Shown here: in pieces, positions 1 through 64,000 of the stretch
Layout of the letters: each line of letters starts with the position of its first letter
How positions within the stretch are numbered: the first letter of the stretch is position 1
From: Dietzia sp. B32
Lineage (GTDB): Bacteria; Actinomycetota; Actinomycetes; Mycobacteriales; Mycobacteriaceae
DNA length: 64,000 bases
Direction of reading: 5' to 3'
Assembly (NCBI RefSeq): GCF_024732245.1
Contig: NZ_CP093845.1
Span: forward strand, 2,108,001-2,172,000
Translations under genes and position numbers: made by a program
Notes under the pieces: generated by a model
Seen by the model: the letters and a program-made list of their open reading frames with translations, nothing else
Databases searched by the model: none
Told to the model about the DNA's origin: nothing

Positions 1-618
1 GACCGCGCGCGCTCCGCGGTCGCGGCCCTCGCGCGGGAGGCACGGTGGGTGGTGCTGTGCGGTTCCCTGCCGCGTGGCGTGCCGGACGACTTCTACGCCG
101 ACCTGGTCGGTGCACTCCGCCCGGCGGGCGCGCGCCTCGCCGTCGACACCTCCGACGCGCCGCTGGAGGCACTCGCCGCGCGACTCCCGGACGCGGCCCC
201 CGACCTGGTCAAACCCAACGGCGAGGAACTCGGGCAGCTGGCCGGTGTCGACGGCACCGAGCTGGAGCGGCGCGCCGCCGACGGCGACACGACCCCCGTG
301 GTGGAGGCCGCCAGGGCGTTGCGCGACCGGGGCGTGGGCGCAGCCCTGGTCACCCTCGGCGGGGCCGGTGCGGTCCTGGTCGACGACGGCGAGGCGTGGT
401 TCGCGAACACCCCTGCCGTGCAGGTCAGGTCCACGGTGGGGGCCGGTGATTCCGCGCTCGCGGGATATCTGCTCGCCGAGGCCCGCGGCCTCCCGCCGCG
501 GGACCGGCTCGTGTGGGCGGTCTGTCACGGGAGTGTGGCCGCCTCCCTGCCCGGCACCGGGCTGCCGCTCGGGCTCGACCCGTCCACGTTCCGCGCCACG
601 GTGCGCAGGCTCGACTGA
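1..618 (+). CDS. fruK: 1-phosphofructokinase, C-terminal part (PfkB family)
   Basis: The reading frame is open from the first base, so the start lies outside the window; about 205 residues are present. It is the C-terminal two thirds of a PfkB-family sugar kinase. The second PfkB signature, GAGDSALAGYL, is visible near 436-470 with its catalytic aspartate, preceded by a typical VTLGGAGAVLV strand. FruK phosphorylates fructose-1-phosphate to fructose-1,6-bisphosphate in the cytoplasm. The assignment rests on the fold plus the adjacent fructose PTS permease 82 bases downstream and HPr after that, the usual fru operon order. A different PfkB kinase is possible from sequence alone but unlikely in this setting. 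Confidence 0.9.
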   Translation, partial: DRARSAVAALAREARWVVLCGSLPRGVPDDFYADLVGALRPAGARLAVDTSDAPLEALAARLPDAAPDLVKPNGEELGQLAGVDGTELERRAADGDTTPVVEAARALRDRGVGAALVTLGGAGAVLVDDGEAWFANTPAVQVRSTVGAGDSALAGYLLAEARGLPPRDRLVWAVCHGSVAASLPGTGLPLGLDPSTFRATVRRLD

Positions 619-700
619 TGTCCCCCGCCGGCGCCGCAGCCACCCGGCCCACACCCGACCCGTCTGAATCAGCACCCCTCACAGGACACGGAGTACGACC

Positions 701-2794
701 ATGAACCAGCCGATCATCGAGACCGCCGCCGTGCGGCTCGACGCCGATCTGGGCGGCACCAAGCAGGAGGTGATCATGGCCCTGGCCCGGACCCTGGTCG
801 ATGCCGGCCGGGCCGACGATCACGACGCGCTCGTGCGCGACCTGATGGCCCGGGAGGACAAGGCGGCCACCGGCATGAAGGGCGGGATCGCCATCCCGCA
901 CTGCAAGTCCGAGGCGGTGTCCGCGCCGAGCCTGGCCTTCGCGCGGCTCGACCCGCCCGTGGACTTCGGGGCCAAGGACGGCCCCGCCGACCTCGTCCTC
1001 ATGATCGGCGCGCCCGCCGGCGGCGGGAAGGAGCACCTGAAGCTGCTGGCCACGCTCGCGCGCAATCTCGTGCGGTCCGAGTTCGTGGACTCCCTCCGGT
1101 CCGCGGCCACCCCCGACGAGGCGGTCGCGGTCATCGAGGGGGTGCTCACGGCGGAGCCGAAGACCTCGGCGGCTTCGTCGTCGCCGTCGTCGTCGTCACC
1201 CGGGTCCCCCGCGGCTGCGTCCTCGGCGGCGGCACCGGCCCGCGTGGTCGCGGTGACCGCCTGCCCCACCGGCATCGCCCACACCTACATGGCCGCCGAC
1301 TCGCTCGCGCAGGCGGCGGAGGCGCGCGGCGTGGAGCTGCACGTGGAGACCCAGGGCTCGGCCGGCGCCACCCCTCTCGACCCGGCGGTGATCGAGGCCG
1401 CCGACGCGGTCGTGTTCGCCACCGACGTCGGGGTGCGCGACCGCGGCCGGTTCGCCGGCAAACCCGTCGTCGAGTACGGGGTGAAGAAGGCGATCGACGC
1501 GCCCGACCAGGTCCTCGACGAGGCGCTGGCCGCGGCCCGTGACCCGCAGGCCCGCCGTGTGTCGGCCGAGGCCGGGTCCGGTTCGGGATCGTCGGGGTCG
1601 GCGTCGTCCGGCTCGGACGAGCACTGGGCCCGGGGCCTCCAGCGGGCGGTCATGACCGGGGTGTCCTACATGATCCCGTTCGTCGCAGCCGGCGGCCTGC
1701 TGCTCGCGCTCGGATTCCTGTTCGCGGGCTACGACGTGGCGTTCGTGTGGGAGGAGCTGGCCACCGGCTACTCGCTCACCGAGCTGCCCGGGGAGGTGTG
1801 GTACCTCGACGGCGAGATCGTCTCGGCCGGAACCGCCGGTGCAGAGGCCCTCACCCACGCGGGCCTGCGCCTCTACATCGGTGCAGTGCTGTTCGCGATC
1901 GGCCAGGCGGCGATGGGCTTCATGATCGCCGTGCTGTCGGGGTACATCGCCTACGGGCTCGCCGACCGTCCCGGCATCGCGCCCGGCTTCGTCGGTGGCG
2001 CGCTGTCGGCCACCCTCGGCGCCGGGTTCATCGGCGCGCTCGTCACCGGCATCCTCGCCGGCTACCTCGTGCGGTGGATGACCACCTGGAAGACCCCGCG
2101 TTGGCTCGCCGGCCTCATGCCCGTGGTGCTCATCCCGCTGATCGGGTCGCTCGCGATCGGTCTGCTGATGTTCCTGTTGCTCGGCCGTCCCCTGGCCGCG
2201 CTGACCGAGTCCATGGAGTCCTGGCTCAGCGGCATGACCGGGTCCTCGGTGATCCTGCTGGGCGTGATCCTGGGTCTGATGATGTGCTTCGACCTGGGCG
2301 GGCCCGTCAACAAGGCGGCATACACGTTCGCCACCGCCGGACTGGTCGCCGACAACCCCGCGACGCTGCGGATCATGGCCGCGGTGATGGCCGCCGGCAT
2401 GGTCCCGCCGCTGGCGATGGGCCTGGCGACGGTCGTGCGCAAGCGGCTGTTCAGCCCGGTCGAGCAGGAGAACGGCCGCGCCGCGTTCCTGCTGGGCGCG
2501 AGCTTCATCTCCGAGGGCGCCATCCCGTTCGCCGCCGCCGACCCGCTGCGCGTGATCCCGTCGATGATGGCCGGCGGCGCCGTGACCGGTGCGCTGATCA
2601 TGGCGTTCTCCGTGGAGTCGTACGCGCCCCACGGCGGCCTGTTCGTGGTGTTCGCCATCAACCCGGTCTGGGGCTACCTCCTGGCGATCCTCGCCGGGAC
2701 CCTGGTGGCGTGCGCGGCCGTGGTGGCCGCCAAGACGGCCCGCCGCGACCCCACCCCGACCCCGGTCGCCTCGGCCCAGCCGGTCGCGGCCTGA
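701..2794 (+). CDS. fruA: PTS fructose transporter, fused EIIABC
   Basis: A 697-residue three-domain fructose permease. Residues 1-150 are an EIIA domain with the phospho-accepting histidine at about 67 (IAIPHCKS). A Ser/Ala-rich linker leads to an EIIB domain at about 180-285 with its active cysteine at 188 (VTACPTGIAHT). Residues 310-690 are a hydrophobic EIIC channel domain with about ten membrane segments, including GGPVNKAA and ISEGAIPFAAADP motifs of the fructose/mannitol class. It imports fructose and phosphorylates it to fructose-1-phosphate, the substrate of the kinase just upstream. The ATG at 701 gives a complete EIIA domain. The C-terminus is a short low-complexity tail. Confidence 0.95.
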   Translation: MNQPIIETAAVRLDADLGGTKQEVIMALARTLVDAGRADDHDALVRDLMAREDKAATGMKGGIAIPHCKSEAVSAPSLAFARLDPPVDFGAKDGPADLVLMIGAPAGGGKEHLKLLATLARNLVRSEFVDSLRSAATPDEAVAVIEGVLTAEPKTSAASSSPSSSSPGSPAAASSAAAPARVVAVTACPTGIAHTYMAADSLAQAAEARGVELHVETQGSAGATPLDPAVIEAADAVVFATDVGVRDRGRFAGKPVVEYGVKKAIDAPDQVLDEALAAARDPQARRVSAEAGSGSGSSGSASSGSDEHWARGLQRAVMTGVSYMIPFVAAGGLLLALGFLFAGYDVAFVWEELATGYSLTELPGEVWYLDGEIVSAGTAGAEALTHAGLRLYIGAVLFAIGQAAMGFMIAVLSGYIAYGLADRPGIAPGFVGGALSATLGAGFIGALVTGILAGYLVRWMTTWKTPRWLAGLMPVVLIPLIGSLAIGLLMFLLLGRPLAALTESMESWLSGMTGSSVILLGVILGLMMCFDLGGPVNKAAYTFATAGLVADNPATLRIMAAVMAAGMVPPLAMGLATVVRKRLFSPVEQENGRAAFLLGASFISEGAIPFAAADPLRVIPSMMAGGAVTGALIMAFSVESYAPHGGLFVVFAINPVWGYLLAILAGTLVACAAVVAAKTARRDPTPTPVASAQPVAA

Positions 2795-2868
2795 GGCCGG
2801 AGCCTGCACGATGGCGGGAACGTCCCGTCATCGGAACGCCCCACCACCGCGTAGGAGAAGGAGACACC

Positions 2869-3126
2869 ATGCCCAGCACCACCGTCACCGTCGGATCCGC
2901 CGAGGGCCTGCACGCCCGCCCGGCGGGGATCATCGCCGAGGCCGCCGAGAAGTACGAGACGGACATCGAGATCGCCTACGGCGAGGAGGAGGCCGACGCC
3001 GCCTCCGCCATGCTCATCATGGCCCTCGGGGCCGAGGAGGGCGCCCAGGTCACGGTGAGCGGTGAGAACGCCGACGCGGTGGCCGAGATCGCCGCCCTCA
3101 TCGAGCAGGACCTCGACGCGGAGTGA
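2869..3126 (+). CDS. ptsH: HPr phosphocarrier protein
   Basis: An 85-residue protein, the normal HPr length. The phosphorylation site is His15 in GLHARPAG, and Ser46 sits where the regulatory serine of HPr normally lies. HPr takes phosphate from Enzyme I and passes it to EIIA, here presumably that of the fused fructose permease 74 bases upstream. The ATG at 2869 is preceded by a strong purine-rich ribosome binding site (AGGAGAAGGAG). Its TGA overlaps the GTG of the next gene, which indicates translational coupling. No Enzyme I gene is in the window. Confidence 0.95.
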   Translation: MPSTTVTVGSAEGLHARPAGIIAEAAEKYETDIEIAYGEEEADAASAMLIMALGAEEGAQVTVSGENADAVAEIAALIEQDLDAE

Positions 3127-4055
3127 CCGTCCTCGTCGTCGGATCCGGCGGGTACCTGGGCTCGCGGTTGGTCCCCGCCCTGCTCGCACGCGGCCACCGC
3201 GTGCGAGCAGGGGTGTCCGATCCGCGTCGGGCGGTGGAGCACGCCTGGTCGGACCGGGTCGAGACGGTGCACTCCGACGTTCTCGACCCGTCCTGCCTCG
3301 CGGACGCCCTCGACGGGGTCGACGACGTGGTGTACCTGGTCCACCGCATGGGCGCCGGCCCCGATTTCCGGCGGGAGGACGCGGCGGGTGCCGTCGCGAT
3401 GCGCCAGGCGATGGCGGCCGCGGGCACACGGCGGTGCTCCTACGTCTCCGGGCTGGCACCCTCCGGCGGCGATCGACCCGCGTTGTCCCGGCACATGGCG
3501 TCCCGGCTCGAGGTGGAGTCGCTGCTGTCCGCCGGGCCCACTCCCGTGTTCACCCTGCGGGCCGGGGTGATCCTCGGTGCCGGCTCGGCGAGCTTCGAGG
3601 TCCTGCGCACGCTGTGCGAACTGCTCCCCGTCCAGCCGGTGCCGCGGTGGATGCGCAATCGTAGGGTCGAACCCGTCGCCGAACGCGACGTGGTGGAGGC
3701 CCTGTGCCGGTCCCTGGACGGCGAGCCCCGCACCGGCCACGCGGACCTCGGCTGCGGCGAGGCCCTGACCTACCCCGCCCTGCTCGCCCGCTACTCCCGC
3801 CTCGCCGGACTGGCCACGGTGCGGGTGCCGGTGCCCGGGCTGCCGTGGGACCTCGTCGCCGCGGGACTCTCGCCCCTGGTGGAACAGGACGGCGCCACGG
3901 TCGGCGCACTGATCGAGAGCCTGCAACACGACATGGTGGTCGGCGAACCGGCCACGGGGGTGTTCCCCGAGGGCTGGGTGATGACGGGGGTCGACGAGGC
4001 CATCCGTCTCGCGCTCGACGGGGGCCCCGGTCACGGCCCCGGCGGTGGGCCCTGA
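3123..4055 (+). CDS. NAD(P)-binding SDR/NmrA-like protein
   Basis: A 310-residue protein beginning with a Rossmann dinucleotide-binding motif (VVGSGGYLGSRL, residues about 4-16), as in atypical short-chain dehydrogenase/epimerase and NmrA-like proteins. The GTG start at 3123 overlaps the ptsH stop codon as GTGA, so it is probably translated from the fructose operon transcript. There is no clear YxxxK catalytic pair, so it may be a nucleotide sensor or an unusual reductase. Nothing visible defines its substrate, and a role in sugar metabolism is only inferred from position. Confidence 0.75.
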   Translation: MTVLVVGSGGYLGSRLVPALLARGHRVRAGVSDPRRAVEHAWSDRVETVHSDVLDPSCLADALDGVDDVVYLVHRMGAGPDFRREDAAGAVAMRQAMAAAGTRRCSYVSGLAPSGGDRPALSRHMASRLEVESLLSAGPTPVFTLRAGVILGAGSASFEVLRTLCELLPVQPVPRWMRNRRVEPVAERDVVEALCRSLDGEPRTGHADLGCGEALTYPALLARYSRLAGLATVRVPVPGLPWDLVAAGLSPLVEQDGATVGALIESLQHDMVVGEPATGVFPEGWVMTGVDEAIRLALDGGPGHGPGGGP

Positions 4056-4069
4056 CGGGGTTTTCCCCG
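4056..4069 (+). terminator. Possible short terminator hairpin after the fructose operon
   Basis: CGGGG-TTTT-CCCCG forms a 5-bp stem with a TTTT loop immediately after the stop codon at 4055. The stem is short and no T-run follows, so this is only a candidate end for the fruK-fruA-ptsH transcript. Confidence 0.3.
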
Positions 4070-4095
4070 CGCATCGGCTGCCGGACCGGCTATCA

Positions 4096-4109
4096 TTGAC
4101 ACATGTCAA
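4096..4109. promoter_or_regulatory. Inverted-repeat operator candidate upstream of the Old Yellow Enzyme gene
   Basis: TTGACA-CA-TGTCAA is a perfect 6-bp inverted repeat with a 2-bp spacer, lying about 70 bases before the ATG at 4180 and within the 124-base gap after the preceding gene. Such short palindromes are typical of TetR- or MarR-type repressor sites, which commonly control Old Yellow Enzymes. The first arm also matches a -35 hexamer, but no convincing -10 follows. No regulator gene is adjacent. Confidence 0.45.
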
Positions 4110-4179
4110 CCGGTGCGGGGCGGCGCTGCCGTGCCCCGGCACCGACTCCACGAACAGAAACCATGAGGTCGAGCCCGCG

Positions 4180-5379
4180 ATGACGCCTTCCGTCGCCCCC
4201 GGTCGTGAGCCGCTGTTCCGCCCCCTCGCGGTCCGCTCCCTCGCGCTGTCCAACCGCCTCGTCATGTCCCCCATGACCCGCATGGGCTGCCCAGGCGGCC
4301 TGCCCGACGAGGTCAACCGCGACTACTACGCCGCCCGCGCGGCCGGCGGGACCGGGCTCGTCGTCACCGAGGGGATCGGCGTGGACCACCCGACCTCGGT
4401 CGACCACTCGGGGATCCCCCGCCTGGACACGCCGGAATCCGTGGCGGCCTGGCGCGTGGTCACCGATGCCGTCCACGCCGCCGGCGGGCGGATCATCGCC
4501 CAGCTGTGGCACGTCGGTCCGCTCTGGGGCGCCAACGCCCGCTTCGACCGCGATCACCGCGACCGGCTGATGGAGATGCACCCCATGCGCCCGTCCGGCC
4601 GATGGGGCACGCCGGGCGTCACCACGTACTCCGAGCGCAGCGTCGCCCGGTGGTCGCCCGAGGTCGCACCCATGACCGACGGCGACATCACCGAGGTGAT
4701 CGACGCGTTCGCCCGCTCCGCCCGACTGGCGATCGACGCCGGGTTCGACGGCGTGACGCTGCACGGCGGCCACGGCTACCTGCTCGACGCGTTCGTCTGG
4801 GCCGACACCAACCGCCGCACCGACGACTGGGGCGGTGACCTGGCCGCGCGCAGCCGTTTCCCCGCAGCCGTGGTCGCGGCGGTCCGTGGGGCGATCGGCC
4901 CCGAGGCGCCGCTGTTCTACCGGTTCTCGCAGCACACACAGCAGGACTACACCGTCCGCAAGGCGGCCACTCCCGATGAACTGGGCGTCTACCTGGGTGC
5001 GCTCACCGAGGCGGGCGCCGACCTGTTCGACGCCTCGACCAGGCGGTTCAGCGACCCGGCCTTCCCCGACCTGGGAGGCGACGACGGCGAGGTGACCCTG
5101 GCCGGGTGGGCCCGCAGGCTCACCGGCAAGCCGAGCGGCGCGGTGGGCGGGGTGGGGATCGGGACGTCCCTGCGCGAGCAGAAGTCGGGCACGCCCGCGA
5201 TCGCAGCAGACAACATCGACGCGGTCGTGGAGTGCCTGGAGCGCGGCGAGTTCGACCTCATCTCCGTGGGCCGACTCCACCTGGCCGACCCCGCGATCGC
5301 CCGGGTCCTGCGCGGCGCCGGGCCGCTGCCGGAGTTCGTCCGCGAGGTCCACGAGATGCCGTTGCGCGCGCCCGCCTGA
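4180..5379 (+). CDS. NADH:flavin oxidoreductase (Old Yellow Enzyme family)
   Basis: A 399-residue FMN-dependent TIM-barrel enzyme. N-terminal LFRPLAVRSLALSNRLVMSPMTR is the typical OYE opening. The substrate-binding HGGHGYLLDAF and the conserved TDDWGG segment are near the middle, and ISVGRLHLADP near the C-terminus binds the FMN phosphate. These enzymes reduce activated C=C bonds of enones or nitro compounds with NAD(P)H. The ATG at 4180 is preferred because upstream in-frame sequence overlaps a palindromic operator-like site and has no family similarity; a GAGG motif lies about 10 bases ahead. The physiological substrate cannot be read from the sequence. Confidence 0.9.
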   Translation: MTPSVAPGREPLFRPLAVRSLALSNRLVMSPMTRMGCPGGLPDEVNRDYYAARAAGGTGLVVTEGIGVDHPTSVDHSGIPRLDTPESVAAWRVVTDAVHAAGGRIIAQLWHVGPLWGANARFDRDHRDRLMEMHPMRPSGRWGTPGVTTYSERSVARWSPEVAPMTDGDITEVIDAFARSARLAIDAGFDGVTLHGGHGYLLDAFVWADTNRRTDDWGGDLAARSRFPAAVVAAVRGAIGPEAPLFYRFSQHTQQDYTVRKAATPDELGVYLGALTEAGADLFDASTRRFSDPAFPDLGGDDGEVTLAGWARRLTGKPSGAVGGVGIGTSLREQKSGTPAIAADNIDAVVECLERGEFDLISVGRLHLADPAIARVLRGAGPLPEFVREVHEMPLRAPA

Positions 5380-5451
5380 CCCGGCGTGCGGGTTTCCGGC
5401 GGCGAGAAACGAACCCTGGCCGGCCCGTTGAATCGGGACTAGCCTTCGGCC

Positions 5452-5949
5452 ATGACCGTCACCGATGAACTGCTCGAGGCCGCCAGGGCCTACCAGGCCG
5501 GGTTCGACAAGGGCGATCTGCCCATGCCCCCCGGCCGCAAGATCGCCGTGGTCGCCTGCATGGACGCCCGCCTCAACCCCTACGGCCTGCTGGGCCTGAC
5601 CGAGGGCGACGCCCACGTCATCCGCAACGCCGGCGGGGTCGTCACCGACGACGTCCTGCGCTCGCTGACGATCAGCCAACGCCTCCTCGGCACCGAGGAG
5701 ATCGTCCTGATCCACCACACGGACTGCGGGATGCTCACCTTCCGCGACGACGACTTCAAGGACCGGGTCCAGGCCGACACCGGACTGCGGCCCCGCTGGG
5801 CCCCGGAGTCGTTCCCCGAGCCGGAGGCGGACGTGCGCCAGTCCATCGCCCGGGTCGAGTCCGACCCGTTCCTGCTCCACGCCACCGCCGTCCGCGGCTT
5901 CGTCTACGACGTCGGCACCGGCGAACTGCGCGAGGTCGCCCGCGACTGA
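5452..5949 (+). CDS. Beta-class carbonic anhydrase
   Basis: A 165-residue compact beta-carbonic anhydrase that interconverts CO2 and bicarbonate. The zinc ligands and catalytic pair are visible: Cys36 with Asp38 and Arg40 (CMDAR), and His89 with Cys92 (HTDCGM). The length fits the short, plant-like class found in many actinobacteria. It stands alone after a 72-base gap on the same strand as the Old Yellow Enzyme gene. No signal peptide is present, so it acts in the cytoplasm. Confidence 0.93.
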   Translation: MTVTDELLEAARAYQAGFDKGDLPMPPGRKIAVVACMDARLNPYGLLGLTEGDAHVIRNAGGVVTDDVLRSLTISQRLLGTEEIVLIHHTDCGMLTFRDDDFKDRVQADTGLRPRWAPESFPEPEADVRQSIARVESDPFLLHATAVRGFVYDVGTGELREVARD

Positions 5950-6113
5950 CACCCGGACACGCGATCCCGGGAGACGCTCGAGGGATCCGCCCCGGCCGAG
6001 TCACGTCAACAGGGTCCGCGAGCTCCCTTCCCGGCAGGTGGCGATCGGCCTACGCTGAAAGTTCCTTCACTCAGCGCCGGGCCACCCCGGCGATCCCGAT
6101 CGGAGCTCACGCC

Positions 6114-6671
6114 GTGTCCGCACCCAGTCACACTGCCGAGAACACTCGTTCCGTGAACCCGTTCCGCGTCGCCCTGCTGATCGGAGGCCTCATCGCCGTC
6201 GGGTTCGGCATCGCCGTCCTCGTCTGGCCCGTCAAGACCGCCCTCGCCGTGACCGGCGTGCTCGCCGTCTACGCGATCCTCGCCGGTCTCGTCTACATCG
6301 CCGTCGCCGTCGTCGCCACATGGCAGAGCACCGGAAGCCGCATCGGTCACGGGTTGCTGGGCCTGCTGTTCATTCTCGCCGGGGCGTACGCGTTCGCCTC
6401 CCTCCAAGAATCCGCGGTCTTTCTCGCACTGTTCGTCACGATCATGATCGGCGTCATGTGGATCGTGGAGGGCTTCACGGCGCTGTTCACCCTCGGCGAG
6501 ACGGGATCGACCGCCGTGACGGTCCTGTTCGCGATCATCTCGGTCCTCGCCGGCTTCGCCCTGCTCAGCACCCCGGTGTGGGGCGCGGGATTCCTCTGGT
6601 GGCTCTTCGCGATCTCGCTGCTCGTGCTCGGGATCCTCAACGTGGTGCGTGCGTTCCCGCTGAGGAGTTGA
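6114..6671 (+). CDS. HdeD-like multi-pass membrane protein
   Basis: A 185-residue integral membrane protein with about six hydrophobic segments, the pattern of the HdeD/DUF308 family linked in enterobacteria to acid stress. It begins at a GTG (6114). Internal repeats of the type GLLGLLFILAGAYAF are characteristic of the family. It is a single gene convergent with the MFS transporter, with a shared stem-loop terminator between them. The biochemical activity of the family is unknown, so no specific role is proposed. Confidence 0.8.
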   Translation: MSAPSHTAENTRSVNPFRVALLIGGLIAVGFGIAVLVWPVKTALAVTGVLAVYAILAGLVYIAVAVVATWQSTGSRIGHGLLGLLFILAGAYAFASLQESAVFLALFVTIMIGVMWIVEGFTALFTLGETGSTAVTVLFAIISVLAGFALLSTPVWGAGFLWWLFAISLLVLGILNVVRAFPLRS

Positions 6672-6803
6672 CCCCGTGGGCCGGCGTCGCGCAACCGTCC
6701 CGGGAGGGCGGGCCTGCGACTGCGTTGGGGAACTGCGGCCACGACCGGCCTGCTGCCGACCGACGTCCTCGGCGGCCTCTCCTGATCGGTCCGGACAACG
6801 CAG

Positions 6804-6836
6804 AAGGCCCCGGGACCACATCGGTCCCGGGGCCTT
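6804..6836. terminator. Strong bidirectional stem-loop terminator
   Basis: A perfect 14-bp inverted repeat, AAGGCCCCGGGACC with GGTCCCGGGGCCTT, encloses a 5-base loop. The stem ends in A-T pairs on both sides, so it could stop transcription from the HdeD-like gene (ending 6671) and from the convergent transporter gene (ending 6856). Confidence 0.85.
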
Positions 6837-6855
6837 CCCTCGCGAGGGCTGGTCC

Positions 6856-8316
6856 TCAGGAGGTCCGGACGCCGGCCTGCGTCTCGCCCGCAGACGATGC
6901 TCCGGGGCCGGTCTCGTCCGAGTACAGGGAGGTCTTGCTGGTCTCCGGCGCCAAGACCAGCGAGATGATGGTGAGCACGCTAAGCCCGACCAGGTAGTAG
7001 CCGACGTAGGCGACCGAGTAGTTCTGCACCAGCCACACCGCGACGAACGGGGTGAGCGCCGCACCCAGGATCGCGGAGAAGTTGTACGCCACCCCCGAGC
7101 CCGTGTAGCGGGTGTTGGTGGGGAACAGCTCGGGCAGCACGGCGGACATCGGCCCGAAGGTCAGGCCCATGAGCATCATGCCCACGCACAGGAACAGCAG
7201 CATGCGGGTCACGTCGAGGTCGTCGCCCGTCCCCATCGCCTCCGGCTCGAGCCACCACCCGAAGCTCAGACCGAACAGGATGATCGCGGCGGTGACGCCG
7301 ATGAGCATCCGGCGGCGTCCGAGCAGGTCGGCCAGCCAGCCGGCGATCGGGACGAACGCGGCGAACAGCAGGATCGCGATCACCTGGATGATGAGGAACG
7401 ACTGGTACCCGTAGCCGAGCCCGCCGGCGTCCGCGTCACCGATCGCGAACGACAGGATCCACGTGGTCATCAGGTAGAACAGGCCGTAGGTGGCCAGCAT
7501 GATGAACGTGCCGAGGATGATCTCCCACCAGTTCTTGCGGAACACCTCCGAGACCGGGGTCTTGACCCGCTCGTTGTTGACGATCGCGCGGGCGAAGACC
7601 GGGGTCTCCTCGATGCGCAGCCGCACGTAGAGGCCGACACCGACCATGACGATCGACAACAGGAACGGCAGGCGCCAACCCCACACCAGGAACGGGTCGT
7701 CCAGATCGGCCGCGGTGGAGTCGTACGAGAACCAGATCGTCAGCAGCAGGAAGATGCCGTTGGCCAGGATGAAGCCGAACGGTGCGCCGAGCTGCGGCCA
7801 CATCGCCGCGAACGCCCGCTTGCCCGGTTGCGCCGTCTCGGACGCCAGGAGCGCGGCGCCCGACCACTCGCCACCGAGGCCGATGCCCTGGAAGAAGCGC
7901 AGGATCGTCAGCATCGCCGGTGCCCACAGGCCGATCTGGTGGATCGTCGGCAGCAGGCCGATGAGGAATGTGGCGATACCCATGGTCAGCAGCGCGCCGA
8001 CCAGCGTGACCTTGCGACCCAGGCGGTCCCCGTAGTGGCCGAAGACGATGGACCCGAGCGGCCGCGCGATGAACGCCGTGCCGAACGTGGCCATCGAGGC
8101 CAGCAGAGCGGTTCCGGAGTCACCGCCCGCGAAGAACAGCAGCGGGAAGACCGATACCGCGGCCGTGGCGAAGATGTAGAAGTCGTAGAACTCGATCGTG
8201 GTACCGATGAGCGAGGCGAGGATGATCCGTCGCCGGGGCACCGGCTCGGCCGAGATCGTCTCGGTGACCGCGGTACCCGTCCCGTGGGGTTCGGTGGACC
8301 CGTCCGGCGTTGCCAT
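6856..8316 (-). CDS. MFS transporter of the metabolite:H+ symporter type
   Basis: A 486-residue protein with twelve predicted membrane segments. The loop between segments 2 and 3 carries FGHYGDRLGRKVTL, the MFS signature, and the layout resembles the metabolite:H+ symporter (MHS) family that includes ShiA, ProP and KgtP-like permeases. Its substrate is probably a carboxylate, betaine or aromatic acid, but the sequence does not fix which. It is transcribed alone; the 212 bases upstream to the next gene hold its promoter. The extended N-terminus of about 35 residues before the first membrane segment is hydrophilic. Confidence 0.88.
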   Translation of the reverse strand: MATPDGSTEPHGTGTAVTETISAEPVPRRRIILASLIGTTIEFYDFYIFATAAVSVFPLLFFAGGDSGTALLASMATFGTAFIARPLGSIVFGHYGDRLGRKVTLVGALLTMGIATFLIGLLPTIHQIGLWAPAMLTILRFFQGIGLGGEWSGAALLASETAQPGKRAFAAMWPQLGAPFGFILANGIFLLLTIWFSYDSTAADLDDPFLVWGWRLPFLLSIVMVGVGLYVRLRIEETPVFARAIVNNERVKTPVSEVFRKNWWEIILGTFIMLATYGLFYLMTTWILSFAIGDADAGGLGYGYQSFLIIQVIAILLFAAFVPIAGWLADLLGRRRMLIGVTAAIILFGLSFGWWLEPEAMGTGDDLDVTRMLLFLCVGMMLMGLTFGPMSAVLPELFPTNTRYTGSGVAYNFSAILGAALTPFVAVWLVQNYSVAYVGYYLVGLSVLTIISLVLAPETSKTSLYSDETGPGASSAGETQAGVRTS

Positions 8317-8528
8317 GTTCCTCCTAGGGCGTCAGGCGGAGAGTGCCGACGACCGTCGACCGCGACAAGGCTAGGCGGTCAAGTGATGTCGGTCACCCTG
8401 CCCGGTGATGGTTGTGCAGGTGGCACAGATCAGCCCATCGATTTTCGCGACGGCTGCGCACGGTGTCCAATCGCAGTCCCCGCCCTCGATGCTCGTGGGG
8501 GTGAGGGCGGGTGAGGTGGTGACCCGGC

Positions 8529-9092
8529 TCAGCGCCTCCGGTAGTGCGAATAGGCGGTTCCGTTCTCGAAGACGCGGTGATCGACGAGCTCCAGATCCAG
8601 CGTCGCGTCCGGGGGCAGGGCACGGAGCCCGCCGCCCACCACCCGGGGGACGACGAACAACTTGAAGTCGGAGACCACCCCGGCCCGGATCGCCTCCGCC
8701 GCCGTGGTGGGCCCGAAGATCTCGACCTCGCCCGGGGCTTCGTCGACGATGCGGCGCAGCGTGTCCAGGCCGAGTCGAGGGACCAGGCGATCGCGCTCGG
8801 ACACGAGATTCTCGACGGTCAGCGTCGAGGAGACCACTGTCCGCGGGATCGATTTCCACCGTCGCGCGAACTCGTGCTCGTCAGGACTCCACGAATCGTC
8901 CTCGGGCGGGGCCTGCCAGTACTCCATCAGCTGGTAGGTGCGCCGCCCGAGCACCTCGTGGACCACCGGCTCGAGGCGTTCCACGTGGAACCGGAACACC
9001 TCCCCGCTCGGGGCGGACCAGTTGAAGTCTCCGTCTGCGTCCGCGGCGTAACCGTCGACGGAGACGGTCGCGGTGAATGTCAGCGTGCCCAT
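8529..9092 (-). CDS. Dihydrofolate reductase family protein (RibD C-terminal domain)
   Basis: A 187-residue protein with the RibD_C/DHFR-like fold: N-terminal VSVDGYAA, central VLGRRTYQLMEYW and IFGPTTAAEAIRAG segments, and C-terminal PRVVGGG. Members are NADPH-dependent reductases, mostly of unknown substrate, distinct from the true folA enzyme. It stands alone on the minus strand. A true dihydrofolate reductase is unlikely, since the folate-site motifs are missing. Confidence 0.82.
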   Translation of the reverse strand: MGTLTFTATVSVDGYAADADGDFNWSAPSGEVFRFHVERLEPVVHEVLGRRTYQLMEYWQAPPEDDSWSPDEHEFARRWKSIPRTVVSSTLTVENLVSERDRLVPRLGLDTLRRIVDEAPGEVEIFGPTTAAEAIRAGVVSDFKLFVVPRVVGGGLRALPPDATLDLELVDHRVFENGTAYSHYRRR

Positions 9093-9148
9093 GTCCGCCC
9101 TCCGGAACTCGTCAGCGTTGAGGGAGAGCGTAGTGCCGTCGGCGGTCT

Positions 9149-9894
9149 CTAGGCTGAGCGTTTCCCGCGCTTCCCGGTTCCGCCCGCGGCGATGGCCTGC
9201 CGCAGGCGGGTGAGGTCGTCGAAGCGCTCCGGTCGCGAACCGAAACGCCGGTTGCTCTCACTGCCCCGCCCCGCGATGACCACCACGTCGTCCGGTTCCG
9301 CGGCGGCCACGGCGAGTGCGAGGGCCCGGTCCCTGTCCGGTTCCTCGACGACCTCGGCGGAACCCGCCTCCCGGGCGCCCGCGAGAACCTCGGCGCGCAG
9401 GGTGGCGGGATCCTCGTCCTCCGGGCTCTCGTCGGTGACGATCACCAGGTCGGCGAAGGTCGCCGCCGTGCGGCCGAGGGGGCCGTGGTCTCGCCTGCCG
9501 CGGCGAGGCCCGCCTCGAGGAAGTGCGACGTGCTGGTCTTGCCGTTGGTCCCCGTCACACCGAAGACGCGGAGTCGGGCGGAGGGGCACCCGTGGAACCA
9601 GGAGGACAGCGGGCCGCTCACCGCCCGCGGGTCGTCGACGACCAGGGTCGGCAGCACGGACGACGGCCGGTCGCTGATCACGACCACGGCGCCCGCGGCC
9701 GCAGCCTGACTGTCGAAATCCAGGCCGTGGTGGCGCAGGCCCCCGACGGCGAGGTAGGCGTGACCGGGCGCGACAGTGCGGGAGTCGTCCGTGATGTCGA
9801 GGACGACGGCGTCGCCGACCGAGGGATCGCCGACCAGTGGCGCGCCGAGGTGACGCGCGAGGTCCCCGACCGTGAGCGAGGACCGCGTCCGCAC
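9149..9894 (-). pseudogene. Broken MurE-like Mur ligase with internal deletion and frameshift
   Basis: The first part, from a GTG at 9894, is a MurE-type N-terminal domain (DSRTVAPGHAYLAVGG) followed by the ATP P-loop GVTGTNGKTS near 9537-9566. About 30 residues later, in another reading frame, comes the C-terminal domain of the same family (FADLVIVTDESPEDEDP near 9409-9462, then a C-terminal IAGRGSE segment). In intact MurE these motifs are separated by a couple of hundred residues. Most of the central ligase domain is therefore missing and the halves are out of frame, with the junction near 9475-9490. It was a UDP-MurNAc-tripeptide-synthase-like paralog; a functional protein is improbable. 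Confidence 0.8.
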
Positions 9895-10082
9895 CGTGTG
9901 GCACCCCGGATCCGTGAGCGACGGGACGTCGCCCGGTGTTCTGCCCACCCGCTCTCCTTCCGCGTGGAGTCGTCGGCTGCCACGGTCCCACCCCGGGCAG
10001 CCCCCCGCGACCGGTGAGAACGCGGGCAGCACGAGGTGGAGGAGTGGCGGCCGGCCTCGACCGGGACCGGTGGGCCGGAGCG

Positions 10083-11474
10083 TCAGCCGCCGGACGCGCG
10101 CTCGGCGTCGCGCCGGTCTCGCTCCTGCGCCTCGGCGATGGCCTGACGCGCATAGACCCACCGGGCGGTGGAGTTCAGGTGCGAGCGGTGGTCACCGATG
10201 TGCATTCCCCAGGACAGCAGGGTGATGACGCGGTTCCTGAATCCGATGAGGAAGGCCAGGTGCACCACCAGCCACAGGACCCAGGCGACGAAGCCGTGGA
10301 ACTCGAACGGCCCGATCTTGGCGACCGCGCTGTAGCGCGAGACCGTGGCCATCGACCCCTTGTCGAAGTACTTGAACGGCGGGCGCTCGGCCGGGGACCG
10401 TCCCCCCTCGACCTCGCGGACGATCTGCTTGGCGACGTACTTGCCGCCCTGGATGGCGACGGGGGAGACGCCCGGCAGGTTGTCGAGACTGATCATGTCG
10501 CCGATCACGAAGATCTCCGGGTGCCCGGGTAGCGAGAGGTCCTTGTTCACGAGGACCCGGCCGGCCCGGTCCACCTCGGCGCTGGTCTGGTCGGCGAGCA
10601 TCCTGCCCAGTGGGCTCGCCTGGACGCCGGCCGACCAGATCTTGCAGGTCGTGTCGATCCGACGCAGGGATCCGTCCGGGTCCTTGACCTCGATCCCGCT
10701 GTAGTCCACGTCCGTCACCATGGCGTTGAGCTGGATCTCCACACCCAACTCCTCCAGCCGCCTGCGGGCGGCGTTACCGAGTCTGGCGCCGAAGGGCGGG
10801 AGGACGGCCGGGGCGGCGTCGACGAGGATGATGCGGGCCCGGGCCGGGTCGATCCGCCGGAAACTGTCCTTCAGGGTCCGCTGTGCGAGTTCAGCGATCT
10901 GTCCGGCCATCTCCACGCCGGTGGGGCCGGCGCCCACCACGACGAAGGTGAGGAGGCGACGACGTTCCGCCTCGTCCTCCGTCACCTCGGCCTGCTCGAA
11001 GCAGCCCATGATCCGGCTCCGCAGCTCCAGCGCGTCGTCGATGGACTTCATGCCGGGTGCCCAGCGTTCGAAGTGGTCGTTGCCGAAGTAGGACTGGTTG
11101 GCTCCGGCGGCGACGATGAGACTGTCGTACTCGAGCTCGAAGTCCACGTGACCGGCGGTGGCGTGGATGGTCCGGGTGGCCACATCGATCCGGTCGACGT
11201 CACCGAGGGCGACGGTGGCGTTCTTCTGGTCCCGGAGGACCAGCCGCGTGGACGGCGCGATCTCGCCGACGGACAGGATGCCGGTGGCCACCTGGTACAA
11301 CAGCGGCTGGAAGAGGTGGTGACCGGTCCTGGCGACCAGGGTTACGTCCACGTCCGCCTTCTCGAGCGCGCGCGCTGCGGCCAGCCCGCCGAATCCGGAC
11401 CCGATGATGACCACGCGGTGGCGCCCACCCCCCGGTGCGTGGGCACCCGTCACCTGCTGAGAGTTCACGGCCAT
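10083..11474 (-). CDS. ndh: Type II NADH dehydrogenase (NDH-2)
   Basis: A 463-residue single-subunit flavoprotein that passes electrons from NADH to menaquinone without proton pumping. An N-terminal FAD-binding motif (VVIIGSGFGGLAAA) and a second nucleotide motif (VVVGAGPTGVEMAG) are clear. The C-terminal segment GFVAWVLWLVVHLAFLIGF is hydrophobic, as in actinobacterial Ndh, and should anchor the enzyme in the membrane. The ATG at 11474 is chosen because it follows an AGGAGG site; a longer open frame upstream has no family similarity. It is followed by the broken mur gene on the same strand. Confidence 0.92.
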   Translation of the reverse strand: MAVNSQQVTGAHAPGGGRHRVVIIGSGFGGLAAARALEKADVDVTLVARTGHHLFQPLLYQVATGILSVGEIAPSTRLVLRDQKNATVALGDVDRIDVATRTIHATAGHVDFELEYDSLIVAAGANQSYFGNDHFERWAPGMKSIDDALELRSRIMGCFEQAEVTEDEAERRRLLTFVVVGAGPTGVEMAGQIAELAQRTLKDSFRRIDPARARIILVDAAPAVLPPFGARLGNAARRRLEELGVEIQLNAMVTDVDYSGIEVKDPDGSLRRIDTTCKIWSAGVQASPLGRMLADQTSAEVDRAGRVLVNKDLSLPGHPEIFVIGDMISLDNLPGVSPVAIQGGKYVAKQIVREVEGGRSPAERPPFKYFDKGSMATVSRYSAVAKIGPFEFHGFVAWVLWLVVHLAFLIGFRNRVITLLSWGMHIGDHRSHLNSTARWVYARQAIAEAQERDRRDAERASGG

Positions 11475-11652
11475 AGCGCCTCCTCGACCCGTAGCTGTCC
11501 GGGTTCCGATCCCGGTGGGACTCACCTCAGCCAAGCCTAGACCGGACGACCCGGCCGGGGTCCCGAGCAGCAGAACCGTCCCGAACCCGGCGCATCCCCC
11601 GTGACATCGGATCAGCTCCAACGGGACTCACCGCGGTGCGGACGGACCGGCT

Positions 11653-12342
11653 TCAGACCCATTCCGCGAGCGCGGGGGCGTACCGGCGGAGCAGGCGGGT
11701 CACCAGCACCAGGACCATCACGAGGATCCCGACCCACAGCACGGCCAGGCTCCAGCCCGCGAAGACGTCGCTGGGGAAGTGGACCCCCAGGTAGACGCGG
11801 GACGCGCCGACCGCGGCGACGTAGACCACCGCCACCGCGAGCACGGCCCACCGGAAGCGGGTACCCCAGGCCAGGACGACGAGGGGAGCAGCGATCGACA
11901 TCGACCCCATCGCGTGCCCACTGGGGAACGAGAAGGTGTTCTCCGCCGACATGTGCTCCCAGAAATCCGGGCGTGTCCGCTCGAACGCCGCCTTGAAGGC
12001 GACGTTGAGTCTGGACGAGCCGTACACGGCGGCCAACACGAGGAATGCGCCCCCGAACCTGCGCAGGACACACAGCAGCAGGGCGATCACGACGGAGGCC
12101 ACCAGCACGACGTGACCACCGAGATAGCTGGCGGTCTCCGCCGCGGCCGTGAGCCAGGGTGTCGTCGCCCCGTGCACCCACATCATCACGGGCTGGTCCA
12201 CCGCGACGCTCCCGTCGGTAGCGGCCAGGGCCAGCCCGACGAAGACCCCCAGGAGAACCAGGAGCACCGCGGCGCCCGCCGCCGGCGCTCTCCACGAGGA
12301 CACCCCGGGGACGCGCCGGGCATTGCCATCGTCGAGGGTCAT
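11653..12342 (-). CDS. PAP2-family membrane phosphatase
   Basis: A 229-residue membrane protein with about six hydrophobic segments and all three phosphatidic-acid-phosphatase signatures: KAAFERTRP, PSGHAMGS, and SRVYLGVHFPSD. These supply the catalytic histidines facing outside the membrane. Substrates in the family include phosphatidic acid, undecaprenyl pyrophosphate and decaprenyl-phosphoryl sugars, and the sequence does not separate them. It ends 178 bases before the ndh start on the same strand. Confidence 0.88.
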   Translation of the reverse strand: MTLDDGNARRVPGVSSWRAPAAGAAVLLVLLGVFVGLALAATDGSVAVDQPVMMWVHGATTPWLTAAAETASYLGGHVVLVASVVIALLLCVLRRFGGAFLVLAAVYGSSRLNVAFKAAFERTRPDFWEHMSAENTFSFPSGHAMGSMSIAAPLVVLAWGTRFRWAVLAVAVVYVAAVGASRVYLGVHFPSDVFAGWSLAVLWVGILVMVLVLVTRLLRRYAPALAEWV

Positions 12343-12373
12343 CGCCCCAGCGTAGGGACCAACGATGAGAAAA

Positions 12374-13168
12374 TCAGGAAAAACTTCTGTCAGGCGACGT
12401 GGTCGTGACCGCTCCGTCGACCAGTTGGACCCCCGCGTCGCACCGGGCCGCCATCGCGGCGTCGTGCGTCACGAGCATCAGCGCCACGTCGAGCTCACGT
12501 GCGGTGTCGAGCAGGAGGTCCATGACGACCCGCCCGGACGCGGAGTCGAGCGCGCTCGTCGGCTCGTCGGCGAGCAGGAGCGACGGTCCGCTCATCAGCG
12601 CCCGCGCCACCGCCACCCGCTGCCGCTGCCCGCCGGACAGCGCCCCGACCGACCGGCCGGCGGCATCGCTCAGACCGACCATGTCCAGCAGGTCGTCGGC
12701 CCGATCGCGCGCGCGGCGCCGTCGGGCCCGGGACGGCCGCGCCCCCAGCCACGCCATGGCCTCGAGTTGTTCCCGCGCCGTGAGGGACTCGATGAGGTTG
12801 GCCTGCTGGAACACGATGCCGATCTCGCGTCGGCGCAGTTCGGCCCCTCGGCGCGCGTCCACCGCGGCGAGATCCACCGCCCCGTCCCGGGTCTCCAGCC
12901 ACACCCGCCCGGCGTCCGGCCTGACGAGTGTCGCGGCGACGGCGAGCAGGCTCGACTTCCCCGACCCCGAGGGGCCGGTCACCGCGAGGCTGCGGCCCCG
13001 CCCGATCGCGAGTGAGACGTCGTCGACGGCGGTGACCCGGCCGTGGCCGTCGGGGAAGGTCAGGACGACGTTCTCCAGCCTCAGTGCGGTCCGGACGGGC
13101 GCGGTGGTCGCGGAGGTCGACGACGACGACGTGGTGGTGCTGCAGGTGTGGGACTCGGAGCAGTTCAT
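12374..13168 (-). CDS. ABC transporter ATP-binding protein, MacB/LolD type
   Basis: A 264-residue ATPase with Walker A (GPSGSGKSSLL), signature (LSGGQRQRVAVARAL) and Walker B (LLLADEPTSAL) motifs, in the order of the MacB/LolD/FtsE group. The first 25 residues are a Ser/Thr-rich low-complexity tail. Its ATG at 13168 overlaps the stop codon of the permease gene as ATGA, so the pair is translationally coupled. The complex probably moves lipids, peptides or antibiotics out of the membrane rather than importing a solute, as no binding protein is present. Confidence 0.9.
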   Translation of the reverse strand: MNCSESHTCSTTTSSSSTSATTAPVRTALRLENVVLTFPDGHGRVTAVDDVSLAIGRGRSLAVTGPSGSGKSSLLAVAATLVRPDAGRVWLETRDGAVDLAAVDARRGAELRRREIGIVFQQANLIESLTAREQLEAMAWLGARPSRARRRRARDRADDLLDMVGLSDAAGRSVGALSGGQRQRVAVARALMSGPSLLLADEPTSALDSASGRVVMDLLLDTARELDVALMLVTHDAAMAARCDAGVQLVDGAVTTTSPDRSFS

Positions 13169-14217
13169 CGGGCCGCCCCCAGGGCGGAGTTGGGGTCGGC
13201 GGTCAGCACGGGCCGCAACGAGACGGCGGCGCCCGCGAGGCCGAGGACGGCGAGCAGTGCGGCCGGCACGAGGGTCGTCGCGGCCGAGACGACGAACGGC
13301 ACGGTGCCACCCACGGCCAGGCCGAACAGTGCGGCGATCCCGACCCCGCCCGCGACGCCCACGGCCAAGACGACGGCGGCCTGGCCGACCGAGTCGCGGA
13401 CGACCGCGGCGGTGGACGCCCCGAGCGCCTTGAGCACGGCCACGTCCCGACGGCGCTGCATCCCCCACACGGCGAAGAACGCGCCCACGACCAGTGCGGT
13501 GACGGCGAGGAGCATGGTGGTCATCGTGCTCAGCGAGGTGTTCTCGGCCCGATGTGAGGGCAGTGCCGCGACGAGTCCGTCGGGGTCGACCAGCGTGAGT
13601 GCGGCGTCGCCGGCGACGGCGTCCCGGACGGCGTCCGCCGCCACGGACATGGTGGTGGCGTCCCCGCCGCGCGGAGCGAGTGCGTGCCAGGTGTCGAGGT
13701 CGGTGACGACGACGGGGGTGTGTGAATGCCAGAGATCACCGGCGTGTCCGGCGACCGCCAACGCGCTGCTTCCGAGGTGGATCACGCCGACGTCGGAGCC
13801 CACCTCGTCGTCGACACCGTCGGAGACCAGGACCTCCCCCGGCGCCGGTGGCGCCACCGATCCCACGGGTCCGGCCAGTCCCACGGCGACGACGGACACC
13901 CCGGTCTCGGTGCCGTCGTCCAGCGTCGTCCTCGCGATACCCAGCGGCACGGCCGCAGGGTCCTCCGCGCCGATGGCGGCCACCTGGCCGGCGGTGAGTG
14001 CGGCGCGGTCGAGGTCGACGGCGCCGGAGTCGTCGGCGGGGAGGACGAAGCCCGAGCCGTCCGTGCCGAGCGCCCTGAGCGCGGACACGCTCTGGTGTGC
14101 CAACCCGGCGGTCAGGCCGAGCAGGCCCGCCACCAGGACGGACAGCATCAGCACGACGCCCGTGATGAGGGCGAATCGCCACCGCGCGGTGCGGAGTTCG
14201 CGGAGTGCGAAGAACAT
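13165..14217 (-). CDS. ABC transporter permease, FtsX-like
   Basis: A 350-residue permease with one N-terminal membrane segment, a large extracytoplasmic domain (about residues 45-225) and three C-terminal segments, the MacB/FtsX topology. The ATG at 14217 follows AAAGGGA; the in-frame sequence further upstream is not homologous. It forms a two-gene operon with the ATPase. The operon is divergent from a two-component system, and the 202 bases between them hold repeated motifs, so regulation of this exporter by that system is likely but not shown. Confidence 0.85.
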   Translation of the reverse strand: MFFALRELRTARWRFALITGVVLMLSVLVAGLLGLTAGLAHQSVSALRALGTDGSGFVLPADDSGAVDLDRAALTAGQVAAIGAEDPAAVPLGIARTTLDDGTETGVSVVAVGLAGPVGSVAPPAPGEVLVSDGVDDEVGSDVGVIHLGSSALAVAGHAGDLWHSHTPVVVTDLDTWHALAPRGGDATTMSVAADAVRDAVAGDAALTLVDPDGLVAALPSHRAENTSLSTMTTMLLAVTALVVGAFFAVWGMQRRRDVAVLKALGASTAAVVRDSVGQAAVVLAVGVAGGVGIAALFGLAVGGTVPFVVSAATTLVPAALLAVLGLAGAAVSLRPVLTADPNSALGAAR

Positions 14218-14224
14218 GGGGTCC

Positions 14225-14296
14225 CTTTCGTGGGGTCTGCCAGTCGTGAGGGTCCAGCTCTCGTGGAGGACTGACTCTCGTGGAGGTCTGCCTCCA
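14225..14296. promoter_or_regulatory. Repeated motif and palindrome between the ABC exporter and the two-component genes
   Basis: TCGTGGRG occurs three times on one strand (14228, 14261 and 14278). CTCTCGTGGAGG is repeated exactly at 14258-14269 and 14275-14286, 17 bases apart. The last copy is part of a perfect inverted repeat, TGGAGG-TCTG-CCTCCA (14281-14296). The block starts just upstream of the permease ribosome binding site. Spaced direct repeats in the control region of an exporter divergent from a NarL-type regulator are plausible response-regulator sites; a simple duplication is the alternative. Confidence 0.45.
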
Positions 14297-14419
14297 GGCT
14301 CGTCCCGCGGACGCCGGACCGGATCGGCCACGAGGGTGGTCCCGCGGGGACGAACGGTGGGGCCGGCCTCCACCGTTCGATGGATGCCGAGGTCTACAGC
14401 GACGACTAGCGTCGACCGG

Positions 14420-15709
14420 GTGACCTCCGCGCCCGCGCCCGCCGCCGCCGCGCCCGCCGCCGAGCTCCCACCCGAGTCGGCGGGGGTCCGGGTGGTGTTC
14501 GCGCAGCTCCAGGTGGCACTGCACACGTTGGTGGCCGCACTGCTGGCCCTGACGCTGGTCAGCGCGCATCGGGACACCTCCGGCATGCCCGATCCGCTGG
14601 CGGTCGGCGCCGCGGTGGGGTTCGCGGCCGCGTACGTCGCGGGGACCGTGTGGGCGCGCCGTCGCCCGACGACCGCCGCCGTCCGGGTCGGCTGGTTGAT
14701 CGTCGTCCTGGCGTTGTGGGCGTGCCTCGTGGTCCGGGTTCCCGAGGCCGCCTACCTGGCGTTCCCCCTGTTCTTCCTGGTGCAGTTCCTCCTGGGCGTG
14801 TGGGCGGGCACCGCGGCGGTGGCGGCGCTGTCCGCCGTGGCGGTCGTCGCCCTGGGCCTGCATCACGGGTTCACTCCAGCCGGGGTCATCGGCCCCACGG
14901 TGGGAGCGCTCGTGGCCCTCGGCCTGGGCGCCGGCGTCCGGGCACTGCACCGCGAGTCCCGGGCCCGGCGGGAGGTGATCGCCGAGCTCGTGGCCACCCG
15001 CTCGGTGCTCGCGTCGCGGGAACGGGAGGTGGGCCGCGAGGCCGAGCGCGCGCGGCTGGCCGGGGAGATCCACGACACCGTCGCGCAGGGGCTCGCGAGC
15101 ATCGGAATGCTGCTGCACGCGGCCGAGCGCGCCGCACCCCAGGGGCCGGCAGTCGACCAGATCCGTCTGGCCCGGGAGGTGGCGGGCGAGAACCTCACCG
15201 AGACCCGCCGTCTCATCGCCGCCCTGCGGCCCGCGCCGCTCGACGGCGTGTCGCTGGCCGGGGCGCTGGGCCGTGTCGCCGCCAGGTGCCGGGCCGAGAA
15301 TCCCGGGCTCGAGGTGTCCGTCACGACGGAGCACGCGAGCGAGCACACCGACAATCACGTCGGCGAGCACGCCACCGAGCCGCCGGCGGAGCTCGCCGCG
15401 GTACTCGTCCGGGTGGCGCAGGAGGCCCTGACGAACGCGGTGCGGCACGGTGCGCCGCAGAAGATCACGCTGACCCTGTCCGGCTCCCCCACCACCGTGG
15501 CCCTGGAGATCGCCGACGACGGCCGCGGCTTCGACATCGCCGCCCCGCGCACCGCCGCCTCATTCGGGCTCGACGGCATGGCACGGCGGGTGGGCGACCT
15601 GGGCGGGCGGTTCGAGGTCGACTCCGAGCCGGGGTCGGGCACGGTGGTCCGCGCCGTACTGCCGGTGCGGGAGACGGCGCCGGGGACCCGCTCGGGGGAC
15701 GAGAGATGA
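14420..15709 (+). CDS. NarL-type sensor histidine kinase
   Basis: A 429-residue kinase. An Ala/Pro-rich N-terminus is followed by about five or six membrane segments (residues 25-175) with almost no extracytoplasmic loops, suggesting that it senses within the membrane. The HisKA_3 dimerisation domain carries the phospho-accepting His218 in EIHDTVAQG, and a HATPase domain with NAVRHGAP, DDGRGF and GLDGMARR boxes completes it. The GTG at 14420 gives the full sensor domain; open frame upstream is antisense to the exporter genes. Its stop overlaps the regulator start as ATGA. By location its likely target is the divergent ABC exporter. Confidence 0.88.
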   Translation: MTSAPAPAAAAPAAELPPESAGVRVVFAQLQVALHTLVAALLALTLVSAHRDTSGMPDPLAVGAAVGFAAAYVAGTVWARRRPTTAAVRVGWLIVVLALWACLVVRVPEAAYLAFPLFFLVQFLLGVWAGTAAVAALSAVAVVALGLHHGFTPAGVIGPTVGALVALGLGAGVRALHRESRARREVIAELVATRSVLASREREVGREAERARLAGEIHDTVAQGLASIGMLLHAAERAAPQGPAVDQIRLAREVAGENLTETRRLIAALRPAPLDGVSLAGALGRVAARCRAENPGLEVSVTTEHASEHTDNHVGEHATEPPAELAAVLVRVAQEALTNAVRHGAPQKITLTLSGSPTTVALEIADDGRGFDIAAPRTAASFGLDGMARRVGDLGGRFEVDSEPGSGTVVRAVLPVRETAPGTRSGDER

Positions 15710-16338
15710 CGACGACGAGGACGCGTGTCCTGATCGCGGACGATCACGCGGTGGTGCGAACCGGGCTCCGTGCGCTGCTCGCCGCCGATCCCGAGATCGA
15801 GGTGATCGCCGAGGCGTCAGCGGCCGATGCTGCCGTGGAACGGTGCAGGATCGGAGATGTGGACGTGGTGCTGATGGACCTGCGGTTCGCGGGGGATGCC
15901 ACCGCCGGTGTGCTGGCCACCGCAGCGATCCGAGGGTTCGCCGACCCTCCTCAGGTGTTGGTGCTGACCAGCCACGACACGGACGCGGACATCCTCGGCG
16001 CCATCGAGGCCGGGGCCTGCGGCTATCTGCTCAAGGACGCCGGCCCCGACGAGCTGCTGGGCGCGGTGCGCGCCGCCGCCGCCGGCGAGAGCGCCCTGTC
16101 CCCCACCGTCGCCGCGAGGCTGATCAGCCGGATGCGCCACCCGCGGCCGGTGCTGACCGAGCGGGAGTCGGAGGTCCTGCGGGCCGTCGCCACCGGGGCG
16201 ACCAACCGGCAGGCCGCCGCGTCACTGCACGTGTCGGAGGCGACGGTCAAGACGCACCTCGTCCACGTCTTCGACAAGCTCGGCGTCACCTCGCGGACCG
16301 CGGCGGTGGCGCGGGCACGTGAGCTCGGGGTGCTGTGA
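15706..16338 (+). CDS. NarL/LuxR-family response regulator
   Basis: A 210-residue two-domain regulator. The receiver domain has the acidic pair in IADDHA, the phosphorylated Asp58 in LMDLRF and the conserved lysine in YLLKDAG. The C-terminal LuxR-type helix-turn-helix (LTERESEVLRAVATG ... SEATVKTHL) binds DNA. It is coupled to the kinase gene by a 4-base overlap. The operon ends 46 bases before a convergent acetyltransferase gene. Confidence 0.95.
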   Translation: MTTTRTRVLIADDHAVVRTGLRALLAADPEIEVIAEASAADAAVERCRIGDVDVVLMDLRFAGDATAGVLATAAIRGFADPPQVLVLTSHDTDADILGAIEAGACGYLLKDAGPDELLGAVRAAAAGESALSPTVAARLISRMRHPRPVLTERESEVLRAVATGATNRQAAASLHVSEATVKTHLVHVFDKLGVTSRTAAVARARELGVL

Positions 16339-16384
16339 CGCCGGGTTTCCGGGAGTTCGTGTTGCTGTGAGTTCGTCGACGCGG

Positions 16385-16957
16385 TCACCCGAGCGGTCGC
16401 CTCATCACGATCCGTGGAAAGCCCGACGACACCGACGAGGTATCGGCCACCTTGACGAAGCCTGCTGACTCGAACAGGGTGCGGAAGCCGACGAAGGCCA
16501 TGGTCAGGTCGACCTTCTCCGCACCGTTGTCGACGGGCACCGCCTCGACCGCGGGGGCTCCGTTCTCGCGGGCGAAGTCGACCGCCCCCGAGACGAGGGC
16601 GTGGGCGATCCCCCTGCCGCGGTATCCGGGGCGGACCCGGATGCAGAAGATCGACCACACCGGCACCGAGTCGACCGTCGGCACCACCCGGGATCGCGCG
16701 ACGGGCAGCTCGCGTCGCGGGGCGACCCCAACCCACCCGACGGGCTCGTCGCCCAGATAGGCGAGTACGCCCGGTGCGATGTCCCTCCCACACAGGTCGC
16801 GGACGAGGTCGCCGCGAGCACGACCGACAAGCGACCTGTTGGTCTTCGCGTCCAGTCGGTGACTCAGGCACCAACAGACAGAGGCATCCGGGTTCTTCTT
16901 CGGCCCCAGGAGGACTGCGACGTCGTCGAACCGGTCGGCTGGGCGCACCTCGATCAT
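16385..16957 (-). CDS. GNAT-family N-acetyltransferase
   Basis: A 190-residue protein with the acetyl-CoA pyrophosphate-binding motif VRPGYRGRGIAHALV (residues about 110-125) and an N-terminal MIEVRPADRFDDV strand typical of GNAT proteins. It would acetylate an unidentified amine. A cysteine-containing WCLSHR segment near residue 30 is found in a GNAT subgroup. The ATG overlaps the stop of the preceding gene (ATGA), so the two are coupled and may share a substrate. Confidence 0.85.
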   Translation of the reverse strand: MIEVRPADRFDDVAVLLGPKKNPDASVCWCLSHRLDAKTNRSLVGRARGDLVRDLCGRDIAPGVLAYLGDEPVGWVGVAPRRELPVARSRVVPTVDSVPVWSIFCIRVRPGYRGRGIAHALVSGAVDFARENGAPAVEAVPVDNGAEKVDLTMAFVGFRTLFESAGFVKVADTSSVSSGFPRIVMRRPLG

Positions 16958-18024
16958 CGTCGTGCCCCCTCCTGGTCGGTCCGGCGCTCTCCGGGGAAGC
17001 CGGTCGGCCGGGTGACCGGGGGCTCGGCCCAGATCTCCGCGAGGACCTCCCAGTGGTCCTCATCCATCATGCTCGCCGGGATGACCGACACCGCGTGCGC
17101 CCCGGCCGCCGCGACCGCCCTCAGGCCGGCACTCAGGTCCCGCGGCGACACGACAGCAGCTCCCCGACTCCACAATCCGGTCGACATCACTGTTCGGTCC
17201 CCGAAACGACGGCGAAGGGATGCGACGAGGACGGCGCCGTAGCTCGGATCCCGATTGCCCAGTGCAAAGTAGTTCCAGACCGCGATGCGGTCCACGGAGC
17301 CGAGCAGCAGACCGTAGTCGTGACCGGAGTCCGGCCTGTCGCCGTCGGGGTCCTCCCAGTTGACGCGGACGTCCATCTCCACCGGGACATCGAACTCGGC
17401 GACCCGCTCAGAGATCCGGCGCATCACTCGAGCCAGGGACTCGGCGCGCCAGCGGTGGATGGCCGAGTGGTGGACGTCGATCTCCTCGTTCTCGCGCGTG
17501 GGGAACCCCGGGCGGCCCGTGTGCTCGGTGAAGTGGGACAGGTCCTCGGTACCGAAGGTGGCATCGTCGAACATGAGCTCCGTCAGACTGATCCTCTCCG
17601 GCCGGTAGCGGCGAGCCACCTCGCGGCAGATATCCACTAGGTGAGCGCCGAAGTGGCCACCGTCGAGGGCGGAGACCGCCAGGAAGTCCGTCGAGGACTC
17701 CCCATCGATCGTCCGGCCGGCGATGGCCGGATCCCGCTCGATCGCCCGGGGAGCGAGGGCATCGACCACCAGCGTGATGGCGAGTCCGTCGAGTCCCGCC
17801 AGCGCCTCCCGGACGAAATCACGTCCGGTCCTGGCGACGACGGAGGATTCCCACTCGGGGGCCGCGTCGAACGGAAACGCCAGCCAGTCCCCGCGCCCCA
17901 CCGAGATCGTGGCGCCGGTGGCGTTCACCTCCTCCAGGCGGGTACGAACCGAGTGCCAATCGGCACGCTCGTCAGCGACGTCCTCGAATCCGAACGCCAC
18001 GGTTCGTTCCCTCGGGACGGGCAT
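16954..18024 (-). CDS. Uncharacterised protein, possibly a TIM-barrel glycoside-hydrolase-like enzyme
   Basis: A 356-residue soluble protein without a signal peptide. I do not recognise the family with certainty. Alternating strand-helix spacing, acidic residues at strand ends (LTELMFDDATF, VPVEMDVRVNWEDPDGD) and the closing AAGAHAVSVIPASMM segment suggest a TIM barrel like those of glycoside-hydrolase-like families. It overlaps the acetyltransferase start by 4 bases. Starts at 18066 (ATG) or a rare TTG at 18102 are possible; 18024 is chosen because a GGAG motif lies close upstream and the family-like pattern begins just after it. Confidence 0.65.
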   Translation of the reverse strand: MPVPRERTVAFGFEDVADERADWHSVRTRLEEVNATGATISVGRGDWLAFPFDAAPEWESSVVARTGRDFVREALAGLDGLAITLVVDALAPRAIERDPAIAGRTIDGESSTDFLAVSALDGGHFGAHLVDICREVARRYRPERISLTELMFDDATFGTEDLSHFTEHTGRPGFPTRENEEIDVHHSAIHRWRAESLARVMRRISERVAEFDVPVEMDVRVNWEDPDGDRPDSGHDYGLLLGSVDRIAVWNYFALGNRDPSYGAVLVASLRRRFGDRTVMSTGLWSRGAAVVSPRDLSAGLRAVAAAGAHAVSVIPASMMDEDHWEVLAEIWAEPPVTRPTGFPGERRTDQEGARR

Positions 18025-18154
18025 GGCGCTCCGCTGAACTCCCCGCTGACCTCCGTCAGTGCCCATGCCCAACGTCCTACTCGCCGGGCCCGGAACGGTC
18101 AATGCCGCATGGGGCGATCACCCGACCGGAGCGCTACCTCGAGACCGGCCGAGC

Positions 18155-19171
18155 TCAGAGCCACTTGTTCCGCTTGAACACACCAAACAACCCCAGACCC
18201 ATCATCAGCATCAATAGCAATGCGAAGGGGTAGCCGAGCTCCCAGCCGAGTTCGGGCATCTTCTGGAAGTTCATTCCGTAGACGGTGCCCACCAGGGTCG
18301 GCGCGAACAGGATTGCCGCCCACGACGAGATCCGCTTGACCTCTTCACTCTGCGCGAGGCTGGATTCCGTCAGTCGTCTCATCTCGTCATTCTGCCGCTG
18401 GCCGACCAGGGTCGCCTGCACCGTCAGCGCATTGTTCAGCAGCGCCCGGAAACCACCGATGCGGTCGCTGATTCGGATCGCATGGTCGTCCACATCGCGA
18501 AGTCGCCTCTGCAGCTCCTCATCCATGGAGTACTTCTGCGCCCCCAGCTGTAGCGCTTCGAGCATCCCGACCAGCGGTTGGACCGCACGTTGGAATTCGA
18601 TCACTTCCCGGGAGAGCGCATAGATTCGACGCGACACATCCGCGTGGCCTGAGAAGATCTCATCCTCGATTTCGTCGATGTCGTTCTCAAGACCTGCCAC
18701 CACCGGGAAATACTGGTCCACGACCTCGTCGAGAATTCCGTACAGCACCGCCTGAGGTCCAAGCCCCAAGAGCTCGGGATCGCTTTCCATCCGTCGTCGC
18801 ACCCGGCGCAGATCCGGGGATTCGGCCTGCCGGATAGTCACCACGAAGTCCGGTCCAACGAAGATGTGCACCTCACCGAACTCGACCGTCTCGTCCGCGT
18901 CGATGTATCGGGCCGGGCGCAACACCACGAACAGGACGTCTCCGTAGCGCTCGAGCTTGGCTCGTTGGTGACCGCGCAGCGCATCCTCGACCGCCAGCTC
19001 GTGCAAGCCGAACTCTTCGGACACGGCTTTGATCTCGTCAGGATCGGCCCTGTACATACCGATCCAGGCCATCCCGGCACGCTGCCGCATCAACTCGAAG
19101 GTCTCATCGAGGCTCGATGGGTCCGCGGTACGACGACCGTCCTTGTATACCGCGTTGTCTACCGTCGTCAT
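18155..19171 (-). CDS. corA: CorA-family magnesium/cobalt transporter
   Basis: A 338-residue CorA channel. A long acidic, helical cytoplasmic domain is followed by two C-terminal membrane helices; the signature YGMNF lies at the end of the first, and the second ends in a basic FKRNKWL tail. CorA forms pentamers that admit Mg2+ (or Co2+, Ni2+) and close when internal Mg2+ is high. The ATG at 19171 matches the usual N-terminus; the reading frame upstream is non-homologous. Base composition in this gene is a little less GC-rich than in its neighbours. Confidence 0.93.
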   Translation of the reverse strand: MTTVDNAVYKDGRRTADPSSLDETFELMRQRAGMAWIGMYRADPDEIKAVSEEFGLHELAVEDALRGHQRAKLERYGDVLFVVLRPARYIDADETVEFGEVHIFVGPDFVVTIRQAESPDLRRVRRRMESDPELLGLGPQAVLYGILDEVVDQYFPVVAGLENDIDEIEDEIFSGHADVSRRIYALSREVIEFQRAVQPLVGMLEALQLGAQKYSMDEELQRRLRDVDDHAIRISDRIGGFRALLNNALTVQATLVGQRQNDEMRRLTESSLAQSEEVKRISSWAAILFAPTLVGTVYGMNFQKMPELGWELGYPFALLLMLMMGLGLFGVFKRNKWL

Positions 19172-19347
19172 CCGTGCCCACTCTTTCGTCCCGGCGTCGA
19201 CGCACCCCGATGGCAGCCATGGCACCGCGATGACCGTACCTCCACCGTCGAGCCATACTCACCACATCCGGGCACCGCAAGATCCATGCAGGTTCGACGC
19301 GCCGTGGAAATTCGAACGGACGACTAGTTGGCACCCGGCAGGAGCAG

Positions 19348-21171
19348 CTACAGGCCCCGCGCCATGTCCACGAACCGCGAGTAGTGGAGCTGGTGCGCCA
19401 CCGTGATCGTGGACGTGGGACCACCACGGTGCTTGCCCAGGATCAGGTCGGCCTCGCCGGCGCGCGGGTCGTCGCGCTCGGAGGCGTCCGGCCGGTGCAG
19501 CAGCATGACGATGTCCGCGTCCTGCTCCAGTGAGCCGGACTCACGGAGGTCGGACACCTGGGGCCGCTTGTCCGTCCGCTGCTCCGGGCCACGGTTCAGC
19601 TGGGAGATCGCGATCAGGGGGACGTCGATCTCCTTGGCCAGCAGCTTGAGCTGACGAGAGAACTCGGAGACCTCCTGCTGACGGGACTCGACCTTCTTGC
19701 CCGAGGACATCAGCTGCAGGTAGTCCACCACGATCAGCCGCAGGTCGTGCTTCTGTTTGAGCCGGCGGGCCTTGGCGCGGATCTCCATCATCGTCATGTT
19801 GGGAGAGTCATCGATGAACAGGGGCGCCTCGGAGATCTCGCCCATGCGCCGGGCCATCCGGGTCCAGTCCTCGTCGCTCATCTTGCCCGACTTCATGTCG
19901 GACAACTTGACGCGTGCCTCGGCGCTCATCAGACGCATGACGATCTCGGTACGACTCATCTCCAGCGAGAACACCACCGAGGCGAGGCCGTGCTTGATGG
20001 AGCACGACCGCATGATGTCCAGGCCGATGGTCGAGTTGTGCGTGGGGATCGCGGTGGGGCCCGCCAGGTACAGGTGGTCGGCAGCGGCCACCTCGATGCA
20101 CTTCACCGGGACGCTCTCGGCGCCGCGCACATCCGTGATCACCCGGGCCGCCCGGCCGGAGCCGGGATGCTCGGGGACGACGATCCCGAAGTCACAGACC
20201 AGCATGAGGGTGTCGAGCGATTTGGTGGTGACGATCTGCTCGGTGCCACCCATCTCGATACGCCACTCGTGCTCGGCGTCGGCCACCAACTCGGTGCCGT
20301 CGTTGAACCGGACGGTGAAGCACGGACGGTCCTGCCACACCTCGGTCACGGCGACGACCTCGGTGGGCTGCCCGTCGGCACCCAGCACCCGGTCCCCCAC
20401 CACGACCTCGCCCATGGTGGTCTGCCCGTCGGGCGTGGGCAGGACGGTATGCAGCGCGAGCGCCTTACCCACACCGGGTCGGGCGGCGATGATGATCATC
20501 TGGCCACCGTGCAGGCCGTTGGTGACGGCGTCCAGGTCGGCGAATCCGGTGGGCACCCCCTGGGCGAGCCCGCCCGCGGTGTGGATCGCGTCGATCTCGT
20601 CCATCGTGGGCTGGAGCAGCTCCTCGATGATCACGAAGTCCTCGGTGGTGCGCCGCTCGGTGACCTCGAAGATCTCCGCCTGGGCGCGGTCCACGACCTC
20701 GGCGACGTCCGCGCCCTCGGAACCCGAGTAACCGAACTGCACGATGCGGGTGCCTGCGTCGACCAGGCGGCGCAGCACCGCCTTCTCCGCCACGATCTGC
20801 GCGTAGTACCCGGCGTTGGCCGCGGTGGGGACGGTGGAGATGAGCGTGTGCAGATACGGGGCACCGCCGGCACGGCGGAGGTCACCGCGGCGGTCGAGCT
20901 CGGCGGCAACGGTGACGGCGTCCGCCGGCTCACCGCGGGCGTACAGGTCGAGGATCACGTCGTAGATCGCCTGGTGCGCGGGCTTGTAGAAGTCGCCCGG
21001 CTGGATCTCCTCCACCACGTCCGCGATGGCGTCCTTGCTCAGCAGCATCCCGCCGAGCACGGACTGCTCGGCGGTGAGGTCCTGCGGCGGGGTGCGGCCG
21101 AACTCGCCGCCGCCCCCCTCGTCCGGCGGAGGCGGCATCTCGCCGGGACCGCTGAATCCCCCCTGCGCCAT
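19348..21171 (-). CDS. dnaB: Replicative DNA helicase DnaB with an in-frame intein
   Basis: The 607-residue precursor contains a normal DnaB of about 464 residues split by a 143-residue intein. Residues 1-30 are Pro/Gly-rich. The N-terminal DnaB domain (LTAEQSVLGGMLL onward) and the RecA-like helicase domain flank the insert. The insert falls inside Walker A, between GVGK and ST, so the unspliced protein cannot bind ATP normally. Downstream motifs include VFSLEMS, VVDYLQLM and SDLRESGSLEQDADIV. The ATG at 21171 has an AGAGGAG site; an earlier start at 21207 is less likely. The gene follows rpsF-ssb-rplI on the same strand, as in mycobacteria, after a long control region with DnaA-box-like sites. 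Confidence 0.95.
   Translation of the reverse strand: MAQGGFSGPGEMPPPPDEGGGGEFGRTPPQDLTAEQSVLGGMLLSKDAIADVVEEIQPGDFYKPAHQAIYDVILDLYARGEPADAVTVAAELDRRGDLRRAGGAPYLHTLISTVPTAANAGYYAQIVAEKAVLRRLVDAGTRIVQFGYSGSEGADVAEVVDRAQAEIFEVTERRTTEDFVIIEELLQPTMDEIDAIHTAGGLAQGVPTGFADLDAVTNGLHGGQMIIIAARPGVGKALALHTVLPTPDGQTTMGEVVVGDRVLGADGQPTEVVAVTEVWQDRPCFTVRFNDGTELVADAEHEWRIEMGGTEQIVTTKSLDTLMLVCDFGIVVPEHPGSGRAARVITDVRGAESVPVKCIEVAAADHLYLAGPTAIPTHNSTIGLDIMRSCSIKHGLASVVFSLEMSRTEIVMRLMSAEARVKLSDMKSGKMSDEDWTRMARRMGEISEAPLFIDDSPNMTMMEIRAKARRLKQKHDLRLIVVDYLQLMSSGKKVESRQQEVSEFSRQLKLLAKEIDVPLIAISQLNRGPEQRTDKRPQVSDLRESGSLEQDADIVMLLHRPDASERDDPRAGEADLILGKHRGGPTSTITVAHQLHYSRFVDMARGL
20035..20463 (-). other. Class 3-like mini-intein within DnaB
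   Basis: This encodes 143 residues between GVGK and Ser-Thr of the helicase P-loop. It begins with Ala, not Cys or Ser, and ends in Thr-His-Asn followed by extein Ser. Trp67 lies in the block B motif AEHEW, Cys122 in the block F motif KCIEV, and Thr141 in the block G motif PTHN. This Trp-Cys-Thr set defines class 3 inteins, where the block F cysteine starts splicing. The gap between blocks B and F (about 50 residues) is too short for a homing endonuclease. Splicing competence is inferred from retained residues, not shown. Confidence 0.9.
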
Positions 21172-21610
21172 GACCGCTCCTCTCCGCTGTAGAACTCGTA
21201 CCGCCACCGACCCCGAACACGCACCGACCCCGTACGGGCACCCCGGTTCAGGCGCCGAGCGACCCCTTCACTGTAGGTCACCGGACCGACACGCCCGGCG
21301 CCCTGTCCGACCAGTTATCCACAGGTCTATCCACATTTGCGAGAGAGCACCTGTGGACAACTGTGGATGGATGTGAGTTACGCAGGGCCGATGGGCGTAT
21401 CACTGTGGAGAACCGGTGGAATGCCCAGGCCACTTCCTGCAAAACCGCAGGTCACCAACATTGTCGCAGGTCGCCGCGTCGGTGGAGAACGCCGCTTACC
21501 ACGTCACAAACAGGGACACAATGGATAACGAAAGATGAACGGCACCGATCTGAGAACCGTCCGGACCCTAGGCATTACAACTAGTTATCCACAGGCCGTC
21601 CACAAAAGCG
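21172..21610. promoter_or_regulatory. Long non-coding region with a cluster of DnaA-box-like sites
   Basis: This gene-free stretch lies between dnaB (start 21171) and the terminator after rplI. TTATCCACA occurs at 21315-21323 and 21585-21593. TTGTCCACA is on the reverse strand at 21352-21360. One-mismatch sites lie at 21327-21335 and 21404-21412, and weaker matches at 21362-21370 and 21596-21604. The DNA is less GC-rich than its surroundings. It should contain the dnaB promoter. DnaA boxes here could couple helicase expression to initiation or titrate DnaA. It is not obviously oriC, since dnaA and dnaN are absent. No small gene is evident. Confidence 0.65.
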
Positions 21611-21645
21611 AGGGCCCCGATCGTCACTGTGACGACCGGGGCCCT
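21611..21645 (-). terminator. Rho-independent terminator after rplI
   Basis: A near-perfect inverted repeat (AGGGCCCCG.TCGTCAC with GTGACGA.CGGGGCCCT, one mismatch) lies 10 bases after the rplI stop. On the minus strand it is followed by CGCTTTTG, a short T-run. It separates the rpsF-ssb-rplI operon from dnaB, so dnaB probably has its own promoter. Confidence 0.85.
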
Positions 21646-21655
21646 TCGCGGTGAA

Positions 21656-22108
21656 TCAGGCGGGAACGACCTCGACCGCGACGCGCGCGGTGGTGTCGTG
21701 TCCCAGGTCGACGACGACGCTGTGGGCGCCGGTCGACTTGATGTGCTCCTTAGGCATCTCGACGGCACGCTTGTCGAGGGTCGGGCCGCCCGCAGCCTTG
21801 ATGGCCGAGGCGACATCGCCCGCGGTGACCGAGCCGAACAGCTTGCCGGTGTCCGAGGTCTTGACCGCGACCTTGACATCGGCCAGCGACTCGAGCTTCT
21901 GCTTGAGCTCGTTGGCGTGGTCCGCGTCGCGCACCTCACGGGCCTCCTGGGCCCGCTTGATGGACTCGACCTGACGCTCGGCGCCCCGGGTGGCCACGAT
22001 GGCCAACCCGCGCGGGAGCAGGAAGTTACGACCGTATCCGCCCTTGACCTCGACGATGTCGCCCGGCGCACCGAGCTTGTCGACGTCGGCGGTGAGGATC
22101 AGCTTCAT
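21656..22108 (-). CDS. rplI: 50S ribosomal protein L9
   Basis: A 150-residue protein of standard L9 length. The N-terminal ribosome-binding domain ([19 protein letters not shown] then [13 protein letters not shown]) and the Gly/Val-rich C-terminal domain are intact. L9 binds 23S rRNA near the L1 stalk. It closes the rpsF-ssb-rplI group and is followed by a strong terminator. The 116 bases separating it from ssb hold no rpsR gene. Confidence 0.97.
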
Positions 22109-22224
22109 GATCCGTCTACCTTTCTTTCCTCCGACGGACCCGACCGGGGCCGGGATGTCGCGAGGTCATGTCTCATGCTTATGGGGTGGGACGCGCGCTG
22201 CGCCCCCGGGGAAATCGACTCGCT

Positions 22225-22803
22225 CTAGAACGGGGGCTCGTCGTCCATGCCACCGAAGCCACCGGAACCGCCGGCCTGCGGGGCACTGCCCCACGGGTCG
22301 TCGTTCTGCTGACCACGGCCCTGGCCGCCGCCGTATCCGCCCTGCGGCTGACCGCCGCCCTGGAATCCGCCGCCGCCCTGCTGTCCGCCACCCTGGAAGC
22401 CGCCGCCCTGCTGGCCACCGCCCCCGCCGCCTTCGCGGTTGGTGCGGGTCACCTTGGCGGTGGCGTACTTGAGCGACGGGCCGACCTCGTCGACCTCCAC
22501 CTCGTAGACGGTGCGCTTCTCGCCCTCACGGGTTTCGTACGACCGCTGGCGCAGCCGACCGTTGACGATGACTCGCATGCCCTTCTGCAGCGACTCGGCG
22601 ACGTTCTCCGCCGCCTGGCGCCAGACGTTGCAGGTGAGGAACAGGCCTTCGCCGTCCTCCCACTGGTTGGTCTGCGAATTGAAGCGGCGTGGCGTGGAGG
22701 CGATCCGGAAGTTCGCCACCGCGGCACCCGACGGCGTGAACCGCAGCTCGGGATCCGCGACGATGTTCCCGACCACTGTGATAGGGGTGTCGCCCTGTGC
22801 CAT
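22225..22803 (-). CDS. ssb: Single-stranded DNA-binding protein
   Basis: A 192-residue SSB. Residues 1-115 form the OB fold ([39 protein letters not shown]). A Gly/Gln-rich linker with repeated GGGFQGGGQ units follows, and the acidic C-terminal tip ends DDEPPF, which recruits replication and repair partners. It coats single-stranded DNA as a tetramer. It lies between rpsF and rplI, as in mycobacteria and many other bacteria. Confidence 0.97.
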
Positions 22804-22908
22804 GCGCTTGTCCTCCGTGTTGAAGCCGGCGTATTACAGCCTGAGGTGGATGGTGATCGAAGGCCGACCGACCGCGCCCAGATTACCGGGGCGGTCGGAC
22901 ACTCCGGG

Positions 22909-23196
22909 TCACTTGTCGGCGCGGAGCACCTTGGTGCGGAGGACGCTCTCGTTCAGACCGAGCTGACGATCCAGCTCCTTGACCGCGTCCGGCTCGGACT
23001 TGATCTGCACGACGGCGTAGATGCCCTCGGTCTGCTTGTTGATCTCGTAGGCGAAGCGGCGCTTCCCCCAGACATCGACCTTGTCAACCGAACCGCCCTC
23101 TTGCCGGATCACGTTGAGGAACGTGTCCAGCGACGGCGCAACGGTGCGCTCGTCGAGACTCGGATCGAGGATGACCATCACTTCGTATTGACGCAT
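22909..23196 (-). CDS. rpsF: 30S ribosomal protein S6
   Basis: A 95-residue S6 of normal length, with the opening [19 protein letters not shown] and the internal [16 protein letters not shown] motif. S6 binds 16S rRNA together with S18. It is the first gene of the rpsF-ssb-rplI operon. Its partner S18 (rpsR), usually encoded in the same operon, is missing from this window. Confidence 0.97.
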
Positions 23197-23355
23197 GGGA
23201 CCTCATCACCTCCTGTGGACTACAGATTCGGCCACGGTGTCTCCGTGGCAGGAGGGTCGTTGCGTCAGCAACCGCTCAAGGCTACCCCGTGTGTTCTCGG
23301 GAGGTGAAATCCCCACCGACGGCGACGCCACCGTCGTCGACGGCCCCGCGACCCG

Positions 23356-23616
23356 TCAGAGGTCGTCGAGTGTGATGTGGCCGTCCTCCAGGGCCCGTAG
23401 CAGCAGCCTCACCTTGGTACGCGCGGGCCGACCGACGGCCTCGTATTTGGACCTCACCCGCTGGATGTACGTGCTGACGGTGGAGTCGGCGAGGAACAGC
23501 CGCTCGGTGACCTCGCGCTTGCTGTCCGAGACGAGCCAGGCGACGAGCACCTCCACCTCCCGGTCGCTGAGTTCCGGTCGCGCAGCAGGGGGCCGGAAGG
23601 GAATCGTGGCGGTCAT
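23356..23616 (-). CDS. Stand-alone LuxR-type DNA-binding protein
   Basis: An 86-residue protein that is essentially one LuxR/GerE helix-turn-helix domain: LSDREVEVLVAWL at residues 16-28, and ADSTVSTYIQRVRSKYE in the recognition helix region. It has no receiver or ligand domain, so it may act constitutively, as a dimer, or with a partner. It is divergent from the large HTH-STAND-WD40 gene; the 176 bases between them contain an inverted repeat and three CCGTACG motifs. A regulatory link between the two genes is likely but unproven. Confidence 0.82.
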   Translation of the reverse strand: MTATIPFRPPAARPELSDREVEVLVAWLVSDSKREVTERLFLADSTVSTYIQRVRSKYEAVGRPARTKVRLLLRALEDGHITLDDL

Positions 23617-23682
23617 GGCGTCCTCCGTTCTATGAACTCCGACTCATTCTGGTGCCGCCCGGTGACGGGGTGAACATCCCCC

Positions 23683-23783
23683 GAGTTGTCCATACAACTC
23701 CGTACGGCTGCGTCCCACGTTCGTATGAAACCCCAGCACATGACCTTCGAATCCCTTCCGTACGCCGCTCATCCGGCCGTACG
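23683..23783. promoter_or_regulatory. Operator-like inverted repeat and CCGTACG repeats in a divergent promoter region
   Basis: GAGTTGT-CCAT-ACAACTC (23683-23700) is a perfect 7-bp inverted repeat with a 4-base spacer. CCGTACG occurs three times: 23700-23706, 23758-23764 and 23777-23783, the last just before the STAND gene start at 23793. A related half-site, GGAGTTCATAGAA, lies on the reverse strand near the start of the LuxR-type gene (about 23628-23640). These sites probably bind one or both of the HTH proteins encoded on either side. Confidence 0.5.
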
Positions 23784-23792
23784 ATGTTGACC

Positions 23793-26700
23793 ATGAACAC
23801 CTCCCGCGGGGCCGACGAGCCCGCCGTTGGACGATCAGCCGTTTCTCAGATTATGACTCGGGAGGAGCTCGGTGCCGCGCTCACCGCTCTCCGGGTGGCG
23901 GCCGGACTCTCGGTCCGCGACGTCGTGCGGCTGGTCCCCTCGCTGACCCTCGGAACGGCGTCGGGCTGGTTCTCCGGACAACACGTCCCGACGCGCGCCA
24001 GTGAGTCGACGCTCGTGGAGATGCTCCGACTTCTCGGGGTCGACGGGGACACGGGCTCCGCCGGGGACCCGGACGAGTGGCGGGCCGCCGTCGAGCGGGT
24101 CCGGATGCGTCCGGGACCCCGCCCCACCCCCCGCCGCGGCCGGAACGGCGCCCGACCCGGCGGCGACGCCGACGCGCCCACGGACCCCACCGCACCGGCG
24201 GGGGCCGATCCGGCCGACCACCGTCCGGCCCCCCGCACGGCCGTGCCCCAGCCCGATGACACGGGCAGTCCCTACGTCGGCCTGCGGTCCTACCTCAGCG
24301 ACGACGCCGCCCTCTTCCACGGCCGCTCGGCCGAGATCGAGCAGATCCGGTCCCGCCTCACCGCGTCGCGGATGCGACCACTGCTGGTGGTGGGCGCGTC
24401 CGGCTCGGGCAAGTCCTCGCTGCTCGCCGCCGGACTCGCCCCGCGCTGGGTCGACGAGGGCTCGACCGTGGCGATCGTGCGCCCGGACGAGGTCACCGCC
24501 GAGCTCGCGAACTCCGCGGGCCACCTCGCGGTGGACCAGTTCGAGGAGATCTGGGCGGACGAGGTCAGCGGCGCGCGCCGGGCCGAGGTGTTGACTCTGC
24601 TCGCGGGCCGCGCTGCCGACCGCCGCCCCACGGTCCTGGCCCTGCGCGCCGACTTCTTCCAGGCCGCCCTCGCCGAGCCCGTCCTGCGCGACGCGCTCGA
24701 CGACCCGGTGGTGATCGGCCCGCCCAGCCGCGACGAGCTCGCAGAGATCATCGTCGCGCCCGCCCGCTCCCTCGGTTACGCGGTCGAACCCTCGCTGGTG
24801 AACCTCCTGCTCGACGCGGTCGCCCCGGCCGACGGCGGCGCCGGGGAGCGCTCCCTGCTCCCACTGCTGTCCCACGTGCTGCTCGTGTGCTGGGAGCGCA
24901 GCCGCCGGCGCCGGATCACCGTGGACGACTATTACTCCTCCGGCGGGGTGGAAGGCGCCGTCCGCGCGTCGGCCGAGTCCGTCTACCAGGAACTGGATCC
25001 GGCCGGCCGGGCCGCCTGCAGGACCCTGTTCCTCCGGCTGGTCGACGTCCGTTCCGCCCGTCCCGTCCGCCGCCACGCCCCGCTCGCCGAGCTGTCCGAG
25101 GACCTCCTCGTCGTCGCCACCCCCTTCGCCCACGCGGGCCTGCTCACCGTGGACGGCGAGGCGGTGACCCCCACCCACGAGGTCCTCTTCTCCTCGTGGC
25201 CGCGCCTGGTCGACTGGATCGACGCGGATCGCGAGGGCCTGCGGACCCTCGCTCGTATCCGCTCCGCCGCCGTCGACTGGGAGGGGTCGGGGCGCAGTGA
25301 GTCCGCGCTGCCCCCCGCCTCGGCCACCGCCGACTACGTGAGGTGGAGGGACGACGACGAGGACGGATCCAACGCCCACCTGGCGGAATCGGAGCGGCAG
25401 TTCCTCGCCGCCGCCGAATCCCATCACCGGTCCGTGGCCCGGCGGGACCGCACACGCATCCGTACCCTGACCGTGCTGGCGGCGTCGTTGGCGGTGGTGA
25501 CCGTACTGGCCCTGGTCGCGAGTGGTGTCGCACTCCGGGCCGGCGCGGACGCCCGGCACACCCGCGACGTCGCCCTGTCCCGTTCCGGATCCGTCTCCTC
25601 GACCACCGCCTTCGCCCGCGACCCGGGCCTGGGCCGCGCATTGGCCCTGGCCGCCTACCGGATCCGACCCACCACCGAGGCGCGGTCGGCGTTGCTCAAC
25701 ACCAGCCGCGCCGACGTGCCGCTGCGGTTCGAGGCCGCACCCGGTAGTGGACGCGTCGTCGCGCTGCCGGACGGCGCCGGCGTCGCCTCCATCAGCTCGG
25801 ACGGCGTCCTGCGGATCTTCCGCGCCGGGGACCCCGACGCGTTCGCCACGCTCGTCCCGGGCGCCGGTGAGCGCCAGGAACTGTACGCCGCCGACCTCTC
25901 TCCGGACGGCTCCGTCCTCGGGGTCGCGGGGCAGGGCGGGGTCCAACTGGTCGACCTCCGCGATCCCGCCGCCCCCGAGGTCCTCACGGTCCTCGAGCAG
26001 CAGGCCGGGCCGTTCCACTCCGTCGCCTTCTCCCCCGACGGCACCACCCTGGCCGCCGGTACCGGGGACGGGCGCGTCCTGCGATGGCCGCTGGACATGC
26101 GCGGCGGGGCGCCCGCCGTCACCGACCAGCGGGCCCGGATCGCCGTCCCGGACCCCGGCGCCGAGGTCGCCAAGCCCGTCGAGTCGCTGGCCTGGCTGCC
26201 CGACTCGCAGACCCTGCTGCTCGCCAACCGCACCGCCGGGGTGAAGACGCTGCTCGACGCCGGGGCGGACGGGGGCGGCCGGCGCGGGCCCGCCCTCGAC
26301 ACCGGCCCGGACGCCCTGCCCATGTCCCTCGCCGTGAACGTCGACGGCACCCGGATCGCCGCCGGCACCACCGGCCGGACGGTGCAGCGCTGGCAGGTCG
26401 ACGGCAGCGGCGCCGGGGCACTGGAGAGCGCCCGCCCACTGCCCCCGCTGACCGGGTGGAACGCCTACGTCAACGACGTGACCTTCGACGACCGGGGCCG
26501 GCTCGCCGCCGCCGGATCCGACGAGCGGGTCCGCGTCTACGACCGCGCCGGTCAGATGCTCACCGAACTGCCCGCCTCCCAGGTCGCGACAGGCGTCCGG
26601 TTCACCGACTCCGACCACCTCGCGACCTACTCGGTCGACGGCCTGGTCCGGCTCTGGCCGCTGGACCGCCTGGGGGCCGCGTCGGAATCCAACTCGATCT

Positions 26701-27707
26701 TCCAGACAGCGTCCTCGGCGGATCGGACCACCGGGGTCCTCGGCGTCACCGCCGCGGAACTGCACCACACCGTCGTCGACACCACCGGCCCCGTCCCGCG
26801 CGAGACCGGCCGCGTCATCCCCGACGCCGGCACCCGGTTCTCCGGATCCCTGGCCATGTCCCCGGACGGTCGCGTCGTCTACGCCGGGCTCGCCGACGGC
26901 GGCGTGCAGGTGTTCACCGCGCCGTTCGGGCCGGCCACCCGGTCGGTCGCCCGCCTGCCCGTCACCTCCGGCGTGGTGGTGGCCAGCCCGCTCAGCCCCG
27001 ACGGGCGCACCCTCGCCGTGTGCAGCGACACCAGTCCCGACCTGGGGCTCGTCGACGTCACCGACCCCACGCGTCCCGAACTCCGGGTGACGGTACCGCT
27101 GCCGGACCCGTGTGTGGTCGCCGAGTTCTCCGCCGATTCCGGCCGGCTCGTCGTGCCGACGCTCGGGCCCGAGACGGTCATCCTCGACATCACCGACCCC
27201 GACCGACCGGCCGTCGCGCACCGGCTCACCACCGGGATCGGCGCCTCGCCCTCAGCCGGGTACGCGCACGACTCGCCACTGCTGGCCACGTCAGGGGGCG
27301 ACAAGACGATCCGGCTGTGGGACGTCTCCGGCGCCTCGACGCCCCGCGAGCTGTCCTCGTTCACCGCGCCGCCCGGGGAGATCTACTGGACCGCCTTCTC
27401 CGCCGACGACGATCTCCTCCTGATCACCTCGAGCACCGGGCAGGTCACCGTGGTGGACGTGTCCGACCCGGCCGAGCCGAGGCCGTGGGCGGTGCTGGGG
27501 TCGACCACCGATCCACTGCTCTACCAGGGCCGCAGCGCCTCACCCACGGGTGGATTGCTGGCGGTGGGCGTCGAGGGCGCCATGTGGATGTGGCAGCTCG
27601 ACCCGGACCGGGTGGTGAGCGAGGCCTGCGCCGGCGGCGTGCAGCTCACCGATGAGGAGTGGGACCGGCACTTCCCGGACACCGAGCCGTTCGACCTGTG
27701 CGGCTGA
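23793..27707 (+). CDS. HTH - STAND NTPase - WD40 repeat protein (nSTAND1 type)
   Basis: A 1304-residue signalling protein. Residues about 21-85 form an XRE-like helix-turn-helix (TREELGAALTALRVAAGLSV). A Pro/Arg-rich linker follows, then an nSTAND1 NTPase: entry motif SPYVGLRSYL, Walker A GASGSGKSS (about 201-208), and a Walker B-like region VDQFEE near 248. A single membrane helix lies near residues 557-580. The rest, about 620-1290, is a WD40 propeller (FSPDGTTLAAGTGDGRVLRW; GGDKTIRLWDVSG), ending in the LTDEEWDRHFPD ... C tail common to these proteins. Nucleotide-driven oligomerisation in response to a ligand is the family's expected mode; conflict or stress sensing is inference. ATGs at 23784 and 23853 are alternatives. 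Confidence 0.88.
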   Translation: MNTSRGADEPAVGRSAVSQIMTREELGAALTALRVAAGLSVRDVVRLVPSLTLGTASGWFSGQHVPTRASESTLVEMLRLLGVDGDTGSAGDPDEWRAAVERVRMRPGPRPTPRRGRNGARPGGDADAPTDPTAPAGADPADHRPAPRTAVPQPDDTGSPYVGLRSYLSDDAALFHGRSAEIEQIRSRLTASRMRPLLVVGASGSGKSSLLAAGLAPRWVDEGSTVAIVRPDEVTAELANSAGHLAVDQFEEIWADEVSGARRAEVLTLLAGRAADRRPTVLALRADFFQAALAEPVLRDALDDPVVIGPPSRDELAEIIVAPARSLGYAVEPSLVNLLLDAVAPADGGAGERSLLPLLSHVLLVCWERSRRRRITVDDYYSSGGVEGAVRASAESVYQELDPAGRAACRTLFLRLVDVRSARPVRRHAPLAELSEDLLVVATPFAHAGLLTVDGEAVTPTHEVLFSSWPRLVDWIDADREGLRTLARIRSAAVDWEGSGRSESALPPASATADYVRWRDDDEDGSNAHLAESERQFLAAAESHHRSVARRDRTRIRTLTVLAASLAVVTVLALVASGVALRAGADARHTRDVALSRSGSVSSTTAFARDPGLGRALALAAYRIRPTTEARSALLNTSRADVPLRFEAAPGSGRVVALPDGAGVASISSDGVLRIFRAGDPDAFATLVPGAGERQELYAADLSPDGSVLGVAGQGGVQLVDLRDPAAPEVLTVLEQQAGPFHSVAFSPDGTTLAAGTGDGRVLRWPLDMRGGAPAVTDQRARIAVPDPGAEVAKPVESLAWLPDSQTLLLANRTAGVKTLLDAGADGGGRRGPALDTGPDALPMSLAVNVDGTRIAAGTTGRTVQRWQVDGSGAGALESARPLPPLTGWNAYVNDVTFDDRGRLAAAGSDERVRVYDRAGQMLTELPASQVATGVRFTDSDHLATYSVDGLVRLWPLDRLGAASESNSIFQTASSADRTTGVLGVTAAELHHTVVDTTGPVPRETGRVIPDAGTRFSGSLAMSPDGRVVYAGLADGGVQVFTAPFGPATRSVARLPVTSGVVVASPLSPDGRTLAVCSDTSPDLGLVDVTDPTRPELRVTVPLPDPCVVAEFSADSGRLVVPTLGPETVILDITDPDRPAVAHRLTTGIGASPSAGYAHDSPLLATSGGDKTIRLWDVSGASTPRELSSFTAPPGEIYWTAFSADDDLLLITSSTGQVTVVDVSDPAEPRPWAVLGSTTDPLLYQGRSASPTGGLLAVGVEGAMWMWQLDPDRVVSEACAGGVQLTDEEWDRHFPDTEPFDLCG

Positions 27708-28062
27708 GCGGGTCCCGCTGCGGGATTGCCGGGCCGCCGACCGGCCGGGCACTGGGCCAGCGCGGCCGGCCGGGCAGCCGGGCAGCGTAACCGGCCCGGG
27801 ATGCGCTGGCTCGTTGGCTTACGCGCCGAATTTGGTGCATCGCCCCAGCACAACCCCCTCTGAGGCGTACATTCCCGCAGCGTAGGTCAAAGAGGCAGCG
27901 TATCCGGCGAGGGGTGTGCTGGTGGAGTGTCCGCACGGGCCCCGAGTCGGCCGAGCAGCCCACTCCCCCGGCGGGCGAGGCCGGCCGGGGGAGGCCGGCC
28001 GGGGGAGGCCGGCCGGGGGAGGCCAATGCTGGGCCGGCGGCCGCTGACCGGGGTCGGGCCGG
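27708..28062. other. Gene-free stretch after the STAND-WD40 gene
   Basis: No convincing coding region is visible on either strand; open frames here have low-complexity Pro/Gly/Arg translations and no family similarity. It holds the 14-bp tandem repeat at 27977-28024 and GC-rich self-complementary sequence that may end transcription of the convergent genes on either side. Confidence 0.6.
27977..28024. repeat. 14-bp GC tandem repeat, 3.4 copies
   Basis: GAGGCCGGCCGGGG is repeated at 27977-27990, 27991-28004 and 28005-28018, followed by GAGGCC. Each unit contains the palindrome GGCCGGCC, so the array could form alternative hairpins. It lies 39 bases beyond the stop of the small membrane protein gene. 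Confidence 0.9.
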
Positions 28063-28254
28063 TCAGCCGTGCTGGAGGCCGATGGTCAGCGCCTGCGACA
28101 CCGGGATCACGGTGAGGAACAGGAACGCCGCCACCGTCCAGCCGATCCACACCGGTTGGCGCCACCCCGCCCGGTAGCCGCCGGCGGCGGTGACCATGCA
28201 GATGAATCCGATCAGGATGCAGACGAACATCCAGATCATGGAGCTTGTACTCAT
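28063..28254 (-). CDS. Small two-helix membrane protein
   Basis: A 63-residue protein with two hydrophobic segments (residues about 6-24 and 36-56) around a short Arg-rich loop. Its ATG overlaps the stop codon of the GT87 glycosyltransferase gene as ATGA, so it is almost certainly translated with it. It could be a small accessory subunit of that membrane enzyme. I do not recognise a family. Confidence 0.7.
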   Translation of the reverse strand: MSTSSMIWMFVCILIGFICMVTAAGGYRAGWRQPVWIGWTVAAFLFLTVIPVSQALTIGLQHG

Positions 28255-29918
28255 GGGGTGGCGTCCTCTTCTCGGGGGGCGTCAGCAGTGTCGGTCGGGG
28301 TCGTCGCCGGGGCAACGGTCGCAGGTGACGCCTCGCCGGCCGCGGACAGGGCACCAGCAGAAGACCGGGCACCAGCGGTGGACGGGAAATCGCCGGCGGC
28401 ACGCGGCGCGGTCACCAGGGGTTCGTCCGGATCGGCGAGCACCCCGGCCAGCGGGTCCGGGCCGTCGGGTGTGCCCTGGTGCGTCATGCGTACGCGGTCC
28501 AGGTGGGGCCGGTAGATCTCGAGGATGACCACCGCGCAGACGGCCACGACCAGCAGGTCGCGGACCAGGACCAGCGGGTGGAATACCTCCGCGCCGATCC
28601 CCTTGTTGTCCACACCGTGGAAGTACGACATGTGGGCCACCCAGAGCAGGGCGTCGAACGCCATCCACGGCAGCAGGAGCCGCACGCGGGGAACGGCGAG
28701 CACCGCGAGGGGCACCAGCCAGAGCGAGTACTGCGGACTCCACACCTTGTTGGTGAGCAGGAAGAACGCCACGATGAGGAACGCCAGCTGCGCGACCCGG
28801 GGGGTGACGGGCGCGGTGAGTCCGATGACCAGCACCGCGATGCAGCCGAGCGCGAACAACACCAGCGACACCAGGTTGAGGGTCGCGGGGGCCTCGCCCG
28901 CCGCGCGGGCCGCGTCGAATCCCTGCCAACCGGTGAGGGTCTGGATGACCGCGTAGATGCTCTCGGGATTGGCGGGCCTGTCGGAGTTGAGGCGGAAGAA
29001 CTCACGCCAGCCCTGGGGGAACGGGATCATGACCGGCAGGTTCACCGCCAACCAGGCCGCCACCGCCGCCGCGGCCGCCTTGCCCAGCTCGACGAAACGT
29101 CTGCGACGCAGTGCCACCACGAGCAGGGCGCCGAACAGGAACAACGGGTACAGCTTCGCGGCCACGCCGAGCCCCAGCACGACCCCCGCCCAGACCGGGC
29201 GACGGCGGGCCCACAGCAACAGGGCGACGGAGGCGAACGCGACCGCCATGAGGTCGTAGTTGGTGAAGGCCTGGAAGATGATGAGCGGGCTGGTCGCCAT
29301 GATCAGCGTGTCCCAGGGCCTGCGCCCCGCGGAAAGGTAGGTGGCCCACACGGCGATCATCCACGCCAGCGCGAGCAGGACGCTGCCCAGGACGAAGTAC
29401 TTGGCCACCTCGATGAGGCCGCCGGGGAAGAGGGCGTGCCAGGCCTGGGCCGCCTGCGCCGTGACGTACTGGAACATCCCGGACAACACCGGGTACTCCA
29501 TGTAGCGGACCTCACCGTTGTCGGCGACCCACATGTACTTGTACGGGAGGGCGCCGGTGTCCAACCCCTCGGCCGAGTACAGCGGCAGCGGATCCGCGTA
29601 GCACGCCTTGTAGTACTGACGGCCGTCCCAGTTGAGGCCCGGCTGGGAGCCGTCGCCGGGATGGGTGGTCTCCAGGCAGGCGGCCTTGGAGAAGAAGCCG
29701 AACGCCAGGAAGATCACGGCGAACAGCATGATCACGCGCAGCGGGGTCCAGACCCGCTGACGACCCACCACCGCGTGCCGACCGACCGGCCCGCCCCACG
29801 CCGCGATGGCCTCTTCGGCGGCCCCGTCACCCGGGCGGACCCGCTCGTGCGGCCCCAGTGAACGGAGGTCGTCGTCGAGCGGCAGCGGGGAGATGTGGCC
29901 GTTGCTCTGCACGGTCAC
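28251..29918 (-). CDS. GT87-family polyprenol-linked glycosyltransferase (DUF2029)
   Basis: A 555-residue integral membrane protein with about ten to twelve hydrophobic helices, of the GT-C fold (GT87, alpha-mannosyltransferase related). GT87 members of mycobacteria use polyprenyl-phosphate-mannose to extend lipoglycans such as lipomannan. The first extracytoplasmic loop is long (residues about 95-150). The cytoplasmic N-terminus and C-terminal 60 residues are hydrophilic and Ala-rich. It follows ponA on the same strand, matching the mycobacterial ponA1 neighbourhood, and is coupled to a small membrane protein gene downstream. Confidence 0.87.
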   Translation of the reverse strand: MTVQSNGHISPLPLDDDLRSLGPHERVRPGDGAAEEAIAAWGGPVGRHAVVGRQRVWTPLRVIMLFAVIFLAFGFFSKAACLETTHPGDGSQPGLNWDGRQYYKACYADPLPLYSAEGLDTGALPYKYMWVADNGEVRYMEYPVLSGMFQYVTAQAAQAWHALFPGGLIEVAKYFVLGSVLLALAWMIAVWATYLSAGRRPWDTLIMATSPLIIFQAFTNYDLMAVAFASVALLLWARRRPVWAGVVLGLGVAAKLYPLFLFGALLVVALRRRRFVELGKAAAAAVAAWLAVNLPVMIPFPQGWREFFRLNSDRPANPESIYAVIQTLTGWQGFDAARAAGEAPATLNLVSLVLFALGCIAVLVIGLTAPVTPRVAQLAFLIVAFFLLTNKVWSPQYSLWLVPLAVLAVPRVRLLLPWMAFDALLWVAHMSYFHGVDNKGIGAEVFHPLVLVRDLLVVAVCAVVILEIYRPHLDRVRMTHQGTPDGPDPLAGVLADPDEPLVTAPRAAGDFPSTAGARSSAGALSAAGEASPATVAPATTPTDTADAPREEDATP

Positions 29919-30010
29919 ACCCTAGTCCACGGCATTTCGCACCCGGGCCCACGGCGATCGCCATCCGGCCCGGGGCGGCGGCAGCCGTCGGGCGACGTGA
30001 CCACCGCGCG

Positions 30011-32287
30011 TCAGGCGCCCGGGTCGCCTCCCCCAGCCTCTCCACCGGCGCCTCCTCCGGCGCCGCCGCCGGCGCCGCCGCCACCGGGGACCGGTGCGGG
30101 CTCCGGTGCGGGGGCCGGGGCGGGCGCGGGGGCCGGGGCGCCGGCTCCCGGGATGACGATCTCCGGCAGTCCGGGGACCTGGAGCGTGAGCGGCCCGGGC
30201 GCCTGGGGCGCCGGCGCGGGCTCGGCCGGGGCCGGGGCGGCACTGGGCTCGGGCGTGAAGTCACCGGAGTCGGTCCCGTCCGTGGTGCCCGAGCTGCTGC
30301 CGGAGGACTCCCACTGGGACGCGCCGGCCTGGCCCCCGATGTACCCGGGTTCGGGGAAGCTCTCCCAGTCCGTGCCCGACAGTGCGCCGTCCATCGCGGA
30401 CTTCCAGATGTCGGCAGGCAGTGACGCGCCGTACATCGTCCCGCCCCAGGCGTTGAGCAGCGGCTGGTTGTCGTCGGTGCCGACCCACACGGCGGTCGCG
30501 ATCGACGGGGTGTAGCCGACGAACCAGGCGTCCTTGTTGTAGCCGCTGTCGCCGAGCTGGGTGGTGCCGGACTTGGAGGCCGAGGGCCGTCCGCCGGCCA
30601 GTGAGTGTCCGTTGGAGTAGGCGGCGATGGGCTGCATCGCGGAGGTGAGGTTGTTGGCGACGTCGGCGTCGACCACCTCTTCGCCCTCGACGGAGGAGTT
30701 GTCCAGGAGCACCTCGCCGTCGGCGGTCTCGACCTTCTCGATGAAGTGCGTCGGCCGGTGGACGCCCTCCGCGGCAAAGGTCGCCAGGCCGGTGGCCATG
30801 TCCCGCACGCGGATCGGGTACTGGCCCAGGATGAGGCCGTCGTAGGGATCCTCGCCCTGCTCGCTCAGCGTCTCCCACGGCAGGCCCGGGATCTGCTTGG
30901 GGATGCCGACGCGGTGGGCCATGTCGCGGACGTCGTTCGCGCCGTTGTCGAGCATCCGCTGGAGCCGGATGAAGGAGGTGTTGAGCGACATCAGCAGCGC
31001 CTGGGAGAGCGAGCACGAGCCGCAGGACTGACCGTTGACGTTGGTGACGGTGACGTTGCCCGTGGTCACGGGCGCGGACGAGATCTGGGTACCCAGACCG
31101 ATGCCCTGCTCGAGGGCCGCGGCGACGCCGAAGATCTTGAACGTCGAACCGGTCTGCAGGGGGGCGTTGGCGTAGTCCCAGCCCTCGGCCTCCTCGCCGC
31201 CGTAGTACCCGATCACCCCGCCTGTCCTGGGGTTGATCGACACGATGGCGGTCCGGTTCTCCGGCCTCTCACCCTGCATGTTCGACCGCGCCGCGTCGAC
31301 CACGGCGGCCTGGGTCCGGGGGTCGATCGTCGTGGTGATCTTCAGCCCGCGGGTGTTGAGCATCTGCTCGTCGATCCCGGCCAGGGCGAGCTCGGCCAGC
31401 ACCTGGCGGCGGATGGGCCCGTTGCTCGGGTCGCCGACGTTCTGCTCGATGGCCTGCGGGTCCTCGACGACCTGGGGGAACACCGCGTTTCCGCGCTGCT
31501 GGGCGTCGATCGCGCCCATCTCCCTCATGCCGTCCATGACGTAGTTCCAGCGCCCCTCCGCCGCCTGGCGGTTGTTGAGCGGGTCCAGCGCGGAGGGCGA
31601 CTGGATGACGCCGGCCAGCAGTGCGCCCTCCTCGATCGTGAGGGCCTCGACCGGCTTGTTGAAGTACGCGGTGGAGGCGGCGGCGATGCCGTAGGCGCCG
31701 CGGCCGAAGTAGATGGTGTTGAGGTAGGCCTCGAGGATCTGGTCCTTGGACCACTCGTTCGTCATCTTGGCCGCGATGATGATCTCTTTGGCCTTGCGCT
31801 CGTAGGTGGGCGCGTCGCCGACCATCGTGTTCTTGACGTACTGCTGGGTGATGGTGGAGCCGCCGCCCGCGCCGGACTCACCGGTGATCTGCCCGATCAC
31901 CGCGCGGCCGATGCCGGTGGGGTCGTACCCCTCGTTGGTGTAGAAGCTGCGGTCCTCGGCGGCGATCACGGCGTTGCGCACGTGCACCGGCACCTGGTCC
32001 AGCGCGATGAGCGTGCGGTTGCCCTCCGGAGGGACGATGCGGCCGATCATCGTGGTGCCGTCGCTGGAGTAGATCTCGGAGATCTGCTCGGTGCGGACGC
32101 TGCCCGCGCTCGGGATCTCGGTGCGGTTGTACATCACGCCCGCGATGGCCAGGGGGATCACGAGGACGACGACGGCGAGGAGGATCACCGTCGTCCAGAC
32201 CGGATGGCGACGGGCCCAGCCGGGCCGGTCCGGGTTGGTTCCCCGGTCCTTGTCGGCGGATCGACTCGTCCTGCCACTCTGCGTCAT
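30011..32287 (-). CDS. ponA: Bifunctional penicillin-binding protein (class A, PonA type)
   Basis: A 758-residue peptidoglycan synthase. A cytoplasmic tail and one membrane helix (residues about 31-52) lead to the GT51 glycosyltransferase domain with catalytic Glu111 in EDRSFY and a GGSTITQQ motif. The transpeptidase domain has the active serine in STFK (381-384), SLN (434-436) and KSGTT (572-576). The C-terminus is a long Pro/Ala-rich tail like that of mycobacterial PonA1. It polymerises and cross-links cell-wall glycan outside the membrane. It is preceded by a DUF5318 gene and followed by GT87, the mycobacterial order. Confidence 0.95.
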   Translation of the reverse strand: MTQSGRTSRSADKDRGTNPDRPGWARRHPVWTTVILLAVVVLVIPLAIAGVMYNRTEIPSAGSVRTEQISEIYSSDGTTMIGRIVPPEGNRTLIALDQVPVHVRNAVIAAEDRSFYTNEGYDPTGIGRAVIGQITGESGAGGGSTITQQYVKNTMVGDAPTYERKAKEIIIAAKMTNEWSKDQILEAYLNTIYFGRGAYGIAAASTAYFNKPVEALTIEEGALLAGVIQSPSALDPLNNRQAAEGRWNYVMDGMREMGAIDAQQRGNAVFPQVVEDPQAIEQNVGDPSNGPIRRQVLAELALAGIDEQMLNTRGLKITTTIDPRTQAAVVDAARSNMQGERPENRTAIVSINPRTGGVIGYYGGEEAEGWDYANAPLQTGSTFKIFGVAAALEQGIGLGTQISSAPVTTGNVTVTNVNGQSCGSCSLSQALLMSLNTSFIRLQRMLDNGANDVRDMAHRVGIPKQIPGLPWETLSEQGEDPYDGLILGQYPIRVRDMATGLATFAAEGVHRPTHFIEKVETADGEVLLDNSSVEGEEVVDADVANNLTSAMQPIAAYSNGHSLAGGRPSASKSGTTQLGDSGYNKDAWFVGYTPSIATAVWVGTDDNQPLLNAWGGTMYGASLPADIWKSAMDGALSGTDWESFPEPGYIGGQAGASQWESSGSSSGTTDGTDSGDFTPEPSAAPAPAEPAPAPQAPGPLTLQVPGLPEIVIPGAGAPAPAPAPAPAPEPAPVPGGGGAGGGAGGGAGGEAGGGDPGA

Positions 32288-32417
32288 GTTCTACCCTCCT
32301 GCGAGCCGACCCGATTGGCCCGGGAGTCCCCCGGTTGCGGTGCTCTGGCGACCATTGTGTACGAAATCGCGACGGATTCTGTACTCCCCGGCCCCCGCCG
32401 GGCGCTCCGGGTGGGCG

Positions 32418-32906
32418 TCAGTGGTGTCGCCGGAGCTCCCGCGCCGCCCGTCGCACGCCCTTTCCGGTGCCCGGGGTGAGCCCCACCTCATAGGAGAGGA
32501 TGAGGTGGTTCCAGGAGCAGCTCCGGCAGACTTCCACCACGTGGACGGTGAACCCGTCGTGGGTCAGCGCGAGCTGGGCGATCTCGTCCTCCCCGCGCGC
32601 GGAGCCGGACGCGGTCCCGAGGTCGTCACCGAACACCCAGGAGACCTCCGTGAGGTTCTCCTTGCGGCAGACCGGGCAGACCGTCTCGGTCTCCGCGCCG
32701 TGGAAACCGGCGGCGCGCAGGAGGTAGACGTCCGCGTCGCACACCTCGCGTAGCGAGAGCGCGCCCTCGCGCAGGCCCCCCAGGACACCGCGACGACGCA
32801 GGGCGAAGTCCACCACCCGTCGACGCCGGAGCGCCGCACGGCCGGTGGGGTCCTCGGGCCCCGGCGGGGGGCCGGGTCGCGGGGAGCGGGAGTCGGCCTG
32901 GTCCAC
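32418..32906 (-). CDS. DUF5318 family protein (Rv0049-like)
   Basis: A 162-residue soluble protein with two cysteine pairs, CPVC near residue 75 and CRSC near residue 128, that could form a zinc site. It resembles the conserved actinobacterial DUF5318 protein encoded next to ponA1 in mycobacteria (Rv0049). The GTG at 32906 removes a non-homologous extension. It sits 130 bases upstream of ponA on the same strand. Function unknown; position suggests a cell-wall link. Confidence 0.82.
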   Translation of the reverse strand: MDQADSRSPRPGPPPGPEDPTGRAALRRRRVVDFALRRRGVLGGLREGALSLREVCDADVYLLRAAGFHGAETETVCPVCRKENLTEVSWVFGDDLGTASGSARGEDEIAQLALTHDGFTVHVVEVCRSCSWNHLILSYEVGLTPGTGKGVRRAARELRRHH

Positions 32907-33105
32907 GCCGTCCAGCCTACGGCCCCCGTCCCGGGCCCGGGCCGGACCGAGCCCCGCGGGCGCCGCGGCGAGGCCCGCGACACGTCGGATCGATGCCACA
33001 CCTCGGTATATCGGCCTGATACATCAGCGGGTGTACAGTCGGTGTCCGTCGCATGACACGAGGCGCACGACGTGCAGGCACGATTCGCGGGAAGGGGGAG
33101 ACGGA

Positions 33106-33657
33106 GTGCTCGAACTGGCCATCCTGGGGCTGCTCGACGAGCGGCCGATGCACGGCTACGAGCTGCGCAAGCGACTCTCGGAAATGCTCGGGACGGTCCG
33201 GACCGTGTCCTTCGGTTCCCTCTATCCCACCCTGCGCCGCCTCCAGCAGCAGGGGGACATCGTCGAGGACTCCTCGGCCGCCACCGCGACGCGCCCGCCC
33301 GCCACCGCGCGACGTGGCCGGAAGACCTACCGCATCACCACCCGCGGCAAGGAGACGCTGGCCGCCCTGCTCGACGAGCCGGCGTCGGCGTCGTTCACCG
33401 ACGACGGCTTCGGCGTCCACCTCGCGTTCTTCGACCGCACGCCCGGGCCCGCCCGGGTGCGACTGCTCGAGGGACGGCGCCGGGTGCTGGAGGAGCGTCG
33501 CGAGGGCCAGCGGGACGCCGCCACCCGCACCGGACCCTCCGAGCTGCGCTACGCCCGGCAACTGACGCTGCTCGGGTTGGAGACCAGCGAGCGCGAGCTG
33601 CGCTGGATCAACGAACTCATCCGGACAGAGAACCCATCACAAGGAGAACCCCAATGA
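33106..33657 (+). CDS. PadR-family transcriptional regulator
   Basis: A 183-residue regulator with the N-terminal winged helix typical of Pad[24 protein letters not shown] and [16 protein letters not shown]. The C-terminal half is helical and likely dimerises. The GTG at 33106 follows a GAAGGGGGAG ribosome binding site. Its stop overlaps the ATG of the inositol phosphate synthase gene, so the pair is co-translated, like the mycobacterial pair Rv0047c/ino1. It may control ino1 and itself. Confidence 0.9.
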
Positions 33658-34742
33658 CCGACCAGAAGGTGCGCGTCGCGATCGTCGGCGTCGGCAACTG
33701 TGCGTCCTCGCTCGTGCAGGGCGTCGAGTTCTACAAGGACGCCGCGATCGACCAGACCGTCCCCGGCCTCATGCACGTCAAGTTCGGCGACTACCACGTG
33801 AGTGACGTGGAGTTCGTCGCCGCGTTCGACGTGGACGGCAAGAAGGTCGGCATGGACCTCGCCGAGGCGATCAACGCCTCCGAGAACAACACCCTGAAGC
33901 TGTGCGACGTACCGCCGACCGGCGTGAGCGTCCAGCGCGGACCCACCCTCGACGGCCTGGGCAAGTACTACCGCGAGACCATCGAGGAGTCCGCCGCCGA
34001 GCCCGTCGACGTGGTGCAGGCGCTGCGCGACGCCGAGGTAGACGTCGTGGTCAGCTACCTGCCCGTCGGCTCGGAGGAGGCAGACAAGTTCTACGCGCAG
34101 TGCTGCATCGACGCCGGCGTGGCGTTCGTCAACGCCCTCCCCGTGTTCATCGCGTCCGACCCCGTCTGGGCCGAGAAGTTCCGCAGCGCCGGCGTCCCGA
34201 TCGTCGGTGACGACATCAAGAGCCAGGTCGGCGCCACCATCACCCACCGCGTCATGGCCAAGCTGTTCGAGGACCGCGGCGTCGCGCTCGACCGCACGTA
34301 CCAGCTCAACGTCGGCGGCAACATGGACTTCAAGAACATGCTCGAGCGCGACCGCCTGGAGTCCAAGAAGGTCTCCAAGACCCAGGCGGTGACCTCCAAC
34401 CTCGAGGGATCGCTCAAGGACAAGATCCACGACCGCAACGTCCACATCGGCCCCTCGGACTACGTGGAGTGGCTCGACGACCGCAAGTGGGCGTACGTTC
34501 GTCTCGAGGGACGCGCGTTCGGTGACGCCCCGATCAACCTCGAGTACAAGCTCGAGGTGTGGGACTCGCCCAACTCGGCGGGCATCATCATCGACGCCGT
34601 CCGCGCGGCCAAGATCGCCAAGGACCGCGGTATCGGCGGACCGATCCTGCCGGCCTCGGCGTACCTGATGAAGTCGCCGCCGGAGCAGATGGCGGACGAC
34701 AAGGCCCGCGCCGAGCTCGAGGCCTTCATCATCGGGGCCTGA
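33654..34742 (+). CDS. ino1: Myo-inositol-1-phosphate synthase
   Basis: A 362-residue enzyme that converts glucose-6-phosphate to myo-inositol-1-phosphate using NAD+. The dinucleotide motif VGVGNCASS is at the N-terminus and the family signature [13 protein letters not shown] is near residues 222-235. The length matches the actinobacterial form. The product feeds phosphatidylinositol, PIM/LAM lipoglycans and mycothiol. It overlaps the upstream PadR gene by 4 bases and has an AAGGAGAA ribosome binding site. Confidence 0.96.
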
Positions 34743-34763
34743 CCAGCGCAGCAGAGGGATCGT

Positions 34764-35330
34764 ATGAACCGCACAGCGACGAACCACCCCCAGACCGCCA
34801 CCGGGCGTCGCCGTGCCCCGGCCGTCATCGCACTCGCGATGGCGGCCGGTGTCGTACTCGGGGCCTGTTCCGCGGACTCCGGTGACGGCATCGCCCCGTC
34901 GCCGACGACGCGGACGAGCACCTCGTCGTCGTCATCAACCCCGGCTCCCACCACGACGGCCTCCGACACCGCGGAGCCCGTGTCGGCACCGCCCGCGCCG
35001 GCACCGCCCGTCGCCGCGGCGCCCGCGACACAACTGCCCGCCAACGTCGTGGGCACCGGCGGACCCTGCCAGATGCTCGGAGAGGTCGCGCAGGCCCAGG
35101 ACGGGTCCGCCCTGTTCTGCACCGAGGACCCCGGCGGGGCCGGCCCACTGTGGCTGCCGCAGGCCGGCGCCGATCCCGGCGGGGGCGGCGTCGCGGATGC
35201 CACCGGCCAGGCCCGACCCGGCGGCCCGTGCGCACAGGAGGGCCTCGCGGTGACCGGCGTCGACGGCGCCGTGCTCACCTGCCGCCTCACCGGTGGGGGC
35301 GACGTGCCCGGCGGACTCTACTGGCAGTAG
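34764..35330 (+). CDS. Putative lipoprotein of unknown function
   Basis: A 188-residue exported protein. A basic N-terminus and hydrophobic stretch end in a lipobox with Cys35 (VVLGAC), followed by a Ser/Thr/Pro/Ala-rich linker (about residues 45-90) suited to spanning the cell wall. The remaining domain has four cysteines in GGPCQMLGE, LFCTEDP, GGPCAQEG and VLTCRLT, which may form two disulfides in two related halves. It follows ino1 by 21 bases. No family recognised. Confidence 0.75.
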   Translation: MNRTATNHPQTATGRRRAPAVIALAMAAGVVLGACSADSGDGIAPSPTTRTSTSSSSSTPAPTTTASDTAEPVSAPPAPAPPVAAAPATQLPANVVGTGGPCQMLGEVAQAQDGSALFCTEDPGGAGPLWLPQAGADPGGGGVADATGQARPGGPCAQEGLAVTGVDGAVLTCRLTGGGDVPGGLYWQ

Positions 35331-35480
35331 GGCCCGCCCGCCCGCTTCCCCCGCATCGCCCGCTTCCCCCGCTTCCCCCGCAGCCCGTCCGGCACCCGGC
35401 GGGGCCTCATCCGGTTGCAGGTGGCGCGCTGCGCAGATTGACTGGGCAACAACTGTCCCGAAGATCAACCGGAGGCCCCG

Positions 35481-36149
35481 ATGACCCAGACCCGGTTCAC
35501 CCATATCGAGGTCGACGACGGTGTCTACGCGCCCCAGGACGACTCCTGGCTTATCTGCGAAACGCTGGACCAGTGCGATCTGGTCGCGGGCAAGCGAGTC
35601 CTCGACATCTGTACAGGCAGCGGGATCCTTGCGATCGAGACCGCGATCAAGGGCGCCCGGGAGGTACTCGCCTACGACATCTCCCCCGCCGCCGTGGCGT
35701 GCGCGACGCGCAACGCCGAGCGGGCCGGGGTGCGGGTGGACGTCCGGCTCGGCACCCTCGACGACGCCCGCCGGGCCGGGCCCTTCGACGTGGTGGTCTC
35801 CAACCCGCCCTACGTCCCCTCCGACGCCCCGCTCGAGGGCACCGGTCCCAACCGGGCGTGGGACGCCGGCGCGAACGGCCGGGTGGTGTTGGACCAGCTG
35901 TGTGATCTCGCCCCGGACCTCGTCGCGCCCGGCGGGAGCATGCTCATCGTGCACTCGGAGTTCTCCGACCCCCCGCAGACAATCCGCAGACTCCAGGAGG
36001 CCGGTTTCACGGCGCGGTCGGTCGCCACGCGCATCGTGGACTTCGGCCCCGTCATGACGTCCTACGCGGAGCGACTCGAGGCCGCCGGCCTGCTCGAGCC
36101 CGGGCGACGCGAGGAGGAGCTGGTGGTGATCCGCGTTGACCGCCGCTGA
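35481..36149 (+). CDS. SAM-dependent methyltransferase (HemK/PrmC-like fold)
   Basis: A 222-residue class I methyltransferase. Motif I is VLDICTGSGILAIET and motif IV is SNPPYVPSD; NPPY is typical of enzymes that methylate amide or amine nitrogens, such as HemK/PrmC and MTQ2. There is no N-terminal PrmC helper domain, so a glutamine methyltransferase of MTQ2 type or a small-molecule enzyme is possible. It is coupled by overlap to a CDGSH protein gene. Confidence 0.85.
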   Translation: MTQTRFTHIEVDDGVYAPQDDSWLICETLDQCDLVAGKRVLDICTGSGILAIETAIKGAREVLAYDISPAAVACATRNAERAGVRVDVRLGTLDDARRAGPFDVVVSNPPYVPSDAPLEGTGPNRAWDAGANGRVVLDQLCDLAPDLVAPGGSMLIVHSEFSDPPQTIRRLQEAGFTARSVATRIVDFGPVMTSYAERLEAAGLLEPGRREEELVVIRVDRR

Positions 36150-36354
36150 CGCCCGGCGGGTGCGGATCGTGCCCGGTGGCCCGATGCTCGTCGAGGGCCC
36201 GGTCGAGTTGACGACCCCCGACGGCGAGCGCGTGTGCTCGGACCGCTTCATGGTGGCGGTGTGCACGTGCCGACGCAGCAAGACCTACCCGCTGTGCGAC
36301 ACGAGTCACCGGCGCAAGGTGCGGTCGACCGGGACGTCCCCCGACGACGACTGA
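36136..36354 (+). CDS. CDGSH-type iron-sulfur protein
   Basis: A 72-residue protein with the CDGSH cluster motif CTCRRSKTYPLCDTSH (residues about 43-58), giving three Cys and one His ligands for a [2Fe-2S] centre. Here Gly is replaced by Thr (CDTSH). It overlaps the end of the methyltransferase gene by 14 bases, which implies coupled translation. The first possible start is a TTG at 36136; GTGs at 36160 and 36169 are equally plausible and would shorten the N-terminus slightly. Role unknown, perhaps redox or cluster transfer. Confidence 0.8.
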   Translation: MTAADARRVRIVPGGPMLVEGPVELTTPDGERVCSDRFMVAVCTCRRSKTYPLCDTSHRRKVRSTGTSPDDD

Positions 36355-36418
36355 GCGGAGCCCCGGCCCAGACCCCGGGCTTGCCCCAGCCCCCGCCCGC
36401 CGCCCGCCGCCCGCCGCG

Positions 36419-36488
36419 AATCCGCTACTCGGAATAGGGATCTGCTACCCCAATGCGCATAGCGGATCCCGATTCGGAGTAGCGGATT
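36419..36488. repeat. 24-bp imperfect inverted repeat with nested copies
   Basis: The arms at 36419-36442 and 36465-36488 match in 22 of 24 bases, with a 22-base spacer. The core ATCCGCTACTC also appears as a weaker copy (ATCTGCTACCC, 36440-36450) and reversed (ATAGCGGAT), giving about four related units, two per orientation. It lies between convergent genes ending at 36354 and 36539. It may act as a bidirectional terminator or be a dispersed intergenic repeat element; a TTTT follows the right arm. Confidence 0.75.
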
Positions 36489-36538
36489 TTCCGGAGCGGT
36501 GGGGCAGGCGGCTCGCCGGGTAACTGGCCGGGAGGCTG

Positions 36539-37558
36539 TCAGGGCAACAGCGAGGACTCTCCGCGCTTCCACGCCGCGAGCATTTTCTCCGCGGCCAACT
36601 CGTCGAGGTGGTCGAGCGTGCGCATGCCGAACACCACGTCGGCGGCCAGCTCCGGTTCGCGCCGCACCAGATCGCCCACCACGTCGTGGCGCATGACCTG
36701 CTCGTGGACCGCGTCGGCCTCCACGTGCTCGGCGTAGAAGTGGACACACTCCTCGGGGGCGCCCATCCGCCGCAACCCGGCCACCAGACGCGCCGACCCC
36801 GGCGACGAGGTGATCTCGATGGCCGCGAAGTGTCCGATCGCGGCGCCGCGCAGCGACCGGTGGAGCCCGAACATCGACATGAGGTTCACCGTCGACAGCG
36901 TCTCGGCCGACACCCTGTCGATGTACCCGAGGTAGGTCGGATCCAACTCGGCGGCACTCATGAGGTCCGCCCACAGCTGCTGGTGCACGCGCTCGCCGCG
37001 ACCGCCGCCGAACTCGTCGAACTCGACCGCCACGAACGCCGCCTTGGCCTGGCCCTGGAGCCGCGGGATCGCGAACGCGTGCGGGTCGCCCTCCTTGAGG
37101 TGGTAGAGCGACCGGTGGGCGAAGTACTCCCGCATCTGATCCCAGGAGCCCTCGTCCTTGAAGTACCAGGACGGGCCGGTGCCGGAGGTCGCTTCCACCG
37201 ACAGCGCGTCCATCTCGGCCACGGGGTCGTCGCCCGGCTCGACGGCCGAACGAAGGTGGTCGAGGAAGAGCCGCTCGAGGTCCCTGCGCATCCGCAGGAC
37301 GTCGGGCTCCCACTCGAGCTCCGGGTTGACACCGGCGAAGCCCCGGTAGTGGAGCTCGTACAGGGTGTACAGCGCGAGCTGCAGATCGCGACCAAGCGGG
37401 TCGGTGTCCGCCGGAACCGGTGGCAGGCCGTCCGTGCGCCCCGTCGAGAGCGCCACGATCACCGCGTCCGACAGCGGACCGCACGCGGCGGGCAGCGGTG
37501 GGGCGGTCGGGGGCGTGGCCTCCCGGTGGAGCGCCTGGTCGGTCGGTGCGGCTGTCAT
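36539..37558 (-). CDS. Iron-containing redox enzyme family protein (heme-oxygenase-like fold)
   Basis: A 339-residue helical protein resembling the heme-oxygenase-like diiron oxidase group. Acidic and histidine residues typical of the metal site are seen in DEGSWDQMREYFAHRS, VEFDEFGGG and HFYAEHVEADAVHEQ. Known relatives oxidise fatty acids or amino-acid derivatives with O2; the substrate here is unknown. The ATG at 37558 has an AAGGGG site and removes a long non-homologous extension. It is divergent from the formate dehydrogenase operon. Confidence 0.8.
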   Translation of the reverse strand: MTAAPTDQALHREATPPTAPPLPAACGPLSDAVIVALSTGRTDGLPPVPADTDPLGRDLQLALYTLYELHYRGFAGVNPELEWEPDVLRMRRDLERLFLDHLRSAVEPGDDPVAEMDALSVEATSGTGPSWYFKDEGSWDQMREYFAHRSLYHLKEGDPHAFAIPRLQGQAKAAFVAVEFDEFGGGRGERVHQQLWADLMSAAELDPTYLGYIDRVSAETLSTVNLMSMFGLHRSLRGAAIGHFAAIEITSSPGSARLVAGLRRMGAPEECVHFYAEHVEADAVHEQVMRHDVVGDLVRREPELAADVVFGMRTLDHLDELAAEKMLAAWKRGESSLLP

Positions 37559-37723
37559 GTCCCCTTGTCTACTCGTTCCGGGACCGCTCTTCCACCTGCC
37601 CGCCGGCCGTGGGCGCGACGCGGGCGGCGGCCATGGGGCGACGAGAGGGGGTCGGGCCGATACGGTTGCGGAGGTCACGGTGCTGGCGTTATATGGGGGC
37701 GGACCCGAGTACCGGAGGTGCCG

Positions 37724-40700
37724 ATGTCGGAGCGACAACCCGACCCCGGCCGTCCGCGGGCGTCGCGGCCCGACCTGGCCCGCCGCGGATCGCCGCTCAA
37801 CTGGCCGGTCTGGCGCCAGCTCACCGGTGACGATCTCCTCGGTCGCGGCTCCGCGACCCGTTCCCGCCGCTCTCTCGAGATCACCCCTCGCACGACGACC
37901 GCCGACAAGGTGGTCAAGAGCGTCTGCCCGTTCTGCGCGGTCGGATGCGCCCAGGACGTCTACGTCTCCGACGGCAAGGTCATCCAGATCGAGGGCGACG
38001 AGAACAGCCCCATCTCCCGCGGCCGGCTGTGTCCGAAGGGATCGGCGAGCAAGCAGCTCGTGACCAACCCGGACCGCATCACCACGGTGCTCCACCGCAA
38101 GCCGTACGCGACCGAGTGGGAGGAACTCGATCTCGAGACGGCCATGGAGATGGTGGCCGAGCGAGTCCTCGAGTCCCGGAAGCAGTTCTGGGAGGAGACG
38201 GACTCGAACGGCGACACCGTCCGGCGCACCCGCGGCTTCGCCAGCCTGGGCGGGGCGACGCTGGACAACGAGGAGAACTACCTCATGAAGAAGCTCTACA
38301 CGGCGCTCGGCGCCATCGAGGTGGAGAACCAGGCGCGCATTTGACACTCCTCCACCGTTCCCGGTCTGGGAACCTCATTCGGGCGTGGTGGTGCCACGAA
38401 CTACCAGCAGGATCTCGCGAACGCCGACTGTATCGTCATCCAGGGTTCGAACATGGCCGAGGCGCATCCGGTCGGCTTCCAGTGGGTGATGGAGGCCAAG
38501 CGCCGAGGAGCGACGGTCATTCACGTCGATCCCCGGTTCACACGCACCAGCGCGCTCGCTGACCAGCACGTCCCCATCCGCGCCGGGTCGGACATCGCGT
38601 TCCTCGGCGGGCTGATCAACCACGTGCTGTCCACCGACGCATGGTTCTCCGAGTACGTGCTCGCCTACACCAACGCGTCGACGATCATCGGCGAGGAGTT
38701 CCTCGACACCGAGGACCTCGCGGGCCTGTTCTCCGGCTTCGACTCCGACGACCGGACCTACGACCTCGACTCCTGGCAGTACGCGGGCGCCCAGAACGAC
38801 ATGCCCGACGAGGGCCGCGATGACGACGACGCCGAGGACGAGGCCTCCGAGACCCCCGGTGCCGCCGGCGCCCGCGCGTCGGCGACGACCGAGGACCCCT
38901 CGCGCGACGAGACCCTGCAGCACCCGCACTGCGTGTTCCAGATCCTCAAACGGCACTTCAGTCGCTACACGCCGGAGATGGTCGAGCGGACCTGCGGCGT
39001 CGCCGCGGAGGACTTCCTGCGCGTGGCCCGTGCGCTTACCGAGAACTCGGGACGGGAGCGCACGACCGCCTTCTGCTACGCGGTGGGCTGGACCCAGCAC
39101 ACCGTCGGCGTGCAGTACATCCGCACGGCAGCGATCCTCCAGCTGCTGCTCGGCAACATCGGCCGGCCCGGCGGCGGCATCATGGCGCTGCGCGGGCACG
39201 CCAGCATCCAGGGCTCGACCGACATCCCCACGCTGTACGACCTCATGCCGGGGTACCTGCCCACGCCGAACGCCGGCGAGCAGCCGGACCTCGACAGCTA
39301 CATCGGTACCGACGACGAGGCGCAGGGCTTCTGGGGCCACATGCGCTCCTACACCGTCAGCCTGCTCAAGGCCTGGTGGGGGGACGCGGCGACCGCGGAC
39401 AACGACTTCGCCTACGACTACCTGCCCAAACTCACGGGCAAGCACGACTCGACCGTCACCGTGCAGCGACAAATCAACGAGGGCGGGGGCGGTTACTTCC
39501 TCGTCGGCGAGAACCCGGCGGTGGGTACCGCGAACGGGCGGATGCAGCGGGCCGGACTGGCGAATCTCGACTGGCTGGTCGTCCGCGACCTCGTCATGAT
39601 CGAGTCCGCCGATTTCTGGAAGAACGGTCCGGAGATCGAGACCGGCGAGATGCGCACCGAGGACATCGGCACCGAGGTGTTCTTCTTCCCCGCCGCCAAC
39701 CACGTGGAGAAGAAGGGCACGTTCACCAACACCCAGCGGCTGCTCCAGTGGCGGCACCAGGCCGTCGAGCCGCCGGGTGACGCGCGCAGCGAGCTGTGGT
39801 TCTACTACCACCTCGGGCGGCGGCTCAAGGAGAAGCTGGCCGACTCCACCGACCCCCGCGACCGGCCGCTGCTGGACCTGACGTGGGACTACCCCATGGA
39901 GCCGGGCACCGTGGACGAGCCGGACGCCGAAGCCGTCCTCGCCGAGATCAACGGCCGCGGCCCCGACGGCGAGCCGTTGTCGGCGTTCACCCAGCTCAAG
40001 CCGGACGGCTCGACCGCGTGCGGGTGCTGGATCTACTGCGGCGTGTACGCCGACGGCGTGAACCAGGCCGCGCGGCGGAAGTCGCGGCACGAGCAAGGAC
40101 CGGTGGCCCCGGAGTGGGGTTGGGCGTGGCCGGCGAACCGGCGCATCCTCTACAACCGTGCCTCCGCGGATCCGGAGGGCCGGCCGTGGAGTGAGCGCAA
40201 GGCACTGATCCGCTGGGACCCCGACGCGGACGACGGCGCTGGCCGATGGGTGGGCGACGACGTGCCCGACTTCGAGGCCGGCAAGTCGCCCGACTACACC
40301 CCGCCCGAGGGCGCGGTGGGTCCGGATGCCATCGGCGGCGCGCAGCCGTTCATCATGCAGGACGACGGCGTGGGGTGGCTCTACGCTCCCCGCGGGCTCG
40401 CCGACGGTCCGCTGCCCGCGCACTACGAGCCGCCGGAGTCGCCCGTGGCGAACCCGATCTACCCGGGTCACGACGCCAATCCCGCCCGCGCGATACGCCC
40501 CGGCCGGTACAACGAGACCCAGCCGGGTCACGGGCAGCCGGGCAGCGAGGTATTCCCGTTCGTGTTCACCACCTACCGCCTGACCGAGCACCACACGGCG
40601 GGCGCGATGAGCCGGACGCTGCCGTACCTGTCCGAGCTGCAGCCGGAGTTCTTCTGCGAGATCAGCCCGGAGCTGGCGCGGGAGCGGGGCCTGGTCAACG

Positions 40701-41029
40701 GCGGGTGGGCCACGATCGTGACCGCCCGCTCCGCGATCGAGGCTCGCGTGTTGGTGACCCGCCGGATGACGCCGCTGCAGATCAACGGCCGGACCCTGCA
40801 CCAGATCGGCCTGCCCTATCACTGGGGTGGCAACGGTGTGAGCATCGGTGACCCGGCCAACGACCTGTTGCCACAGCAACTCGACCCCAACGTGTCCATC
40901 CCCGCGACCAAGGCTACGAGCTGTGACATCGTCGCGGGACGTCGCCCACGCGGTCCGGAGCTGCTCGAGTTCGTCGAGGAGTACCGCCGCCGGGCCGGAG
41001 TGACCCCCGACCCGGGAACGGAGAGCTGA
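37724..41029 (+). CDS. Formate dehydrogenase alpha subunit, selenocysteine-containing
   Basis: A 1101-residue molybdopterin oxidoreductase that oxidises formate to CO2. An N-terminal [4Fe-4S] site is formed by Cys68, Cys71, Cys75 and Cys103. The in-frame TGA at 38342-38344 is codon 207 and falls exactly where FdnG/FdhF-type enzymes carry catalytic selenocysteine: VENQARI precedes it and HSSTVPGLGTSFGRGG follows it. A SECIS hairpin comes next. The rest contains the bis-MGD domains and a C-terminal FVFTTYRLTEHH segment of the cofactor-binding cap. A Pro/Asp-rich insert is present near residues 365-390. The ATG at 37724 follows GGAGGTG. The genes for its electron-transfer subunits follow directly. 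A gene caller unaware of recoding would split it at 38344. Confidence 0.93.
38342..38373 (+). promoter_or_regulatory. Bacterial SECIS element directing Sec insertion
   Basis: The UGA (38342-38344) is followed 18 bases later by the loop GGTCT (38363-38367), closed by a perfect 6-bp stem GTTCCC / GGGAAC (38357-38362 and 38368-38373). The GGUCU apical loop is the SelB-binding feature of the E. coli fdhF SECIS, and the 18-base distance is the same as I recall for fdhF. This supports recoding of the UGA as selenocysteine. Confidence 0.92.
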
Positions 41030-41032
41030 ACC

Positions 41033-42001
41033 ATGTCCGCCTTCTTGTCCGACCTCGGGCGGTCCTTCTTCGGGGACATCGACCCCGCACAGGACAACGG
41101 CTACTCGGACCCACCGCCGCGCAAGGGCTTCTTCACCGACACCAGCGTGTGCATCGGCTGCAAGGCCTGCGAGGTGGCGTGCAAGGAGTGGAACCTCATC
41201 CCCGAGGACGGCATCGAGCTGTCGGGGATGAGCTACGACAACACCCAGGCACTGGGCGCGTCGACGTGGCGGCATGTGGCGTTCATCGAGCAGGAGGTCC
41301 CGGCGCGGGGCGGGCACATGGCGGGCGGGCACGCCGGGCCGTCCGCGCCCGTCGACCTGGGGATGCCGGCCCCTACCCTGCCCGGTGAGTCCCCCGACGC
41401 CGGCGAGCCCACGGACTTCCGGTGGCTCATGGAGTCCGACGTGTGCAAGCACTGCACGCACGCCGCGTGCGTGGACGTCTGCCCGACGGGCGCGCTCATG
41501 CACACGGAGTTCGGCACCGTGGTGGTGCAGAGCGACATCTGCAACGGCTGCGGGTACTGCGTGAGCGCGTGCCCGTACGGCGTGATCGAGCGCCGATCGG
41601 GCCCCGCGGGCGACCCCGCCGTGGGCATCGCCCAGAAGTGCACGCTCTGCTACGACAGACTCACCGAGGGCCAGACCCCCGCCTGCGCCAAGGCGTGCCC
41701 CACGGAGTCGATCCAGTTCGGTGACCTCGATGAGCTCCGCGAGCGCGCCGCCGGCCGCCTGGACCAGCTGGTGGAGGCGGGCGAGCCGAACGCCCAGCTC
41801 TACGGGCACGACTCGAACAACGGCGTCGGCGGCACGGGCGCGTTCTTCCTCCTGCTCGACGATCCCGAGGTCTACGGGTTGCCGCCGGATCCCGTGGTGA
41901 CGACGCGGCACGTGGGGGCGATGTGGCGCCAGGCCGCGTTGGCGGCCGTGACCCTGTTGGGCGGCGCGGTGGCCGCCTTCGCCGTGGGGGGCGGGGCCTG
42001 A
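41033..42001 (+). CDS. Formate dehydrogenase beta subunit, four [4Fe-4S] ferredoxin
   Basis: A 322-residue electron-transfer subunit. Four cysteine clusters are visible: CIGCKACEVACKEWN, CKHCTHAACVDVCPTG, CNGCGYCVSACPYG and CTLCYDRLTEGQTPACAKACP. Electrons from the selenoprotein pass through these to the membrane subunit. The C-terminus ends in one hydrophobic helix (ALAAVTLLGGAVAAFAVGG), like the anchor of FdnH. It follows the alpha gene by 3 bases and its TGA overlaps the next ATG. Confidence 0.93.
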   Translation: MSAFLSDLGRSFFGDIDPAQDNGYSDPPPRKGFFTDTSVCIGCKACEVACKEWNLIPEDGIELSGMSYDNTQALGASTWRHVAFIEQEVPARGGHMAGGHAGPSAPVDLGMPAPTLPGESPDAGEPTDFRWLMESDVCKHCTHAACVDVCPTGALMHTEFGTVVVQSDICNGCGYCVSACPYGVIERRSGPAGDPAVGIAQKCTLCYDRLTEGQTPACAKACPTESIQFGDLDELRERAAGRLDQLVEAGEPNAQLYGHDSNNGVGGTGAFFLLLDDPEVYGLPPDPVVTTRHVGAMWRQAALAAVTLLGGAVAAFAVGGGA

Positions 42002-43107
42002 TGGGCAGCGTCGACGGGGCCGACCACAACCGGGCCGACCACAACCGAGCCGACGACAACCGAGCCGACGACGACAAGGCGGGCATCTCCCCCGCACCCG
42101 GGCAGCAGACCCGGACCCGCCGACGCGGCCGGGGCGGCCGTGAGCAGTTGATGGTCCCTCGCGCGGAATTCCGTTCCTACTACGGCAAACCGATCGTCAA
42201 GGCACCGCCGTGGGAGTACGACATCGCGGCGTACCTGTTCCTCGGCGGCCTGGCCGGCGGCTCCTCGCTCCTCGCGGCCGGGGCCGACCTGGCCGGTCTG
42301 CCCAGCCAACGCCGTTCGGCCCGGATCGTGGCGTTCGGCGGGATCACCGGGAGTCTCTACTACCTGGTCAACGATCTGGGCCGGCCGGAGCGGTTCCACC
42401 ACATGCTGCGGGTGCTCAAACTGACCTCGCCCATGAGCGTGGGCACCTGGATCCTGTCCGCGTACGGACCGTTCGCCGGGTTGGCGCTGGGACAGGAGAT
42501 CGTCCCGCTGCTGCCCGCCCGCCTGGCGCGCCGGCTGCCCACCGACCTCATCACCCGCGCCTCGCGACCGGCCGGCATCGTCGCGGCGCTCGTGGCTCCG
42601 GCGGTCGCGTCGTACACGGCGGTGCTGCTCACCGACACGTCCCTCCCGAGCTGGAGTGCGGCGCGGCGGGAGCTGCCGTTCGTCTTTGTCGGCAGTGCCG
42701 CGGCCGCGTCCGGCGGGGTGGGCCTGCTGCTCAATCCGCTCCACGAGACGGGTCCCGCCCGACGGCTCGCGGTGGGTGGGGCGGCGCTCGAGCTCACCGC
42801 CGACCGGATCATGCAACGGTCGATGGGCATCACCGCGGAGCCGCTCCACGCGGGCCGGGCCGGGGCGTACCACCGCGCCGCCCAGCTCCTCACCGTCGCC
42901 GGTGCGGCGGGCGCGGTGCTCGGGCGACGCAATCGCCTCCTGTCCGCGGCCGCGGGGGTCGCCCTGGCCGCGGGGTCGGCGTGCACCCGGTGGGCGGTGT
43001 TCCACGCCGGTATGGCGTCGGCGCAGGACCCGAAGTACGTGGTCGTCCCGCAGCGGGAGCGGCGCGGCGCCCGCGGTGGCGGCGAGGCCTACGCGGACCA
43101 GGGGTAA
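42001..43107 (+). CDS. NrfD/PsrC-type membrane subunit of the formate dehydrogenase
   Basis: A 368-residue integral membrane protein with about eight to nine helices, of the NrfD/PsrC family that passes electrons between iron-sulfur subunits and menaquinone. The ATG at 42001 overlaps the beta subunit stop (TGATG). The first 25 residues are an acidic repeat (HNRAD units, encoded by a 15-bp tandem repeat at 42022-42076) that looks like non-conserved tail. The unit HNRAD varies to DNRAD. This subunit replaces the cytochrome b (FdnI) used in enterobacterial enzymes. The operon ends here, convergent with selB. Confidence 0.87.
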   Translation: MGSVDGADHNRADHNRADDNRADDDKAGISPAPGQQTRTRRRGRGGREQLMVPRAEFRSYYGKPIVKAPPWEYDIAAYLFLGGLAGGSSLLAAGADLAGLPSQRRSARIVAFGGITGSLYYLVNDLGRPERFHHMLRVLKLTSPMSVGTWILSAYGPFAGLALGQEIVPLLPARLARRLPTDLITRASRPAGIVAALVAPAVASYTAVLLTDTSLPSWSAARRELPFVFVGSAAAASGGVGLLLNPLHETGPARRLAVGGAALELTADRIMQRSMGITAEPLHAGRAGAYHRAAQLLTVAGAAGAVLGRRNRLLSAAAGVALAAGSACTRWAVFHAGMASAQDPKYVVVPQRERRGARGGGEAYADQG

Positions 43108-43127
43108 GCGGGCCCACGCGGGATCGC

Positions 43128-43155
43128 GGCCGGCGGCGCGGTCCGACGGCCGGCC
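43128..43155. terminator. Possible hairpin between fdh operon and selB
   Basis: GGCCGGC (43128-43134) pairs with GCCGGCC (43149-43155) around a 14-base loop in the 54-base gap between convergent genes. No T-run follows; it is a weak candidate for a shared terminator. Confidence 0.3.
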
Positions 43156-43161
43156 AACCGG

Positions 43162-44925
43162 TCAGAGGATGGCGTGCCCGTCGTCGCCCTCGCGGCGGCT
43201 CAGCCCCCGGTCGGCGAGCGCCTCCAGCAGCGGCATCACGACGCGCCTGGAGGTGCCCAGATGGGTGCGGGCGCTGCTCGGGGTGAACGGCTGCGCGAGT
43301 TCCCCGAGCCTGCGCGCGGCCTCGGCGAACGCGCCCGGGGCCAGCCACACCCCGGGCCCCACGCCGACGAGGAGTCCGGCCCGCTCGCACGCCGAGAGCT
43401 CACGGGGCCCCAGGCCCAATTCGGCCAGGTCGTCGGCGGTCGGGGCGTCGAACGGCCTGACCCGGAGCCGCTCGGCCAGGGTCTCGGCCGCCGCCCGGAC
43501 AGACCGGGGAAGTCCCGGCCCGTCGCCTGCGACGACCCGACCTCGCTGCGTCCGCAGCGGCGCCGCCGCCGGATGGTCGAGGACGACCCCGAGCAGGGCG
43601 GCATCCGGCAGGCCCAGGGTGCGCCGGGCCGCCTCCGTCGGCAGGCCGGGATCGAGGGGATCGTCCCGGTCATGTCGACGTACGGCCCCGACGAGGGCCT
43701 CCGCGAGGGCCGCGACGTGGTCCGGGTCGATCAGCCACCCGCGGTGCGCCGGGTCGACGGACGGGACCGTGATCCCCCAGGCTCTCAGGTCGTCGACGTG
43801 GGCCACCCCGCGTCGGCTCAGCTCCGAGGCCAGGTCCGGACTCTCCGGGGTCGCCGAGAGCTCCTCCGCCCGACGTCGGGCCGCGCCGCGGCGTCGCAGA
43901 GGTGGCGGCGCCGGATCGAGCACCACGGCCCCCGCTGGAATACGGTCGGCGCCCGGTTCGCGCAAAATGAGCCGGTCCCCCACCCGCAGCGGCAGCGGGG
44001 CGGCGAGGGTGAGCCGGGCATGCCCCTCGTCGAGGGGCCGCACGCGCGCGGCCGTCGCCGCGGACCCGACGTGCAGCATCACCTGCTCCGGCAGCGCGTC
44101 CGTCCGCCCGTCGACGCGGACGTCGAGAGTCGTGATCGGGCGCCACCGACGCGGGGCGACCAGGGCACTGCCCCGCGGGATGTCCTCCGCCGCGACCCCA
44201 CGCAGGTTCACCGCGACCCGCGCCACCGCGGCGACCTCGTCGCGCCGCTGCCCGAGCGACTGCAGTCCACGAACCGTGACCTGCGGACCGTTCGGGCCCA
44301 GCTCCAGCACGTCGCCGGCCCGGATCGTCCCCGCCGGCAGTGTGCCCGTGACGACGGTGCCGGCGCCGCCGATGGTGAACGACCGGTCCACCCACAGCCG
44401 GACGTCGGCATCACGATCGGGCTCCGGCAGCAGCGTCCCCAGCCGGGCCAACTCGGCGCGCAGGGTGTCCAGTCCGGCGCCGGTGACGGCCGAGACGCAC
44501 ACCGCCGGGACGTCCGCGAGCGGGGTCCCGGCCATCGCGTCGCGGGCCTCGGCGAGCGCCAGGGCGGGATCGAGCAGGTCGCTGCGGGTGATGACGAGAA
44601 CCCCGTGCTCGACGCGCAGCGCGGTGAGCGCGTCGAGGTGTTCGGCGGACTGCGGCATCCACCCGTCATCGGCGGCCACGACGAACATCACCGCGGGAAC
44701 AGGCCCGATCCCGGCCAGCATGTTGGGGACGAACCGCCGGTGGCCGGGCACGTCGACGAACGCGACCGTGCGCCCGTCGTCGAGGGTGGTGGAGGCGTAG
44801 CCCAGGTCGATGGTCAGACCGCGGTGGCGTTCCTCGACCCACCGGTCGGGCTCCTCGCCGGTCAGCGCACGGACGAGGGTCGACTTGCCGTGATCGACGT
44901 GGCCGGCGGTGGCGACGACGAACAT
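43162..44925 (-). CDS. selB: Selenocysteine-specific elongation factor SelB
   Basis: A 587-residue translation factor that carries Sec-tRNA to UGA codons marked by a SECIS. The G1 motif GHVDHGKST, the DVPGHRRFV motif and the ITRSDL (NKXD-like) motif are present in the N-terminal GTPase domain. EF-Tu-like beta domains follow, and the C-terminal 200 residues contain the winged-helix domains that bind the SECIS hairpin. Its ATG overlaps the selA stop as ATGA. Its in-window client is the formate dehydrogenase on the opposite strand. Confidence 0.94.
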   Translation of the reverse strand: MFVVATAGHVDHGKSTLVRALTGEEPDRWVEERHRGLTIDLGYASTTLDDGRTVAFVDVPGHRRFVPNMLAGIGPVPAVMFVVAADDGWMPQSAEHLDALTALRVEHGVLVITRSDLLDPALALAEARDAMAGTPLADVPAVCVSAVTGAGLDTLRAELARLGTLLPEPDRDADVRLWVDRSFTIGGAGTVVTGTLPAGTIRAGDVLELGPNGPQVTVRGLQSLGQRRDEVAAVARVAVNLRGVAAEDIPRGSALVAPRRWRPITTLDVRVDGRTDALPEQVMLHVGSAATAARVRPLDEGHARLTLAAPLPLRVGDRLILREPGADRIPAGAVVLDPAPPPLRRRGAARRRAEELSATPESPDLASELSRRGVAHVDDLRAWGITVPSVDPAHRGWLIDPDHVAALAEALVGAVRRHDRDDPLDPGLPTEAARRTLGLPDAALLGVVLDHPAAAPLRTQRGRVVAGDGPGLPRSVRAAAETLAERLRVRPFDAPTADDLAELGLGPRELSACERAGLLVGVGPGVWLAPGAFAEAARRLGELAQPFTPSSARTHLGTSRRVVMPLLEALADRGLSRREGDDGHAIL

Positions 44926-46262
44926 CAGGCGAGCGCCTCCGCCCGGAGCACGAGCCGCCCCAGCTCGTCGTCGTCGCCCTCGGGTACCGCACGCAGATCA
45001 AGGAGGCACCGGCCGTCGGTCACGCGTCCCAGGACGGCGGGGCGTCCCGCGCGCAGCCTCTCGGCGACGTGCTCGGGCAGGGACACCGCGGCGCTGGGCA
45101 GGCCGACGCCCGGGGCGCCCCCGCCACCGACGGCGGCGACGGATCGGACGGCCTCCGCGTCCAGCCCCGCCGCGCGCAGCCGTGCGGCGATCCGCTCGGC
45201 ACGCTCCCGCAGTTCGGCCGGGTCGGCCTCGAGACCGGCGACGACGGGCGGACGCGGGCCGCGCAGCGTCGCCTCGAGGGCGGCCAGCGTGAGCTTGTCG
45301 ACCCGCAGCGCCCGGGCGAGCGGATGGCGGCGCAGGCGCTGCACGAGCGCGGCGTCGCCGGCCATGATCCCGGCCTGCGGGCCCCCGAGGAGCTTGTCAC
45401 CGCTGGACGTCACGAGGTCGGCGCCCGCCGCCAGCGTCGTGGTCATGTCCGGCTCATCCGGCAGCGTGGGGTGAGGTGCGAGCAGCCCCGACCCGATGTC
45501 CACCACCAGCGGCACGCCGAGCTCCCGCAGCTCGGCGGGCGGGACCGTCGAGGTGAAGCCGCTCACCACGAAGTTGGAGGGGTGGACCTTGAGGACGAAC
45601 GCCGTGGTGTCGTCGATCGCGCGGGAGTAGTCCTCGGCGTTGACCCGATTGGTGGTGCCGACCTCCCGCAACCGGGTGCCCGTGGATTCCAGCAGCTCCG
45701 GCAGGCGGAACCCGTCGCCGATCTCCACCATCTCACCGCGCGCGATGACGATCGTCCGCCCCGGCCCGCCCAGCGCGGTCGCGGCGAGCGCCAGGGCGGC
45801 CGCGCCGTTGTTCACCACGTGGACGTCTCCCGCCGTGGGCACGGCGGCCCGCAGTGCGTCGAGGGCGCCGCGTCCCCGCCTGCCCCGGCGGCCCGTCGCC
45901 AGGTCCAACTCCACGTCGTTGGTGCCCGCGGCCTCGGCGAGCGCTCGCACGGCGGCGTCCGAGAGCGGGGCCCGGCCGAGATTGGTGTGCAGCAGGACGC
46001 CGCTGGCGTTGAGGACGGGCGTCAGCGTCACGGGCGCGCTTGGCAGCGCGGCGAGCACCGCGCCGACGATCCCGTCGACCGCGAGCAGTCCCGCGCGGGC
46101 GCGGCCCTGGGCGTCGCGGATCTCGCCCTTGACGAGCTCGCGGCCCAGCCCGTCGACCGCCGCGGCGAGGCGGGGATCGCGGAGCAGGACGTCGGTGGAC
46201 GGGATGAGACGACGCGGATCGGGCGACGGCGCCCCCGACCCCTCGCGTGGCTGCTCGGTGAT
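44925..46262 (-). CDS. selA: L-seryl-tRNA(Sec) selenium transferase SelA
   Basis: A PLP enzyme that converts Ser-tRNA(Sec) to Sec-tRNA(Sec). The body has SGVLLHTNLGRAPLS, VVNNGAAA and the PLP lysine in SSGDKLLGG. The first ordinary start codon is a GTG at 46058, which would give 377 residues, but 68 upstream codons in the same frame encode the family's N-terminal domain (IPSTDVLLRDPRLAAAVDGL). These run back to an ATC at 46262, 9 bases after AGGGG, with no ATG, GTG or TTG between. The coding region is therefore drawn to 46262; use of an ATC start is inference, and a base error is the alternative. It is coupled to selB downstream and begins 38 bases after the tRNA-Sec gene. Confidence 0.88.
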   Translation of the reverse strand: MTEQPREGSGAPSPDPRRLIPSTDVLLRDPRLAAAVDGLGRELVKGEIRDAQGRARAGLLAVDGIVGAVLAALPSAPVTLTPVLNASGVLLHTNLGRAPLSDAAVRALAEAAGTNDVELDLATGRRGRRGRGALDALRAAVPTAGDVHVVNNGAAALALAATALGGPGRTIVIARGEMVEIGDGFRLPELLESTGTRLREVGTTNRVNAEDYSRAIDDTTAFVLKVHPSNFVVSGFTSTVPPAELRELGVPLVVDIGSGLLAPHPTLPDEPDMTTTLAAGADLVTSSGDKLLGGPQAGIMAGDAALVQRLRRHPLARALRVDKLTLAALEATLRGPRPPVVAGLEADPAELRERAERIAARLRAAGLDAEAVRSVAAVGGGGAPGVGLPSAAVSLPEHVAERLRAGRPAVLGRVTDGRCLLDLRAVPEGDDDELGRLVLRAEALA

Positions 46263-46300
46263 CTTCCGTTCCCCTTTTCGGATCGGTGCCGGTGAGGTTG

Positions 46301-46396
46301 TGGCGGAGGCGGACGGGAATCGAACCCGCCTGACCGAGATACTCGGCCACGTCGGTTTTGAAGACCGCGGGGACCACCAGGTGCCCGGACGCCTCC
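46301..46396 (-). tRNA. selC: tRNA-Sec (anticodon TCA)
   Basis: The minus strand encodes a 92-base tRNA body followed by discriminator G and CCA (46301-46304). The anticodon loop CTTCAAA carries TCA, which reads UGA. The acceptor arm pairs GGAGGCG with CGCCTCC, and there is a long variable arm (GTGGCCGAGTATCTCGGTCA) and the T-loop TTCGATT. The extended acceptor and variable arms are features of selenocysteine tRNA. It lies just upstream of selA on the same strand, in line with a selC-selA-selB transcript, and is divergent from selD. Confidence 0.95.
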
Positions 46397-46467
46397 CTGC
46401 CCCACGAGACTAGGCGGTGTTCCCCGGCCGCGCCCACCGAACGGCGCCGCGTCGTTAGGGTCGGACC

Positions 46468-47478
46468 ATGGCCACCGAACCCATCTCGCCCGTCGCCCGG
46501 CTCACCTCCTACGCCCACGGTGGCGGGTGCGCCTGCAAGATCCCGCCCGGTGCACTGGAGAACGTGGTCGCGGACCTCATCGGGGCGCCGGTCCGCGATC
46601 CCGCCGCGGAGCTCATCGTGGGTCTCGACGACGGCGACGACGCGGCGGCGGTACGGATCGCCGGCGGCCGGGCCATCATCAGCACGGCCGACTTCTTCAC
46701 CCCGGTGGTCGACGACCCGAACGACTGGGGGCGCATCGCCGCGGCCAACGCGCTCTCGGACGTGTACGCGATGGGCGGGACGCCGATCATGGCGATCAAC
46801 CTGCTGTGCTGGCCGATGGACGTCCTGCCGTACGAGATGGCCGGGCAGGTGCTGCGCGGTGCGCAGGAGGTGGCCGGCGCCGCCGGCTGTCACGTGGCCG
46901 GCGGACACAGTGTCGACGACCCCGAGCCCAAGTACGGCATGGCCGTCACCGGCGTGGCGGACCCCGACCGGCTTCTGCGCAACGACGCGGGCCGGGCCGG
47001 GGTGCCGTTGTCGCTCACCAAGCCACTGGGGATCGGGATGCTCAACTGTCGGCACAAGAACACCGGCGAGGTGAGCCGAGAGGCGGTCGAGACGATGACC
47101 CGACTCAACGACGTCGCCTCCCGGGACGCCCTGGCCGCCGGGGTCGAGTGCGCCACAGACGTCACCGGGTTCGGACTGCTCGGTCACCTGTACAAGATGG
47201 CCCGGGCCAGCGGCGTCTCCGCGGTGATCGATGCTGCCGCCGTTCCCTACCTCGAGGGTGCGCGGCAGGCGCTCGCCGACGGCTTCGTCAGCGGCGGGAC
47301 CCGACGCAACCTCGACTGGGTGCGTCCGCACCTCGCATCCGGGGTCGACGAGGGCGAGCTGCTCCTGCTCGCCGACGCCCAGACCTCCGGCGGGCTACTC
47401 GTGGCCGGGGAGATCCCGGGGGGCACCGTGATCGGCGAACTCGTGCCCGCCGGCGACGCGGCCATCACCGTGCGCTGA
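46468..47478 (+). CDS. selD: Selenide, water dikinase (selenophosphate synthetase)
   Basis: A 336-residue AIR synthase-family enzyme that makes selenophosphate from selenide and ATP for SelA. The catalytic site is GGGCACKIPP near residues 18-27, with Cys (not Sec) at the key position and the essential lysine two residues after the second cysteine. Conserved AANALSDVYAMGG and CHVAGGHSVDDPEPKYG motifs follow. It is transcribed away from the tRNA-Sec gene, 71 bases apart. Confidence 0.95.
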   Translation: MATEPISPVARLTSYAHGGGCACKIPPGALENVVADLIGAPVRDPAAELIVGLDDGDDAAAVRIAGGRAIISTADFFTPVVDDPNDWGRIAAANALSDVYAMGGTPIMAINLLCWPMDVLPYEMAGQVLRGAQEVAGAAGCHVAGGHSVDDPEPKYGMAVTGVADPDRLLRNDAGRAGVPLSLTKPLGIGMLNCRHKNTGEVSREAVETMTRLNDVASRDALAAGVECATDVTGFGLLGHLYKMARASGVSAVIDAAAVPYLEGARQALADGFVSGGTRRNLDWVRPHLASGVDEGELLLLADAQTSGGLLVAGEIPGGTVIGELVPAGDAAITVR

Positions 47479-47808
47479 CGGGGCCGGCGGGCGCTGACGG
47501 GCGCTAACGGGCGCAGGCGGGCGGGTACCGGAAGGCGCCGACGGGGCTGCCGGACGGAGTGCGTCCGCGGTGCCACAACGGCATCGACGTGCGGGGTATC
47601 GACGTGCGGGGTCACCGACTTGCGCGCCGGGAATGGACCATTCACGGCACGCACCCCCGCCCGGAACGGGCATTCAGGACGCGTAAGCCGAAGAGCGCGC
47701 GGACCGGTCAGCACCTGCGCGGGTCCGACACGGCGCGGCCCGGTCGAGGCGCCGCCCGCCGTCCGCAGTCGGCGGGCACCGGCGCCCGCCGACCCGCGCC
47801 CCTCCGGC
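47479..47808. other. Gene-free stretch between selD and the M20 hydrolase gene
   Basis: No supported coding region. It holds a degenerate 10-bp array (GGGCGCTGAC, GGGCGCTAAC, GGGCGCAGGC near 47486-47520), an exact 15-bp tandem duplication (ATCGACGTGCGGGGT at 47583-47597 and 47598-47612), and a strong hairpin at 47768-47793. Confidence 0.6.
47768..47793 (-). terminator. Stem-loop after the M20 hydrolase gene
   Basis: GTCGGCGGGC and GCCCGCCGAC form a perfect 10-bp stem with a 6-base loop, 15 bases past the hydrolase stop on the minus strand. It lacks a T-run, as many actinobacterial terminators do, and is a likely end for the ligase-peptidase operon. Confidence 0.55.
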
Positions 47809-48996
47809 TCAGGCGCTGCGGTCGAGGCGGGCGAACGCGTCGAAGATGCGGGCACCGTGGGCCAGCGCGCGCTCGTCGAGTACGAACCCCGGGTGGTGCA
47901 GGTCGGTCTCCTCGGACTCTCCGTCCCACACGCCCAACCGCAGGTAGACGCCGGGGATCTCCTCGGTGTACCAGGCGAAGTCCTCGCCGCCGCTGGACTG
48001 CTCGGCGGTGCCCACCCCGTCCGGTCCGAGCACGGATTCGACCGCCTTCGCGGCGAGATCGGCGCACTCGTCGTCGTTCACCACGGGCGGCACACCCTGG
48101 ATGTACTCGACCTCGGTGCGCGCCCCGTACAGGGCGCCGATCCGCTCGACGGTCTCGCGCACCAGCGGCTCGACGGTCGCCCACACGTCCCGGTCCGCGC
48201 TGCGCAGCGTTCCCCAGATCTCGCCCGAGTCGGGGATGACGTTGGGCGCGGACCCGCCGGCCTTGATCGAGGCCCACGTGAGCACGGTGCCCGACCGCGG
48301 GTCGATCCGCCGGTCGATCACGCCCGTGACGCCCGTGACGATCTGGGCGAGGGTGAAGACGGTGTCCTGGGTCTCGTGCGGACGCGCGGTGTGCCCGCCC
48401 GCCGACCGGACGGTGATGCCGATCTTGGCGTTGGAGGACGTGATGGCCCCGCCGGTCACACCCACCTCGCCGACCCGGCGGTGCGGGTCGCAGTGCAGAG
48501 CGAGGATGCGGTCGACCCCCTTGACCACGCCCTCCTCGACGCAGTCCTTGGCGCCGCCGGGCATCGTCTCCTCGGCGGGCTGGAAGATCAGCCGTACCGG
48601 GCGGGGCGGGGGGTCGGCGACCAGCATCTCGGCGGCGCCCAGCAGCATCGCGGTGTGGCCGTCGTGCCCGCAGGAGTGGCTGACGCCCTCGACCTCGGAG
48701 GAGAAGGACTCGCCGGACTCCTCGCTCATGGCCAGCGCGTCGATGTCCGCGCGCAGCGCCACCACGTCGGTCGACGTGGCCCCGTCGGCAGCGGCGATGT
48801 CGCACCACAGCCCGGTTCCCACCTCGAACCGCTCGGGCTCGAGCCCCATCGACCGGAGCTGCGACTCGATGTACCCGGTCGTCTCCCGCTCCTCGTAGGA
48901 CAGCTCGGGGTGGGCGTGGATGTGCCGCCGCCACTGCACGAGCCTGCCCTCGAACCCGGCCGGGTCGGGGGTCTCATTCTTCTTGCGTCCGAACAT
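47809..48996 (-). CDS. M20-family metallo-amidohydrolase
   Basis: A 395-residue enzyme of the M20D subgroup (hippurate, indole-acetyl-amino-acid and N-acyl-amino-acid hydrolases). The metal-binding motifs HIHAHPELSYEE and SCGHDGHTAMLLGAAEML are clear, as is the dimerisation domain in the middle. It hydrolyses amide bonds of N-acyl amino acids or small peptides; its substrate is unknown. Its start overlaps the S9 peptidase end by 23 bases, and it closes a run of genes for carboxylate-amine ligases and peptidases. Confidence 0.9.
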   Translation of the reverse strand: MFGRKKNETPDPAGFEGRLVQWRRHIHAHPELSYEERETTGYIESQLRSMGLEPERFEVGTGLWCDIAAADGATSTDVVALRADIDALAMSEESGESFSSEVEGVSHSCGHDGHTAMLLGAAEMLVADPPPRPVRLIFQPAEETMPGGAKDCVEEGVVKGVDRILALHCDPHRRVGEVGVTGGAITSSNAKIGITVRSAGGHTARPHETQDTVFTLAQIVTGVTGVIDRRIDPRSGTVLTWASIKAGGSAPNVIPDSGEIWGTLRSADRDVWATVEPLVRETVERIGALYGARTEVEYIQGVPPVVNDDECADLAAKAVESVLGPDGVGTAEQSSGGEDFAWYTEEIPGVYLRLGVWDGESEETDLHHPGFVLDERALAHGARIFDAFARLDRSA

Positions 48997-50863
48997 CGAA
49001 CACCTCCTGGCAGAACTGGACCACCCGGTCGCCGAGAAGCTGCCGGTTGGCCAATTTCACGAATTCATGACCTTCGTCCTCGAACAGCAGGACGTCCACC
49101 GGTACGCCACTCCGGCGCAGGAACTCCACGGCCTGATCGGTCTCGCTGAGCGGCACATTGGTGTCGTGCGCGCCGTGGACGAAGAGCATCGGGACGTCCA
49201 CATGGTGGTAGCGCCGCAGGGGCGAGGCCTCCCGCAGGAGTTCCCGTTCCTGGAGCGGGTTGCCGTACTTGGGGTAGGCGGCCGCGGCGATCCACGGCTC
49301 CGTGGTGCGGTAGAAGGTCTGCAGGTCGCTCATGCCGCACGCGGCGATCCCGCCGCACCACCTCCCGGGATGACGGACCAGGGTGGCGTTGACCAGGTAG
49401 CCGCCGTAGGAGCGGCCCGAGACCACCGCCCGACCGGGGTCGGCGATGCCCTCGTCGATCAGGTGCAGCAGGGCGTCCTCGACGTCGTCGATCGCCGAGA
49501 ACCGCCCGTAGCGGTCGTCGGCGTGACTGTAGAAGCGCCCCGCGCCGGTGGAGCCGCGCACGTTGGGCAGGAAATAGTTCACGCCGATGTCGAGGTAGCG
49601 GCGGGCGATGTCGTTGTACCCGGGGCGCGACTGCCCCTCGGGGCCGCCGTGGAGGTGGACCACGGTCGGGCCCGGTTCGTCGCCGATGTCGGGCCGGTAG
49701 AGCCAGCCGCTGAGCTGGAGCCCGTCACGGGCGGGGAACTCGACCAGTGTCGGCGCAGGATCGGGCTGCTCGGGCGGCCGCCCGGTCCACCTGCGGTTGT
49801 CCACGTCGTACATCACGGTGCGGGGAGGTTGGTCGAGGCTCTGGACGGTGAGCGCGAGCAACCGGCCGTCGGCGGTGAGCGTCGGGGACGACACCACGAC
49901 CTCGGGCAGCGGCGGCCGGACGATGACACGGGGGCGTTCCGGCCGCAGGTCGAGGACCTCGATCTCCGACAGGCCGCCGCGCACGTTCCACAACAGGACC
50001 GCGGTCGAGCGGTCCAGGCTCACCTCGACCTTGTCGAGATCGGCGTCCGTGCGGAACGCCACCGGCCAGGACTCGGTGGAGTCCTCGTCCGCCTCGACCG
50101 CGAGCAGGCCCATCCGGTCGGCCGAGTGGTCGCTGCGCACGATCATCCGCATGGGGCGGTCGGCGTCCCCGGCGTCGAGGATGACCCCCGCGTCGGTGGT
50201 GGAGCCGGTGTCGACGGGCAGCAGGGGCCACCACCGGCCGTCGGGGACGATGCGCAGCAGCTCGCGGTTCCCGCGAGCGCCCACCCTGAACAGCGCGGCA
50301 CCGTCCCACGCGTGGACCAGTGCGCCGCCCATCCGGCGGTCGACCACGGTGCTCTCCCCGGTCTCCGGGTCCACGAGTCGGCCCTCGGCCAGGCCCTCGG
50401 AGTCGAAGGCCGTCACCGCGAGCAGGTCGCCGTCCCACCCGACGATCTGCACGGTGGCGTCGCTCGAGGTGTCGACGGGATAGACGGCGTGATCCTCGGG
50501 GTCGGTGGTGACCAGCCAGATCCGTTCGCGTTCACCGCCGTCCGGAGCGACCTCGCAGGCCAGCCACCTGCCGTTGGGCGAGTACGCGACGCGGCGCACC
50601 GGACCGTCGACGGGCAGGACCACGTCGCGTTCCGGCCCGGCACCGTCCAGCCCGCCCGGTCCGAGCGGCCGTTGGACGGCGCGCGGGTAGCCGGAGCGCT
50701 CGGTGACCACGCATGCCAGCATCGACCCGTCGGGCGACAGGTTGGGGGAGGTGGTGTGGCGGATCTTGGTGGGGCCCCCGGCGGCGTCGTCGGGAGGACC
50801 CGCGATGTCCCGGGACTCCGCCTCCTCGGTGACCTCGACTTCGACCTCGGTGGTGTCACGCAC
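48974..50863 (-). CDS. S9-family prolyl-oligopeptidase-like serine peptidase
   Basis: A 629-residue peptidase with an N-terminal beta-propeller (residues about 30-360) and a C-terminal alpha/beta-hydrolase domain. The catalytic serine is in GRSYGGY, the aspartate is in HGAHDTN, and a histidine in DEGHEF completes the triad. Such enzymes release short peptides or acyl-amino acids and cannot attack folded proteins. There is no signal peptide. The GTG at 50863 overlaps the stop of the ligase gene upstream by 8 bases; a GTG at 50896 would add an unlikely extension. Clustered with two ligase genes and an amidohydrolase, it may process their product. Confidence 0.87.
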   Translation of the reverse strand: MRDTTEVEVEVTEEAESRDIAGPPDDAAGGPTKIRHTTSPNLSPDGSMLACVVTERSGYPRAVQRPLGPGGLDGAGPERDVVLPVDGPVRRVAYSPNGRWLACEVAPDGGERERIWLVTTDPEDHAVYPVDTSSDATVQIVGWDGDLLAVTAFDSEGLAEGRLVDPETGESTVVDRRMGGALVHAWDGAALFRVGARGNRELLRIVPDGRWWPLLPVDTGSTTDAGVILDAGDADRPMRMIVRSDHSADRMGLLAVEADEDSTESWPVAFRTDADLDKVEVSLDRSTAVLLWNVRGGLSEIEVLDLRPERPRVIVRPPLPEVVVSSPTLTADGRLLALTVQSLDQPPRTVMYDVDNRRWTGRPPEQPDPAPTLVEFPARDGLQLSGWLYRPDIGDEPGPTVVHLHGGPEGQSRPGYNDIARRYLDIGVNYFLPNVRGSTGAGRFYSHADDRYGRFSAIDDVEDALLHLIDEGIADPGRAVVSGRSYGGYLVNATLVRHPGRWCGGIAACGMSDLQTFYRTTEPWIAAAAYPKYGNPLQERELLREASPLRRYHHVDVPMLFVHGAHDTNVPLSETDQAVEFLRRSGVPVDVLLFEDEGHEFVKLANRQLLGDRVVQFCQEVFDVRTQEE

Positions 50864-53465
50864 GGTGAATCCAGGTGTCCTTTCCGCCGCCCCCACTCGA
50901 GGCGTTGACGACCATGGTGCCCGCCGGGGCCACGCGCGTCAGTGCGACGGGCGGTGCAGAGGCGAGGATCTCTCCCCCATCGCCGTGCCGCAGCATGACG
51001 AACGCCCGCATGTCGACGTGTCGACGCTGCAGCTCGCGGCCGTCGAAGGTCGGCAGCGTGGACAGAGGCTGCACCTCCTGCGCGACGAACCGGTCGCCGT
51101 GGCGGCGCAGTTCGTCCCGGCGCTCGTCGAGCTCGCGGGGCGAGCACTCCGGACCCACGGTGATGTCCGACCCGCCGTATCCGTCGATCGGCTTGACCAC
51201 CAACTCGCCCAGCCGGTCCAGGACCTCCCGGCGCTGGTCCGGGTCGGCGCAGAGGTAGGTGTCGACCTGGCCGATGAGGGGCTTCTCGCCGAGGTAGAAG
51301 TCGATGATCTTCGGGACCAACGCGTAGATCGCCTTGTCGTCGGCCGCGCCGTTGCCCGGCGCGTTGACCACGGCGACACCGTGTTCCGCCATCGCCCCCA
51401 GCAGGCCGCTGCGTAGCGCGGTGCCGTCGGCCCCCGTGGAGGACAGCAGCATCTCCTCGTCCATACGGACGTAGAGCACGTCGATCCTCTGACGCTCCCC
51501 ACCCTCGACCCGCCACAGTCCGGAGTCCTCGCACACCAGGTCCGAGGGGGTCACCAGGATCCCACCGACCGCCTCGGTGACGCTGTTGAGGTCGAACGCC
51601 TCGAGCTCGTCCTCGGCGATCACCACGGCGATCGTCGGATCGTCGACGCCCTCGGGCGCAGCCGCCCGTAGGGTGTCGGTCAGCATGGCGAGGGCGTCGC
51701 GGGGGTCGTGGACCTCCGAGCGCGCGCCGAATTCGGGGTAGCCCTCCGCGATGCGGTCGCGCAGGGCGACCGCCATCGCCATTCCCCCGGGCATCCGGAG
51801 GTTGTCCTCGAGCACGATCCACTCGCCCGGTGCCGTGGAGACCAGGTCCACGCCGCACACCGGCGCGTGCAGGACGCCCTCGGGGACCGCGCGCCCGGTG
51901 GGCCGGAACCCGGGGGCCCGCTGGAGCGCCTCGGCGGGGACCACGCCGGCCCGGCTGATCTCCCCCGCCCCGTAGATGTCGCGCAGGAACATCTCCATCG
52001 CGCGGGCACGCTGCTCGATGCCCGCGGAGATCCGCGCCCACTGGTCGGCCGGGACGATCCGTGGGACGGAGTCCAGCGGGAAGACCTGCGGTTCGTCCTT
52101 GCCGTACACCTTGAGCGTGATGCCCATGGAGCGCAGGGTGTCGTCCACCTGCGCCTTGCGCTCGCACAGGACGTCGGGGCCCAGGTCGGACACGGCCTTG
52201 AGCACGTCCACGTACTCGGGCCGCGGGGAGCCGTCCTCGGCGATCGCCTCGTCGTGCACCTCCTCGGTCACCGCCTCGCCGAGCGGCGAATAGGCGGCGA
52301 GCATGCTCCGCATCCCCCGGTCGTCGCTGATCTCCCGGGGTCGGATCCGCCCGACGGTCTCCGCGAACAGGACGGCGATCACGTCGCTGCGGCGCCCCCG
52401 TCGGCGGTGCGCCGCGCGCTGGCGGGTCGCCGAGGTCGCGGCGCCGCGGACCCCGTCGAGCAACTCCAGCACCAGGTCGAGTTCGCCTCCGGCCCGGAGG
52501 TGGTCGACGTGGTCGTCGACCAGTCCGGTGAGCACCTCGGTGGCGGGCCGGGGACGCCCGGTGGCCACGTCCACCAGGTCGCCCTCCAGTCCGGAGCGGG
52601 CGGCGCGCCAGAACGCCGCCGCAAGGACGGCGTCGGAGGGACCGTCCCACCGGTCGGATCCCGGGTCGTGCTCCGCGTCCCGTGCGGCGAGGACGCGGTC
52701 GACCGCCGCGCGGAACAGGGCGGCGACGACGACGAGGGTGTCGACGGTGCTACAGGAGTCGCAGGCCACGAGTTCGATTCCGTCCCCGTCCCGGGCGGGG
52801 CGGACGTCGACCGCGATGGACTCCCGTCCCGCGACCACGCCGGTGGCGATGATCTCGTCCTCACAGGCGAGCGCCTCGGCGGCGGTGTCGGCGGCGTACG
52901 CGGGCACGTGTGCGGGTGACCACTGACTCTCGAAGTAGCGGGTGGAGGCGTAACCGGAATCGGTGCCGTCGGCCCAGTAGGGAGAACTCGCCGACAGTGC
53001 CAGCAGCACCGGTGCGAGGGCGGCGACCCGGCGGGCCGCGTACTGGGCCTCGTCTGCATCGGCAGTCTCGACCACCACGCGGAAGCCGGCCGAGGCGCGG
53101 GTCTGGGACTCGCGGCCCGGCGCGGGGTGGGGGTCCTGCGGCGCGGGTTCGAACTCCACGCCGGGCGAGGCCAGGGACCCGGCCGCGACCACCCCGGTCC
53201 GCAGCCCGTTGGCCGCCTCGGCCAGTCGGGCCCGGTTCCGGCGGAGGGCATCGCCCAGGTCGCCGATCCCGGTGTGGGCGCCCGCGTCCGCGACCACGAC
53301 CGCCCCGTGTTGCTCCGGCCGGACGTGGCCCTCCTGCCCCTGCTGCCCCGTGTCGCCGAGAGCGGCGAGCACGTCCGCGGCCCGCCGAACCGGTCGCCGG
53401 CTCCTCGTGTCGACGAGGTGGAGTTCCTCTTCGACTCTGATCCATCGCTGTGCGTCGGTCATCAT
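50856..53465 (-). CDS. GCS2-like carboxylate-amine ligase fused to a circularly permuted ATP-grasp domain
   Basis: An 869-residue fusion. Residues about 5-370 resemble glutamate-cysteine ligase family 2/YbdK-type ligases (VEEELHLVD, GYASTRYFESQW, RAARSGLEGDLVD). Residues about 400-865 match circularly permuted type 2 ATP-grasp proteins (DUF404/DUF407): FPLDSVPRIV, VCGVDLV, LEDNLRMPGGMAM, VVKPIDGYGG and a C-terminal NASSGGGGKDTW. Each half could join a carboxylate to an amine using ATP, so the protein may extend a small peptide. The ATG at 53465 is chosen by comparison with the paralog next door. Its stop overlaps the S9 peptidase start. Function unknown. Confidence 0.85.
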   Translation of the reverse strand: MMTDAQRWIRVEEELHLVDTRSRRPVRRAADVLAALGDTGQQGQEGHVRPEQHGAVVVADAGAHTGIGDLGDALRRNRARLAEAANGLRTGVVAAGSLASPGVEFEPAPQDPHPAPGRESQTRASAGFRVVVETADADEAQYAARRVAALAPVLLALSASSPYWADGTDSGYASTRYFESQWSPAHVPAYAADTAAEALACEDEIIATGVVAGRESIAVDVRPARDGDGIELVACDSCSTVDTLVVVAALFRAAVDRVLAARDAEHDPGSDRWDGPSDAVLAAAFWRAARSGLEGDLVDVATGRPRPATEVLTGLVDDHVDHLRAGGELDLVLELLDGVRGAATSATRQRAAHRRRGRRSDVIAVLFAETVGRIRPREISDDRGMRSMLAAYSPLGEAVTEEVHDEAIAEDGSPRPEYVDVLKAVSDLGPDVLCERKAQVDDTLRSMGITLKVYGKDEPQVFPLDSVPRIVPADQWARISAGIEQRARAMEMFLRDIYGAGEISRAGVVPAEALQRAPGFRPTGRAVPEGVLHAPVCGVDLVSTAPGEWIVLEDNLRMPGGMAMAVALRDRIAEGYPEFGARSEVHDPRDALAMLTDTLRAAAPEGVDDPTIAVVIAEDELEAFDLNSVTEAVGGILVTPSDLVCEDSGLWRVEGGERQRIDVLYVRMDEEMLLSSTGADGTALRSGLLGAMAEHGVAVVNAPGNGAADDKAIYALVPKIIDFYLGEKPLIGQVDTYLCADPDQRREVLDRLGELVVKPIDGYGGSDITVGPECSPRELDERRDELRRHGDRFVAQEVQPLSTLPTFDGRELQRRHVDMRAFVMLRHGDGGEILASAPPVALTRVAPAGTMVVNASSGGGGKDTWIHRA

Positions 53466-53533
53466 TCCCACGCTAAGGGAACCCGGACGTGCCCGCACCC
53501 GCAGCCGCGCCACTCCGCGGAACGGGCCCGGAC

Positions 53534-56116
53534 TCAGCGCATGATCCACGTGTCCTTGCCGCCGCCCCCACGTGAGGAGTTGACGATCATCGACCCCGCC
53601 GGTGCCACCCGGGTGAGTCCGGCCGGGACCGCGTGGGCGGTGGTCCTGTCCCCCTCCCGCCGGACGTGGGCGAACGCGCGCAGGTCCACGTGCCGGCGCT
53701 GCATCCGGGTGCCGTCGAAGGTGGGCAGTGTGGACAGGGGCACGACCTCCTGGGCGATGAACCCCTCCGGTCGGGTGAGCAGGTCCTCCCGGCGGGCGGC
53801 GAGTTCGGCCTCGGAGCATTCCGGACCGATGGTGATGCCGAGGCCGCCGTACCCGTCGATGGGCTTGACCACGAGTTCGCCGAGCCGGTCCAGCACGAGG
53901 TCCCGCTGGGTCCGGTCGGCACACAGGTACGTGGGGACCTGGTCCAGGACGGGGGTCTCGCCCAGGTAGAAGTCGATCATGGCGGGGACGGACGCGTAGA
54001 CGGCCTTGTCGTCGGCCACCCCGTTGCCCAGCGCGTTGGCGATCGTCAGGCGTCCGGCTCCCAGCGCGTCGAGCAGCCCGTCGCGCAGGGGGACGCCGTC
54101 CTCCCCGGGGGAACTGAGGAGCATGTCCTCGTCGATCCGGGCGTACATCACGTCCACCCGGTGCAGGTCGCGGCCGGCACGGTGGTGCAGGATTCCGTCG
54201 CGGAAGGCCAACCGGTCGGGCGTGACCAGGGGCAGGCCGGTGCGCTGCGCGATGAGCCGGTGTTCGAACCACGCCGAGTCGGTCGCGCCGGAGGAGACCA
54301 CCGCGAGCTGCGGGTCGTCCCCGGCGGCCGGTGGCGCGGCCGCCTCGAGCGTCTGCCGGATCATGCCGAACGCCTGGTCCGGCGTGTGCAGGTCGAACCC
54401 CTCCGTGAGGTCGCCGAACAGCGAGGTGGTCATCTGCCGGAGCGCGTGTGAGAAGGCGATCCCGGACGGCACCCGGACGTTGTCCTCCAGAACGAACCAC
54501 TTGCCGTCGTCGCCGCACACCAGGTCGATCCCGCAGATGTGCGCCCGGGTCCGCCCCGGTCGTTGCACCCGTCCCGTGCTGCGGTGCCCGGGGGCGCGGT
54601 CCAGCGATTCGGGCGTCAGGTGGCCCGCGCGTACGAATTCCCGGTCCCCTTAGATGTCGTCGAGGAAGGCGTCCAGGGCACGGGCGCGCTGTTCGGTGCC
54701 CGTGGCCAGCATCCGCCACACCTCCGGCGAGATGATGCGGGGTACGAAGTCCATCGGGAACGCCTGGGGCCGCTCCTGCCCGGTGACCCGGAACGTCACC
54801 CCGGCGACCGAGGCCTCCTGTTCAGCCGTCACCTGTCGCGACCGGAGCCGCACGGTGCCGGCCCGCTCCAGGGCCGACACCAGCGGGCCGTAGGACCGGC
54901 GGGGCGAGCCCCCCTCCTCGACCGCCTCGTCCCAACTGGGGTCGGCGTCCAGACCGTCGATCGGTTCGTAGACGCCGAACAGTCGGGAGTGGGCGTCGGG
55001 GACCGCCGACCGGGGACCGCTGACCCCCGCTGTCTCCGCCGCGAGCAGGTCCACCACGTCGTGGGCGTGCCCCCGTCTGCGGAGGGTCTGACGCTGACGG
55101 AACGCGCTGCTGCCGTTGTAGAGCGCGTTGTCGAGCAGGGTGCACACGGTGTCGAGGTCGCCCGACCGCGTCAACTCGTCGGTCAGGGAGTCCACCAGGT
55201 CGGAGACGACGTCGGCGGCGGGCCGGGCCCGGAACGTGGCGGGGTCCACGAGGTCGCCCTCGAGGCCCGACCGCGCGGCGCGCCACAGGGCGGCGCGCAG
55301 CCTGGTCTCGGCCGGAGCGGTGACCTCGGCGCCGTTCGCGATCGCGGCCGCCTCACGCTCGACCAGCGCCCGGAACAGGGCGGCCGCCAGGACGGTGGCG
55401 TCGGAGGAGGGGCAGGCGTCGCCCACCTGCAGCTCCACCGACCGTCCACCCGGCCCGGGCTGCACCCCGAAGCCCACCATCGACGCATCGACCACCACCC
55501 CGCTCGCCACGAGGTCCGCCACCAACTCGTCGAACTCCGCCGCCGAGCACACCCCGGCGACCGGCGCGGCCGTGGGCCACTGCGAGGCGGCCACCGACCG
55601 GCAGCTCGCGTAGCCGGAGTCCGACCCGTCCCGCGGGAAGGGCGAGCTCGCCGTGAGGGCGAGGAGCACCGGCAGGTACGGCGAGACCCGGCAGGACACC
55701 CGGACCGCCTCGTCCGCATCACGGGCCTCCACCCGGATGCGGACGCCACAGTAGATCTGGTCCCGGGCCAGGTACTCGTAGTCGGCCAGGAGTCGCCGCG
55801 TCTTCGGACTCTCGTCGACGAGAGCGGATCCCGGGGGCACGAGCGGGACGGCCCCGGCGGCCACCACCGCCAACCCGAGCTCGATCCCTGCCTCGTTGAG
55901 TCCCGCCCGCTCGGCACGCAGGGCCGATCTCAGCTCCGCCGCCGACTGGGCGGGGTCGGTCGCCACGCGGACGACGCAGTTGCGCAGCTCCTCCCCCGCG
56001 CCGTGTCCACCCCTCCGCGCCAGCAACTCCGCCGCACGGGGTGCCAGCTCCCGACTCGTCGTGTCGAGGACGTGAAGGTCCTCTTCGACGACCATGGTCC
56101 TCAACCCTGCTTCCAT
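53534..56116 (-). pseudogene. Second GCS2/ATP-grasp fusion paralog with an in-frame TAA
   Basis: The sequence is about 860 codons in one frame, paralogous to the gene that follows it over its whole length (GCS2-like half: VEEDLHVLDT, GYASCRSVAASQW, RAARSGLEGDLVD; ATP-grasp half: CGIDLV, LEDNVRVPSG, VVKPIDGYGG, NSSRGGGGKDTW). A TAA at 54650-54652 interrupts FLDDI-stop-GDRE, where the sister protein has a tyrosine (FLRDIYGAGE). The stop lies inside the ATP-grasp half, not at the domain boundary. A GTG at 54568 could restart the rest. Recent inactivation, a sequencing error or translation as two pieces are the options; the rest of the frame is undamaged. The start is taken as the ATG at 56116. 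Confidence 0.82.
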
Positions 56117-56189
56117 GAAGAAAATGTAGGGCCGAAGGACGGAGTTCACATCCGGACGCGACGTGGGATGGATCTCATCGGGTCCGGGT

Positions 56190-56990
56190 TCAGCGCGCCT
56201 TCCACACCGGGGCACGCTTCTCCGCGAACGCCCGCGGGCCCTCGGCCGCGTCCTCGGAGGTCATGACGTTCATCATCTCCGTGTCACTGACCTTCCACTT
56301 GTCGACCTCCGCCGGACGCCCGCCGTCGGTTATACCGAGCGCGACCCGTTTGGTCCCCTGAACCGCCAGCGGCGCGTTGGCGGCGATGGCGCCGGCGAGC
56401 TCGAGCGCGGTGTCGAGCAGCCGGTCGGCCGGGACGACGTGGTTGATCAGGTGCAGGTCGAGCGCCCGCCCGGCGGTGATCGGCTCGCCGGTGAGCATCA
56501 TCTCCATGGCCACGCGGTGGGGCAGCTGGGCCGGCAGCCGGAACGCGCCACCGGCGGCGGCGATGAGCCCACGCCGCACCTCCGGCAGTCCGAACACCGC
56601 GTGGTCGGCGGCCACCACGAGGTCGCAGGCCAGGGCGATCTCGCAGCCCCCGCCCAGTGCGGTGCCGTTGACCGCGGCGATCACGGGGACCGAGACGTAC
56701 TGCTGCATCATCCCCGCGAATCCCCACTGCCGGTTCTCGGCCGGGAAGATGTCCTCACCCCGGGAGATGGCCTTGAGGTCCGCGCCCGCACAGAACGACC
56801 GCTCTCCGGCGCCGGTGATCACGACCACCCGGATCTCTGGGTCGGTGTCCGCCTCGTGCAACGCGTTGCCCAGCAGCGTGCTGACCTCCCCGTTGACGGC
56901 GTTGCGGGCCTCCGGGCGGTCGAAGGTGACGAGCAGGACGTGATCCCGGCGCTCGGTGCGGACGGCGGGACGGTTCTCGATGTCGGTCAT
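56190..56990 (-). CDS. Enoyl-CoA hydratase/isomerase family protein
   Basis: A 266-residue crotonase. The oxyanion-hole segments FCAGADLKAI and NGTALGGGCEIALACDLVVA are intact, and LPEVRRGLIAAAGGAFRLP follows, as in mycobacterial EchA proteins. It hydrates or isomerises an acyl-CoA in fatty acid, sterol or aromatic degradation; the acid residues of the classic two-glutamate hydratases are not both evident, so the exact reaction is open. The gene is on the same strand as the ligase cluster, 73 bases upstream of it, but probably has an independent metabolic role. Confidence 0.88.
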   Translation of the reverse strand: MTDIENRPAVRTERRDHVLLVTFDRPEARNAVNGEVSTLLGNALHEADTDPEIRVVVITGAGERSFCAGADLKAISRGEDIFPAENRQWGFAGMMQQYVSVPVIAAVNGTALGGGCEIALACDLVVAADHAVFGLPEVRRGLIAAAGGAFRLPAQLPHRVAMEMMLTGEPITAGRALDLHLINHVVPADRLLDTALELAGAIAANAPLAVQGTKRVALGITDGGRPAEVDKWKVSDTEMMNVMTSEDAAEGPRAFAEKRAPVWKAR

Positions 56991-57048
56991 GTGCCCAGTC
57001 TCGCCCGGCGGTGGCCGCCCCGCAGCGCCTCCGCGCTATTCGGGCCGC

Positions 57049-58077
57049 TCAACTGTGCAGCGGCGTGATCGGCGGGACGAACTCGCAGCCCACCGGACGC
57101 GGGTTGGCCGGGTCCAGCGCGTTGAACACCAGATCCCGGGCGACGGGGTCGGTGACGATGGAGACGTGCTCGGAGAAGTCCAGCGGGCAGTAGTCCTGCA
57201 CGACGTGGTTCTCCGCATTGGGACCCTCGACGTACCCGCTGGTGTACGGGGTGACGATCTCGTCGATGTTCGTGAGGATGTTCGTGTATTGCACGTCCGG
57301 GTGGTACGGGGTCCCGTCCCGCCACAGGTCGTGGAAGAACCGGCTGCCCGCGAGGACCTCATTGCACGCGCCGCATCCGACGGTGTGGATGAAGTCCTGG
57401 ACCTCGTCGCGGATGCCCACCTGCCCGAACGCGTCGAAGATCGTGGAGAGGAAGAACGCCGTGCTGCCCCGCCACACCGAGCCGAGCCCGACGTAGTTCT
57501 CGACGTAGCGGTGGCCGCCCAGCTCGTTGACGTAGACCGCCGGCATGATGGTGCCCTGCGAGTGCCCCACCAGATCGACCTTCTCCGCCCCGGTCGCTTC
57601 GCGCACCCGGTCGACGAACCCGGCGAGCTCGGCGGCGCCTTCCTCCATCGTCCGCGTCCCGCCCAGCGCTTTCAGCGGCCACGGGGCCTCCGGGTGTGCG
57701 GCGTAGGTCAGCGCGTAGACGCAATAGCCCTCGTTGGCCAGGCTCGGTGCGAGGTAGGCCCAGTTGTCCTGGCGGTTGAGGAACGTGCCGTGGACCAGGA
57801 CCACCGGGCGCGGGCGGGCCTCGGTGAGCCGGCAGTCCCAGTCGTTGGTGGCCGGGTGCTCTCCGAGGGGGTTCTGCACCTCCGCCCGCAGACCGTCGAC
57901 GAAGGACGCGGGCACCGGGTGCGGGCCGCCGGCGGTGGGAGGCGGGACCGTGCCGGCCGCGACCGGTGCGGTGGCCTCCGTGGTCGGGGCGGCGGGGCCG
58001 GGCTGCGCGGCGGCGCCGGAGGGGACGACGACGAGGGCCGCCATCGCCAGAACGAGCGCGGACACGAGATGTTTCAC
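57049..58077 (-). CDS. Secreted lipase/esterase (alpha/beta hydrolase, lipase class 2)
   Basis: A 342-residue exported hydrolase. Residues 1-25 form a signal peptide (basic start, hydrophobic core, AAA cleavage region). The domain has VVLVHGTFLNRQDNW (oxyanion region) and the nucleophile serine in LVGHSQGT; Asp and His residues lie further on. Paired cysteines suggest disulfides outside the cell. It should cleave acylglycerols or similar esters. The GTG at 58077 follows AAAGGGA. It is divergent from a GntR regulator across an AT-rich control region. Confidence 0.87.
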   Translation of the reverse strand: MKHLVSALVLAMAALVVVPSGAAAQPGPAAPTTEATAPVAAGTVPPPTAGGPHPVPASFVDGLRAEVQNPLGEHPATNDWDCRLTEARPRPVVLVHGTFLNRQDNWAYLAPSLANEGYCVYALTYAAHPEAPWPLKALGGTRTMEEGAAELAGFVDRVREATGAEKVDLVGHSQGTIMPAVYVNELGGHRYVENYVGLGSVWRGSTAFFLSTIFDAFGQVGIRDEVQDFIHTVGCGACNEVLAGSRFFHDLWRDGTPYHPDVQYTNILTNIDEIVTPYTSGYVEGPNAENHVVQDYCPLDFSEHVSIVTDPVARDLVFNALDPANPRPVGCEFVPPITPLHS

Positions 58078-58127
58078 GTGAATCCCTTTCGCACGGGCGG
58101 CGCTGCCACCCCCGGCGAGGTAGTGTG

Positions 58128-58157
58128 AGCCGCTACAGATATATTTGATTTCGATTA
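58128..58157. promoter_or_regulatory. AT-rich divergent promoter region between lipase and GntR genes
   Basis: This short stretch (TACAGATATATTTGATT followed by TCGATTATCG) is strikingly AT-rich in a very GC-rich region. It lies 50-80 bases from the lipase start and about 45 bases before the GntR gene. It probably holds -10 elements for one or both directions and perhaps the regulator's own operator. Confidence 0.5.
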
Positions 58158-58202
58158 TCGGTCGTCGGCACCCCGCGCGGGTGCTCCTTCTTGTGAAACG
58201 AG

Positions 58203-58913
58203 GTGGCGGACGTGGCCCCCACACGACTCGCCCAGCGCCCCCAGCTCTCCGAGGAGGTCGCCGACCACGTGCGGACCCGCATCATGAGCGGCGAGGTCCG
58301 TCCCGGGGACTTCATCCGGCTCGACGAGACCGCCGCGGCCCTCGGGGTGAGCGTGACCCCGGTCCGCGAGGCACTGCTCACCCTGCGCGGCGAGGGCCTC
58401 GTCGACCTGGTTCCGCGGCGCGGGTACCTGGTCTCCCCGATGAGCCGGCAGGACATCGAGGACATCTTCTGGCTCCAGGCGGAACTGTCCAAGCGGATAG
58501 TCGACCGGGCGATCACCCGCTACGACGCGCCCACGCTCGAGTTCCACGCCCGGTTGATCGACGACTTCGAGAAGGCGTCCGCATCCGGTGACACCGACGG
58601 TGTCGTGCACGCGCAGTACGCCATCCACCGGACACTCAACCGGGCTTCCCGGTCGGACAAGCTCTCCCGCTTCCTGTCGAACGCCGCCCGGTACATGCCC
58701 TACCGGTTGTACGCGGACGACCCCGACTGGCGTGCGGGCGCACTGCTGGACCACCGTCGCATGCTCGAGGCGCTGCGTAGCGGCGATGTCGAGACCGCCC
58801 ACGACGTGGTGGAGTCCGAGTTCGCGGGCGGCGCGACGCTGCTCATCGCCCACCTCGAGCGGGCCGGCGTGTGGGACGAGGAGCGCGAGCCGGAGCTCGC
58901 CGCGGAGGCCTGA
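58203..58913 (+). CDS. GntR-family transcriptional regulator (FCD domain)
   Basis: A 236-residue regulator. The N-terminal winged helix has RTRIMSGEVRPGDFI and GVSVTPVREALLTLRGEGLVDLVPRRGYLV, the GntR signature. The C-terminal helical FCD domain (residues 95-215) carries potential metal-binding histidines and binds a small carboxylate ligand in relatives. The GTG at 58203 overlaps a likely AGGTGG site; a GTG at 58212 is an alternative. It is divergent from the lipase and convergent, with 3 bases between, with the DUF2236 gene. Confidence 0.88.
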   Translation: MADVAPTRLAQRPQLSEEVADHVRTRIMSGEVRPGDFIRLDETAAALGVSVTPVREALLTLRGEGLVDLVPRRGYLVSPMSRQDIEDIFWLQAELSKRIVDRAITRYDAPTLEFHARLIDDFEKASASGDTDGVVHAQYAIHRTLNRASRSDKLSRFLSNAARYMPYRLYADDPDWRAGALLDHRRMLEALRSGDVETAHDVVESEFAGGATLLIAHLERAGVWDEEREPELAAEA

Positions 58914-58916
58914 GCC

Positions 58917-59771
58917 TCACATCAACGACCGGCCGGTCCTCAACCGCCACCTCAGGTCGATGAGCAGGATCCGGTAGGTGATCGTCCGAACCGTCTCCGG
59001 CAGCAGGCCGTTGAGCCGGGCGGTCGCGGCGAGGAAGCTCTCGAATCGGCGCTGGTCGCGCGGGCTCCACGGGAGGCCGAGTTCGTCCCGGAACTCGCGG
59101 TGCAGGAAGCCGCTGGTGATCCACTTGTTGATCCGCCCGAACAGCAGGGTGGCGGGCTGCGGCAGCATCCGGAGTTCGGTCAGCCCGACCAGGTGCTCCC
59201 GGACGGGTTCGTCGAAGCGGATCCTCGCCATGCCCTCGCGCCAGTAGCCCTCGAAGTCGGCGCGGGTGGCGGGCCACTGGTCGGGCCGCACCTGCAAGGT
59301 CGTGCCCAGCGTCGGCGCGGAGGCGTAGAACGCCTCCCTGTCGGAATCGGTCATGGGACCGTGCAACCACTCGAAGACGTCCTCGAACCCGATGTAGAGG
59401 CACGCGGCCACCCACATCTGCAGTCTGGGGTCGTTCGCGCTGTACTTCACCCGGCTCTCGGGCGTGGAGAACACCTCCCGGTGGATCCGGTAGACCTCCT
59501 CGCTGTAGACCCTCTTGTCCTCGTCGCTGCCGAGCGTGGCGACGGCGAGGTACTGGAATGTCGTCCGCGCCCGCTTGAAGGGGCGTTTGTAGACGTTGCC
59601 GGTGTCCACCCGGCTCTCGCGCACCCCCCATCCGACCTCGGGCCAGGCCAGTTGCATGATCACGTTGGCGACGCCACTGGCGGCGCCGAGGGAGTCCACC
59701 GCGTCGGTGAGCCCGGGCGGTCTCCCACGGGTGATCGGCGGCGCGGGATTGCGGTGCAGTTCGGTGAGCAC
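58917..59771 (-). CDS. Oxygenase MpaB family protein (DUF2236)
   Basis: A 284-residue protein of the DUF2236/MpaB-like group (the latex-clearing-protein and MpaB relatives), which bind heme and use O2 to cleave or oxidise lipids. Typical segments are VANVIMQLAWPEVGWGV, RIHREVFSTPE and GLTELRMLPQPAT, with a conserved histidine in the first third. The start is a GTG at 59771 after GAAGGAG. It directly follows the mce operon (23 bases after the mce-associated gene), hence it may act on the lipid that the Mce complex imports. Confidence 0.82.
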   Translation of the reverse strand: MLTELHRNPAPPITRGRPPGLTDAVDSLGAASGVANVIMQLAWPEVGWGVRESRVDTGNVYKRPFKRARTTFQYLAVATLGSDEDKRVYSEEVYRIHREVFSTPESRVKYSANDPRLQMWVAACLYIGFEDVFEWLHGPMTDSDREAFYASAPTLGTTLQVRPDQWPATRADFEGYWREGMARIRFDEPVREHLVGLTELRMLPQPATLLFGRINKWITSGFLHREFRDELGLPWSPRDQRRFESFLAATARLNGLLPETVRTITYRILLIDLRWRLRTGRSLM

Positions 59772-59794
59772 GGACGGTTCTCCTTCGAAAATGG

Positions 59795-60385
59795 TCAGGC
59801 GAGTTGGGCGTCGTCGAGGAGCCAGCGGTCGCCGTCGCGGACCACGGTCACGACCATGCGGCTGGAGTCGACCCGTCCGTCGGGGACGGTGACGTTGCTG
59901 ATCTCCTGGTCCAGGAACACCAGGACCACCGCGCGATCGCCATCGACGCTCTCGACGGCGGCGTGCGTGACGGTCCCCGTCGAAGTGCCCTCGCCGCTGG
60001 CGAGCAGCTCGCGCAGGCCGTCGGAGACCTCGCGGTAGCGCTCGGCGAAATCGGGGGTGGCGTCCGCGACGACGGCGTCGAGGTTCGCGTCCACGTCGGT
60101 GTGGTCGTACGTGGCCAGCTGGGTCACCAGGCGGGTCGCGTCGTCCGAGGCGGAGCGCCGGAGTTCGGCGTCCCGGTGGTTCTGCCAGGTCAGGTAGCCG
60201 AGGATTCCCGTCGCCGCGAGCAGGGCCACGATCACCAGTGCGGTCACGATCCGTCCGGCACGGCCGCGACGGCGTTCGGCCCCGGGCTCGGCCTGCTCGG
60301 CCCCGGCCTGTTCGGCCCCGGGCTCGGCTCTTTCGGCCCCCTCGGCCCGGTCGACCGGGCCGGTCGTCTTCTCGTCAACCGCCAT
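59795..60385 (-). CDS. Mce-associated membrane protein
   Basis: A 196-residue protein of the Mam/Mas type found at the end of mce operons. A Glu/Ala-rich cytoplasmic N-terminus with EQAGAEQAE-like repeats precedes one membrane helix (about residues 47-66), then a soluble extracytoplasmic domain of the NTF2-like kind. Such proteins stabilise the Mce complex. It overlaps the preceding mce gene by 11 bases. Confidence 0.85.
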   Translation of the reverse strand: MAVDEKTTGPVDRAEGAERAEPGAEQAGAEQAEPGAERRRGRAGRIVTALVIVALLAATGILGYLTWQNHRDAELRRSASDDATRLVTQLATYDHTDVDANLDAVVADATPDFAERYREVSDGLRELLASGEGTSTGTVTHAAVESVDGDRAVVLVFLDQEISNVTVPDGRVDSSRMVVTVVRDGDRWLLDDAQLA

Positions 60386-61592
60386 TGCTGCGTAGTCCTT
60401 CCATCATCGTCGCCCAGTACGCGGCGATCTCGGTCCCCGTCGGGACGAGCAACGGGTCCGCGGCCATGTCCGGACCGATCCGCGTGCCCGGCCGGTTGGC
60501 TCCGGCCAGGCCCTCGCCGTTCGGTCTCGGTGCGGCCTGCGAGCCGCGTTGGGCGAGGTTCTCTCCGGGCGGGCAGTACATCCTCAGGTCCGGCTCCTCC
60601 CACGAGTGGTCCCGTACGTCCCGCGGCTCGTACGGATACACGCACACCGGCCCCTGGGTCGCGATGAGTGCGAAGTCGGCACGACCGTCGCGGACCGAGC
60701 CGGCCAGGGCCCGCAGGCCCCGCTCCCCCTGGGTCAGACCCGCCTCCCACGCCGGCCCGCGGTCCCGGAACACCGGGGTGACCACGAGGGTGTTGGCGAG
60801 CAGGCCGGCCGCGTCGTCCCGGTTGTCATCGAGCAGCCTCTGTGCGCGGAGCATCGCCTCGGGCGAGCGGTCGAGCATGTACACGAGGGTGTCCTCGCGA
60901 CGTGCCAACTGGCCGGTGACGTCGCGCGCCGTCGCCACCGATCCGGAGACGGGTGCGTCGCGGGCGGCGAGCGCGCGAACCGTCACCAGCCCGTCGTCGA
61001 CGAGGCCCCGGAAGGTCGGTGCGCGGTCGGCGAGCACGGCCGCGAGCGTCGCCGTGTCCTCGATGATCGCGCCCAGTCTCGGCCCGTTGCCCTCGAGTGC
61101 TGCCGCGGTGCTGTCGCCGAACGAGGCCAGGGACCGGGGGTCCACGGCCCGCAGCGAGGCGTCGATGTCGGCGATGAGGTCCGCCAGCGGCGGGGACTGC
61201 ACGTCCTCCGGGACGCGCAACTCGTCGCCCTCCCCGAGGTAGGGACCGTCCGCGGTCTCGGGCCGCACGTCGAGCCGGTTGTCGCCCAGCGCGGTGCTGG
61301 TGACCACCTTGGCCAGGGAGTCCCGGGGGATCCGCGTCCCCTCGAGGATCCGGAGGCGCAACCGGACCCCGCCGGAACCGTCGAGCTCGGCACCCTGGAC
61401 CACCCCCACGTCCGCGCCGCGGTACGTCACCCGGACCCCGGGCCCGACCCCCCTCGCGTCCTCGACATGCGCCACCACCCGGAAACCGCTGGAGACGTCC
61501 GCGTCCTGCCCGATGTAGCGGATGCCGTAGCCGATCGCCACGACCGAGATGAGGGCGAACAGCAACGCCTGCGCGACGATGTGCCGGTTCAC
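60375..61592 (-). CDS. MCE family protein, MceF-like
   Basis: A 405-residue Mce protein: one N-terminal membrane helix, then the MCE/MlaD domain (FRVVAHVEDARGVGPGVRVTYRGADVGVV) and a long helical domain. Six such proteins (MceA-F) form a lipid-conducting tube across the periplasm, with two YrbE permeases, and import sterols or fatty acids. It is called MceF by position, last Mce gene before the Mce-associated gene. The GTG at 61592 overlaps the previous stop (GTGA). Confidence 0.88.
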   Translation of the reverse strand: MNRHIVAQALLFALISVVAIGYGIRYIGQDADVSSGFRVVAHVEDARGVGPGVRVTYRGADVGVVQGAELDGSGGVRLRLRILEGTRIPRDSLAKVVTSTALGDNRLDVRPETADGPYLGEGDELRVPEDVQSPPLADLIADIDASLRAVDPRSLASFGDSTAAALEGNGPRLGAIIEDTATLAAVLADRAPTFRGLVDDGLVTVRALAARDAPVSGSVATARDVTGQLARREDTLVYMLDRSPEAMLRAQRLLDDNRDDAAGLLANTLVVTPVFRDRGPAWEAGLTQGERGLRALAGSVRDGRADFALIATQGPVCVYPYEPRDVRDHSWEEPDLRMYCPPGENLAQRGSQAAPRPNGEGLAGANRPGTRIGPDMAADPLLVPTGTEIAAYWATMMEGLRSNGG

Positions 61593-62689
61593 GGCGTGCC
61601 CCCCATCGGTGGCAGGGCGTCGGCCGGACCCGTGGCACCCGGCGGCAGCGGGCGCCCCGCCCGCACCTCGCCGCCGGTGCCCAGGACGTCGAGGGAGCCC
61701 GTCAGGTCGAGGTCACCGTCGAAGACGAGGTGATCCCCGCGGGCCGCCTCGTCGAGGTGGATGACGAACCGCTCCAGCGCGTCCAGGGTGGGGGCGACCT
61801 CCTCGCCGAAGCCCTCCATGTCCTCGAGCAGGACGGTCAGGGTCCGCAGTGACGGCGCGATCCTCCCCTCGGTCGCCGACGTGAACTGGTCGACCTGCAC
61901 CGTCAGCGCGGTCGTGGTGTCCATGAGGGCGACGATCGTCTCCCTGCTACGGGCGGCCTCCGAGACCAGGTCCGCGGACACGTCCAGGCCACGGTCGAGG
62001 AGGTCGCGGCGGCCGGCGAGCGCGGCGTTGACCCGGTCCAACGCCAGCAGCGTGCGATCGACATCGTCCCGGTGCGCCTCGTACAGGGCCAGAGCCCGCT
62101 CGCCGCGTTCGCGGATCCTGCCGATCTCCTCCCCACGTCCTCCGAGGGCCACGGTCAGCTCCTCCATCACCGACCCGAGCTGGTCGATCCCGCTGCCGTT
62201 GAGCAGCAGCCCGAGCGACGCCAGGCTCGACTCGAGGTCCGGACCGACCCCGCTACGCGACCGCGGGATCACCCTCGTGTCCTCCAGCAGTGCGGCGGTC
62301 CCCGGACCGCGGGGGGCGCTCAGCGCGATGAACGGACTCCCCAGTGCGGTCGGGAGTCGGATCTCGGCGAGTACATCGGCGGGGACCCCGGAATCACCTT
62401 CGAGGCGGACCCCGATCACCGCGTCGCTGCCGTCGGTGTCCACCGTGCGGACGCGCCCCACCAGGGACTCTCCGTACCGGACCTCGGCACCGGGGGCGAG
62501 GCGGTCGGCCCGCTCGAATCGCATCTCCACGTCCGTAGAGTCCTCACCGGTGTCCATCCCCAGCGGGAGCGCCTGCAACGACAGGGCCGGGGAGTGCGCG
62601 GCGACCACAGCTGCCAGCACGAGCAAGACCACCCCGATCGATGCCACGAGTCCGCGGATGAGGTGCGGTCCCGTCCTGGTCTCCCTCAT
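61589..62689 (-). CDS. MCE family protein, MceE-like
   Basis: A 366-residue Mce protein with one N-terminal membrane helix (LIRGLVASIGVVLLVLAAVVA) and an MCE domain (VEMRFERADRLAPGAEVRYGES), followed by helical sequence. MceE proteins of mycobacteria are usually lipoproteins, but no lipobox cysteine is visible here. The ATG at 62689 follows GGAGG; a GTG at 62695 overlapping the previous stop is the alternative. Position four genes from the end of the operon suggests MceE. Confidence 0.86.
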   Translation of the reverse strand: MRETRTGPHLIRGLVASIGVVLLVLAAVVAAHSPALSLQALPLGMDTGEDSTDVEMRFERADRLAPGAEVRYGESLVGRVRTVDTDGSDAVIGVRLEGDSGVPADVLAEIRLPTALGSPFIALSAPRGPGTAALLEDTRVIPRSRSGVGPDLESSLASLGLLLNGSGIDQLGSVMEELTVALGGRGEEIGRIRERGERALALYEAHRDDVDRTLLALDRVNAALAGRRDLLDRGLDVSADLVSEAARSRETIVALMDTTTALTVQVDQFTSATEGRIAPSLRTLTVLLEDMEGFGEEVAPTLDALERFVIHLDEAARGDHLVFDGDLDLTGSLDVLGTGGEVRAGRPLPPGATGPADALPPMGGTP

Positions 62690-62691
62690 GG

Positions 62692-63789
62692 TCACCCGCC
62701 TCCCGTCGCGCGTTCGAAGGCGCCCACGATCCCGAGTGGATCGTTCTGCTCCACGGGGAACATGAGCGGATTGGTCAGTCCGGCCCCCGTACACAACGGC
62801 AGCGGTTCGCGGGCGCACAGTTCGCGACCGCGCTCGAAGTGGGTGATGTTCGACGAGATGTTGAGGCGGATCCGCGCCCGACCGTCCGGTCCGATGCTGT
62901 CGGCCATGTTGCCCATCATCTGCGGGTACTGGTCGAGGAACTCCGCGAAGTCGGCGCGGTGGCGCGCGTACAGGGCGGTGACATCGCGGGTCGCCCCCGT
63001 CGCGGCCGTGAGGTCCTCGCCGCGGGCGGCCATGATCCCGTCCACCTCGTCGAGGATGACGCGCAGGTCCTCCGCGGGGGCGGCGACGTCGATCTCGTCC
63101 TCCCTGATCTGTCGTCCCAGGTCGTCGAGCCCCAGGACGAGGTCACGCATCTTCTGGTCGCGTCCGCCGGCGGCGTCCATGAGCACGGACAGTTCCGTGA
63201 CGATCGCCCCGAGGTCCTGCGCGCGGTCTCCACCCACCGCGGAGACGGTGGACAGGTCGCGGATGGCGCGGTTCAGCTCCTCCCCGCGGCCGTCGAGCGC
63301 CGCGGCGCCACGGTCGAGGCCCCGGGCCACCTCTTCGGCACCCGGCGCGAACGCCGAGCTCAACGTGTCGACGCCGGCGACGAACTCGTCGAAGTCCAGT
63401 GGCGCCCGGGTCCTGGCAACCGGGATGACGCCGCCGTCCGGGAAGGTGGGCCCGTCGATGTACGCAGGGGTGAGCTCGACGAACCTGTCCGCGATGACGG
63501 CGGGGTTCATCACCACCGCGCCCACGTTCCCGGGCAGTCGGGTCCCGGGATTGAGGGAGAGCCCGACCCGGACGACCGGCCCGAGGGGCTCGACCTCCTC
63601 CACCAGCCCCACCTCGACTCCGACGATCCGCACCTGGGAGCCCACGTAGATCCCGTCCGCGGTCGCGAACTCGGCGGTGATCCGCACGCGGGAATCACCG
63701 CGTCCCCCGACCATCACCACGGCGAGGACGATCGCGGCGACCAGGACGGTGGCGAGAACGATGAGGACACGGGCGCGACTCAACGGCAT
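62692..63789 (-). CDS. MCE family protein, MceD-like
   Basis: A 365-residue Mce protein: N-terminal helix (VLIVLATVLVAAIVLAVVMV), MCE domain (RITAEFATADGIYVGSQVRIVGVEVGLV) and a long C-terminal helical domain. The TAEF and GVEVG pattern is close to MceD/MceC proteins. It overlaps both neighbours, so it is part of one tight operon. A conserved disulfide-like CAREPLPLC segment lies near the C-terminus. Confidence 0.88.
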   Translation of the reverse strand: MPLSRARVLIVLATVLVAAIVLAVVMVGGRGDSRVRITAEFATADGIYVGSQVRIVGVEVGLVEEVEPLGPVVRVGLSLNPGTRLPGNVGAVVMNPAVIADRFVELTPAYIDGPTFPDGGVIPVARTRAPLDFDEFVAGVDTLSSAFAPGAEEVARGLDRGAAALDGRGEELNRAIRDLSTVSAVGGDRAQDLGAIVTELSVLMDAAGGRDQKMRDLVLGLDDLGRQIREDEIDVAAPAEDLRVILDEVDGIMAARGEDLTAATGATRDVTALYARHRADFAEFLDQYPQMMGNMADSIGPDGRARIRLNISSNITHFERGRELCAREPLPLCTGAGLTNPLMFPVEQNDPLGIVGAFERATGGG

Positions 63790-64000
63790 CCGTCCATCAC
63801 CCCCAGGGCACAGAGGGCGGAGTCGGGGATCGGTCCGGTGGGGGTGGCGACGTCGGTCCAGGGCCCGTTGCCGGACGCGTCGCTCACGGCGCGCAGACCC
63901 GGTGGCAGGCGGGTGAGCGCCTCGTCCATCACCTCGATGTTGCGGTGGTAGGTCTCGCTGATCGAACGCATGTTGACCAGGAGACGGTCGACGTCCTCGG
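63780..64000 (-). CDS. MCE family protein, C-terminal part (MceC-like)
   Basis: The last 73 residues of a protein whose start lies beyond the window, ending ALCALGVMDGCR. The reading frame is open to the window edge and the stop overlaps the following mce gene by 10 bases. By position it should be MceC. The helical, hydrophilic C-terminus fits the family; two cysteines near the end may form a disulfide. Confidence 0.75.
   Translation of the reverse strand, partial: EDVDRLLVNMRSISETYHRNIEVMDEALTRLPPGLRAVSDASGNGPWTDVATPTGPIPDSALCALGVMDGCR

Follow-up and report, generated by a model that had tools for sequence, protein, structure and literature searches.

The question raised by this locus is what two adjacent ligase genes, a peptidase gene and an amidohydrolase gene accomplish together in Dietzia sp. 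B32. They were first described from the window, i.e. the whole 64,000-nucleotide stretch of DNA that was analysed, as a four-gene operon headed by two tandem ligase fusions, with a proposed role in making and recycling a short peptide.

Gene layout and conservation in Dietzia

All genes of the locus lie on the minus strand, with the positions and spacing of the preliminary description, and Pfam recovers the domain families named there. Copy A (56116-53534), recognised by Pfam and NCBIfam-type profiles, fuses a GCS2 domain to a circularly permuted ATP-grasp domain and is separated by 68 bases from copy B (53465-50856), an intact 869-aa fusion of GCS2 and CP_ATPgrasp_2 identified by Pfam; the two GCS2 domains score 118.7 and 70.6 bits, respectively, in Pfam (cut-off 21). 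Copy B overlaps by 8 bases the gene for an S9 peptidase of the acylaminoacyl-peptidase type (50863-48974; Pfam Peptidase_S9, 140.1 bits), which in turn overlaps by 23 bases the gene for an aminoacylase-like M20 amidohydrolase (48996-47809; Pfam Peptidase_M20 and TIGR01891). An enoyl-CoA hydratase/isomerase family gene, ECH (56990-56190; Pfam ECH_1, 208 bits), precedes copy A in the same orientation, with 73 bases between them, and may share a transcript with the ligase genes.

Both ligase genes encode both domains, but copy A is not one continuous frame. Its translation is cut after residue 488 by an in-frame TAA (54652-54650, minus strand) within the N-terminal part of the ATP-grasp domain, and the open reading frames listed for it are 54650-56215 and 53534-54568. 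A frameshift was ruled out as the cause of the break. Restart of translation yielding a useful ATP-grasp domain from the 3' half is unlikely: the earliest in-frame ATG, GTG or TTG downstream of the TAA is a GTG at 54568, and a product begun there, whose Pfam match opens at domain position 61, would be short of the 60 positions before it. Copy A is uninterrupted in six same-genus species, broken in two and absent in six of the 14 species in which its state was readable. Apart from the stop itself, copy A showed no clear sign of decay in a dN comparison with genome G021 (ATP-grasp, 0.0675 in the window against 0.0585 in G011; GCS2, 0.122 and 0.132). In a quick tree, the terminal branch of copy A was longer in the window than in G011 (0.038 against 0.025) and that of copy B shorter (0.011 against 0.041), and a mild speed-up of copy A is therefore possible. 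The copy A allele of the window strain probably reflects a recent loss of function, although the TAA may alternatively be a sequencing error.

The order copy B-S9-M20 was retained in all 17 same-genus loci fetched, ECH adjoined the ligase genes in all 13 that extended that far, and copy B was present in 19 of 22 congeners. The operon is dispensable, since one Dietzia genome (G012) that is 99% complete does without it. Sel genes nearby were likewise retained across the same-genus loci, and conservation of gene order within the genus is weak evidence by itself for this reason; stronger is that, in other genera, most of the loci read have a related fusion clustered with the S9 orthologue. Of the pathway to NAGGN (N-acetylglutaminylglutamine amide), neither the amidotransferase AsnO (TIGR03104) nor the synthetase Ngg (TIGR03103, E 1e-30) was found above cut-off in any of 23 Dietzia genomes, that of the window strain included for AsnO. 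Copies A and B formed sister clades (support 89) within a clade of Mycobacterium and Williamsia fusions in a quick tree with L143, L145, L148 and L183 as outgroups.

The fusion, AsnO and S9 in other actinobacteria

Outside Dietzia, the GCS2-CP_ATPgrasp fusion is usually followed by AsnO and then by the same S9 peptidase. The three proteins adjoining the fusion that were tested against TIGR03104 scored 957.5, 963.0 and 940.8 bits (cut-off 570.1), and the Dietzia S9, which is 46, 41 and 39% identical to its counterparts in G023, G035 and G025, is orthologous, judging from sequence, to the peptidase downstream in this trio. In a scan of named loci, of which the best 80 matches were retained and clusters L119-L141 (23 of the 80) read, the non-Dietzia full-length fusions were followed by AsnO in 19 of 19 cases and by S9 in 18 of 19. 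Across 394 class genomes, AsnO lay within 2 kb of the fusion at 35 of 46 loci, in all 35 downstream and on the same strand, and was missing from that interval at 11, the Dietzia window's own locus included. For these counts, two pieces were merged into a single fusion in G237, G362 and G150, a fusion at a contig edge (G263, residues 302-855) was included, ATP-grasp-only rows (G074, G269 and the second row of G171) were left out, and the window's copy B row was dropped, its genome having already been counted once. Rows with GCS2 only, counted separately, had AsnO within 2 kb in five of nine cases.

Gene content was compared between 32 GCS2-type loci of other genera, with 10 AsnO-less loci grouped apart, and eight hand-picked classic Ngg loci (seven from the class sample, plus G026), in seven of which AsnO was scored by script, L203 falling under its 55% filter. 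The linkage rate to be quoted is 35/46 rather than 32/32, because the 32 loci were picked for AsnO. S9 was found at 30 of the 32 GCS2-type loci and at none of the eight classic loci, whereas M42 was found at none of the 32 and at six of the eight, counted anywhere in the fetched locus and including an opposite-strand copy in L210 (a distance filter gave two). M20 adjoined the fusion at 0/32 GCS2-type loci and ECH at one (opposite strand, 40% identity), which suggests that both were added in Dietzia. The refuting condition set at the outset, that the genes be unlinked in relatives, thus applies to M20; the fusion and S9 mostly remain linked.

Of the 105 among the 394 class genomes that carried AsnO, 49 also had Ngg and 37 the fusion, and none had both; shared phylogeny keeps such co-occurrence counts from being independent. 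One genus (g20) had AsnO with Ngg in 18 species and with the fusion in one (G344), and the fusion and Ngg occurred together in one genome, G104, in which no AsnO was detected. The absence of AsnO genomes with both ligases, the presence of S9 in GCS2-type loci and the absence of M42 there make the fusion look like a replacement for Ngg. A make-and-recycle role for a short peptide accordingly remains a fitting proposal, the fusion standing beside AsnO and S9 in relatives and never accompanying Ngg in an AsnO genome.

The arrangement is variable. Four loci (L110-L113) carry the fusion with neither AsnO nor S9 adjoining, and three (L115-L117) carry GCS2, AsnO and S9 with no ATP-grasp domain, so that the main ligase outside Dietzia may be GCS2 rather than ATP-grasp; in that case Dietzia would have lost its main catalyst. 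At 17 of 106 AsnO loci there was no Ngg, fusion or listed GCS2 within 2 kb; among six of these that were read (G058, G178, G212, G335, the second copy of G235, and G345), S9 followed AsnO in four, and G058 had a GCS2 gene upstream.

Among the closest named systems is the NAGGN pathway (asnO-ngg plus a peptidase; Sinorhizobium, and Pseudomonas PA3459-PA3461), whose product is a protective amidated dipeptide made under osmotic stress and which shares with the trio its makeup of ligase, amidotransferase and peptidase, the AsnO family TIGR03104 being present in the clusters of Dietzia relatives. However, the NAGGN ligase is a GNAT-ATPgrasp protein (Ngg) and its peptidase M42, whereas the trio has GCS2-CP_ATPgrasp and S9 and no acetyltransferase was recognised in the fusion cluster; the Dietzia locus has S9 and M20, and AsnO itself is missing. 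A Frankia 'asnO-ngg cluster' likewise pairs AsnO with a peptidase in actinobacteria, but its peptidase sits between asnO and ngg, and the accessible text reports less than 15% identity of its 'Ngg' to known Ngg and contains, in the main text, no word starting with 'carboxylate' (PMC5563000). For the exact four-gene set there was no named system in the literature searched, although Sagot 2010, the key paper, and Iyer 2009, an amidoligase survey, could mention one. The earlier view that the set is unnamed holds to that extent, but these four genes derive from a wider module that comes close to a named pathway. The actinobacterial trio is widespread and apparently unnamed.

Ligase and hydrolase domains

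The GCS2 domains of Dietzia belong to the same family as the YbdK-type carboxylate-amine ligase (1r8g, TIGR02050), but are fused to ATP-grasp and have the Glu of MLELATD and the His of HVHVG replaced; copy A passes the TIGR02050 cut-off of 176.4 bits at 189.4 and copy B fails at 123.1. These residues, Glu47 and His125 in G023 numbering, which we take to be metal ligands, are conserved in all 19 relatives as well as in YbdK and are missing from both Dietzia ligases, with Arg at both positions in copy A and, in copy B, Val, Ala or Ser for Glu47 and Val or Thr for His125. Of the 76 invariant columns of GCS2, most A copies have lost 20 and most B copies 28 (G015 copy A was excluded from residue counts and G021 and G022 copy B from GCS2 counts). 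The initial statement that both ligase types join carboxylates to amines probably fails for GCS2 here. No further GCS2 gene able to rescue the function was seen in 23 Dietzia genomes: all 25 GCS2 rows, from 18 of them, were at these gene sites or were pieces starting at a contig start, and four of the five genomes with no GCS2 row were incomplete.

An alternative reading is that the operon is catabolic or vestigial, S9 and M20 serving peptide or N-acyl-amino-acid degradation beside ligases that are drifting remnants. The lack of AsnO across the genus, the loss of the GCS2 Glu (7/7 copy A and 12/12 copy B sequences covering the site) and His (7/7 and 13/13), and the frequent breakage or absence of copy A are consistent with this. 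However, the ATP-grasp domain retains 77 (A) and 73 (B) of 84 invariant columns, with seven and 11 lost in most copies; its median dN/dS (0.156 in A, 0.186 in B) is close to that of S9 (0.168), where decay would be expected of remnants; and copy B persists in most congeners. The GCS2 domains (0.228 and 0.288; M20 0.203, ECH 0.162) have lost the predicted catalytic Glu and His, yet purifying selection persists. A catabolic or vestigial operon is unlikely on these grounds.

The ATP-grasp domain of copy B matches CP_ATPgrasp_2 at full length (325.1 bits across positions 1-374), and its nearest solved relative is 3n6x (residues 403-867 matched, E 7.3e-82), a stand-alone CP_ATPgrasp_2 protein, with no GCS2 in the chain, that is named just 'putative glutathionylspermidine synthase'. 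Clusters of stand-alone CP_ATPgrasp_2 with alpha-E and transglutaminase genes have been proposed to tag or cross-link proteins or peptides. That the Dietzia domain does the same, rather than synthesising a free dipeptide, is quite improbable: no alpha-E or transglutaminase gene was noticed by eye in the neighbourhoods, and the conserved partner AsnO has, in the accessible text of two reports, a free dipeptide as its characterised substrate (PMC8070244, PMC5563000). The earlier idea of a pathway to a thiol resembling glutathione or mycothiol, or to a gamma-glutamyl peptide, has in its favour that a glutamate-cysteine ligase subfamily model gives copy A GCS2 271.6 bits, under its 332 cut-off. 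It is nevertheless very unlikely: the conserved Glu and His are gone in Dietzia, the linked family elsewhere is AsnO, and inspection of the clusters by eye turned up no recognisable thiol gene, so that the thiol idea gained nothing.

The Ser, Asp and His of the S9 triad align, no signal peptide was seen by eye, and the closest solved chains are an amino acyl peptidase (5l8s) and acylamino-acid-releasing enzymes (2qzp, 1ve6). The metal-site His and Glu of M20 align, TIGR01891 is matched at 325.9 bits (cut-off 153.75), and five solved chains were matched, including yxeP, an ILR1-like IAA-amino acid hydrolase and the N-alpha-acyl-glutamine aminoacylase 6slf. These distant homologues suggest the substrates of the two enzymes.

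A proposed dipeptide module and its significance

The reading we favour, and consider somewhat probable, is that this operon represents a Dietzia version of a [GCS2-CP_ATPgrasp]-[AsnO]-[S9] module of actinobacteria making and recycling a dipeptide-like product, here unamidated and with M20 added. In other genera, the module would most likely make and recycle an amidated, dipeptide-like solute by a route parallel to that of NAGGN, with the fusion taking the place of Ngg and S9 that of M42. The exchange of genes is seen in gene content, and the chemistry would follow from it. Dietzia has dropped AsnO, duplicated the fusion, lost the GCS2 Glu and His and gained an aminoacylase-like M20 hydrolase. 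The ATP-grasp domain, mainly that of copy B in the window strain, would ligate two small carboxylate/amine substrates to a product presumably left unamidated, with GCS2 as a putative binding or structural part; S9 could then free the N-acylated or N-terminal half of the product, and M20 could deacylate or further split it. A more specific version is offered tentatively, falling a little short of an even chance: a second dipeptide-amide solute pathway in actinobacteria, with the GCS2-CP_ATPgrasp double ligase in place of Ngg and a non-acetylated or gamma-linked NAGGN relative as product, from which Dietzia would retain an ATP-grasp ligase with a conserved dead GCS2, an unamidated product and recycling by acylaminoacyl peptidase and aminoacylase.

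NCBIfam calls TIGR03104 N-acetylglutaminylglutamine amidotransferase, and, in the genomes sampled here, 37 of 105 with this family carry another ligase and no Ngg; these genomes may produce another compound, and cluster searches requiring Ngg would overlook them. Because the trio is compact, all of it could be expressed together and the product identified by mass spectrometry. Dietzia itself amounts to a natural experiment, in which a ligase is conserved while its partner domain lost conserved residues in the very genus that also lost the amidation step.

Operon structure and conservation within Dietzia

Five genes with secure domain calls lie on the minus strand of the window, whose genome is a single 3.7 Mb contig of 99.99% completeness: an enoyl-CoA hydratase/isomerase family gene (ECH, 56990-56190), two tandem GCS2-CP_ATPgrasp_2 fusion ligases (copy A, 56116-53534; copy B, 53465-50856), an acylaminoacyl-peptidase-type gene (S9, 50863-48974) and an aminoacylase-like amidohydrolase (M20, 48996-47809). 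Gaps of 73 and 68 bases separate ECH from copy A and copy A from copy B, while copy B and S9 overlap by 8 bases and S9 and M20 by 23. An in-frame TAA (54652-54650, minus strand) breaks the reading frame of copy A. The nearest PDB chains to S9 are acylaminoacyl peptidases, and M20 matched five solved chains, including yxeP, a plant IAA-amino-acid hydrolase and an N-alpha-acyl-glutamine aminoacylase; in the best alignments of both proteins, the known catalytic residues line up.

Elsewhere in the window, a frame on the plus strand named by eye as formate dehydrogenase-like, running to 41029, contains an in-frame TGA (38342-38344, context ENQARI-U-HSS). A tRNA-Sec (46301-46396) and genes named by eye as SelA-like (44925-46058), SelB-like (43162-44925) and SelD-like (46468-47478) lie nearby, and this selenocysteine set looks complete.

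Copy B was present in 19 of 22 congeners, the three without it being two genomes of 64% and 88% completeness and one, G012, of 99%. The order copy B-S9-M20 was kept in all 17 congener loci fetched, flanked by ECH in all 13 that extended far enough. Copy A was complete in six genomes (G002, G003, G005, G011, G021 and G022), broken in the window strain and in G015, where a GCS2 match was also lacking, and missing from the space between ECH and copy B in six (G008, G009, G010, G013, G016 and G017). In G021 and G022 the copy B match starts only at protein residue 375 and each genome has a single GCS2 row, so the GCS2 part of copy B seems to have been lost, with a CP_ATPgrasp-only gene left next to an uninterrupted copy A (L045, 5782-7188; L046, 8473-9879). 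Copies A and B formed sister clades (support 89) in a quick tree carrying a long-branch warning that includes L139, placed next to Dietzia in the tree, and the duplication thus took place within Dietzia.

Fusion loci and N-acetylglutaminylglutamine amide genes

Outside Dietzia, genomes G023, G035 and G025 carry a single fusion followed by an N-acetylglutaminylglutamine amidotransferase (AsnO, TIGR03104; 957.5, 963.0 and 940.8 bits, cut-off 570.1) and then the S9 orthologue (46%, 41% and 39% identity, respectively). Among 19 named non-Dietzia loci with full-length fusions, from Mycobacterium (metagenome-assembled genomes and one isolate), Williamsia, Actinoplanes, Micromonospora, Winogradskya, Sphaerisporangium, Pseudonocardia, Glaciihabitans, Microbacterium and others, AsnO was downstream in all 19 and was followed by S9 in 18, the remaining contig stopping inside AsnO; two (L129 and L137) have an insertion between fusion and AsnO. 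The trio on a contig titled as a Nevskia metagenome-assembled genome (L120) shares 65-79% identity with the G023 trio, like the Mycobacterium loci; this contig is probably mis-binned.

A search of 394 genomes of the same class for fusion, AsnO and the synthetase Ngg (TIGR03103) returned 105 genomes with AsnO, 52 with Ngg over cut-off and 46 with the fusion. Among the AsnO genomes, 49 had Ngg, 37 had the fusion and none had both (Fisher p = 1.4e-14 for exclusivity, a figure overstated by kinship among the genomes). AsnO lay within 2 kb of the fusion in 35 of 46 cases, always downstream and co-directional, and five more AsnO genes had a GCS2-only gene directly upstream. Within genus g20, AsnO occurred with Ngg in 18 species and with the fusion in one, a split that speaks for replacement of Ngg by the fusion. 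Genome G104 contains fusion and Ngg together, with AsnO not detected.

Classic, Ngg-bearing loci contained AsnO-Ngg in 8/8, the peptidase M42 in 6/8 and S9 in 0/8, whereas GCS2-type loci contained S9 in 30/32 and neither M42 nor Ngg (0/32 each). Two parallel trios thus exist, Ngg/AsnO/M42 and GCS2-CP_ATPgrasp/AsnO/S9. Four loci (L110-L113) have a fusion with neither AsnO nor S9 adjoining. In three GCS2-AsnO-S9 clusters (L115-L117) the GCS2 gene is unfused to ATP-grasp, so the latter is dispensable in some cases or else comes from another gene.

Gene and residue losses in Dietzia

Neither AsnO nor Ngg exceeded its cut-off in any of the 23 Dietzia genomes, the best AsnO-like match reaching 337 bits (G012). 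A second lineage with fusion-S9 but without AsnO was found in L101-L104, one of which belongs to G104. Of 76 GCS2 columns invariant in 19 relatives, 20 were lost in most A copies and 28 in most B copies; the corresponding losses among 84 invariant ATP-grasp columns (17 relatives) were 7 and 11. Both copies are without Glu47, Asn49, Gln123 and His125, among others (G023 numbering), residues kept in 19/19 relatives, or 18/19 for Gln123. The GCS2 Glu and His, presumably metal holders, also occur in YbdK (1r8g) and are retained in L101, L102 and L104, the members of that lineage in the residue alignment. No other GCS2 gene able to take over was found in the 23 Dietzia genomes. Estimates of dN/dS (7 A, 12 B and 14 sequences each of S9, M20 and ECH) were 0.23 and 0.29 for the GCS2 parts versus 0.16-0.20 for ATP-grasp, S9, M20 and ECH; selection on GCS2 is relaxed yet far from neutral. 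Given this constraint despite the loss of predicted catalytic residues, the Dietzia GCS2 part may be read as a pseudo-enzyme domain retained for binding or folding.

Literature comparison and proposed pathway

Genome G078, which we take to be Frankia alni, carries a fusion at 4,874,925-4,877,468. This place fits that of FRAAL4489, as interpolated between FRAAL4436 (4,823,328) and FRAAL4513 (4,899,008). FRAAL4489, a 'carboxylate-amine ligase', showed 5.08-fold higher abundance in propionate- than in fumarate-fed nitrogen-fixing F. alni cells (PMC10252897). N-acetylglutaminylglutamine amide in F. alni has been credited to FRAAL1888 and FRAAL2171 (PMC5768760); judged by their numbers, neither gene lies where G078 has its only TIGR03104 match, so the two results conflict. 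In Frankia, AsnO has been noted together with a peptidase and with a presumed Ngg whose identity to known Ngg is <15% (PMC5563000). In the known pathway, Ngg acetylates a Gln and couples it to another, and the resulting dipeptide is amidated by AsnO; Pseudomonas aeruginosa with the operon deleted grows more slowly at high osmolarity (PMC8070244). None of the papers searched pairs N-acetylglutaminylglutamine with a carboxylate-amine ligase, and Sagot 2010 or Iyer 2009 may mention the association; among the papers searched, circularly permuted type 2 ATP-grasp came up in a Bifidobacterium paper.

The results above establish gene content, gene order, exclusivity, residue losses and selection. In the pathway proposed for the trio, the fusion would ligate, AsnO would amidate the product and S9 would recycle it. 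In Dietzia, ligation would fall to the ATP-grasp domain of copy B, and the product would receive no amide and may be broken down by S9 and then M20, acting as acylaminoacyl peptidase and aminoacylase.
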